Below, piece by piece: positions 1-33,921 of a stretch of 33,921 nt of DNA. Location of the stretch: positions 1 through 33,921 of the forward strand of contig JBCCIM010000049.1 in assembly GCA_039111535.1 (NCBI GenBank). The letters are read 5' to 3'. The position numbers and the translations under genes are program-made. The notes under the pieces were generated by a model. The model was not told the origin of the DNA, made no database searches, and saw only the letters and a program-made list of their open reading frames with translations. How positions within the stretch are numbered: position 1 is the first letter of the stretch; every line of letters starts with the position of its first letter. This stretch comes from Bacteroidota bacterium (GTDB lineage Bacteria > Bacteroidota > Rhodothermia > Rhodothermales > JAHQVL01).

Positions 1-304
1 CCCGAAATCCCAACAACCCGAAATCCCAACAACCCGAAATCCCAACAACCCGAAATCCCAACAACCCGAAATCCCAACAACCCGAAATCCCAACAACCCG
101 AAATCCCAACAACCCGAAATCCCAACAACCCGAAAACACAACAACCCGAAAACACAACAACCCGAAAACACAACAACCCGAAAACACAACAACCCGAAAA
201 CACAACAACCCGAAAACACGAAACCCCGAAAACACGAAACCCCGAATACCCAAAACCCCGAATACCCAAAACCCCGAATACCCGAAACCCCGAATACCTG
301 GAAT
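1..304. repeat. 16-bp tandem repeat (minisatellite), about 19 units
   Basis: The sequence is a head-to-tail array of 16-bp units in register from base 1. Units 1-8 (1-128) are CCCGAAATCCCAACAA. Units 9-13 (129-208) are CCCGAAAACACAACAA. Units 14-15 (209-240) are CCCGAAAACACGAAAC. Units 16-17 (241-272) are CCCGAATACCCAAAAC, unit 18 (273-288) is CCCGAATACCCGAAAC, and unit 19 (289-304) is degenerate. Each unit looks like a diverged dimer of an 8-mer close to CCCGAAAC. Variants occur in blocks, which suggests unit-by-unit expansion. The array runs off the left edge, so its full size is unknown. It contains no stop codon in any frame on either strand. Confidence 0.97.
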
Positions 305-389
305 AAAAAAAAATTCCTGGTCTTGTAAACCGATCCGTCCTATCCTGTGTCCATAGCAGCAGAACACAACCAGGTGTACAGCAAGCGCG
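305..389. other. Leader between the repeat array and the sigma-factor gene
   Basis: This short spacer starts with an A-rich run flanked by GGAAT (300-304) and ATTCC (313-317), a small inverted repeat around A8. Stop codons close all three forward frames here (304-306, 326-328, 354-356), so any reading frame entering from the repeat ends in this spacer. A promoter for the downstream sigma gene would be expected here, but I see no convincing -35/-10 or Bacteroidota-type motif. Confidence 0.4.
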
Positions 390-953
390 GTGATAAACGT
401 ATCCCAACAACAGATTAATCAGACGTTTCGTGAGGTGGTAACTACACACCAGCGTGACCTCTATTTGTGGGCGTTCAGGCTTACGGGCAATCACCACGAT
501 GCTGAAGATTTGTCGCAAGAGGTTTTTATCAAAGTACACGCCAGCCTCGACGGTTTTCGTGGCGAGGCGGGGATGAAAACCTGGATTTACCGGATTGCGG
601 TTAACACCTATTTGAATAAGCGACGCAAAAAGGCACTCACGTTTATGAAGTTGCAAGACGACATCGAGCAAACCATGCAGGCCCGGGCTGGCGGGCATGG
701 TGTAGAAAACGTATTTCGCGATACGGATGCTGCCGCTGAGTCCAATGCAATCAAAGCGTTTGTAGACAAAGCGCTCAAACATCTTTCGAGAAAGGAGCAT
801 ATGGCGTTTGTATTGCGCCACTACAACGACCTGTCGGTCAGAGAGGTCGCAGATGCCATGCAAGTAGCAGAAGGTACTGTAAAGAGCTTGCTTTTTCGCG
901 CCGTTCAGAAATTGCGCAAGCACCTGGCTTTCATCGCAGACACCGGAAAATAG
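390..953 (+). CDS. ECF-type RNA polymerase sigma factor
   Basis: This 187-residue protein has the two-domain layout of group 4 (ECF) sigma factors and would direct RNA polymerase to a small regulon. Region 2 spans roughly residues 14-80 and includes the DAEDLSQEVFIKV stretch and the TWIYRIAVNTYLNKRRKK promoter-recognition helix. Region 4 spans roughly residues 125-180 and carries the helix-turn-helix LSVREVADAMQVAEGTVKS. The start is GTG at 390; no better ATG precedes the conserved domain and no strong ribosome-binding site is visible. The next gene, 36 bp downstream, encodes a membrane-bound zinc-finger anti-sigma factor, so the pair is very probably a co-transcribed sigma/anti-sigma switch. 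The family call is secure; the regulon is unknown, although the HEAT genes behind it are obvious candidate targets. Confidence 0.93.
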   Translation: MINVSQQQINQTFREVVTTHQRDLYLWAFRLTGNHHDAEDLSQEVFIKVHASLDGFRGEAGMKTWIYRIAVNTYLNKRRKKALTFMKLQDDIEQTMQARAGGHGVENVFRDTDAAAESNAIKAFVDKALKHLSRKEHMAFVLRHYNDLSVREVADAMQVAEGTVKSLLFRAVQKLRKHLAFIADTGK

Positions 954-989
954 CCGGCCTATGCGCGCCAGCACAAAGCACACAAGACT

Positions 990-1862
990 ATGTCAGATCA
1001 AGTTTGTACGTCAAGAGAGCATCAGATAGTAGACGCCTTGTTTGGCGATCTCGATGCAACCGGATTGGCTGACTTGCAGCAGCACATGGACAGTTGTTCA
1101 GGCTGCGCCGGTGCCTTTCAGGAAATGCAGCAAACACTCGACGTAACTGCCCAGGTGCCCGTACCAGATGTGCCGGCTGATTACTGGTCTGGGTATTATG
1201 AACGCCTTGAAGCGCGGATGTACGCTGGACAACGGGTGGCGCGGCCTTTTGCACACCTGGGTGCAGCCTGGCAGCAAGTCCGGTTGCGTCTCGCTCCCTA
1301 TTTTTCGCCACGCCCTGCATACATGCAGTGGGGCACTGCCCTGGCGTTGGTCCTGCTTGGTGTATTTATCGGCCGGCAATGGCAAGACAATCCAACTGCC
1401 GTCCCGCTTGCCCCGGCGCCGGCACAGACCGATCCGTTGCTCCAGCCCGCACAACTCTCTGAAAAGACACACCAATACCTGGACCGGTCCAAAGTCCTTT
1501 TGCTTGGGCTCGTGAATTTTGACGTCGACGAAGATGATCCGGCATTCATAAACCTTGAGCACAAACAGATCCTCGCCAATGAGTTGGTCCAGGAAGCTGC
1601 GCTGCTTAAAAACGAATTGTCGGAAAATCGCGAGCAGCAGCTTTCTGCGCTTGTCGAAGAACTAGAACTGATCCTCCTGCAAATTGCAAACCTTGAGTTA
1701 CAGCAAGACGTGCCTTCCATCGAACTCATCCAGCGCGGTGTAGATCGTGGGGCCTTGTTGCTGAAGATCAACCTGGAAAAAATGAAACTATCCGAACGCG
1801 AAGCGCCGGCGCCGGCAAAAACCGCGGACGAAGAACAGGCGGCCGGATTCCTGATGCTTTAA
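990..1862 (+). CDS. Membrane-anchored zinc-finger (zf-HC2 type) anti-sigma factor
   Basis: The 290-residue product begins with a short zinc-finger domain containing HxxxCxxC (H32, C36, C39), typical of ZAS-type anti-sigma factors that hold an ECF sigma factor inactive at the membrane. One hydrophobic segment near residues 112-131 (WGTALALVLLGVFIG) would be the single membrane span. It leaves about 110 cytoplasmic residues and about 160 extracytoplasmic residues. The outer part is rich in Glu, Leu and Gln (roughly residues 165-270) and looks helical or coiled-coil, a plausible sensor or partner-binding surface. It lies 36 bp after the sigma gene and 50 bp before the first HEAT gene on the same strand. 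The start ATG at 990 puts the finger at the N-terminus as expected. The signal sensed is not readable from the sequence. Confidence 0.88.
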   Translation: MSDQVCTSREHQIVDALFGDLDATGLADLQQHMDSCSGCAGAFQEMQQTLDVTAQVPVPDVPADYWSGYYERLEARMYAGQRVARPFAHLGAAWQQVRLRLAPYFSPRPAYMQWGTALALVLLGVFIGRQWQDNPTAVPLAPAPAQTDPLLQPAQLSEKTHQYLDRSKVLLLGLVNFDVDEDDPAFINLEHKQILANELVQEAALLKNELSENREQQLSALVEELELILLQIANLELQQDVPSIELIQRGVDRGALLLKINLEKMKLSEREAPAPAKTADEEQAAGFLML

Positions 1863-1912
1863 CAGGCAACCGGTACTGCTATCTATCAACAGTATTTCAT
1901 CGAACGAGAAAA

Positions 1913-3463
1913 ATGATGCAAAACAGAACAATGATATGGCTTGTTGCCGGCATGGCTTGCCTGCTCATGGTGAAGCCGGCAACTGCGCAAACAGACGCGG
2001 CAGAAGCATACAGCAAAGCCTATGAATTGCTTATTGCTTCCCAATACAATGCCTCAAACTCGGCGTTCTCCGAGTTTATGGATGATTATCCCGACAGCAA
2101 ATGGAAGGATGATGCCACCTACTGGACTTGCCATCTGAAGGAAAAGATGGAAGAAGATGCGGAAGACGCGTTTGAATGTTATGCGATGTTTGTAGATGAT
2201 CATTCGCGCAGTAAGTGGGTGGACGATGCAAAAGCCAACCTGATTCGGATTGGCCGGCAACTGGCTGCCGAAGGAAAGCCCGGGTATGCCAAGCAGTTAA
2301 CCGCCATGCAGAAGGGGGACGACGAAGAGGTGGCCCTTTCGGCACTCTATGCATTGCAAAATATCGGCGATGAGCGGGCCTTTGAGACCATTATGGAACT
2401 GTACAAGCGTTCTGACAGCGCTGACCTTCGGGGCCGCATTGTGTATATCCTCGGGAATTTTGATACCGATGCCGTTGTTGAGCAATTGGCAATGATTGCA
2501 AGAGAGGATGCCTCAGAGTCGGTACGCAAAAATGCGGTTTACGCCCTTGGCAACAGAGGCGGAAGGGCTGCTTCTGAATCGCTGATGGAAGTTGTGGAAG
2601 ATGGTACCAACGAAGAAGTGCAGAAAGCAGCACTCTATGCGCTCGGCAACGCTGATGAATCTGGTATATCTGCGTACCTGATGTCTGTTGCTACTTCTAC
2701 CCAAAATGTAGAACTGGGGCGTGCAGCAACCTATGCTTTGAGCAACACGGGAAGTGCCGGGGCTTCGGATGCCCTTGAGGCGTTGTTGAAGACCACAACC
2801 GCTCTGGTTGAAGTGCGAAAAGCAGCGTTGTATGCGCTCGGTAACCACGACAGTGAGTCATCGCTCATGACCTTGCGAGATGTTGCCATCAATGGTGACG
2901 AAAAGGTATTACGCAAAGCGGCTGTTCACGCGATGGGGAACCATGACCGTGCCAGCAACATGCTGCGCCAGGTATATGAAGGCATTGCTGAACGTGAGCT
3001 CAAAGAAGCTGCGCTCTATGCCATTGGCAATACGGATGACGATGACGCTGCCGCCTATCTGAAAAAGATCGCAGTCTCTGAGACGAATGAAGACCTTGCG
3101 CGGGTAGCCATGTATGCGCTTGCCAATAACACGAACGATGAAGAAGGTGATCTGATGGAAGTGTACGAGAAGGCGCGACACCTCGCCGTTAAAAAGGCAA
3201 CGTTACATCGCCTTGCAGATTCACCAAATGCGCTGATGAAAATCCTGCGCACGAGTGATGACGCTGAAATCAGGCAGACAGCCGTCTATGCGCTGGGCAA
3301 TGCCGGCGATGACGAGGTAGTCCCAACACTGCTCCAAATTGCGAAAGACGACGCAGATGTATCCGTTCGGAAAGCTGCTGTCAATGCACTCGGTAATATC
3401 GGGTCGGATGCAGCGCAAGAAGCCATTCTTAAGATCCTGAAAGAAGGGATTGGTCAAGACTAA
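1913..3463 (+). CDS. Exported TPR/HEAT-repeat protein (12 YALGN-type repeats)
   Basis: The 516-residue protein has a signal peptide (residues 1-26, ending PATAQ) and should act in the periplasm or at the outer envelope. Residues 28-130 resemble a YbgF/TPR-like helical domain with the DYPDSKWKDDATYW and DDHSRSKWVDDAK turns. From about residue 140 onward I count 12 HEAT-like repeats of about 31 residues with the core VRKAALYALGN; one near residue 425 is degenerate (VKKATLHRLADSP). HEAT solenoids usually scaffold protein-protein contacts, and no catalytic motif is visible. The gene lies between the anti-sigma gene and a second HEAT gene 17 bp downstream, which implies one transcript. Two adjacent ATGs (1913, 1916) are possible starts. 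The family is clear; the function is unknown. Confidence 0.9.
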   Translation: MMQNRTMIWLVAGMACLLMVKPATAQTDAAEAYSKAYELLIASQYNASNSAFSEFMDDYPDSKWKDDATYWTCHLKEKMEEDAEDAFECYAMFVDDHSRSKWVDDAKANLIRIGRQLAAEGKPGYAKQLTAMQKGDDEEVALSALYALQNIGDERAFETIMELYKRSDSADLRGRIVYILGNFDTDAVVEQLAMIAREDASESVRKNAVYALGNRGGRAASESLMEVVEDGTNEEVQKAALYALGNADESGISAYLMSVATSTQNVELGRAATYALSNTGSAGASDALEALLKTTTALVEVRKAALYALGNHDSESSLMTLRDVAINGDEKVLRKAAVHAMGNHDRASNMLRQVYEGIAERELKEAALYAIGNTDDDDAAAYLKKIAVSETNEDLARVAMYALANNTNDEEGDLMEVYEKARHLAVKKATLHRLADSPNALMKILRTSDDAEIRQTAVYALGNAGDDEVVPTLLQIAKDDADVSVRKAAVNALGNIGSDAAQEAILKILKEGIGQD

Positions 3464-3480
3464 AATTCAGGTACAAGTAT

Positions 3481-4107
3481 ATGAAATACAATTACTTAGG
3501 CACAATACTCGTGGCTTGCTTTATTGGATCGATGCTCGTGGTTGGTGGTGCGCAGGCTTGTAAACATTATCCATTCCTCACCGACTGGATGGGCGCCGGC
3601 TGCTGGCTCAATGACTCGCAGGATAAGGTGTTCAACGAGGCCGGCACACAGAACATCGCGCTGCACATCATGGACATGGCAGGCGTAGAGCCTGCGAATG
3701 GCAATGCCGATCTCTCCAAAGAAGCCATTTATGCGCTTGCACGCACGGGCACTGAAGATGCGGCAACCGTGCTGCGCGCCCTGGCGCTGACACATGCCTC
3801 GCTTGAAATCAGGAAAGCCGCCCTGTATGCGCTTGCAGAGTGTCTGGAAGATGAGGCCTTGCATAAAACGTACAGCGATATTGCCCAATATGGTGACGAA
3901 CTTGAATTGCGCGTAGCCGCTGTACATCAACTCGGGCAATTGGATACGGATAGCGCTGTACCATTCCTCACAGATATTGCCCTCTCGCCTTACCCCTTGT
4001 CGCTTCGAAAAGCCGCCGTACATGCCCTACAGACAAACGACTCCGATGTAGCCCGGCAGGCGCTTTACAACATTCTCTCCAACACAGCTGCCGCCTTTGC
4101 AGGTTAG
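3481..4107 (+). CDS. Small exported HEAT-repeat protein
   Basis: This 208-residue product has an N-terminal hydrophobic export signal (roughly residues 1-26, ending GGAQA before Cys27). The residue at -3 relative to that cysteine is Ala, so it does not fit a normal lipobox and cleavage by signal peptidase I is more likely. Three cysteines lie in the mature N-terminal region (ACKHYP and AGCWLND, then one in repeat two). Residues 75-205 hold about four HEAT-like repeats with cores such as IRKAALYALAE and LRKAAVHALQT, related to those in the upstream protein but without the YALGN asparagine. It starts 17 bp after the previous stop and ends 26 bp before the next HEAT gene. It looks like the middle member of a three-protein set; its role is unknown. 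Confidence 0.85.
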   Translation: MKYNYLGTILVACFIGSMLVVGGAQACKHYPFLTDWMGAGCWLNDSQDKVFNEAGTQNIALHIMDMAGVEPANGNADLSKEAIYALARTGTEDAATVLRALALTHASLEIRKAALYALAECLEDEALHKTYSDIAQYGDELELRVAAVHQLGQLDTDSAVPFLTDIALSPYPLSLRKAAVHALQTNDSDVARQALYNILSNTAAAFAG

Positions 4108-4133
4108 GTCACAGGTACGCCGAGGAATCAACC

Positions 4134-5276
4134 ATGAAAACCGTTTTACATACCACAGCAACCCTTTTTCTTTTTCTGGTAGTCTGTGCCTTGCCGAATA
4201 CGGGCATTGCCCAAAAAGTTAAAATCCATCCTGATGAAGATAAAGCACTCGCTGCACGCATGGATTGGGCCGCGCAGCAAAACGTGCGTGGAGATGGATA
4301 CTGGGTGGGATACAATATCACCAAGTTTATGCGGCCGAATGTGTGGATGGGCAGCATTGGAGGCAAAAACTGGAGCCGGCGTAAGTCAATTTACGCATTG
4401 ATTGGCCAGGAAGACCGCGAGCAGGAATTGCCCGACGAATTAAAGGAAGATCTCGGGTTTTCCATGAAAGGGACCATGCATTTTGGCAAGCATAAAAAAA
4501 ACACAGATGTACGCGTTGCACGAGATATTGCGATCCTTATGTATGTCAAAAAGAACCGCAAGGGGCCTACAGACATTCACCTTTCCAATATGTCACTGGG
4601 CGTAGACCTCGAGAACCGCCCCTTGTTCTGGTTAGGGAAAGCGGGCGATGAAGAGAGCGCCACCATGCTTGAGGAAATGTACCACGCAACGTCGCACAAC
4701 AGCATGAAGTCAGATTTGCTCGGTGCAATCAGCATCCACGAAAACAAGGCACGCCGGCTGGCTTTCCTCGCTCAGATCCTTGAGAACGAAAAAAGCCCGG
4801 ATGTGCGTGAAGATACAGCGTTTTGGGTTGGGCAACTCGACTTGCCCGAAGGGCTGGCTGTATTGCAAAAAGTAATAGCAACCGATCCATCAATGGATGT
4901 GCGCGAACACGCAGTGTTTTCTATGTCGGAAATGTCGTCTGAGGAAGCGCTGGAAGCACTCATTGAACTCGCCAAGGACGGCCAGCAAAAGGTGGTTCGG
5001 AAGAAAGCTATTTTCTGGTTAAGTCAGCATGCCTCCAAAAACGCAATACAGGTAATCGAAGAGATTGTAATGGACGATAAAGACCTGGCAATACAGGAGC
5101 AAGCTGTGTTTGCGCTTTCACAGTTTCCAGCAGATGAGAGTGTGCCTCGCTTGATTGAAATTGCTGAAAATCATCAGAGCGTTGAGGTTCGGAAAAAAGC
5201 CATATTCTGGCTTGGGGATTCTGGTGATCCGCGCGCTGTGGATGCTTTGATTGCACTGGCCAGGCGGAAGAACTAG
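4134..5276 (+). CDS. Exported HEAT-repeat protein with FWLG-type repeats
   Basis: The 380-residue product has a clear signal peptide (residues 1-26, ending NTGIAQ). The N-terminal third (residues 27-150) is not obviously repetitive and contains a Trp/Gly-rich stretch (WVGYNITKFMRPNVWMGSIGG). From about residue 155 to the end there are six or seven HEAT-like repeats whose core is VRKKAIFWLGDSG, VREDTAFWVGQLD or IQEQAVFALSQFP. The aromatic FW at the inner helix differs from YALGN in the first HEAT protein, so the solenoids probably bind different surfaces. GAGGA at 4122-4126, 7 nt before the ATG, is one of the few good Shine-Dalgarno sequences in the window and supports this start. It is the last gene of the sigma-factor unit, and a terminator hairpin follows at 5363. 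Confidence 0.88.
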   Translation: MKTVLHTTATLFLFLVVCALPNTGIAQKVKIHPDEDKALAARMDWAAQQNVRGDGYWVGYNITKFMRPNVWMGSIGGKNWSRRKSIYALIGQEDREQELPDELKEDLGFSMKGTMHFGKHKKNTDVRVARDIAILMYVKKNRKGPTDIHLSNMSLGVDLENRPLFWLGKAGDEESATMLEEMYHATSHNSMKSDLLGAISIHENKARRLAFLAQILENEKSPDVREDTAFWVGQLDLPEGLAVLQKVIATDPSMDVREHAVFSMSEMSSEEALEALIELAKDGQQKVVRKKAIFWLSQHASKNAIQVIEEIVMDDKDLAIQEQAVFALSQFPADESVPRLIEIAENHQSVEVRKKAIFWLGDSGDPRAVDALIALARRKN

Positions 5277-5362
5277 CTGGGCTGAAGGGCAAGCAAGGGC
5301 AACCCGGATAAGGGTAGTTATAGCCAACTTATCGGACAGATACGACTAACTGGTTGGGACAG

Positions 5363-5390
5363 AGCCGGCACACGTGGGGTGCCGGCTTTT
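5363..5390 (+). terminator. Rho-independent terminator after the HEAT unit
   Basis: AGCCGGCAC (5363-5371) pairs perfectly with GTGCCGGCT (5379-5387) around a 7-nt loop and runs into TTTT (5387-5390). It lies about 90 bp after the last HEAT gene. It ends directly before the stop codon of the convergent minus-strand gene at 5392. The T-run is only on the plus side, so it should mainly stop rightward transcription. Confidence 0.8.
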
Positions 5391-5391
5391 G

Positions 5392-5841
5392 TCATACAGG
5401 CTGCGCTACAAGATGGCGGCGGATATTGGCAAACGTGTCTGCCCAACCCTTTTTGCAATCTTTGAGAAAAGAATCAGCGTCAGCTGTATCGGGGAAGCCA
5501 GCCTGGGTTACCGAAAGCACGGTACCATCAGGGTGGGGCGAAAGCCTGAAGTCCACAGAAAAGTCTGCTTCAAACGGGAGTGCTTCAGTTTTTGTGTGGT
5601 AACTGTACGAACTGAGGCGCATGCGCACGGCAGGTTCAAACGTCTCGATGGTCGCTGCGGAGATATAGTCCGGGTTGTCTTCGTCGGCTCCCCAGGCCGC
5701 ACACCATGTACCACCCCGTTCCGGGTGCACTATAACCTGGGTTGCACCCCACCAGTCGCGTATTGCACTTGGGGTATGTAGCAGGCGGAATACATCAGCA
5801 GGCGATGCCGGCAGGATTTCTTCGTGTCTATGTGAACGCAT
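5392..5841 (-). CDS. SRPBCC / AHSA1-like small-molecule-binding protein
   Basis: The 149-residue protein matches the START-like fold of the AHSA1/SRPBCC group. The N-terminal strand is HEEILPASPADVFRLLHTP, followed by the family's IRDWWG motif, a central antiparallel sheet (TWCAAWGADEDNPDYISAATIETFEPAVRM is the region), and a C-terminal helix with GWADTFANIRRHL. This is the usual length for the family. These proteins bind hydrophobic ligands or act as cochaperone-like or toxin-resistance factors; nothing here picks out one ligand. It lies about 120 bp downstream of the nitrilase-like gene on the same strand and may share its transcript. No signal peptide is seen, so it is probably cytoplasmic. 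The assignment is at superfamily level only. Confidence 0.85.
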   Translation of the reverse strand: MRSHRHEEILPASPADVFRLLHTPSAIRDWWGATQVIVHPERGGTWCAAWGADEDNPDYISAATIETFEPAVRMRLSSYSYHTKTEALPFEADFSVDFRLSPHPDGTVLSVTQAGFPDTADADSFLKDCKKGWADTFANIRRHLVAQPV

Positions 5842-5961
5842 TAAGCTATGAGGGATGTTGATGGAAAAACTGAAAATACCGTCTTTTTACAAAAGTTGCA
5901 GTACTGATTTGTGGGTCGATTTATCCAAGGAAAATTTCGGTCTGTAGCGAGGGGAGAAGGC

Positions 5962-6747
5962 TCAATAACGTTCGGGCGCAAACCGGTGTGCAAGGTGCCC
6001 GGTTGCAGCTTCCAGGTCGAGGTTTTGTACAAGGATGCCGGCCGTGCCATATGGCAAATGCGCAACACATTTTCCTGCTGGATCGATGAGGCTCGTGGCT
6101 GACTCCTGAAACGGTAATGCGTAGTTGACGCTTGCAAAGTATATGGTGTTTTCGATGCTACGCATCAGCATCGCCTTCTCGTAATACGGCGCCTCTGCTG
6201 CGCCCCACGTGGTTAATTGAACCCCTTGTTGCAGGCTACCGGTATGCTGCGGATGAAATACGATATGCGCCCCTTTGCGCGCTGCCCAGCGTACGGTTTC
6301 AGGGTATCGCCAGCCTTCATGACAAATGGCGATGCCAAATTTTAGTCCCCCTGTTTCGAACAGGTGCCGCTGCATTCCTGGTACGTAGTTGGCCTCTTCT
6401 GAAGGATCCAACTGGGTTTTAGCCTGAAAGCCAAGGGGCGCCCCCGTTGCATCAAACACATAAGCAACAATCTGATTACCTCTTGGCGTAAGTCGCTCCA
6501 TGCCCATAATGGTGGCAAGCTGGAAGACTTTTGCCCAGTTGCGCACTTGATCGTATGCCCGGTCGTGTGCGGCCTGATCAAAATCGGGTACCTCAAAATC
6601 GAGGCCGCGCAATCCTGGGAGGTAGGCTTCCGGGAAGCAGATAAGTTGCACGTCCTGACGGGAAGCAGCTGACATCAAATCATGTACATGGCGTAGTCCG
6701 TCTTCAATAGAATGCGCTACTGTTGGCGACGCAAGGGCTATTTTCAT
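5962..6747 (-). CDS. Carbon-nitrogen hydrolase (nitrilase superfamily)
   Basis: With the start at ATG 6747 the product has 261 residues, the normal size for single-domain C-N hydrolases that cleave amides or nitriles. The Glu-Lys-Cys triad is visible: E40 in CFPEAYLPG, K110 in FQAKTQLDP and C142 in GIAICHEGWRYPE. The reading frame continues upstream to 6828, but the extra 27 residues are not homologous to anything I recognise and MKIALASP is the canonical beta-strand beginning, so the internal start is preferred. The substrate cannot be read from the sequence; an omega-amidase-like or N-carbamoyl-type role is possible. The SRPBCC gene follows on the same strand. No export signal is seen. Confidence 0.9.
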   Translation of the reverse strand: MKIALASPTVAHSIEDGLRHVHDLMSAASRQDVQLICFPEAYLPGLRGLDFEVPDFDQAAHDRAYDQVRNWAKVFQLATIMGMERLTPRGNQIVAYVFDATGAPLGFQAKTQLDPSEEANYVPGMQRHLFETGGLKFGIAICHEGWRYPETVRWAARKGAHIVFHPQHTGSLQQGVQLTTWGAAEAPYYEKAMLMRSIENTIYFASVNYALPFQESATSLIDPAGKCVAHLPYGTAGILVQNLDLEAATGHLAHRFAPERY

Positions 6748-6962
6748 GCAGTTCAGGTTGGGTTGATGTGTTAGTTGGCGGCAAGCCCGTGTTAAAGTAA
6801 AGCTACCGCAATGCGACAACAGCAGCAACAGGCAGGCGCGACAATTACACCTTAATTTATAATAACTCGCGCTATTGTAGTGATTGGTTAATTAATCGTT
6901 GGGTAGGCCGATACCTTTCACGTAAGTCATGTCCTGGTCAACCCTTTTTATTGTTGTTTAAG

Positions 6963-8504
6963 ATGCGTTGTGTATCCTTAGTGTTAGCGCTATGCTGCCT
7001 CTTCTCCAGTGTCAGTGATCTTGTTGCGCAACTGGCACCGGGTGGTGTGGGGACGGGATTACAATTGTGGCTGAGAGCACAAGATTATCAGGTACAGACG
7101 CCGCCGGCAATATGGCAGCCACATGCCGGCGAATTGAATGCACCCATGCAGGAGAATCCCATGTGGATGCCGCTGCCCGGCGAGGCCGGCCGGCTGATCA
7201 ATGGTAATCCGGTGGTTGCCTTTGATGGGGTGGATGATCATTTGCTTTTTCTTACCAATAGTTTTGATGCGTTGGTTGGTAATTTTGAAGCTTTCATTGT
7301 ATACCATGTACCTGCGGCCGGCGGCGCGCTATTGGGTGGGCAAGATGGCGCTGATGTGCGGTTTTCGCTGGGCGCGGAGGGCCAGTTAATTACCGGGCGC
7401 GATACCCTTAGCCTTGTTGCTGATACAAGCACCCCGACCTTGTTACACGTACACCATTTTGGAACCCATTTGGCCGGCCGGATCAACGGCGCGGCATGGG
7501 ACAGTGTCGCTGCATCTACATGGGATGCGATTACGGGCCCAGTTGCAATTGGACAGCAAGGCTTTTCAGGATTGTTACCACTGGAAGGAGGGATTGGCGA
7601 AGTAATCCTTTATAACCGACGCCTCGACGCCTTCGAAGCAGATCAGGTACAAACGTATCTGGCCGTCAAATACGGACTGACTATGGCGCGTAGCTACTAC
7701 GCATCAGATAGTGCGCAGGTGTGGAGTCAGTTTGGTCATCCGGAAAATGCATTTAATGTAGCCGGCATTGGTAGGGATGATGCCGCAGGTTTGCTGCAAA
7801 CTGCCTCTCGGTCTGTGTTGCCGGCAGCAATTGTAAGCATGCGGGCAACCGGAGCACTTCCCGATCTTGCCTATCTAATCTGGGGAAGTTCTGATAGTAC
7901 GCTGAACGAACGGCCAGCCGTGATAAATGGCGAGCCGGTTAGTGTGTTGCGCCGGCAGTGGCATATCCACAAAAGAAAAGAACCCGGTCCGATTGAAGTG
8001 ACGTTTGACTTGCGAGATGCAATCGTCAGCGGCGCTGTGTCGGCTGATTATTGGCTTGTGCTTGACCAGGACGAAGATCCTGCCAACGGCATACGGAGTG
8101 CGTATCCAGCAGCAGTTGTAGATTCCGATAGCATTGTTTTTTCAGGTCTTCACTTTGAAGATGATGACTTCATGAGCTTAATCACGCACAACCCGGGACG
8201 TAACATCATCAATGTAGCCTTGGCCACGGAAGCGCAGCCCCGGGAAGTGCAGTTGAATAGTGCATATCCCAATCCCTTTGTTTCACAAACCCGTATCCAG
8301 TACACCCTTCCTCGACCAAATCATACGCGAGTAAGGCTTATCGATTTGCTGGGGCGAACCGTTCGGGTGATGCAAGATAGTTGGCAGCCGGCTGGTATCT
8401 ATACCTTATCCATCAACAGAGGCCAATTACCTGCGGGCGTTTACTATGTGCAACTAAAAGCAGGCCCTACCCAGATAGTGCGACAAGTTACCATTTTGCG
8501 ATAA
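6963..8504 (+). CDS. Secreted LamG-like protein with T9SS type A sorting domain
   Basis: Starting at ATG 6963 the protein has 513 residues. An in-frame TTG at 6951 would add four. A signal peptide covers about residues 1-23 (CVSLVLALCCLFSSVSDLVAQ region). The following 220 residues read like a concanavalin/LamG-type jelly roll (GLQLWLRAQDY, VVAFDGVDDHLLF, EVILYNRRLDAFEADQVQTYLAVKYGL), a layout common in Bacteroidota surface proteins. A middle beta-rich region follows. The last about 90 residues form a T9SS type A sorting domain: LNSAYPNPFVSQTRIQYTL, then VRLIDLLGRTVR and LPAGVYYVQL. It should be exported by Sec, moved across the outer membrane by the type IX system and anchored or released. 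Glycan binding is plausible but unproven. Confidence 0.9.
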   Translation: MRCVSLVLALCCLFSSVSDLVAQLAPGGVGTGLQLWLRAQDYQVQTPPAIWQPHAGELNAPMQENPMWMPLPGEAGRLINGNPVVAFDGVDDHLLFLTNSFDALVGNFEAFIVYHVPAAGGALLGGQDGADVRFSLGAEGQLITGRDTLSLVADTSTPTLLHVHHFGTHLAGRINGAAWDSVAASTWDAITGPVAIGQQGFSGLLPLEGGIGEVILYNRRLDAFEADQVQTYLAVKYGLTMARSYYASDSAQVWSQFGHPENAFNVAGIGRDDAAGLLQTASRSVLPAAIVSMRATGALPDLAYLIWGSSDSTLNERPAVINGEPVSVLRRQWHIHKRKEPGPIEVTFDLRDAIVSGAVSADYWLVLDQDEDPANGIRSAYPAAVVDSDSIVFSGLHFEDDDFMSLITHNPGRNIINVALATEAQPREVQLNSAYPNPFVSQTRIQYTLPRPNHTRVRLIDLLGRTVRVMQDSWQPAGIYTLSINRGQLPAGVYYVQLKAGPTQIVRQVTILR

Positions 8505-8782
8505 AAGTCCTGGATTGAAGGGGAATGCCCCAGCAAAACGGCAAATGATAAACCCTGGCAATAGTTGTGGTTGGCCTGACGGTTTAAGCAAGAGGTGTGG
8601 GCTGTCCTTGCAGGTTTGCGTGTACATGTCGCGTTGTGGGTAAGATTTACGTTTCCCTAGATACAAGCGGACTGCTTCTATCTGAATAGCGTTTAATGTA
8701 CGGCGGATATACTACACAAAATGCCGCCCTCCGGTGAAAAAGGACAACAGCTGACCCCGTCCTGCTCATTGCGCCTGAGATA
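8505..8782. other. Intergenic region between convergent genes
   Basis: About 280 bp follow the T9SS cargo stop before the long inverted repeat. I see only small hairpin-capable pieces: GGGG-AATG-CCCC near 8519-8530 and AGGAC/GTCCT near 8739-8762. Neither is followed by a good T-run. No credible gene or RNA motif is recognised. Confidence 0.4.
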
Positions 8783-8891
8783 AAAAGGCCCCGGTACCGA
8801 AGAAACGTCGAGATTTTAGGTTAACGGCGGTACACAATACCTGTATCGCTGGAGTGCATCTCGAATCGTTTCTTCGGTACCGGGGCCTTTT
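8783..8891. repeat. Long inverted repeat, 32-nt arms; possible bidirectional terminator
   Basis: The left arm 8783-8814 begins AAAAGGCCCCGGTACCGAAG and continues GAAACG then TCGAGAT. It is the reverse complement of 8858-8891 except for a 2-nt bulge (AT at 8865-8866). The outer 25 bp (8783-8807 with 8867-8891) pair perfectly. The 43-nt loop is 8815-8857. Both ends carry A/T runs, so each strand has a stem followed by T's, fitting a two-way terminator between the T9SS gene and the minus-strand TIM-barrel gene that stops 12 bp later. The stem is much longer than ordinary terminators, so a small mobile element or structured RNA is an alternative. Confidence 0.8.
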
Positions 8892-8902
8892 CTCTATCTA
8901 CT

Positions 8903-10000
8903 CTACTTGAGTCCGAGGCCCAGTACGTCTTTGCTATAGCGAACACTGCGTTCCAGTTCCGCCATCTGATACTGCTGGGTGGCCAATTGCCTGTCTTCGC
9001 CTTCAGCCGGCGTAAAGGGGGGGACACGGTAGCCACGGTTTGCCATACTTAGCCAGCGGCTGTATTCAACTGCCCGGATATCCCGGTATGGAGGCCAGAA
9101 GTCATCTGTATCAACGTTGAACGACCTGGCAAAGCCTGAAATAATCTCAAGCTGAACAGGTGCATTGGGGCACAATGTAGCATAGGCATCCATGTAGGCA
9201 TGCCAATCGGTTAATCCTTCACCCACAGCCATCCACTGGACCGCTACACCGTTTCCTGCTTTCCATAACATGGAGTCCCTGATGCCGGTACATACGGCGT
9301 AGGGCGCAAGGATTTCGAGGTTGGTTTGCGGGTCTTCGAGCGTCCAGGTTGCATTGCCCGAGTCGAGTGTAGCACCTACAAAGTCGGGGCCTGCCCTTTC
9401 GATGAGTTCAGCAAGCATCCAGGCTTGCATGTCGCCGGCGTGGTTTTCAACGGCAATTTTGAGGCCGGCATCCAGTGCTTCACTGCGCACGCCCTGCAAA
9501 GTTTTTACGGTGTCGTCTATGCGCGCAGGCAGGCCGCCAGGGGTTGTCCGGTCTTCCATGCGTCCCTGGTAGCAGCGAACCACATCAGAGCCCACAGCTT
9601 TGGCAACCCGGATGGCGAGTTTGAGGTGCGTCGTTGCGTCGCCATATTTGTCGTTAAATGCCGTGGATGAGCCACAAATGCCACCGGTGCCAGCCTGTAT
9701 CTCAAGACCCAGGTCTGATGCCTGCTGGCGAATGTCTTTGAGATAAGCATCGTCGTGGCTCTCATAGACATCGAGGTCGGAAAACAGGATGGTATCTACA
9801 ACCAGTGAACTTGCATACTCCAGCAAACGCGGTGCTTTCCAGCCCAATGCGCGGATGGAGAAGTTATCGAAGCCCAACTTCAGGTTGCGTTTAACGGCCG
9901 GCAGGGGAGATGCTGCAATCAGGCTGGTTGATGTCGGGGCTGCGGCGATTCCGGCGCCGGCAGCAATGGATGTTTTGATAAAATCTCGACGCGTATGCAT
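8903..10000 (-). CDS. Tat-exported sugar phosphate isomerase/epimerase-like TIM barrel
   Basis: The 365-residue protein starts [17 protein letters not shown], a twin-arginine signal (RRDFIK), so a folded, probably metal-loaded enzyme is sent to the periplasm. The body matches xylose-isomerase-like TIM barrels (AP endonuclease 2 superfamily): [71 protein letters not shown] and VQLEIISGF. The Glu of VENHAGD, the Asp of LDSGN and the Glu of QLEI are the expected metal ligands. Many relatives act on sugars or inositols, but the substrate is not determined. It converges with the T9SS cargo gene and has no obvious operon partner. Its upstream region is shared with the divergent ABC cassette. Confidence 0.87.
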
Positions 10001-10318
10001 AACAGGTTGTGCTACAAAGGCATTTGGGGGTTATTAGAAGATAGAATCTTCGTCCGTGTGGAAGCTAACAATCAAATAGCAGAAAATACAACAATAACCG
10101 CTGTTTAGAGCTTTACATCCTTTACAAACCTTTTTCATGATCTTAACCACATGGCACGCGAATTTTCCCACCTTACATTGATTTCCCATGTTTTGGCATG
10201 CGGGGAAGTCAGCGGCCTCCAGTAGGCCTGCTGAACACAGCCCCGCGTAATTTATAGGCATGTTGTTACGTTATCTATAAATCAGACAACTTGCCATCTG
10301 CCATCTATAAAACACCCT
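10001..10318. promoter_or_regulatory. Divergent upstream region between TIM-barrel and ABC-cassette genes
   Basis: This 318-bp gap separates two divergent genes and should hold both promoters. It contains a strong two-part hairpin at 10198-10248, listed separately. The nonamer ATCTATAAA occurs twice, near 10272-10280 and 10302-10310, just before the ATG at 10319. I could not assign a confident -35/-10 pair on either strand. A cysteine-rich open frame on the minus strand (10034-10261) is probably fortuitous. Confidence 0.45.
10198..10248. other. Two-part hairpin upstream of the ABC cassette
   Basis: GCGGGG (10200-10205) pairs with CCCCGC (10241-10246), extended by one G·T and one A-T pair to 10198/10248. 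Inside it, CAGCGGCCT (10210-10218) pairs with AGGCC-T-GCTG (10224-10233) with one bulged T and a 5-nt loop. No T-run follows, so it does not look like a simple terminator. It could be part of the leader RNA of the gene at 10319 or an operator-like element. Confidence 0.5.
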
Positions 10319-11851
10319 ATGATGTACACCCCGATTTCCCACCTAAACGGACGACTGCTTGCAGCCCTTGTGCTTGCATTTGTCTTTCTAATTCCCCCCA
10401 CAGTTGTCGACGTAAGCGCGCAAAGCGGCACGTTCTTCAACCAGCGTGATGATACCTATCCGTTGTTGGGCCTGCGTCGTGCAAAAGAAGCGTTTGATAC
10501 ACAGAAAGTGGAGTATGAGCGTCAGAAAGGGTTGCATGATAAACAGTTGATCTCGGAAGCAGCGCTGGAACAGGCGTTCCGAAATTACTCCGAAGCCGAA
10601 GTGAATTTTCAGCAGTCGCTGCTGGCGGTGATTTTTGAGCAGCAGTATATCGTTGTCTCCCGTGCGGTTAAATACCAGAAAGACAACCGCAAAAAGGGAG
10701 TTCGGCTCACCCTTGAAAATGCATCCAAAGGAAGCGGCGAATACGAGAAGCTGATTGGTATCGATGATTCTTTGTTTACGTTGCTGAAGCCGGATGTGGT
10801 TAATAACATTTATATTTCATTGCTCAACGATGATAACGCCATCATCAGCCAGCCGTATGAAAGAAAAATAGACCAGTTGCTTTACGGCAAGCCAAAAACG
10901 GTCAATTTTGAATTGTTGCAAGAATTGGACGCCGTTACGGTGAGTCTGATTTACGGCAATGGCTCACAGCAGAGCCGCAAAATCTATCTACAGAAAGACG
11001 ACTCTGAAAATATTGCGTCGATTAAGCCTGAGCAGTTTTCTCAGGAAGTGGAGTTGAGTGGCAATACGGATTACCGGATGTCGCTCGAGCTGTTCAGCAG
11101 TGATGCAAACACGTTCAAGCTCGAAGCTGTTAACCTGCCTTCTGAGATCAACCGCTATTTTGTTGATCCGGCTACAGACAACCGGTTGAGCCAATTCCAG
11201 TTTACAGAAGGCGTGAATACGCGGGAAGCAGCTTTGCGTATTTTCTTGCCTGAGCGTCCAACAGATAACGTCAAAATTGACGAAGGCCTGACCTTTTTCG
11301 CAATTTCGATTCCCAGAGAGCGAATTGAGGAAATTGGCGACGTAAGCCGGCGCCAGATGACGGAGGAAGAGATTCAGGCCCTCAACGTAGGATATGCCAA
11401 GCTTGAACTGGTGCCGCGTGGCATCGGTGAGATCCTTGTGCGGGCGCCCCTGCTTTCGTTTACCATCAAACCTGATGAAGAGGTGGTGGTAAACCTGGAA
11501 GTTGTCAACGAAGGGACACGTAGCCTGAATAATGTGCGCGTTGAAGCAGATCCGCCGCTGAACTGGACGGATACCATCAGCCCAGAAGTTATTCAGTCGC
11601 TCGACATTAATGAGGAGCAGCAGATACAGCTCCGTTTCAAGCCGGCGCCCAATGTTGCGCCCGGTCGCTATGAGGTGCGTGTACAAACGACCTCGCTTTC
11701 AGACGATTTGCCGATTCGCGGAGAGGACAAAACAATTTCGATTCAGATAGAAGCTGAAGCAAATGTGTTTGGCACCCTCATCGTGGTACTGTTGATTATT
11801 GGGCTTGTACTGGCCATTATCATCTTCGGTATCCGACTCTCCCGCAGGTAA
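10319..11851 (+). CDS. Membrane protein with adaptor-like coiled coil and NEW3 domain
   Basis: The 510-residue protein has a signal peptide (residues 1-35, ending VSAQ) and a C-terminal membrane segment (about residues 482-504, VFGTLIVVLLIIGLVLAIIIFGI) followed by a short basic tail, so nearly all of it is extracytoplasmic. Residues 45-120 form an alpha-helical stretch (EYERQKGLHDKQLISEAALE) that resembles the helical hairpin of MacA/HlyD-type periplasmic adaptors. The middle is beta-rich and unassigned. Residues about 380-470 resemble a NEW3/CARDB-like Ig-fold domain (FTIKPDEEVVVNLEVVNEG, LNWTDT, APGRYEVRVQT). It starts the cassette, 28 bp before the ABC ATPase, so a role as periplasmic subunit of that exporter is likely by context. 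The exact function is unknown. Confidence 0.8.
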   Translation: MMYTPISHLNGRLLAALVLAFVFLIPPTVVDVSAQSGTFFNQRDDTYPLLGLRRAKEAFDTQKVEYERQKGLHDKQLISEAALEQAFRNYSEAEVNFQQSLLAVIFEQQYIVVSRAVKYQKDNRKKGVRLTLENASKGSGEYEKLIGIDDSLFTLLKPDVVNNIYISLLNDDNAIISQPYERKIDQLLYGKPKTVNFELLQELDAVTVSLIYGNGSQQSRKIYLQKDDSENIASIKPEQFSQEVELSGNTDYRMSLELFSSDANTFKLEAVNLPSEINRYFVDPATDNRLSQFQFTEGVNTREAALRIFLPERPTDNVKIDEGLTFFAISIPRERIEEIGDVSRRQMTEEEIQALNVGYAKLELVPRGIGEILVRAPLLSFTIKPDEEVVVNLEVVNEGTRSLNNVRVEADPPLNWTDTISPEVIQSLDINEEQQIQLRFKPAPNVAPGRYEVRVQTTSLSDDLPIRGEDKTISIQIEAEANVFGTLIVVLLIIGLVLAIIIFGIRLSRR

Positions 11852-11879
11852 TAAAAAACGTAGTAAACAGAGATAGACC

Positions 11880-12638
11880 ATGGAAACATCAACGCAAGCC
11901 AACGGCCATGCCATGTTGGAAGCCGACCAGCTATCCAAACGGTATGAAGACGGCCATCTGGCGCTGGATAGCCTTAACCTGACTGTAAACGCCGGCGAGG
12001 TATATGCCATGCTCGGTGGTAACGGCGCTGGCAAAACCACGGCGATCAACCTGTTTCTCAATTTTATTGAGCCGACTTCAGGAGAAGCGCGGGTGGATGG
12101 CATTGTTACCCATAAAGAACCCCTGCTTGCCAAGCAGAAAATTGCCTACGTCTCGGAAAATGTAATGCTTTACCCCAACTTTACGGCATTGCAAAATCTG
12201 GACTTTTTTGTCAAGCTGGGCGGTAAAACGAACTACACCAAGGACGATTATCGACGTGTGCTTTTGCGGGTAGGCCTCCAGGAGGAAGCCCATAACAGGC
12301 GGCTCAAGGGATTTTCAAAAGGGATGCGCCAGAAATGCGGTATTGCCATCGCTATTCTGAAAGATGCCCGGGCCATTTTGCTGGACGAGCCTACAAGTGG
12401 TCTGGATCCGAAAGCCGCTTTTGAGTTTACCAAACTCATTCTTTCCCTCCGTGAAGAAGGAAAAGCGATTCTTATGTCTACGCACGACATTTTTCGGGCT
12501 AAAGACATCGCCGACATTGTGGGCATCATGAACCTGGGCAAGCTGGTGATGCAGCGGACGAAAGAGGAAATTGCCGGCGAAGATCTCGAAAAACTGTACG
12601 TCGAATACATGGCCGGCTATATGGACCAGGCCGCGTAA
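11880..12638 (+). CDS. ABC transporter ATP-binding protein (ABC-2 exporter type)
   Basis: The 252-residue protein is a complete ABC ATPase. Walker A is GGNGAGKT (residues 46-53), the signature is FSKGMRQK (145-152, a common ABC-2 variant of LSGGQ), Walker B is AILLDEP (165-171), and the switch His is H202 in STHD. The Q-loop position reads VSENVMLYPN, with Glu instead of Gln, as in a number of ABC-2 exporters. It would energise the two permeases encoded next, in the cytoplasm. It is 28 bp after the NEW3 protein and 45 bp before the first permease. The substrate cannot be deduced; relatives drive drug, lipid, polysaccharide or maturation-factor export. Confidence 0.95.
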   Translation: METSTQANGHAMLEADQLSKRYEDGHLALDSLNLTVNAGEVYAMLGGNGAGKTTAINLFLNFIEPTSGEARVDGIVTHKEPLLAKQKIAYVSENVMLYPNFTALQNLDFFVKLGGKTNYTKDDYRRVLLRVGLQEEAHNRRLKGFSKGMRQKCGIAIAILKDARAILLDEPTSGLDPKAAFEFTKLILSLREEGKAILMSTHDIFRAKDIADIVGIMNLGKLVMQRTKEEIAGEDLEKLYVEYMAGYMDQAA

Positions 12639-12654
12639 ATCCCTACGGATTTAC
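12635..12654 (+). other. Intercistronic hairpin overlapping the ATPase stop codon
   Basis: GTAAATCC (12635-12642) pairs perfectly with GGATTTAC (12647-12654) around the loop CTAC. The ATPase stop codon TAA (12636-12638) lies inside the left arm and TTT follows the right arm. The stem is short and A/T-rich and the T-run weak, so partial attenuation or mRNA processing between ATPase and permeases is more plausible than full termination. Confidence 0.5.
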
Positions 12655-12683
12655 TTTCAAAAAAACGCAGCACAACAAACATC

Positions 12684-14096
12684 ATGTTAAAACTTCTTGT
12701 CGAAAAAGAACTGCGCGACATAGTCAGTTCGACAAAGTTCACCATCACCTTTGCGGTATGTGCCGTGCTTATCCTGCTTGCTTTTTATGTAGGTGCACGC
12801 AACTACCAGGTAAGCATGAACGAGTATGAGGCAGCGCAAGCTGAGAACCTCAAGCAGATGCAGGAGCTTACCAGTTGGAACGACATCGAACACCGGATTT
12901 TCCTGAAGCCACAGCCATTGGCAGCGCTGGTGTCTGGTGTGTCGAATGACATTGGGCGAAACCTTGAGGTGGAAACCCGTGGTGAATTGCGCACCGAAAA
13001 CAGCAGATTCAGCGAAGATCCGCTCTTTGCCGTTTTCCGATTCCTCGACCTGGAGTTCATATTTACAGTGGTGTTGTCCCTGTTTGCAATTTTGTTCGGG
13101 TATGATGCTGTAAACGGAGAGAAAGAGCGTGGCACGTTGCGGCTCTCTTTTTCAAACTCCGTTCCGCGAGACAAATACATTTTGGGCAAAATTATCGGAT
13201 CGTTCCTGGCGCTGGTTGTACCGTTGTTGGTTGCAATATTGCTCGGTTTCCTGTTGTTACCGCTGTTTGGGGTGCCGATGACGGGCGATCTCTGGATGCG
13301 ACTTGGCCTGATTGTGCTGTCTGGCCTGTTGTATTTCAGCGTCTTCCTCACGCTTTCCGTGTTTATCTCTGCGATGACAGAGCATTCATCCAGCTCATTC
13401 CTGATGTTGCTTGTAGCCTGGATTTTTGCCGTGCTTATTATCCCGAGAACAGCTGTGTTGTTGTCTGGCCGCGCGGTTGATGTGCCATCGATGGACCAGA
13501 TCAACTTCGAGAAATCTGCTTTTGAAGACCAGCTTTGGCAGGAAGACCGGAAGAAGATGGACGAATTCTGGCGTTCCAATCCGTCGAACCCGTCAGAATC
13601 GCGCGAGCAGCGGATGATGCAGTTCCGTACGTTTATGACCGAACTGGCAGACGCCCGGGATGAAGAAGAACGCAAATTTGCAGAGCAATTGAACGAGGAC
13701 AGGAGGAACCGGGAAAATGTACAGCAACGGGTAGCACTCAATATTGCACGGATTTCGCCGGCAGCCTCTTTCTCGTTGGCATCCGCCGACCTGGCGGGCA
13801 CATCGCTGGAACTGAAACGCCGCTTTCAGGAAACCGCAGATGACTACCAGGTAAATTATGCAGAGTTTATAAATGAGAAAACAGGCGGCCTGGGCGGCGG
13901 CTGGTGGTCTCGTGGCGGGGGAGAAACCCAGAGTGAAGCCATCGACCCGTATGAGTTGCCGGCGTACACCTTTGAAGAGCCGCCGGCTTCAGAACTTGTG
14001 TCGGGGGCACTTCCCGATATCGGGATCCTTGTCATGTTTAACCTGCTCTTTTTTGTTGGCGCATTTGTGGCCTTCCTCAAATACGACGTGCGGTAG
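12684..14096 (+). CDS. ABC-2 type permease, first of two paralogues
   Basis: The 470-residue protein has six predicted membrane segments, near residues 19-37, 121-140, 171-195, 205-229, 236-258 and 444-464. Two large extracytoplasmic loops, about 38-120 and 259-443, separate them. The loop design and the NGEKERGTLRLSFSNSVPR stretch after the second span are typical of ABC-2 permeases of the NosY/DUF3526-like kind. The second loop is highly charged and helical and carries a Gly/Trp-rich patch (GGLGGGWWSRGGG) near residue 405. It lies between the ATPase and a related permease 58 bp downstream, so the two probably form a heterodimeric channel. Confidence 0.9.
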   Translation: MLKLLVEKELRDIVSSTKFTITFAVCAVLILLAFYVGARNYQVSMNEYEAAQAENLKQMQELTSWNDIEHRIFLKPQPLAALVSGVSNDIGRNLEVETRGELRTENSRFSEDPLFAVFRFLDLEFIFTVVLSLFAILFGYDAVNGEKERGTLRLSFSNSVPRDKYILGKIIGSFLALVVPLLVAILLGFLLLPLFGVPMTGDLWMRLGLIVLSGLLYFSVFLTLSVFISAMTEHSSSSFLMLLVAWIFAVLIIPRTAVLLSGRAVDVPSMDQINFEKSAFEDQLWQEDRKKMDEFWRSNPSNPSESREQRMMQFRTFMTELADARDEEERKFAEQLNEDRRNRENVQQRVALNIARISPAASFSLASADLAGTSLELKRRFQETADDYQVNYAEFINEKTGGLGGGWWSRGGGETQSEAIDPYELPAYTFEEPPASELVSGALPDIGILVMFNLLFFVGAFVAFLKYDVR

Positions 14097-14154
14097 CGGT
14101 ATCCTCCTTATTCATCTGGGTAGCTGCCGGCTACGCGTTTAAAGTTCCAAGACC

Positions 14155-15603
14155 ATGTTTAGCATTCTATTTGAAAAAGAACTCAAGTCGATTTTTCTGA
14201 GCCCCAAGTTTTTTGCAACATTCGGGGTTTGCTCTCTACTCATCCTGCTGAGCGTTTTTGTGGGTATCCAGGAATACAACAACGAGCAAGAGCAATATGA
14301 AACTGCGCTGCGGCTCGCCGAACAGCAAATTATGCAGGAAGATTCCTGGTGGGGCATTGACAATGTTGTGTTCCGCCAGCCGCAGCCTATGCAGATTTTT
14401 GTATCTGGTGTCAACAACGATATCGGACGAAGTGCAGAAATTAACACCTGGGTTGAGCCCAAATTGGAGCGGAGCAACTACGCAGATGACACCCTGTTTG
14501 CCGTATTCCGGTTTATTGATCTGACCTTCATCGTGCAGGTTGTGCTGTCGTTGTTTGCGATCCTGTTTACTTACAATAGCATCAATGGTGAACGTGAATC
14601 GGGCACCCTCAAGCTGGCGCTTTCCAATGCTGTGCCGCGTGCGCAGTATGTGCTTGCCAAGTTTGCCGGCTCCTGGATCGGGCTAACCATTCCGCTAATG
14701 ATACCCATATTGCTCGGGGTGCTCCTGGTCATGGTGCTTGGCATACCGATGGATTCTGGCGATTGGGCGCGCCTAGGTACGTTGGTTGGATCCTCTGTCT
14801 TATACTTTACTTTCTTCATCGCCTTTGGCCTTTTTGTGTCTTCCATTACCAAAAGGTCTTCGGTCTCCTTTTTGATTTTATTGGTAGCCTGGGTTGCACT
14901 GGTGCTCATCGTGCCGCGTGCTGCAACAATGGCCGCCGGCCAGATTGTACCTGTTACCAGTGTAGCAGAAATTGAAAGCCAGAAAGACCGTTTTCGTACA
15001 GACCGCTGGAATGCCTACCGCGTCATAAGGCGGGATATGCGGGAAGAACGCGAAGCAGCTATGTCTGGCATGACGCGTGAGGAACGTGATCAGTACCAGC
15101 AGGCGAATCAACAATCCTGGCAGACCGAAGAACGCACGGCACGTGATACACTCGAAGACGAGATCAACGAGTTCTCGCGCAAAGTTGATGAAGAGCTGCG
15201 CAACCAGAAAACAACGCAGGAGCGGATGGCCTTTACCCTGTCCCGGTTCTCGCCAGCCTCAGCCTACAAGCTGACCGCCATGCAAATGGCAAATACGGGT
15301 ACGGAGTTGAAAAGCGAGTACGAGGATGCCATGAAAGCGTACCGCACAAGTTTTTCGCAGTTTGTGGAAGCCAAGCGGGAAGAAGAGCGCAAAAAGAATG
15401 CTGGCCAAGGTGGATTTGGGCGAAACAGAAACCAGGAACAGGAACCCCTGGATTTGGCTGAATTACCCCGATTTGAAGCCCCTGCTCAAGAATATGCTGA
15501 AGCTATTGCACCAAGCATCATCGATTTCGGACTGTTGAGCCTGTTTTCGATTGCAGCTTTTGGTGGCGCATTCGTTTCTTTCATCCGATATGATGTTCGA
15601 TAA
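14155..15603 (+). CDS. ABC-2 type permease, second of two paralogues
   Basis: The 482-residue product closely parallels the preceding permease. It has an N-terminal span (about residues 19-37), FRFIDLTFIVQVVLSLFAIL for the second, and the block NGERESGTLKLALSNAVPR matching NGEKERGTLRLSFSNSVPR. Both end with a membrane segment and a FxxYDVR tail (FIRYDVR here, FLKYDVR there). The second large loop is again helical and charged, with MTREERDQYQQANQQ and a Gly/Arg patch near residue 420. The similarity points to tandem duplication followed by divergence, giving a heterodimeric ABC-2 channel with the upstream ATPase. No terminator is obvious before the TonB receptor gene 118 bp downstream, so read-through is possible. 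Confidence 0.9.
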   Translation: MFSILFEKELKSIFLSPKFFATFGVCSLLILLSVFVGIQEYNNEQEQYETALRLAEQQIMQEDSWWGIDNVVFRQPQPMQIFVSGVNNDIGRSAEINTWVEPKLERSNYADDTLFAVFRFIDLTFIVQVVLSLFAILFTYNSINGERESGTLKLALSNAVPRAQYVLAKFAGSWIGLTIPLMIPILLGVLLVMVLGIPMDSGDWARLGTLVGSSVLYFTFFIAFGLFVSSITKRSSVSFLILLVAWVALVLIVPRAATMAAGQIVPVTSVAEIESQKDRFRTDRWNAYRVIRRDMREEREAAMSGMTREERDQYQQANQQSWQTEERTARDTLEDEINEFSRKVDEELRNQKTTQERMAFTLSRFSPASAYKLTAMQMANTGTELKSEYEDAMKAYRTSFSQFVEAKREEERKKNAGQGGFGRNRNQEQEPLDLAELPRFEAPAQEYAEAIAPSIIDFGLLSLFSIAAFGGAFVSFIRYDVR

Positions 15604-15729
15604 GGTAGCCACCTGATTAGTCCACCAAGTAGATTGCGCGTGTTTTGCGTTATCCTCCAAACAGAATGTAAGTAGCTGCCTATAGCCCGGCGAGATAGAT
15701 GACCGGGATTTAGGTATGTTGTGGTTGAG

Positions 15730-17982
15730 ATGTTTATGAAAGAACTGAAAGGAGTCTGCACGTTTGTGTTGCTGTTTCTTTGTTGCGGCATTACACAGGC
15801 ATGGGGGCAAACGGCTTCTGTCCGCGGTATCGTTACTGCCGCAAGCGATGGATTGCCGCTACAGGGCGTTAACGTGGTTTTGCGCCACGATAATGGAACG
15901 TTCTATGGTGGGGTGACGGATGGTGATGGTGTGTATGCAATTACGCGGGTCACGCCTGGTGTGTATGCCATGCAAGTCTCATTTATTGGCTTTCAAACGA
16001 TCAGTTTGGAAGTTATTATGGCCGCTGAGGATACGCAGATTCTCAATTTTGAACTTGAGGAAGGAGCAGCGGAACTGGATGAGGTACTGATAGAAACAGA
16101 GCGTACAACAGGAGCAACCCGTGTGACTGCCGGCCTGCAGTCAGTAAAAGCAGAGGATCTTGAATTGGTGCCTGCACCAGACATCACAGCTGACCTCGCG
16201 AATTACCTCTCAACCTTGCCTGGTGTGATCTCAACAGGAGACCGGGGCGGCCAGTTTTTTATTCGAGGGGGTGAACCTGCGCATAACGTAGCCCTGCTTG
16301 ATGGCATGTACGTTTACCAGCCCTTTCACATCCTGGGTTTCTATTCTGCGTTTTCCGCTGACGTCCTTAACCAGGCTGATATCCATGCCGGCGGTTACGG
16401 CGCAGACTACTCCGGACGCGTGTCTGCCATCATGGACATCAAAACACGCAATGGCAATAAAAAAGAATTCGAAAGATCGGTTTCTATTGCCCCATTTGTG
16501 AATGCTGTGCGGTTGGAAGGGCCCCTCATTAAAAATCGTATCTCATTCCTTGGCTCGCTGCGGCAGTCGGTGATAGACAAAATTGCATCGCAATATGTTG
16601 GGCAGGAACTGCCGTATAAGTTTGGCGACTTTTTTGGCAAATTGCACGTCGATATCAATGCCAATAACCAGTTCTCCTTTACTGCATTGCGGACCTACGA
16701 CAGGGGCGCACTCGCAAACCAGGACCAGGTAAGCCGGGACGAAGTCCGATGGAACAACACGGTGATGGGTGGTCGATACCTGGTGTTGCCTAAGAATTCT
16801 CCGGTACGTGGTGAAATCCTCTTTTCTGTATCGCGCCTGGATTCTGAGTTGGGGCCGCGAAGCGCGCCAACACGCGTCTCCAAAATTGATAACTTCAATG
16901 CAGCGATCAATATCACCAACTACGCCGGCCTTTCTGAATTCAAATACGGCGGGTACCTCCGCACCGCCGAAGTATCATCGCAGTTGGGTGGCCTCTATCA
17001 AAACTTCAGTCAGTCTGAAGACCGACTGCCCAAGGTCGGCCTATACTTTGAGCCCGACATTTATATGGGCAAGGGGCTTCGTATTCGCCCCGGTCTGACC
17101 TACATGTTCTTTGATTCGTTCAATATTCTGGAGCCCCGCTTCAGGTTTGTCCTGGATCTTGGCAAAGGGCAGCTGAGTGGTGCAACGGGTTTGTACCACC
17201 AGGAAGTTGTCGGACTCAATGACCGGCGCGATGCTACCAACGTATTTACAGCATGGGTAGGGCCGCCATTAGACGACCTGACCAAGGCTGAGCATTACAT
17301 CCTCGGATACCAGTACACGGTTAACGAAAGCCTGGAGTTTTCAGTAGAGGGTTACTACAAAAACTTGCGCAACCTGTACATCTCCGAATGGACCGCATTC
17401 CCGCGCCTTACCACCAGTCTTCAGAAAGCTTCCGGGAAGGTCCAGGGACTCGATTTACGCGTTGAATTCCGGGCAGATAATTTTTACAGCTATGTGACCT
17501 ATGGGATTTCTTCTGTAGAGTACAAGGCACGGCAGGAGTCGCTGGAGTTGTGGTTTGGCAGCCCGGAAATTACGTTTCGTCCGCCCCACGATCGCCGGCA
17601 CCAGGTCAATGCACTCATGAACTGGAAAGTAAGCGACTTTAACATCAACATGCGCTGGAATTTTGGTTCAGGGTTGCCTTATAACCAGGTGCGCGGTTTT
17701 GACCAGTTCCTGTTGCTCGATGGCAACGTTGACGTGAGCGAGGAGCCTGGCGATTTGCGGGTCATTTATGATCGACCTTACGGCGGGGTGCTGCCAACGT
17801 ACCACCGACTGGATTTTTCAGTGGACCGACAGTTTCCTTTTGAAGGAGGCTTCTTCGCGATCCAGGCTGGTATTGTGAATGTGTATGATCGGGCGAATAT
17901 CTTCTCCCTCGACCTGTTTACACTGGAACGCACCAACCAGCTGCCTTTTATCCCCACCCTTGGTCTGAAAATTGAATTTTAA
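15730..17982 (+). CDS. TonB-dependent outer-membrane receptor with carboxypeptidase-like regulatory domain
   Basis: About 750 residues. The frame opens with GTG at 15721, but ATG 15730 or 15736 puts MKELK directly before the hydrophobic signal (TFVLLFLCCGITQAWGQ) and is preferred. Residues 28-110 form a CarboxypepD_reg-like Ig domain (SVRGIVTAASDGLPLQGVNV, YAITRVTPGVYAMQVSFIGF). The plug follows at about 130-235 (LANYLSTLPGVISTGDRGG, FFIRGGEPAHNVALLDGMYV), and then a 22-strand-type barrel region to the C-terminal Phe (TLGLKIEF). It would import a ligand across the outer membrane using TonB energy. The DUF4249-like lipoprotein begins 5 bp after its stop, a known Bacteroidota pairing. At about 750 residues it is shorter than SusC-type receptors. 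Confidence 0.92.
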   Translation: MFMKELKGVCTFVLLFLCCGITQAWGQTASVRGIVTAASDGLPLQGVNVVLRHDNGTFYGGVTDGDGVYAITRVTPGVYAMQVSFIGFQTISLEVIMAAEDTQILNFELEEGAAELDEVLIETERTTGATRVTAGLQSVKAEDLELVPAPDITADLANYLSTLPGVISTGDRGGQFFIRGGEPAHNVALLDGMYVYQPFHILGFYSAFSADVLNQADIHAGGYGADYSGRVSAIMDIKTRNGNKKEFERSVSIAPFVNAVRLEGPLIKNRISFLGSLRQSVIDKIASQYVGQELPYKFGDFFGKLHVDINANNQFSFTALRTYDRGALANQDQVSRDEVRWNNTVMGGRYLVLPKNSPVRGEILFSVSRLDSELGPRSAPTRVSKIDNFNAAINITNYAGLSEFKYGGYLRTAEVSSQLGGLYQNFSQSEDRLPKVGLYFEPDIYMGKGLRIRPGLTYMFFDSFNILEPRFRFVLDLGKGQLSGATGLYHQEVVGLNDRRDATNVFTAWVGPPLDDLTKAEHYILGYQYTVNESLEFSVEGYYKNLRNLYISEWTAFPRLTTSLQKASGKVQGLDLRVEFRADNFYSYVTYGISSVEYKARQESLELWFGSPEITFRPPHDRRHQVNALMNWKVSDFNINMRWNFGSGLPYNQVRGFDQFLLLDGNVDVSEEPGDLRVIYDRPYGGVLPTYHRLDFSVDRQFPFEGGFFAIQAGIVNVYDRANIFSLDLFTLERTNQLPFIPTLGLKIEF

Positions 17983-17987
17983 ACGAT

Positions 17988-18968
17988 ATGCTGCGTTTTA
18001 AAGCAATAATGAAGGTCAGGCATCTGGTTGTAGCCCTCCTGTTTGCCGGCTTGTTCGCTGGATGCGAAGAGGATCCCAATCCTTTGATTGGTGAAGACCA
18101 GCCGTTTACTGTGTATGGTTTTTTTAATCCAAAGGCCAACCGGCAACTTGTTCGGGTCATTCCTGTTGCCAACGTTATCGATCAGGTTGGTGTAGGCGCT
18201 GATCAGGCTACCGTCCGATCAATTGATGTTGCGTCGGGTGACGTACGGGTCTGGAAAGATTCCCTGGTTACTTTTTCTGATGAAAGTACCGGTATTGTTT
18301 TCTTTTCCGACTTTACGCCTGAGCATGAAGCAGCGTATCGCCTCGAAGTGATTCGCAACGATGGTGCAACCTCCAGTGTAGAGGTCACCGTGCCACGCGA
18401 CATCACGATACGCCGCGAGCCGGGTACAAATCCGCTTATCCCTGAATTCATTCTTGAAGGAGAGTTGCCTAATTTTGTGCAGGTTGCAGTAAAATACCGC
18501 ACTGCTGCATTACAGCCGCAGAAGCCCGTGGTGCTTGAGCCCGTCCAGTTTCCTGTAAACGTGTCGTACAAAGGTCTGGAAGAACGTGCCGGGGATGATT
18601 GGAGGTACCGGATCGACTATCGCGAAGACCTTGCGCAGATCAGGGAAGCATTTAGTAATGCCTGTTTGACTACAGAGTACATTGCCGTACGATCTATTCA
18701 GCTTGAGTTTTTTGTGGGTGACAATGCTTGGGTGCCACCAGGTGGTGAGTTTGACCCGGAATTGCTTGTGCAGCCGCAATTGTTTTCAAATATAGAGAAT
18801 GGTTTCGGGTACTTCGGCGCCGGCTACGTGGTTGACTTTAACGTATTACCCACAACCCCTATACTGCAAACCGTAGGTTTTATCTTTGATCCACCTTGTA
18901 CAGACATGACGCCCCTTACAGATCCTTCCTGTCAGCTGTTTGAAGGGTGTTTTGACGGTGTGATGTAG
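17988..18968 (+). CDS. DUF4249-like surface lipoprotein
   Basis: The 326-residue protein has a lipoprotein signal with the lipobox-like LFAGC (Cys26) and an acidic EED directly after the cysteine. That resembles the surface-export signal of Bacteroidota lipoproteins. The Phe at -3 is slightly unusual. The body is beta-rich, beginning FTVYGFFNPKANRQLVRVIPV, and later has NIENGFGYFGAGY, close to the conserved turn of DUF4249 proteins. DUF4249 genes are regularly paired with TonB-dependent receptors, and this one starts 5 bp after such a gene, so it is likely a co-receptor or ligand-handling partner. A second ATG at 18009 (MKVRHL) is an alternative start. It ends immediately next to the convergent sigma-factor gene. 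Confidence 0.82.
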   Translation: MLRFKAIMKVRHLVVALLFAGLFAGCEEDPNPLIGEDQPFTVYGFFNPKANRQLVRVIPVANVIDQVGVGADQATVRSIDVASGDVRVWKDSLVTFSDESTGIVFFSDFTPEHEAAYRLEVIRNDGATSSVEVTVPRDITIRREPGTNPLIPEFILEGELPNFVQVAVKYRTAALQPQKPVVLEPVQFPVNVSYKGLEERAGDDWRYRIDYREDLAQIREAFSNACLTTEYIAVRSIQLEFFVGDNAWVPPGGEFDPELLVQPQLFSNIENGFGYFGAGYVVDFNVLPTTPILQTVGFIFDPPCTDMTPLTDPSCQLFEGCFDGVM

Positions 18969-19538
18969 TTATTCGGCCCCACCTTCCTCTTTGTATCCCT
19001 GTATCGCTCTGAACAGGAAAGCTTTGGCTTTAAACCAGTCGCGGTCTATCGTGCGTTTGGTTACCTGTAGAACGCGTGCCGTTTCCTCAATGGAGAGGCC
19101 AGAGAAAAACCGCAACTCTACCACTTTGCCCAGGCGTTCGTTCAACGCAGAAAGTTGCGTGAGCGCTTTGTCGAGGTCAAGAATCTCAACAATTTCAGTG
19201 TCTACCATGATGGTGGCGCGCTCTGCCTGGCTAAGCGATGTTGGCTTGGAGTGCCCGCCGCGTCGTTCTGCATATTGCCGGCGCGCATAGTCGACGAGAA
19301 TCTGGCGCATAGCGCGCGCAGCGGTAGCAAAGAAATGCGCGTCGTCGTTCCAGCGGTCGGGATCGTGTTTGTTGAGCTTGATATAAGCTTCGTGTACGAG
19401 GGCTACAGTATCGATGGTTTGTCCGGTGCGGTACCGGCGCAGTTGTTTCTGTGCGATGACAACGAGTTCATCGTATACAATATGAAACGGCCGATCTGAA
19501 GGCGTTATTTTGTCCCGATTTGACTCTTCACTTTCCAT
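18969..19538 (-). CDS. ECF-like sigma factor (TIGR02999 / Sigma70_ECF type)
   Basis: The 189-residue protein matches the ECF-like group common in Acidobacteria, Planctomycetes and Rhodothermota. It has FHIVYDELVVIAQKQLRRYR at about residues 18-37, TVALVHEAYIKL (44-55), HFFATAARAMRQILVDYARR (68-87), and a region 4 helix-turn-helix LSIEETARVLQVTKRTIDRDW (148-168). Such factors are often encoded near Ser/Thr kinases or membrane regulators, but no anti-sigma factor or kinase is adjacent here. Its nearest neighbours are a divergent AraC-type regulator and the convergent lipoprotein gene, with which it shares no spacer at all. How its activity is controlled is therefore not shown by the local context. 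Confidence 0.92.
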   Translation of the reverse strand: MESEESNRDKITPSDRPFHIVYDELVVIAQKQLRRYRTGQTIDTVALVHEAYIKLNKHDPDRWNDDAHFFATAARAMRQILVDYARRQYAERRGGHSKPTSLSQAERATIMVDTEIVEILDLDKALTQLSALNERLGKVVELRFFSGLSIEETARVLQVTKRTIDRDWFKAKAFLFRAIQGYKEEGGAE

Positions 19539-19800
19539 TTGCTGCTGATCGTATCAGTTCATTTTGCGCCGGCGAAGCGAGGAAATAAAGATAGGCTTAA
19601 ATACGAAGGATGCAATACTTTTTTCCCAATTCGCAGGGTAATTTATGGATACATGCCTTTTTAAATGTCGCTTATTCGGTTGATGCTACGTTGTAGTAGA
19701 TGAGTTGCACAAACCCACTTCAGGCGGCCCCGGTAGGCATAGCAGGTGTTGCAAAGGTTGTCCAACTCTTCTGTGTCCTTTGCATACAACAAGAACGGTC

Positions 19801-20247
19801 ATGAATCTGGATTATTCTGGTCTATTTCACCGAATTAACAGAAGCGAGGCAGCAATTAACAAAACAATTGCTGCTTACAAAGCCGGCATTCCCTGCGCAA
19901 AAGAAGATTGGCCCTTTCTCGTGGCCCAGGTGTGGGACCACATCCGGCTACATTTCAATGATGCTAACACCAACGTGTCCCAGGTATTGGATGAACATAA
20001 CATACACACGAATACGTTTCAGGGCGTTTTTAGGAGTTATACGGGCTGGACTGTGAAAGGCATTATTGTCTATCACCGCATTGAAGTTGCCAAGCAATTG
20101 CTTGAGGGTGGCGAGTTGATGGTTAACGAAGTGGCCCGTGGTGTGGGTTATGCCGGCACGGTGTCTTTCAACCGGATGTTCAAAAAGGTTGTAGGGGAGA
20201 CGCCAACGGGATATAAAAAACTCAAGCAGGATATCTGGCTGAACTAG
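19801..20247 (+). CDS. Short AraC-type transcriptional regulator
   Basis: From ATG 19801 the product has 148 residues. The frame extends back to 19705, but the extra residues (Cys-rich, low quality) do not look native. Residues about 55-142 form an AraC/XylS DNA-binding domain with two helix-turn-helix units: VSQVLDEHNIHTNTFQGVFR and VNEVARGVGYAGTVSFNRMF, the latter followed by the family's ETPTGYKK. The N-terminal 50 residues are too short for the usual sugar-binding or sensor domain, so the protein may act as a stand-alone DNA-binding factor. It is divergent from the ECF-like sigma factor across about 260 bp and converges with the response-regulator gene, 9 bp away. Possible targets are its neighbours, but this is inference. 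Confidence 0.85.
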   Translation: MNLDYSGLFHRINRSEAAINKTIAAYKAGIPCAKEDWPFLVAQVWDHIRLHFNDANTNVSQVLDEHNIHTNTFQGVFRSYTGWTVKGIIVYHRIEVAKQLLEGGELMVNEVARGVGYAGTVSFNRMFKKVVGETPTGYKKLKQDIWLN

Positions 20248-20256
20248 CGCGGGTTA

Positions 20257-20949
20257 TTACCCAACAAACTTATAGCCCAACCCATGTACGGTGAGGATGT
20301 ATTGCGGCCGGCGTGCGTTGGGCTCCAGTTTTTGCCGCAGCCATGCAACGTGTACGTCAATGGTACGGGTAGAAGGCAAGGCATCGTAGCCCCAAACTTC
20401 ATTGAGCAGTTCATCCCGCGACAGCGTAGCGCCTTTATGCTCTGCAAAGTAGCGCAGCAGTTGAAACTCTTTTGCTGACAGTTCCAGCAAATTACCCTCA
20501 CGTTTCACTTCAGCTTTCCTGAAATCGATGTTAACATCGCCAAAACTGTACGAGTCTATCTGGTCCTGCTGAATATTTTGGGTTTGCGTACGGCGCAGCA
20601 ATGCCTCAATACGGGCCATGAGTTCTGGCATTTCGAAGGGTTTGGTCAGGTAGTCGTCTGCGCCCAACTTGAGCCCGACAACCTTGTCTACAACCTGCCC
20701 TTTTGCTGTAAGCATCATGATGGGTGTCTGAATATCCTGCTTGCGCAATTCCTGACAAATATCCAATCCACTTTTCCCGGGCAGCATTACGTCGAGAATG
20801 TACAGGTCAAACGCTTCACCCGTTGCGCGTTGCATACCAGAATCACCTGTGGATTCCGTCACAACCTCGTACCCTTCGCTCTCCAGCCGATCCGTAAGGG
20901 TGAGGATCAGACCCGGTTCATCTTCTACGAGCAGGATGCGTTTGTTCAT
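20257..20949 (-). CDS. OmpR/PhoB-family response regulator
   Basis: The 230-residue protein has a receiver domain (residues 1-118). The acidic pair is E9/D10 in LLVEDEPG, the phosphoacceptor is D53 in YILDVMLPGKSG, the switch Thr lies in MMLTAKGQ, and the conserved Lys is in DDYLTKPFEMPEL. A winged helix-turn-helix DNA-binding domain follows (about 135-230): LLELSAKEFQLLRYFAEHKG, SRDELLNEVWGYD, and the family end RTIDVHVAWLRQKLE...VHGLGYKFVG. It starts 12 bp after the histidine kinase on the same strand, so the two form an operon and a cognate pair. The regulon is unknown. The 3' end faces the AraC-type gene 9 bp away. Confidence 0.95.
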   Translation of the reverse strand: MNKRILLVEDEPGLILTLTDRLESEGYEVVTESTGDSGMQRATGEAFDLYILDVMLPGKSGLDICQELRKQDIQTPIMMLTAKGQVVDKVVGLKLGADDYLTKPFEMPELMARIEALLRRTQTQNIQQDQIDSYSFGDVNIDFRKAEVKREGNLLELSAKEFQLLRYFAEHKGATLSRDELLNEVWGYDALPSTRTIDVHVAWLRQKLEPNARRPQYILTVHGLGYKFVG

Positions 20950-20961
20950 TTAATTATTGGT

Positions 20962-22992
20962 CTATTTCAAGGGGAGGTGTAGGGTGAACGTAGTGCCACC
21001 CGCAGGGCGCGACATGACAGATACGCGTCCATTGTGCGCTTCCATTGTTTTTTTGACGATACTCAACCCAATGCCGTTGCCTTTTATCTGAGCAGCGCGA
21101 ACTGCCGGCCCACGGAAGAAATCTTCAAAAATATGTGGCAGGTCATCCTGGGGGATGCCGATCCCTTTGTCTGAAACACTAACCTGGATTTCTGAGCCTT
21201 TGCCATTTTTATGGACTGCGGTGTAAACACCAAGCCAGCGGTTGCCATTACTGTATTTGATGGCATTGTGAATAAGGTTGCAGAGGGCCGCATGCAGGGA
21301 TCGTTTATCGCCTTCAACCGGAGGCAGGTGATCTGCAACCGACAGGTCTACCTCAAAGTTTTTGGTTTCTATAGACTCTTTACACGCATCAAGAGCATTG
21401 TGCACCAGGTCCGGTACGAGCATGGATTCGCGTTTGAAGGTTTTGTCGGGAGACAGCACGCCGGCCAGCTCCAGAATTTGCTCAACCATATCGGTTAAAC
21501 GTGTGGCTTCTTTGCGAATCAGATGCCCATATTTCTGCATGCGATCGGGTTCGCTTACCACGCCATCAGCAAGATTGTCTGCAGCAGATTTGATTACAGA
21601 AAGCGGGGTGCGTAATTCGTGGGACACCCCGGTGACAAAACCCATTTGCCGGTCTGCCAGCCATTGTGCTTTCCGGGTTGAGATGTAAATGACTACTATT
21701 GCAAACCCGAGAATCAGCAAAATACCAAAACTCAGCCCCAGGTTGCGCCAGCGGTTTGCTGCAACGGATGCTTCCAGTGAACCAGTTTTATGTCGCAACC
21801 GCAAAAGCCAGGCATTCGCGGGGCTGGGATTTATGGTGGTTCTGGATGCGGTTGATGTGGCTGGTGTGGAGGCTGAAGGTGTTGCGGATGCCGTTTGTGT
21901 AAGGTTGGTCAGTGCAACCAGCAAATCCTCTGCAGTCAGGTCGCCTTTGTAGTCGTCTTCCTGGGCCAGCCTGATGATGGCCTGCAGCGGGAAGTCTGTA
22001 TACAGCTCCGGTGATTCCACTACAAAGCTGTCCCGAATGGCCGGCTGCCAGGCCCTGCTTACCTGCCCGAAAAGCGAATCGGCCACCATTTGGTCGCGTT
22101 CGATTAGCGATGCATAGCCAAAGGCAAGGCGGGAAGCAGACGGGAATCTGTTCCACCGGAGTCTGCCAACACTTGCTTCGGCGTCAGGGGTGTCAAATTG
22201 TTCAAGCTGTAGTGTGGAGTCAGACTGGTATAGAATGTTGGGCGGATCGCTTGCACTGATAATCATCAGATCAACGTCATCTGCCACATTGAAAAACTCA
22301 TCCTGCAGCTCAGGGAAAAAGGTCTCAGCAAGAAACGCTTTGTTTAGTGTGAGGAGCGTGTGGCCGGCGCGGCCGCTACTGGTTGCATTCAGGTTGGCGA
22401 GTAGCTCAGGGGACGAAAGCTCATCATCGATCGAAACAGGAATGGGAATGGCCGGTGTTTCAGCCATCAGTTTGGCACTACGGTACGCAAACTCGTCATC
22501 GCTCAACGTATCTGGCGCTGATTGCGGGTTGTATGCTTCTATTTGGCGTTGATTACGTTCGATGAAGTAGGCTTTCCAGCCCGTCAGATGTGCCGGCCAG
22601 GGCTCCATTTCCAATTTGCCATCTGCCGGCTCAAAGCGGTACAGGCAAAGCTCCTGGTTGTCATCGTAATCAACCCAGTAAATTTGCTCAATCAGGTCAG
22701 GGCGGGCGACGCGGGAGGACCAATATTGATAGTTGAGGCTTAACTCTCGCGAAATTTGTTCGAGAGAACCAGTAAAGCTCACGCGGAATGCAAATTGCGC
22801 CGGCGACAATTCCTGGTTCACCGCTTCGCTGAACAGTTCAGCGCTTGTTTGCATGTTAGACCGTAGGCGCTCGACCTCGTTGTCGCTTAACTGGCCAATC
22901 CAGTGGTATTGCAGGAAAGCCAGGATAGGGAGCAATGCGATCAGGCCGATGATGACCAGAAGCATCAACTTGTTGCGGCGGATGTCTTGCAT
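20962..22992 (-). CDS. Membrane sensor histidine kinase
   Basis: The 676-residue protein has an N-terminal membrane span (about residues 9-27), a large extracytoplasmic domain of about 390 residues, and a second span (about 418-438). The cytoplasmic kinase core follows. H458 in VTGVSHELRTPLSVIKSAADN is the phosphorylation site. The HATPase domain shows LIHNAIKYSNGN (N box), VSDKGIGIPQDD (G1), FEDFFRGP and GNGIGLSIVKK (G2). No PAS or HAMP domain is evident. The sensor domain has a Ser/Thr/Ala-rich low-complexity linker near residues 366-390 just before the second span. It lies 12 bp upstream of the response regulator gene and should phosphorylate that protein. The signal is unknown, but the domain size suggests a periplasmic ligand or protein partner. 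Confidence 0.93.
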   Translation of the reverse strand: MQDIRRNKLMLLVIIGLIALLPILAFLQYHWIGQLSDNEVERLRSNMQTSAELFSEAVNQELSPAQFAFRVSFTGSLEQISRELSLNYQYWSSRVARPDLIEQIYWVDYDDNQELCLYRFEPADGKLEMEPWPAHLTGWKAYFIERNQRQIEAYNPQSAPDTLSDDEFAYRSAKLMAETPAIPIPVSIDDELSSPELLANLNATSSGRAGHTLLTLNKAFLAETFFPELQDEFFNVADDVDLMIISASDPPNILYQSDSTLQLEQFDTPDAEASVGRLRWNRFPSASRLAFGYASLIERDQMVADSLFGQVSRAWQPAIRDSFVVESPELYTDFPLQAIIRLAQEDDYKGDLTAEDLLVALTNLTQTASATPSASTPATSTASRTTINPSPANAWLLRLRHKTGSLEASVAANRWRNLGLSFGILLILGFAIVVIYISTRKAQWLADRQMGFVTGVSHELRTPLSVIKSAADNLADGVVSEPDRMQKYGHLIRKEATRLTDMVEQILELAGVLSPDKTFKRESMLVPDLVHNALDACKESIETKNFEVDLSVADHLPPVEGDKRSLHAALCNLIHNAIKYSNGNRWLGVYTAVHKNGKGSEIQVSVSDKGIGIPQDDLPHIFEDFFRGPAVRAAQIKGNGIGLSIVKKTMEAHNGRVSVMSRPAGGTTFTLHLPLK

Positions 22993-23248
22993 AGGAATGA
23001 TCGCTTCGTCAGGGACTGAACTTGCACAGGAATGGGGCCGGCAACTTAAGCCAAAATCCTGAATGTTGAGATAAAGTTGCTACGGAAGCTGTAATATCCT
23101 GTTTCTCGGCGGAATTTGAATTTACATCCTTAACAAAGCTTTAACGCGCGCCCTGTTACTTTTTAGAGAAGCGTGTGTAAGAGGGCTGTTAAAAAAATCG
23201 TACTTTAGTGCAGCAAGTATAGCTGTTATCAGAATATTTACCCCTTGC

Positions 23249-24667
23249 ATGGAGCGAAAAACCAAAATTGTATCTACGCTGGGTCCTGCATCTTCGGATA
23301 TGGATACCATCATCGGCCTGCTTGAAGCCGGCGTCAATGTTTTCCGGATGAACTTTTCTCACGGGACACACGACGAGCACCGCGAACGGATCATCTATGC
23401 AAGGGACGCTGCCCGGAAGTTGGGCAAAGAGATTGCAATCCTGCAGGACCTGCAAGGCCCGAAAATCAGGGTAGGCGAGGTTGAAAATGGTGCTATTCTG
23501 CTGCACAAAGGCAGTCAGCTTGTACTCACTACACAGGAAGCTGAGGCCTACGAGCCAGGCACTGTGTTTGTGAGTTACCCGACGTTGCCAGAAGATGTTG
23601 AGTTGGGCGGACGCATCCTGCTTGACGATGGCCTATTGGAATTGAAGGTGCTTGATACAACCGCGCACGATGTTATTACAGAAGTGGTTGTTGGGGGGCC
23701 GTTGCGGTCGCGAAAGGGGGTGAACCTGCCCCATCTGCGGGCTTCGATGCCGGCGTTGACCGAGAAAGACCTCGCGGATCTGGAGTTTGGGCTTTCCATG
23801 GAAGTAGATCTTATTGCGCTGTCTTTTGTGCGCGATGAGTCGGATGTGGAGGATCTTGTCCAGCGAATACGCAATTCGGGCAAGCAAATCAGTGTGATTG
23901 CAAAAATTGAAAAGCCGGAAGCGGTCCGTAAAATCGACCAGATCCTTGATCAGGCAGACGGTATCATGGTAGCCCGCGGTGACCTGGGTATCGAAATGCC
24001 CATGGAAATGGTGCCCGGTACGCAAAAGCGCATTATTCTGAAGTGCCGGCAGGCAGCAAAGCCAGTGATCACTGCAACGCAGATGCTCGAAAGTATGATC
24101 GAGAACCCGCGTCCAACCCGCGCTGAAGCCAGTGATGTGGCAAATGCAGTACTTGACGGCAGTGACGCCCTGATGCTGTCGGGGGAAACAGCCGTGGGTA
24201 AACACCCAATTCGGGTAGTTGAGGCTATGGATAGCATCATTCGCGAAGCTGAACGGCAGGAATTGGATCATTCCCTGGGTGCAAATGCTGACTGGGTATC
24301 AGATTCCCTTACAGATGCCATTTCCTATAATGCGTACGAAGTAGCAGAACGGGTTGGTGCACGCGCCATTGCTTGCCTTACCAGTTCGGGTACCACTGCG
24401 CGTTCTATTGCAAGGCATCGCCCTAATACCCCCATCTTTGCCTTTACAAACCACGCAAATGTTGTACAGCAATTGGCACTCACATGGGGAACAAATGGCT
24501 TTGCAATTCCTTTTCAACGAGATACGGATGGCGGTGTAAAGCTGGTCCTTGAGATTTTGAAATCTAAAGGATTGGTAAACTCGGGTGACCGGGTTGTGAT
24601 TACCGCCGGTATGCCACTCCCTGCCAGAGGGCGTACCAATATGATTCAAGTTAGCCAGGTTGATTAA
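23249..24667 (+). CDS. pyk: Pyruvate kinase
   Basis: The 472-residue enzyme makes pyruvate and ATP from phosphoenolpyruvate and ADP in the last step of glycolysis, in the cytoplasm. Family blocks occur in order: RKTKIVSTLGPASSD at the start, VFRMNFSHG (K+/Mg site), LQDLQGPKIRVG, the catalytic IAKIEKPEAV with its Lys, GIMVARGDLGIEMP (metal-binding Glu/Asp), and TATQMLESMI...PTRAEASDVANAVLDGSDALMLSGETA. The C-terminal domain carries ACLTSSGTTARSIARHRP. Length is typical for bacterial enzymes without an extra PEP-utiliser domain. No clear Shine-Dalgarno precedes ATG 23249. The TPR lipoprotein gene follows 65 bp later on the same strand without an obvious terminator. Confidence 0.98.
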   Translation: MERKTKIVSTLGPASSDMDTIIGLLEAGVNVFRMNFSHGTHDEHRERIIYARDAARKLGKEIAILQDLQGPKIRVGEVENGAILLHKGSQLVLTTQEAEAYEPGTVFVSYPTLPEDVELGGRILLDDGLLELKVLDTTAHDVITEVVVGGPLRSRKGVNLPHLRASMPALTEKDLADLEFGLSMEVDLIALSFVRDESDVEDLVQRIRNSGKQISVIAKIEKPEAVRKIDQILDQADGIMVARGDLGIEMPMEMVPGTQKRIILKCRQAAKPVITATQMLESMIENPRPTRAEASDVANAVLDGSDALMLSGETAVGKHPIRVVEAMDSIIREAERQELDHSLGANADWVSDSLTDAISYNAYEVAERVGARAIACLTSSGTTARSIARHRPNTPIFAFTNHANVVQQLALTWGTNGFAIPFQRDTDGGVKLVLEILKSKGLVNSGDRVVITAGMPLPARGRTNMIQVSQVD

Positions 24668-24732
24668 ACGCTATACGAAACACACTGCTACCACCTCAAG
24701 CATAAGCTGACAACCTAATAGCTGCAGATTCA

Positions 24733-27700
24733 ATGCTGTTTCGTGCATTTTCATACTGTTTGATCCTGTTCGTCCTCTCTGGATGCAACCGGGGTGGATT
24801 CGTGGGCAAGCGCCTCGATAATTTTACCGCCTATTACAATACTTTCTATAACGCGAAGAAGGAATACCGTACAGGTATCAAAGCCATCGAGCGTGCGGGC
24901 GATAATAATATCAACCGCAACGTCTACCTTTCTGTTTTCCTGACGCCCGAGCGGGTAAGCAGTCAGAATAACTTTGACGAGGCAATCCTGAAAAGCGCTG
25001 ATGTGCTGCGAGAGAACCCGAATTCCAAATGGGTGGATGATGCGCTGCTCCTAATTGGCCAGTCCTATTTCTATCTCAAAAATTATGTAGGTGCTGAGCA
25101 GAAATTCCAGGAAGTGATGGACCTGGGAGGCGAATTGGAAGACGAAGCGCGTTTCTGGCTCGCCCGAACCCTGATTGCCAGTAATACCTACTCCCGTGCT
25201 GCAGACCACCTCGAGGTTAGCCTGAATCGGGAAGGGTTGTCGAAAAAGTGGCAGCCTTACCTGAGTATGCTGCTTGCTGAACTTTATGTCAAGCAGGAAG
25301 CCTGGGCTGATGCGATAACAGCGCTGGAAGGTAGCATCGAGCGAATGAAAGACAAGCGGCTCGCCAGTCGTGCGCAATTTTTACTTGGGCAGATTTATGA
25401 AACGCTTGAACAGTATGGCAATGCTGCCCAGTCTTTTGCAAAAGTACTAAAGTACAAACCTGATTATTCGCTGGTTTACGCCGCGCAGCTGAGCCGAATC
25501 CGCATTGAAGGGTTTCATGGGGACAAAGAGCTTGCGATGCGCTTGCTCCGAGGCATGGAGCGGGATGATAAAAATTTTGAAAGCCGCGCGGAGATGATGT
25601 ATTACCGCGGCCGCATTATCCAGGAAATGGGCCGGCCCGAAGAAGCGTATGATGTGTACGATGCCCTACTCTTTACAGATGACCGTACCCTGAATGCAAG
25701 CACCATGCGCGGACCAATACACTATGCATTGGGAGAGTTGTATCGGGATTCGTACAGCGATTTCTCCTACGCTGCTGCACACTTTGATACATCAAAAACT
25801 GGTATGGCAACGGCGTTACGCTCGGGTATTAGCAGTACAGCCATCCAGAATTTGCAGTATGCACCCGAAGCGGTGACCGATGCAGATCGTCAGGCAGAAG
25901 TATTTGGCAGCTTTGCTGATGTATATGATGAAATTGCACATCTCGACTCGTTGCTTTACCTCAGCGATATGGACGAGGAGTCATTTGATGCCTTTATACT
26001 GGAGTTGAGAAAGCAGCGGGCTGCTGAAATGGCCGAAGAGCAGCGCGAAATAGCCCGCCGGCAAGCAGAACAAGGCTTTCGCAATATTTCGACTGCTGGT
26101 GGGTTACAGGAAGGCAAAGTGATTGACGGGCCTTATAGCGGCACCGGCGACAAAGAATCGGGTTTTCTATTCTATAAAGACCAGATCCAGGTGCAGGAAA
26201 GCCGGATTTCGTTTATCACCCTTTGGGGAGACCGGCCCCATGTGCCAAACTGGCGCCGGCTCGATGCCATTCAGGGTGCAAACAGCGTTGTGGCCGCTGA
26301 TGATACGTCTGCCGTTGAAGGAACGCAGCGCGTCGTGGACCTGATTGATGAAGAGTTTCTGCCCGTTGTAGATTATTCTGATGTACCCCGTACGCCAGAA
26401 CATGTAGCGGAAGTAGAGGAAGATTTGGCGCTTGTGCGCTATGAATTGGCCAACGTGTTATTCTTATCCATGGAGCGTCCGGATTCTGCTGCTGCATGGT
26501 ATCGCCTCGTGATTGACGAAGCCCATCATACCTCCGTCGCACAGCGCGCTTTTTATGCACTTGCTGAAGTGCAGCGCGCCCTCGGGGATGAAGAAGCAGC
26601 CTCCCGGTTATACCAGGAGGTTGTAGCAAATTACCCGGACTCCGATTTTGCAAACCAGGCACGCGAACGCCTTGGTTTGGCGCCTGTAGCTGCCGTTGAA
26701 ACGGATACCCTTGCCCTTGCTGAAATTGCATACGCTAGTGCCTATGACAGGTGGCAGGAGCAAGATTACGAGCAAGCCGTCTCTGAGATGGTGTTGCTGG
26801 CTTCAAACTATGAAGTTTCTGAGGTTGCGCCGCGTGCCTTGCTGGCAACCGGCTCTATTTACCTGGAATGGGCAGATCGCGCGCAACTGGATGTCCGCGC
26901 CCTGCCATTGCCATTGGTGCCCGATTCTTTGCTCTGGTCGCATGGGATGGTTGACACAACCTCTGTATTGACAGCACCTGTCGATGCGGCAGATGATGTG
27001 CAGCCATTTGCCGGCGTTGATACCTCAAATCCGGCTTTTCTTGGCGGCGGCAGATTGGTACTTGAGGCTGATTCACTCCAGCAGGAATCTGAGCGGTTAT
27101 ACGAGATGTCAGATTCACTCTATGTTTTATCTGATAGTTATTACGGCCAGGATGACAAACAAACCTTGTCTGATTCGCTTTATAAAGTCTCAGAAGCAAC
27201 CCAGTTGCGTTCAGATTTGCTGTTGCAACGGGCTGATTCCATCCGGACAATGGGGCAGGGGATGTTGAGCGGGCTTGGCCTGAATAGCCCAGACGTGTCC
27301 CAGTTGCGCGATGCCCTTTACCCGAAAGTTGATACGGGGCGCGATGAAAACGGCGTGATTACCTATGGGAAGTACCTGAAGCTAGAAGGCCTCTTCTCAA
27401 ATATTAAAGAGCGTTTCCCGCAGACGCCGCATGCAGATTATGCGGACCAGATGCTGCGTGCCATGATTGAGTTGCGGCCGCTTGAGGATACGACGATAGT
27501 CCAGGAACTGGCGCAGGAAGATTTGCAGCGGCAGTATGATGAAATGCCTGAAGATGAGCGGTATATCCGATTACCAGGCGAAATTGATCTGACAGGAGAA
27601 GGCTGGACGCTTATTGTTGCGTCGTTTTCCGAACAGGAACGCGCCGCCGTCGTTGTAGAGGAGTACACAACCAAAGGCTTTAAGTCTACCATCCTCAAGG

Positions 27701-27828
27701 GCGGAACGAAATATCGGGTTGGTGTAGGCCAATACCCTGATTTGCTTACCGCCAAGGCCGGACTTGAAAAGTTTAGGGAAGAGTTGCCACCAAGTACCTG
27801 GTTTCTAGATATCCAGAAAGTCAGGTAA
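24733..27828 (+). CDS. PorW/SprE-like TPR lipoprotein with C-terminal SPOR domain
   Basis: The 1031-residue protein starts with a lipoprotein signal (lipobox LSGC, Cys18). The mature N-terminus, RLDNFTAYYNTFYNAKKEYRTG, resembles the opening of PorW/SprE lipoproteins of the type IX secretion and gliding machinery. Several TPR-like helical pairs follow (NPNSKWVDDALLLIGQSYFY, ASRAQFLLGQIYETLEQYGN), with further repeats around residues 555-720. A heptad-like SDSLY-rich stretch lies at about 777-840. The last 75 residues (about 956-1031) form a SPOR domain (GWTLIVASFSEQERAAVVVEEY...YRVGVGQYPD), which binds denuded peptidoglycan at division sites in other bacteria. A T9SS cargo protein elsewhere in the window fits a T9SS role, but PorW orthology is an inference. 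The domain calls are firmer. Confidence 0.82.
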   Translation: MLFRAFSYCLILFVLSGCNRGGFVGKRLDNFTAYYNTFYNAKKEYRTGIKAIERAGDNNINRNVYLSVFLTPERVSSQNNFDEAILKSADVLRENPNSKWVDDALLLIGQSYFYLKNYVGAEQKFQEVMDLGGELEDEARFWLARTLIASNTYSRAADHLEVSLNREGLSKKWQPYLSMLLAELYVKQEAWADAITALEGSIERMKDKRLASRAQFLLGQIYETLEQYGNAAQSFAKVLKYKPDYSLVYAAQLSRIRIEGFHGDKELAMRLLRGMERDDKNFESRAEMMYYRGRIIQEMGRPEEAYDVYDALLFTDDRTLNASTMRGPIHYALGELYRDSYSDFSYAAAHFDTSKTGMATALRSGISSTAIQNLQYAPEAVTDADRQAEVFGSFADVYDEIAHLDSLLYLSDMDEESFDAFILELRKQRAAEMAEEQREIARRQAEQGFRNISTAGGLQEGKVIDGPYSGTGDKESGFLFYKDQIQVQESRISFITLWGDRPHVPNWRRLDAIQGANSVVAADDTSAVEGTQRVVDLIDEEFLPVVDYSDVPRTPEHVAEVEEDLALVRYELANVLFLSMERPDSAAAWYRLVIDEAHHTSVAQRAFYALAEVQRALGDEEAASRLYQEVVANYPDSDFANQARERLGLAPVAAVETDTLALAEIAYASAYDRWQEQDYEQAVSEMVLLASNYEVSEVAPRALLATGSIYLEWADRAQLDVRALPLPLVPDSLLWSHGMVDTTSVLTAPVDAADDVQPFAGVDTSNPAFLGGGRLVLEADSLQQESERLYEMSDSLYVLSDSYYGQDDKQTLSDSLYKVSEATQLRSDLLLQRADSIRTMGQGMLSGLGLNSPDVSQLRDALYPKVDTGRDENGVITYGKYLKLEGLFSNIKERFPQTPHADYADQMLRAMIELRPLEDTTIVQELAQEDLQRQYDEMPEDERYIRLPGEIDLTGEGWTLIVASFSEQERAAVVVEEYTTKGFKSTILKGGTKYRVGVGQYPDLLTAKAGLEKFREELPPSTWFLDIQKVR

Positions 27829-28175
27829 TCAGAAATACCATCTGCGCGAATCTACGCACGTGGTACGACCGTATACAGGAACCAGAACCGTTGCTGCGTG
27901 GTTCGGCTAGAACCCCTTGGATCGAAATAAATGTAATTGGTTGATTTAGGTACAGATCCAATGCGGCAGCATTGCGTTATGGTGAGTGCGAGATTCAATT
28001 TCTCTACGCTGGAAATTGTGCCTGCATTCGCTGTGATACCTAGATGCGGCCTGCAATCTAGTAGTCACGAAAGCAGAACAACCCGGTTGCACAGTTCAAT
28101 TGTACATCCCGGTTCTTTTTTGTGATGTGCAGTGCCGTTTTTTAATCCACATTCAATTAATAGTGGTTTGTCCTT
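27829..28175. other. Intergenic region upstream of ftsH
   Basis: This 347-bp gap lies between the PorW-like gene and ftsH. It has three copies of GAACC (27879-27883, 27885-27889, 27910-27914) around a single GGTTC (27900-27904), so mutually exclusive short hairpins are possible. A possible terminator with a T-run lies at 28075-28121. The ftsH promoter should lie in the last 60 bp, which are A/T-rich, but no clear motif stands out. I see no tRNA and no convincing ORF. Confidence 0.4.
28075..28121 (+). terminator. Possible weak terminator before ftsH
   Basis: AGAA (28075-28078) and CCGG (28083-28086) can pair with CCGG (28109-28112) and TTCT (28113-28116), with a 4-nt bulge (CAAC) and a long loop. 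A run of six T's follows at 28116-28121. The interrupted stem makes this only a tentative terminator for transcription coming from the PorW-like gene. Confidence 0.3.
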
Positions 28176-30215
28176 ATGGCGCAAGATGAGCGCGACAAGC
28201 TGGATTATAAGCCCTCAGGGAAAGATGGGGACGGGTCCCGCCCGTCTTCCGGTAGAAATAAGTTTTCCCTCTGGATTTATCTTATCGTATTCCTCGCCCT
28301 TTTAGCCAATTTCTTCTTTTTCCTGAGCGGAGAAGAGCAGAATGCACTCGATTACAGTGCTTTCCTGGAGTACGTGGATAAAGGGTACATTGAGGAAGTA
28401 GAAATTATTGGTGACACCCGCATCTTGGGTACCTACACGGTGCAGGCCGTGGAAGAGGGGCACGTAGAACTGGCAACACCCCGCCAGGATTTCCTCGGGG
28501 GAAGCAATGAAGATGCCCGCCGGCGCTTTGTGACTACAAAGCCTAATGAGGAGCCTGTTGTAGAGCTGCTGCGGTCGAAAGATGTAACTTTCAGCTTTAA
28601 GCAAGAGAACAACTGGTTCGGCGGCATGCTCACCTGGGTTTTCCCGCTGATCATCATTGTTGCACTCTGGATGTTTCTGATCCGGAGAATGAATCCAGGG
28701 TCACAGGTACTGAACATCGGCAAGAACAAAGCTGTCTTGTTTGATGCAATGGGTGATCAAACGATCACTTTTAAAGACGTCGCCGGCCTGGATGAAGCAA
28801 AAGAAGAAGTTGTAGAAGTTGTAGAATTCCTGAAGAGCCCTAAAAAGTTCACACGCCTTGGTGGTAAACTGCCGAAAGGTGTGTTACTGGTTGGCCCTCC
28901 GGGCACAGGTAAAACATTGCTCGCAAAGGCGGTAGCCGGAGAAGCAGGCACACCATTCTTCTCCCTTTCTTGTTCAGATTTTGTCGAAATGTTTGTTGGT
29001 GTAGGTGCTGCCCGTGTGCGAGACCTGTTCCGCCAGGCAAAGGAAAAGGCACCCTGTATCATCTTTATTGATGAAATTGATGCCATCGGACGCTCGCGCG
29101 GCCGCGGTATGATGATGGGCGCCAACGATGAGCGGGAGAACACCCTCAACCAGATCCTGGTGGAGATGGATGGCTTTAATACCGACAAGGGTGTAATCAT
29201 TATGGCTGCAACGAACCGGCCAGACGTGCTCGATTCAGCACTGCTGCGTCCTGGTCGTTTTGATCGCCAGATTCTGATCGATAAGCCAGATCGCCGCGAG
29301 CGTGAAGAAATTTTCCAGGTGCATACGCGTAATCTGATTATTTCTGATGACGTGGACATGGCGATTCTTGCCAGCCAGACACCTGGGTTTGCAGGTGCTG
29401 AAATTGCCAATGTCTGTAATGAAGCTGCAATCCTCGCTGCAAGACGCGACAAGACAGCTATCGGCCCAGACGACTTTGAGCATGCCATTGATCGTGTGAT
29501 CGGTGGCCTGGAAAAGAAAAACAAGCTTATCTCGCCAGAAGAGCGAGAGATTGTTGCGTACCACGAAGCCGGCCATGCTATCACAGGCTGGTTCCTCAAA
29601 TACTCTGACCCCGTAGTCAAGGTCTCTATTGTACCGCGCGGCCTTGCTGCACTCGGGTATGCACAGTATTTGCCTGAAGAGCGTTACCTGTATACCAAAG
29701 AAGCTTTGCAGGATCGCATGACGATGGCCATTGGTGGGCGCGTAGCTGAGGAGATTGTCTTCGGACGGATTACAACCGGTGCGCAGAACGACCTCGAGCG
29801 GATCACCAAAATGGCTTACGCCATGGTAATCGATTATGGCATGAGTGAGAAGATTGGGAATATCAGCTTTAACATCTCAGGCAGAGGAGAGGAGAGCCCG
29901 ATGTTCGATAAGCCGTACTCAGATGAGACTGCGCGACTAATCGATATTGAGGTCAAAGAGATTATCGAAGGCGTACGCGAGGCCGCACACAGATTGCTGC
30001 GTGAGAAGCGCGCTAAACTGGATGAATTGGCAAAAGCCTTGTTGAAGAAAGAAGTGCTTGGACCAAAAGATCTCGTTGAGATTCTTGGTGACCGTCCGTA
30101 TGGGGAGTATGTGTCGATGAACGGATACAACAACGGCAAGCCTGTTGCGGTTGCTGAAGAGTCTGCTGAGGGTGATACACCGGATTTGAGCGAAGAGCCG
30201 GCAGCGGACGCCTAG
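28176..30215 (+). CDS. ftsH: ATP-dependent zinc metalloprotease FtsH
   Basis: The 679-residue protein is a full-length FtsH, the membrane-anchored AAA+ protease that degrades misfolded membrane proteins and selected regulators. Two membrane spans (about residues 31-50 and 151-168) frame a periplasmic domain. The AAA module has Walker A GPPGTGKT (240-247), Walker B IIFIDE (295-300), the pore motif FVGVGAAR and the second region of homology [20 protein letters not shown]. The zinc protease motif HEAGH is at 463-467, with the distal Asp ligand in [14 protein letters not shown]. The hydrophilic 28-residue N-terminal tail and acidic C-terminal tail are lineage-type extensions. The gene stands alone between two intergenic regions and ends with a strong terminator. 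Confidence 0.98.
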
Positions 30216-30242
30216 CCGCCTTTTTAAAACGTGATTAAAGTT

Positions 30243-30280
30243 AATGCCAGTTGGAGGAACAAGCCTTCAACTGGCATTTT
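30243..30280 (+). terminator. Rho-independent terminator of ftsH
   Basis: AATGCCAGTTGGAGG (30243-30257) pairs with CCTTCAACTGGCATT (30264-30278) over 15 bp with one G·T pair and a 6-nt loop (AACAAG), running into TTTTC. It lies about 28 bp after the ftsH stop codon. The reverse strand also ends in T's after the stem (TTAACTTT), so some two-way activity is possible. Confidence 0.88.
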
Positions 30281-30465
30281 CTATTAAAGCTTTTTGGCAC
30301 GGGCAGCGGGAGAACAAATTGCCTTTGTGTAGATATGATGATGAGTCAATAAGCAAAAAGATATTTATTGCTCTAGTGCTCTATACCAGTGACTCAAAAC
30401 AAGCCCTTCTATAATAGCCATTCTAGAGAAAAAAGCACTTCTTAACGGTATCTTTATCAAAAAGA

Positions 30466-30494
30466 TTGAACAATTCTATTTAGACGAGTATCAT
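30466..30494 (+). promoter_or_regulatory. Candidate promoter for rpsL
   Basis: TTGAAC (30466-30471), a 17-nt spacer and TATCAT (30489-30494) give a plausible -35/-10 arrangement about 85 bp before the rpsL start, inside the A/T-rich leader. Bacteroidota-type housekeeping promoters use a different -7 element (TAnnTTTG), which I do not find here, so this is tentative. Confidence 0.3.
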
Positions 30495-30577
30495 GGAATT
30501 CTGAGCAAAAATTTGAGCCGTCAATGTGGTGGTCATGTTTTTGTCAAATGTAACCTAATCAGAAAAGTTAACACATC

Positions 30578-30952
30578 GTGCCAACAATCCAGCAATTAGT
30601 ACGCAAAGGGCGGGTAAACAAAGTCAAGAAGACGAAGTCCCCTGCTTTGATGAATTGCCCGCAGCGACGTGGTGTTTGTACTCGTGTATATACCACGACG
30701 CCTAAGAAGCCTAACTCTGCTCTGCGGAAGGTGGCAAAAGTTCGTTTGACAAATAGTGTCGAGGTAATCGCGTATATCCCGGGCGAAGGACACAACCTTC
30801 AGGAGCACTCGATTGTACTGGTGCGCGGTGGTCGTGTGAAAGATTTGCCGGGTGTGAAGTACCACATCGTTCGCGGTGCGCTTGATACATCAGGTGTTGA
30901 TGATCGCAGGCAATCGCGCTCGAAGTATGGTGCAAAGCGGCCAAGAAGTTAG
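30578..30952 (+). CDS. rpsL: 30S ribosomal protein S12
   Basis: The 124-residue product is a complete S12 ([12 protein letters not shown] at the start), a decoding-centre protein of the small subunit and the classic site of streptomycin-resistance mutations. The conserved loops are present: [21 protein letters not shown] with the wild-type Lys residues, and [21 protein letters not shown], whose Asp is the usual methylthiolation site. The start codon is GTG (30578), fixed by the universally conserved PTIQQL beginning. It heads the str operon, 87 bp before rpsG. Confidence 0.98.
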
Positions 30953-31039
30953 GCTGTATTTAGGTTTATAAGTATTCGGAAATCTTCTAGATATTTGATC
31001 GATTCAGGGTTTTAGCCTTCCGATCTCAAGACTAAGCTT

Positions 31040-31507
31040 ATGCGTAGAAGAAAGGCAGAACGGCGGACAGTAAATGCTGATCCTCTATACAATGATCTAC
31101 TGGTTTCAAGGTTTATCAACAGTGTAATGTTGAGTGGCAAAAAAAGTGTTGCCCAGGCCCTTGTGTACCAGGCATTGGAGGTAATTGAAGAGAAAACAGG
31201 AGAACCTGGCATAGACGTCTTTAAAAAGGCGATCAATAATGTGGCACCGCTTGTTGAGGTGCGTAGCCGGCGTGTTGGTGGGGCAACCTACCAGGTACCC
31301 GTAGAGGTGCGGCCGGATAGGCGTACAGCACTCGCGTTTCGGTGGGTCATTCAGTACTCTCGAGCGCGCGGTGATAAAAGCATGGCGATGCGACTGGCAA
31401 AAGAGCTGATGAGTGCGGCCAATGGTGAAGGTGGGTCCATCAAGAAAAAGGACGACACGCACCGTATGGCTGAGGCAAACAAAGCGTTTGCTCACTTCCG
31501 GTTCTAA
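31040..31507 (+). CDS. rpsG: 30S ribosomal protein S7
   Basis: The 155-residue protein is S7, the primary 16S rRNA-binding protein that nucleates assembly of the 30S head. It starts [22 protein letters not shown] and contains the family blocks [50 protein letters not shown] and TYPICAL C-terminal [20 protein letters not shown]. In many bacteria S7 represses translation of its own operon by binding the intercistronic mRNA; the 87-bp rpsL-rpsG spacer would be the place for this, but I cannot confirm such a site by eye. fusA follows 111 bp downstream. Confidence 0.98.
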
Positions 31508-31618
31508 ATACGCGCAAGGGCTTGCTTTTCCCGTCCCCGGATAGGCCGGCTTTTGATTCCTAGGTGACTGCAGCGCAAGCGGTAGTTATTTACTTTGAGT
31601 AAAAATTAGTTTACCCAA

Positions 31619-33712
31619 ATGAGCAAAAATAAAGGTTATTCGCTTAAGAGGACGCGCAATATCGGCATCATGGCCCATATTGATGCGGGAAAAACTACGA
31701 CGACTGAGCGAATCCTATTTTATACAGGTCGGCTCCACCGTATGGGGGAGGTACATGAAGGCGGCGCGACGATGGACTGGATGGAGCAGGAGAAAGAGCG
31801 TGGCATCACAATTACTAGTGCTGCTACAACCTGCTTCTGGAATGACTATCGGATTAATATCATTGATACACCGGGTCACGTTGACTTCACGGTTGAAGTA
31901 GAGCGTTCACTCCGAGTGCTTGATGGTGCAATTGCGCTGTTCTGTGCTGTTGGTGGTGTAGAGCCGCAGTCTGAAACTGTTTGGCGTCAGGCGGACAAAT
32001 ACAACGTTCCGCGTATTGCCTTTGTAAATAAAATGGACCGCACGGGTGCGGATTACGACGCTGCTGTTCAGATGATGAAAGATCGTCTGAAGGCAAATGC
32101 AGTGCCTGTCCAGATTCCTATTGGTGCCGGCGAGATGTTTCGTGGGGTTATTGACCTCGTGAAAGGCAAGGCCATTGTGTGGCATGAAGACCAGCAAGGT
32201 ACAACGTGGGATGAAATTGAAATCCCTGAGGATCTTCGCCCTGAAGCACGTAAGTGGCGCATCAATCTTCTTGAGGCTATTTCTGAGCACAACGATGAGC
32301 TCCTGATGAAGTATCTCGAAGAAGAAGAGATTACGGAGCAGGAAATCAGGGACACCGTGCGCAAGGCGACCCTTAGTCTGGATATTACGCCAGTATTCTG
32401 TGGTACAGCGTTCAAGAACAAAGGCGTGCAGCGCCTGCTTGACGGTGTTATCGACTATCTTCCGAGCCCGGTCGACGTTGAAGCTATTCAGGGTATTCAT
32501 CCTCATACGGACGAAGAGATTGTGCGCACGCCTGAAAAGGATCAGCCTTTCAGTGCAATTGCCTTTAAAATCATGACCGACCCCTATGTCGGTAAGCTTA
32601 CATTCTTCCGTGTATATAGTGGTGAGCTGAACAAAGGGGAGCAGGTGTTGAATGCAACATCCACCAAGAAAGAGCGCGTTGGTCGTCTGCTGTTTATGCA
32701 TGCGAACAGCCGTGAGGATGTTGAAGTTGTACGCGCCGGCGACATTGCTGCGGCTGTAGGCCTCAAAAATGTTCGTACTGGTGATACGCTGGCGGATCCA
32801 AGCAATCCGATTATCCTCGAGCAGATGGATTTTCCGGAGCCAGTGATTCGTATTGCTATTGAGCCTAATACGAAAGCTGACAGCGATAAGCTGGGCCAGG
32901 GTCTGCAGAAACTTGCGGAAGAAGATCCAACATTCCGGATCTCTACAAACCATGAAACCGGTCAGACGCTGATCGCCGGCATGGGTGAGCTGCACCTCGA
33001 AATTATCGTTGACCGTCTGCGTCGCGAGTTCAAGGTAGATGCTAACGTAGGTCGTCCGCAGGTAGCATACCGCGAAGCTATTACGTCTTCTGTAAACAAA
33101 GTCTACACCCACAAGAAACAGTCTGGTGGTCGTGGTCAGTTTGCAGAGGTGCATATTGAGTTTAGTCCAAACGAAACGGGTGTCGGATTTGAGTTCGTCA
33201 ACGAAATTGTTGGTGGTAACATTCCGAGAGAGTATATCCCGTCAGTAGAGAAAGGTATCGCGAGTGCGATGTCGCAGGGGCCGCTTGCTGGTTATCCGAT
33301 TGAGGGTATCCGTGCGCGCCTCCATGATGGCAAATTCCATAATGTTGACTCGGATCAGCTCTCCTTTGAGGTTGCTGGACGTATGTCATTCCGTGAAGCA
33401 TCACGCGCTGCTTCGCCGATTCTTATGGAGCCCATTATGGAAGTTGAGGTTGTTACGCCCGATGAGTACATGGGCGACGTTATTGGCGACCTGAACAGCC
33501 GGCGTGGCAAAATTGAAAGCCTCGGACAGAGAAACGATGCGCAGATCATTAAAGCGCACGTGCCGCTCTCTGAAATGTTTGGTTACTCAACGGATATGCG
33601 TTCGATTACGCAGGGCCGCGCAATTTATACCATGCAGTTCCACAGCTACCAGTCAGTGCCAAAAGCAATTGCTGACGAGGTTGTGTCTGCCTCAACTGGT
33701 ATTTCGGCATAA
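31619..33712 (+). CDS. fusA: Translation elongation factor G
   Basis: The 697-residue protein is EF-G, the GTPase that moves tRNA and mRNA through the ribosome. G-domain motifs are present: G1 AHIDAGKTT (19-27), the switch region [13 protein letters not shown]3 DTPGHVDF and G4 NKMD. The domain II-V sequence continues without interruption to the end ([46 protein letters not shown]). It lies in the conserved order rpsL-rpsG-fusA-tuf. No strong Shine-Dalgarno is seen before ATG 31619. The length is normal and no spd/mitochondrial-type features are evident, so it is taken to be the canonical copy. Confidence 0.98.
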
Positions 33713-33756
33713 AGAATCGATCTCAGAAAAATTAAACTGTTAAAAAATATATAGTC

Positions 33757-33921
33757 ATGGCGAAAGAGACGTTTCAACGCACAAAGCCTCACGTGAACGT
33801 GGGGACGATCGGCCACGTAGACCACGGAAAGACGACGCTGACGGCGGCGATTACGACGGTCCTGGCCAAAGCCGGGGGCGCTGAAGTGCGCTCCTTTGAT
33901 TCAATCGACAACGCACCGGAA
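33757..33921 (+). CDS. tuf: Translation elongation factor Tu (5' part, cut by window edge)
   Basis: The first 55 codons of EF-Tu are present: [20 protein letters not shown], then the G1 motif GHVDHGKTT and [14 protein letters not shown], continuing to the window end without a stop. EF-Tu delivers aminoacyl-tRNA to the ribosome. It starts 44 bp after fusA, completing the standard str operon. The piece is richer in G/C at third positions than fusA (seven of eight Thr codons are ACG), which may reflect selection on a very highly expressed gene or exchange with another tuf copy. Confidence 0.97.

Follow-up and report, generated by a model that had tools for sequence, protein, structure and literature searches.

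An ECF sigma factor operon of Rhodothermales with exported HEAT-repeat proteins as candidate partners of a membrane anti-sigma factor

Genes and proteins of the operon

The window, the whole stretch of DNA analysed here, is 33,921 nucleotides long and comes from the draft genome (355 contigs) of a Bacteroidota bacterium of the order Rhodothermales. Near its start, genes for an ECF sigma factor, a membrane anti-sigma factor and three HEAT-repeat proteins (HEAT1, HEAT2 and HEAT3) lie on one strand, separated in this order by gaps of 36, 50, 17 and 26 bp. The ORF coordinates were rechecked, and the five ORFs, their strand and their gaps were exactly as the original prediction had given them. The features are listed below.

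324..352, + strand: candidate ECF-type autoregulated promoter, TGTAAACC-N16-GTGTCC (-35/-10 like), recognised by conserved boxes and spacing
390..953, + strand: ECF sigma factor (sigma2 and sigma4 domains), GTG start; Pfam/NCBIfam matches and family tree
990..1862, + strand: membrane anti-sigma factor; ZAS-like cytoplasmic domain, Hx3Cx2C, one span, helical outer domain
1913..3463, + strand: HEAT1; exported TPR/YbgF-like domain and HEAT solenoid, invariant third operon member, with C73/C89
3481..4107, + strand: HEAT2; short exported HEAT protein, similar gene in some relatives
4134..5276, + strand: HEAT3; exported, N-terminal beta domain and HEAT solenoid
5363..5392, no strand assigned: terminator hairpin with T tract, from the fold z-score, coordinates read from the sequence

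A terminator had been predicted at the operon end, and a G+C-rich hairpin, AGCCGGCAC...GTGCCGGCTTTT, followed by a T tract was indeed found there at about 5363-5392. The fold z-score for 5277-5400 was -4.35. The hairpin is common to a convergent AHSA1-like gene. At the other side, window positions 1-298 hold 18.6 copies of a 16-base unit (consensus CCCGAAAACCCAACAA), which form the very end of the contig and directly precede the sigma operon promoter. Further downstream, at 10319-15603, a membrane protein, an ABC-type ATPase and two ABC-2-like permeases were read from the translations in a row.

ECF sigma factors contain sigma2 and sigma4 domains only, and their own operon promoters carry an AAC-type -35 and a GTC-type -10 box. 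Class I anti-sigma domains often have an Hx3Cx2C motif and are encoded next to the ECF gene. The window sigma factor matched Pfam Sigma70_r2 (1e-16) and r4_2 (3e-14) and NCBIfam TIGR02937 above its cut-off; these two promoter-binding domains are the only ones it has. The anti-sigma factor contains H-x3-C-x2-C, then a membrane span at about residues 114-132 (read by eye), and then a helical outer domain. It had been called a zinc-finger protein. The Pfam zf-HC2 match stayed below the cut-off (17.1 versus 22.2 bits), and zinc ligands are absent from the anti-sigma factor of at least one relative. The assignment held by other routes, as a family profile built from nine relatives matched RsiW (5wuq) in the PDB at E 5e-8, with weak matches to RslA, ChrR and DdvA, and the predicted N-terminal fold resembled RsiW and RslA in a structure comparison of the model. 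The system is an ECF sigma factor with a class I (ZAS-type) anti-sigma factor. The outer domain has two conserved segments, YLDRSKVLLLG and ILLQIANLE...DVP, and its model is of low confidence (mean pLDDT 65.5).

All three HEAT proteins matched Pfam HEAT_2 (HEAT1, 4e-52; HEAT2, 6e-12; HEAT3, 4e-28). By eye, they begin with hydrophobic N-terminal segments that end in signal-peptidase-like sites. The N-terminus of HEAT1 is a TPR/YbgF-like domain (NCBIfam TIGR02795, 6e-10). HEAT3 was modeled with a mean pLDDT of 81 as an N-terminal beta domain plus a HEAT solenoid, and the best PDB matches of the modeled solenoid were alphaRep proteins. Against the phycobilin lyase families CpcF, CpeY and NblB, the HEAT proteins scored far below the NCBIfam cut-offs. 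Pfam and NCBIfam returned HEAT/TPR families only, and no MucB/RseB match was among them.

Conservation of the gene order

The order sigma factor, anti-sigma factor, HEAT1 on one strand was found in ten genomes of the same order (G002, G003, G030, G008, G045, G020, G006, G050, G043 and G375; G numbers denote genomes and L numbers loci of the survey). G017 and G036 have it too, spread over two contigs. Outside the order, the same order and strand were seen in G166, G288 (twice), G062, G217 (twice), G108, G285 and G070. The arrangement recurs in at least 10 genera of the order and also outside it, in further classes of the phylum. With the anti-sigma factor as query, 13 of 60 relatives matched at E <= 1e-3, a list that includes paralogous matches, and 11 showed sigma/anti-sigma/HEAT1; G047, with HEAT repeats in its anti-sigma factor, departs from this order. 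All these figures describe a sample, in which gene calls in G+C-rich relatives are mechanical and several neighbourhoods stop at contig borders.

A triplet of HEAT genes had been predicted. The window and G045 have three such genes; G166, G020 and G006 have a single one, G288, G062, G217 and G008 have two, and G003, G030 and G375 have four. The conserved core is therefore sigma factor, anti-sigma factor and the TPR-HEAT1 protein, and the triplet is one variant of it. Since loci carry between one and four HEAT genes, the architecture does not depend on HEAT2 and HEAT3. Distant anti-sigma matches in G252 and G315 had no HEAT genes after them. In G252 (L139:7369-9756), the gene after a related sigma/anti-sigma pair with the same promoter type encodes an exported DUF1573 protein.

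The N-terminal domain of HEAT1 was searched separately in the 60 relatives. All 12 genomes with a match at E <= 1e-10 have a copy in this operon; weaker matches (E >= 1e-7) lie outside this count. A further copy lies at a contig end in G002, and the operon of G011 is a divergent version. At high score, HEAT1 is confined to this operon among the genomes searched, bar the contig-end copy of G002. Outside the phylum, a single scan gave two HEAT proteins without sigma/anti-sigma neighbours. Other classes also have a second operon subtype (L133-L136, L138) with a shorter TPR-HEAT protein, and the aligned ones do not have the cysteine pair of HEAT1. Both subtypes are present in G217 and G288.

Promoter motif and candidate targets

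A search for an ECF promoter motif upstream of position 390 had been proposed. The motif TGTAAACC-N16-STGTCY was found at 324-352, 37 bp before the GTG of the sigma gene. With small variations it precedes the sigma gene in 14 members of the order (the window and 13 more), and the distance from the -35 core to TGTC is always 17 nt. Variant boxes are TGTAACC in G036 and TGTCG in G406. The upstream region of the G050 sigma gene is cut by a contig end, and in the divergent G011 the motif is absent directly before the sigma gene. Relatives from different families share the -35 core, the spacing and TGTC. The spacers between the boxes are on average only 35% identical, so the boxes were kept while the rest diverged. 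The conserved boxes fit the AAC-type -35 and GTC-type -10 pattern, with TGTC in place of the classical CGT in this order and CGTC in several loci of other classes.

A looser form (GTnAAC or similar, N17, nGTC) lies 28-68 nt before the sigma genes of G166, G288, G062, G217, G252 and G315. The chance rate of this form is about 0.011 per 150 nt. Two of these six other-class loci, G252 and G315, have no HEAT genes. The second G217 copy has a version with 16-nt spacing (by eye). The looser motif is missing from a distant group of fused zf-HC2-HEAT systems described below. Autoregulation is typical of ECF operons (PMC8103513). Autoregulation of the operon is very probable, since the motif stands with unchanged spacing before almost every related sigma gene of the order. 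The sigma, anti-sigma and HEAT genes would form a single transcription unit with an envelope-responsive ECF switch.

A search for the shared motif elsewhere in the genome had also been proposed. Individual sites do precede other genes, and whole-genome counts of the strict motif, minus the operon's own sites, were not above a reversed-pattern control. A general regulon read from the strict motif was rejected for this reason; either the regulon is small or the motif is too loose. Often a genome has no convincing strict-motif site other than that of the operon.

One outside candidate stood out, an orthologous CBM9/DUF5916 protein, whose G003 and G043 members were found via the motif. Among the 11 other orthologues with upstream sequence, four (G002, G030, G047 and G406) carried a site of >=13 bits no more than 350 nt upstream. 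The binomial P, for a background of 0.0055 per window, is about 3e-7, an approximate value because the background is random genomic sequence, mostly coding. None of 12 paralogues had a site, nor did the orthologue in the window's own genome. That genome has motif sites ahead of genes for a polysaccharide deacetylase, an exported redoxin-like protein and a serine hydrolase of the beta-lactamase family, which are unconfirmed leads as sigma targets. The redoxin-like gene had no match in the other 15 genomes searched. Four motif sites precede FtsX/MacB-like permease genes (G008 twice, G003 and G050). These were weak as regulon members, since none of 29 other homologues had the motif and the family is very large. 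G008 has 48 matches at E <= 1e-60; the loci of the carriers are L076, L077, L081 and L074.

HEAT repeats and the anti-sigma factor

In one family, seen in G047 and G406, the anti-sigma factor consists of zf-HC2, a membrane span and HEAT repeats. It lacks the helical outer domain, and no separate HEAT gene lies downstream. In the tree, the sigma factors of both genomes group with those of systems that have separate HEAT proteins, within the fifteen-row clade of the order (support 100/99), and the promoters of both are of the same type as the operon promoter of the order. The HEAT_2 match in the fused protein is above the Pfam cut-off in G406 (E 1.4e-7) and below it in G047 (E 1.2e-4). HEAT repeats also occur in the anti-sigma factors of another, distant ECF group (G283, G340, G409, G205 and a G288 paralogue), where the two loci tested encode DUF4097 proteins downstream. 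Directly upstream of the operon, G043 (L031:607-4253) encodes BlaI, an M56/BlaR1 protein whose C-terminus carries fused HEAT repeats, and an exported HEAT protein.

The best case for HEAT proteins in the signal path is that HEAT repeats stand where the outer domain would be and that the separate HEAT genes are absent. It had been suggested that the solenoids could report to the sigma/anti-sigma pair or be induced by it. Two checks proposed with this suggestion, on gene order in relatives and on the motif before the sigma gene, turned out in its favour. The swap in an orthologous system speaks for the first part, indirectly. The second, weaker part follows if the autoregulated promoter is active. 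Taken with the conserved order, the autoregulatory motif and the confinement of HEAT1, the swap suggests that, outside the membrane, the HEAT proteins act on the anti-sigma factor or through it, in an RseB-like manner, and are not outputs only; we lean toward this reading with modest confidence. Some points weigh against it. Linkage under an autoregulated promoter is equally expected for HEAT effectors, the number of HEAT genes is not fixed, and both the HEAT match of the G047 fusion and the model of the anti-sigma outer domain are weak.

The HEAT proteins might instead be outputs only, that is, periplasmic scaffolds or chaperones made on sigma release, and the operon a self-contained stress-response cassette. 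This is a possibility to be taken seriously, if not the one we would choose. A single predicted autoregulated promoter agrees with it, as do the variable HEAT number, the divergence of HEAT2 and HEAT3, and the other motif sites before exported or envelope genes, as in an output regulon. However, the outer-domain swap with loss of the separate HEAT genes better fits a role in the signal path, and at high score the only HEAT1 copy unlinked to the operon is at a contig end.

A special case of the partner reading is that HEAT1 is a redox or oxidative-folding sensor whose exported cysteine pair controls the anti-sigma factor. C73 and C89 of HEAT1 are invariant in nine aligned Rhodothermales-type sequences, in a wider set they nearly always occur together or not at all, and one own-genome motif site precedes the redoxin-like gene. 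However, two cysteines in a periplasmic protein usually form no more than a structural disulfide, neither cysteine is present in four divergent HEAT1 proteins, and the redoxin-like gene is restricted to its own genome among those searched. We consider this sensor very unlikely. HEAT proteins and ECF pairs are each common, and their meeting here by chance, or as a loose cluster without shared regulation, could be imagined. This is refuted by the same order across classes, the orthologous TPR-HEAT1 protein and the conserved promoter motif, and its probability is close to nil.

The model in which HEAT proteins act via the anti-sigma factor builds on gene order, conservation, the promoter-like motif and the domain swap; beyond these we infer an active promoter, binding, proteolysis, feedback and the kind of signal. 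The sigma factor would be held at the inner membrane by the one-pass anti-sigma factor with its ZAS-like cytoplasmic domain. The exported HEAT proteins would be co-transcribed with it and serve as its extracytoplasmic partners, as inhibitor or sensor, and may attach to its helical outer domain or bind a ligand in the envelope. Their binding would decide whether the anti-sigma factor releases the sigma factor or is cut to release it. Free sigma factor would then transcribe its own operon, resetting sigma factor, anti-sigma factor and HEAT partners together, along with a small set of other genes.

The arrangement parallels RpoE-RseA-RseB of E. coli, which has an ECF sigma factor, a one-pass membrane anti-sigma factor, an exported partner in the same operon and positive autoregulation (PMC8103513). 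The window operon has the first two, exported partners and predicted autoregulation. Unlike RseB, its partners are HEAT solenoids, one to four in number, one with TPR and one with a beta domain, and none matched the RseB family. By family the system is not RseA/RseB, and the likeness would be one of role only. With SigW-RsiW of B. subtilis and RslA of M. tuberculosis it shares the ZAS-type cytoplasmic domain, and RsiW was the best PDB match by profile and fold; the large conserved helical outer domain and the HEAT partners in the operon set it apart. The zf-HC2-HEAT anti-sigma systems of the phylum with DUF4097 (toastrack) neighbours, characterised here from sequences alone, also combine an ECF sigma factor with HEAT repeats beyond the membrane span. 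However, they fuse HEAT to the anti-sigma factor, their sigma factors form a separate clade, and DUF4097 replaces the HEAT genes (two loci). The BlaI/BlaR1 (M56) pair with C-terminal HEAT resembles the window system in placing a solenoid on a membrane signal protein, whereas it signals by repressor and protease, not by sigma/anti-sigma. A literature search in which few subscription journals were covered found no published description of a sigma/anti-sigma/HEAT operon.

We tentatively suggest, without strong conviction, that periplasmic HEAT/TPR solenoids may be a distinct modular class of extracytoplasmic ECF anti-sigma co-regulators in this phylum, which occur as separate exported proteins, fused to the anti-sigma factor where its outer domain would be, or fused to BlaR1-type sensors. 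To our knowledge, exported HEAT-repeat proteins are common and mostly have no assigned function. If such proteins partner anti-sigma factors as sensors or inhibitors, a large number of periplasmic solenoids that now lack annotation would gain a testable role. A bacterial group with few studied ECF systems would also gain a defined switch, a candidate promoter and a natural domain swap for dissection.

Follow-up and report, generated by a model that had tools for sequence, protein, structure and literature searches.

In known periplasmic adaptors, lipoyl and barrel domains allow the formation of rings and contact with the pump, and YbhG is the adaptor of YbhFSR in E. coli. Other ABC systems are mechanical machines without a conduit, for which NosDFY and FtsEX-EnvC are precedents, and NosY serves a copper-site maturation machine with no known conduit. 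Solved PDB entries include, according to their titles, NosDFY with its client NosZ. Known adaptors are anchored by the N-terminus and have a helical hairpin spliced into the lipoyl domain, as described in the available part of PMC4446572, and the available part of PMC3391258 gives the TolC-docking motif as RxxxLxxxxxxS. Here we describe a four-gene cassette in the window, the 33,921-nucleotide stretch of Bacteroidota DNA that was analysed. No published description of a hairpin-NEW3/ABC-2 cassette was found in the literature on NEW3, DUF3526 or C-terminally anchored TolC adaptors.

The cassette consists of four open reading frames on the same strand at 10319-15603, exactly where the initial annotation had placed them, with intergenic gaps of 28-58 bp. 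We estimate a probability of about 0.55 that it encodes an ABC-2-driven trans-envelope exporter with a C-terminally anchored, Ig-stalked periplasmic adaptor. The candidate adaptor is the first product, a hairpin-NEW3 protein of 510 amino acids (10319..11851, plus strand), characterised from its ORF and by Pfam, AlphaFold2 and fold searches. It contains, in order, a signal peptide, a hairpin, three Ig-like domains and a C-terminal transmembrane helix. The signal peptide (residues about 1-35, 10319..10423) was read by eye from a hydrophobic helix at residues 7-24, also helical in the AlphaFold2 model, followed by VSAQ/S. No lipobox was seen in it, and neither an N-terminal membrane helix nor a lipid anchor was found. 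With 18 family members as input, AlphaFold2 predicted a helical hairpin at residues 48-107 (10460..10639), formed by helices 48-74 and 80-107. Mean pLDDT was 83-92 per ten-residue block from residue 51 to 100, and 68 for residues 101-110.

Downstream of the hairpin the model has three beta domains and a final helix. The first beta (Ig-like) domain (residues 111-237, 10649..11029), assigned from the model and from fold matches to Ig arrays, is the least specific of the three; the second (residues 241-367, 11039..11419) was assigned in the same way. The third is a NEW3 Ig domain (residues 372-477, 11432..11749), recognised by Pfam at residues 384-457 (PF10633, E 1.2e-13) and by a fold match to 8jmw_A (Z 12.6, rmsd 2.0 over 101 residues), in agreement with the Ig-type NEW3 domain originally proposed. 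The C-terminal membrane helix (residues 483-509, 11765..11845), supported by AlphaFold2 and the family alignment, is followed by a short basic tail. Domain-to-domain geometry in this model is uncertain (pTM 0.52). NEW3 was the sole Pfam match up to E 1, with no lipoyl/barrel-sandwich, beta-barrel or HlyD domain. A weak hint of RND_mfp was obtained over residues 52-99 (E 0.0098, 14.9 bits against a cut-off of 94.9), and a PDB sequence search gave no match at E 1. In fold searches with the whole model the hairpin was masked by matches to Ig arrays, so the lack of membrane fusion proteins (MFPs) in those lists is uninformative.

To compare the hairpin with canonical adaptors, we aligned its profile by hhalign with a final set of all 12 HlyD_D23 loci of the same genome, one of which (L140) is probably a wrong ORF at a contig edge. 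The match scored 96.8% (E 2.1e-10, 51 columns), and aligned the RxxxLxxxxxxS tip of the hairpin with the canonical adaptor tips. A reversed control scored 0.1%. Column shuffles scored 0.5% or less in 59 of 60 cases, the other being a six-column end artefact at 99.5%. Against a narrower set of 5 of the 12 adaptor loci, the other cassette proteins, as controls, scored 1% or less and OEP 8.8%. Thus the helical segment has the MacA/HlyD-like hairpin predicted for it, both in the model and by controlled profile comparison.

The hairpin tip, RQKGLHDKQLIS (residues 68-79, 10520..10555), fits the motif as defined in the available part of PMC3391258. Eleven of its 12 positions are the same in RQKALHDKQLIS, the tip of the own-genome adaptor at C54, which adjoins two MacB-type permeases. 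The hairpin-NEW3 protein is 38-53% identical in 17 relatives and residue R68 is invariant in these and the window's protein (18 family members); the hairpin family therefore represents more than chance. An exact RLS tip was present in 42 of 60 rows of the main clade (clade I, to which the window belongs), and in only 4 of 12 rows of clade II. Some TolC-dependent adaptors lack the motif, according to the available part of PMC4446572, so the motif is not a requirement for TolC dependence, nor does it establish it. The protein is like MacA, AcrA and HlyD in its RxxxLxxxxxxS-tipped hairpin, in the profile match and in being encoded beside a pump, and with a hairpin homologous to those of MFPs and an RLS tip it agrees with the adaptor family in this respect. 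Unlike them, it has no lipoyl/barrel-sandwich domain; instead of being spliced into a lipoyl domain, the hairpin is N-terminal and is followed by the Ig-like stalk and the C-terminal anchor. Our computations show the first protein, as modelled, to join an MFP-type hairpin with a TolC-docking-type tip to a three-Ig stalk and a C-terminal anchor. Tethering from the C-terminus, opposite to the N-terminal rule for adaptors in the available part of PMC4446572, had been proposed from the sequence and is upheld by helix 483-509.

With its NEW3 domain, its C-terminal anchor and ABC-2 genes as neighbours, the hairpin-NEW3 protein is also of the NEW3-ABC accessory type. It could be an ordinary member of that type, in which the hairpin would be a relic or a coiled-coil spacer and its likeness to MFP tips would have no function. 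At two loci (L045 and L046), NEW3-type proteins that lack a hairpin but share the C-terminal anchor are encoded next to an ATPase and a single ABC-2 permease, indicating that a NEW3-ABC cassette needs no hairpin to work. These cassettes differ from ours in that single permease, which is shorter, and in an ATPase of 39-40% identity. The tip, however, has been retained despite deep divergence over many phyla, and 46 of the 65 exact motif matches across the family fall at the hairpin tip. We rate a spacer or relic as very improbable.

The remaining three genes encode an ATPase and two paralogous permeases, as expected from the initial annotation. The ABC ATPase (252 amino acids, 11880..12638, plus strand) matches ABC_tran (PF00005, E 3.7e-28) and is 61-74% identical in the 17 relatives. 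Permease A (470 amino acids, 12684..14096, plus strand) and permease B (482 amino acids, 14155..15603, plus strand) both match ABC2_membrane_2 and DUF3526 (PF12679/PF12040), and are identical at 191 of 484 aligned columns (39%). In the AlphaFold2 model permease A has a 44-residue first helix (residues 17-60), and a helical excursion (residues 270-400, 13491..13883) separates its last two membrane helices. We read these large loops as probably extracytoplasmic, taking sidedness from ABC-2 topology, which accords with the very large extracytoplasmic loops first suggested. The adaptor candidate, one ATPase and two ABC-2 permeases parallel YbhG-YbhFSR (YbhFSR as described in the available part of PMC8277102), but differ from it in adaptor architecture and in having PDZ and two-component partners; the multidrug role is that of YbhFSR. 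Partial matches to the GldA-GldF-GldG gliding transporter (ATPase to TIGR03522, 137.6 bits; permease B to TIGR03518, 39.2 bits) are far under the curated cut-offs of 402.6 and 288.5 bits, and membership of that transporter was rejected.

The structure nearest to permease A was NosY (7o12_E; Z 25.9, 245 of 246 NosY residues aligned, 2.7 Å). The cassette thus fits the type of ABC-2 exporters with NosY-like permeases, with an ABC ATPase and an ABC2_membrane_2 permease of NosY-like fold. It also shares with NosDFY a periplasmic partner beside the ATPase and ABC-2 permease. Unlike NosFY, it has a pair of permeases that have diverged from each other and bear a long helical excursion on the extracytoplasmic side, and the partner consists of hairpin and Ig domains only, with no NosD-type beta-helix domain by Pfam. 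The NosY-like fold leaves room for a mechanical role, in which ATP cycles would move the periplasmic arm to remodel or activate a periplasmic or outer-membrane client, with a PDZ protein as client receptor. The solved NosDFY-NosZ entries also favour such a machine, which we nevertheless consider unlikely. The conserved RLS tip and the homology of the hairpin to those of adaptors would be unexpected if a TolC-like channel were never met.

A search for a co-occurring outer-membrane partner had been proposed. In 4 of 77 loci (L112, L116, L117 and L122), all among the 13 clade II loci, the hairpin gene is closely preceded by a TolC-family (OEP) gene, whose product is the predicted outer-membrane partner there. 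No linked OMF gene was found in clade I, which includes the window; the window's own genome has OEP genes elsewhere (20 domain matches). The clade I result suits a mechanical machine, whereas OEP genes beside the hairpin gene in four loci would not be expected of one. The tips in the four OMF-linked loci are KLS, NLS, NLS and ILT; the very loci in which the partner is surest have thus lost the tip arginine.

Linkage of the first gene to ABC genes, whose failure would have told against a joint machine, was seen in all relatives: in the phylum sample the hairpin-NEW3 gene was linked to an ATPase and permease in 17 of 17. Permease A matches occurred in 18 of 18 genomes with a full-length hairpin-NEW3 protein, and weakly in only 2 others of 247. 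The hairpin-NEW3 protein is inherited together with the ATPase and with at least one permease of the NosY-like kind. It had no match in plasmids or phages, and the family profile had none in viral contigs; a mobile-element origin was dropped. Anti-phage defence was also rejected, as PADLOC returned generic ATPase matches only.

Most clade I homologues are located in a larger cluster with PDZ and two-component genes. A double-PDZ periplasmic protein is encoded directly upstream in 40 of 50 usable clade I loci; of the 43 eligible ones, 32 have a divergent histidine kinase/response regulator pair. In the window no PDZ gene is linked, yet the two-component pair has been retained, displaced to 20257-22992 on the minus strand. 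Its response regulator (20257..20949; PF00072/PF00486) and histidine kinase (20962..22992) are the best own-genome matches to the cassette-linked regulator (67%) and kinase of L027. The initial annotation did not mention the linked double-PDZ protein, the two-component system or the NosY-like fold of the permease. The idea that a paralogous two-component system on C23 regulates a nearby efflux operon was set aside, since unrelated genes intervene in L167. A link to the downstream TonB receptor and DUF4249 gene was likewise discarded, as tblastn of both found none in 20 loci at 1e-6. As read by eye, pyruvate-kinase-like, large repeat-like and FtsH-like genes directly follow the cassette in L049 and L099, and the TonB block therefore looks inserted.

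The linked PDZ and two-component genes would suit envelope maintenance by a mechanical machine. They could also belong to a sensor-detoxification module, in which the ABC-2 pair would expel or flip membrane-active peptides while the hairpin-NEW3 and PDZ proteins signal the flux to the kinase. BceAB-BceRS is the model for such signalling to a histidine kinase. The frequency of the divergent kinase in clade I and the radical-SAM/PqqD peptide-maturation genes near three cassettes (second-clade-like loci) favour this module. In the kinase, however, HisKA (451-510) is preceded by a large N-terminal region of the kinase's own, and neither in clade II nor in the other members of the window's subclade is the pair linked to the cassette. 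On balance we regard the module as improbable.

For the trans-envelope exporter, permeases A and B would heterodimerise on two ATPases. Several hairpin-NEW3 copies, with their C-termini in the inner membrane, would stand beside the periplasmic helices of the permeases and present their tips to a TolC-like trimer. The TolC-like channel would then receive substrate that ATP cycles drive out of the inner membrane or the periplasm. Capture or presentation of a peptide-like substrate may fall to the PDZ protein, and induction of the system upon envelope stress to the kinase. A peptide-like cargo is our guess from the PDZ domains and the radical-SAM/PqqD neighbours.

More broadly, the chances seem even that these proteins are a second class of TolC-docking adaptor, formed when an MFP hairpin was grafted to a NEW3-ABC-2 system, on its C-terminally anchored Ig stalk, and replacing the lipoyl/barrel ring. 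This class would be widespread in Bacteroidota, Calditrichota, KSB1, Zixibacteria, Ignavibacteria, Latescibacterota and beyond, with policing by PDZ proteins and its own two-component system, and in one branch a single ATPase would serve up to five permeases, with an outer-membrane channel that belongs to the system. The linked sensor and PDZ protein make the inducer, cargo and outer-membrane partner testable in cultured Balneola relatives. The cassette is common in phyla known mainly from metagenomes. If the proposal is true, the docking tip can be moved between proteins as a module, the remainder of the adaptor being replaceable, and a backwards-anchored arm on an ATP-driven pump suggests an unrecognised way of building two-membrane pumps.

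The window contains the four same-strand reading frames laid out in the initial annotation (10319-15603): the hairpin-NEW3 protein (510 aa; 10319-11851, forward strand), an ABC ATPase, and ABC-2 permeases A and B. NEW3 was the single Pfam domain in the first protein, and residues 52-99 showed sub-threshold similarity to RND-type adaptors. An AlphaFold2 model made from an 18-sequence family alignment (mean pLDDT 82.3, pTM 0.52) begins with a signal-peptide helix, continues with a helical hairpin (48-74/80-107) and beta domains at approximately 111-237, 241-367 and 372-477, and ends in a C-terminal helix (483-509). Because the pTM is low, the relative placement of the domains is uncertain. With VIA-align, the last beta domain matched a Vpr domain (Z 12.6, rmsd 2.0, 101 residues) and a sialidase domain (Z 12.1, rmsd 1.9, 99 residues), and the first two grouped with Ig arrays.

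The hairpin had been called adaptor-like, which was borne out both by the AlphaFold2 hairpin and by a profile match to HlyD_D23 adaptors of the same genome. The hairpin family profile (72 rows, Neff 3.5) matched all 12 HlyD_D23 loci together at 96.8% (E 2.1e-10, 51 columns); taken one by one, five scored at least 87%, one 70% and six about 22% or less. The reversed profile gave 0.1%, and 59 of 60 column shuffles gave 0.5% or less; the 99.5% of the remaining shuffle covers six columns at a gapped end and is an artefact. Control profiles of the ATPase, permease, kinase and regulator gave at most 1%, and a profile of TolC-family outer-membrane proteins gave 8.8% (E 0.004). Judged by sequence, the hairpin is an adaptor hairpin, and the structural part of the adaptor claim is strong.

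A midpoint-rooted FastTree of the first protein separates clade I, which includes the window and typically has two permeases, from clade II, with up to five permeases in view. The hairpin tip, covered by 72 of 76 family rows, reads RQKGLHDKQLIS in the window and conforms to RxxxLxxxxxxS, described in the available text of PMC3391258 as the RLS motif that binds TolC. The exact motif occurs in 42/60 clade I rows and 4/12 clade II rows. The closest tip in the same genome, RQKALHDKQLIS, belongs to an adaptor on contig C54 that adjoins two MacB-type permeases. Docking of the tip to a TolC-like channel is predicted, and is likely. In four relatives' loci of clade II, L112 (E 1.1e-37), L116 (9.6e-32), L117 (1.8e-40) and L122 (1.1e-28), the hairpin gene is preceded by a TolC-family (OEP) gene in the same orientation. 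The two reading frames overlap in L112 and are separated by a 143-aa frame in L116; the L122 protein is only 21-24% identical to the other three. A profile of these four proteins found no more strong matches among the loci, and one at E 5e-4. The tips in the four loci are KLS, NLS, NLS and ILT, and this loss of the arginine speaks against a simple docking story.

In five clade II loci (L106, L108, L109, L110 and L111) a single hairpin-NEW3 gene is surrounded by four or five permease genes, accompanied, where seen, by one cassette-type ATPase. Radical-SAM genes lie close to the cassettes of L107, L042 and L043, accompanied by PqqD in L107 and L043; the tree did not include L042 and L043, whose sequences resemble the L109 group of clade II. 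At L107:6883-10717, downstream of its one-permease cassette, are radical-SAM/B12, radical-SAM/SPASM/PqqD and PqqD genes and one small peptide-like reading frame, possibly a modified-peptide cluster.

The proposed linkage of the first gene to the ABC genes held in a phylum sample of 247 genomes, searched with the first protein and with permease A. The first protein was matched in 25 genomes, at full length in 18 (including the window's own) and by short matches only in seven. All 17 other full-length loci have the ATPase (61-74% identical) and at least one permease, and 16 have two. Permease A was found at E 1e-30 or better in 20 genomes, including all 18 with a full-length first protein; matches in the other two were weak (1e-33 to 1e-34). 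A collection of 84,980 species yielded 77 loci, kept from the best 80 of 86 confirmed stretches, with titles including Rhodothermales, Balneola, Calditrichia, KSB1, Ignavibacteriae, Zixiibacteriota, Krumholzibacteriota, Latescibacterota, Acidobacteriota, Gemmatimonadota and two gammaproteobacterial MAGs. Hairpin-NEW3 proteins in two MAGs labelled Pseudohongiella and Gammaproteobacteria (L053, L054) are 58-59% identical to the query and sit inside a Rhodothermales-rich subclade, reflecting either lateral transfer or misbinned contigs.

The 77 loci were labelled with profiles whose training loci partly recur among them. In most clade I homologues a response regulator-histidine kinase pair diverges from PDZ, hairpin-NEW3, ATPase, permease A and permease B genes. 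Among the 77 loci, the PDZ gene was directly upstream of the hairpin-NEW3 gene in 40 of 50 usable loci, a count that omits 13 clade II loci, seven of the window's subclade and seven with short upstream sequence or no intact first frame. Of the 43 usable loci with at least 3.5 kb upstream, 32 have a kinase no more than 5 kb away, divergent in every case. All three PDZ proteins tested with Pfam have two PDZ stretches. By profile labelling, a linked PDZ gene was absent from clade II loci and from all seven other loci of the window's subclade. When the kinase and regulator linked to the cassette of L027, a relative's locus, were compared with the window's own genome, the pair at 20257-22992 gave the best matches. 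Elsewhere in this genome, C7:52502-56297 (L131 8503-12298) is a second partial cassette of PDZ, permease A-like and permease B-like genes. Neither an ATPase nor a hairpin gene lies close to this cassette, whose permeases may share the window's ATPase and hairpin protein.

Some further genes were also noted. In the window, a block at 15721-22992 (TonB receptor, DUF4249, ECF sigma factor, AraC-type regulator, two-component pair) separates permease B from a pyruvate-kinase-like gene. It looks inserted or rearranged, because in L049 and L099 pyruvate-kinase-like, repeat and FtsH-like genes come straight after permease B. The secreted protein encoded at 6951-8504 of the window carries a sorting tail for type IX secretion (PF18962). 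Elsewhere in the genome, two further ABC-2 cassettes of the ATPase-permease-permease type (L166:700-4131, L165:8762-12435) lack a NEW3 gene, and one directly follows the apparent end of a TonB receptor. A third permease type occurs at C100:21403-22887 (L164); similar permeases lie directly upstream of the hairpin gene in L099 (8522-9961) and, as a short frame, in L049 (9184-9657), in the place of the PDZ gene of other relatives.

The main rival to docking at a TolC-like channel is a NosDFY-like mechanical role. The permease A model (pLDDT 80.6, pTM 0.74) is nearest NosY (Foldseek E 1.6e-4; VIA-align Z 25.9, rmsd 2.7, 245/246 NosY residues). In this model the large extracytoplasmic loop noted initially corresponds to extra helices at 270-298, 307-355, 359-371 and 375-400.

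In two relatives' loci, L045 and L046, the NEW3-type protein has the same kind of C-terminal anchor and lacks the hairpin; its gene lies beside those of one permease and an ATPase 39-40% identical. The simplest history would be addition of an adaptor-family hairpin to such an accessory protein. The hairpin-NEW3 protein differs from the adaptor family in two defining features, having neither lipoyl/barrel domains nor an N-terminal anchor, and may work like an adaptor despite this. In known adaptors, as described in the available text of PMC4446572, the anchor is an N-terminal helix or lipid and the hairpin sits within the lipoyl domain; against that description, the hairpin-NEW3 protein would therefore be a new adaptor variant.
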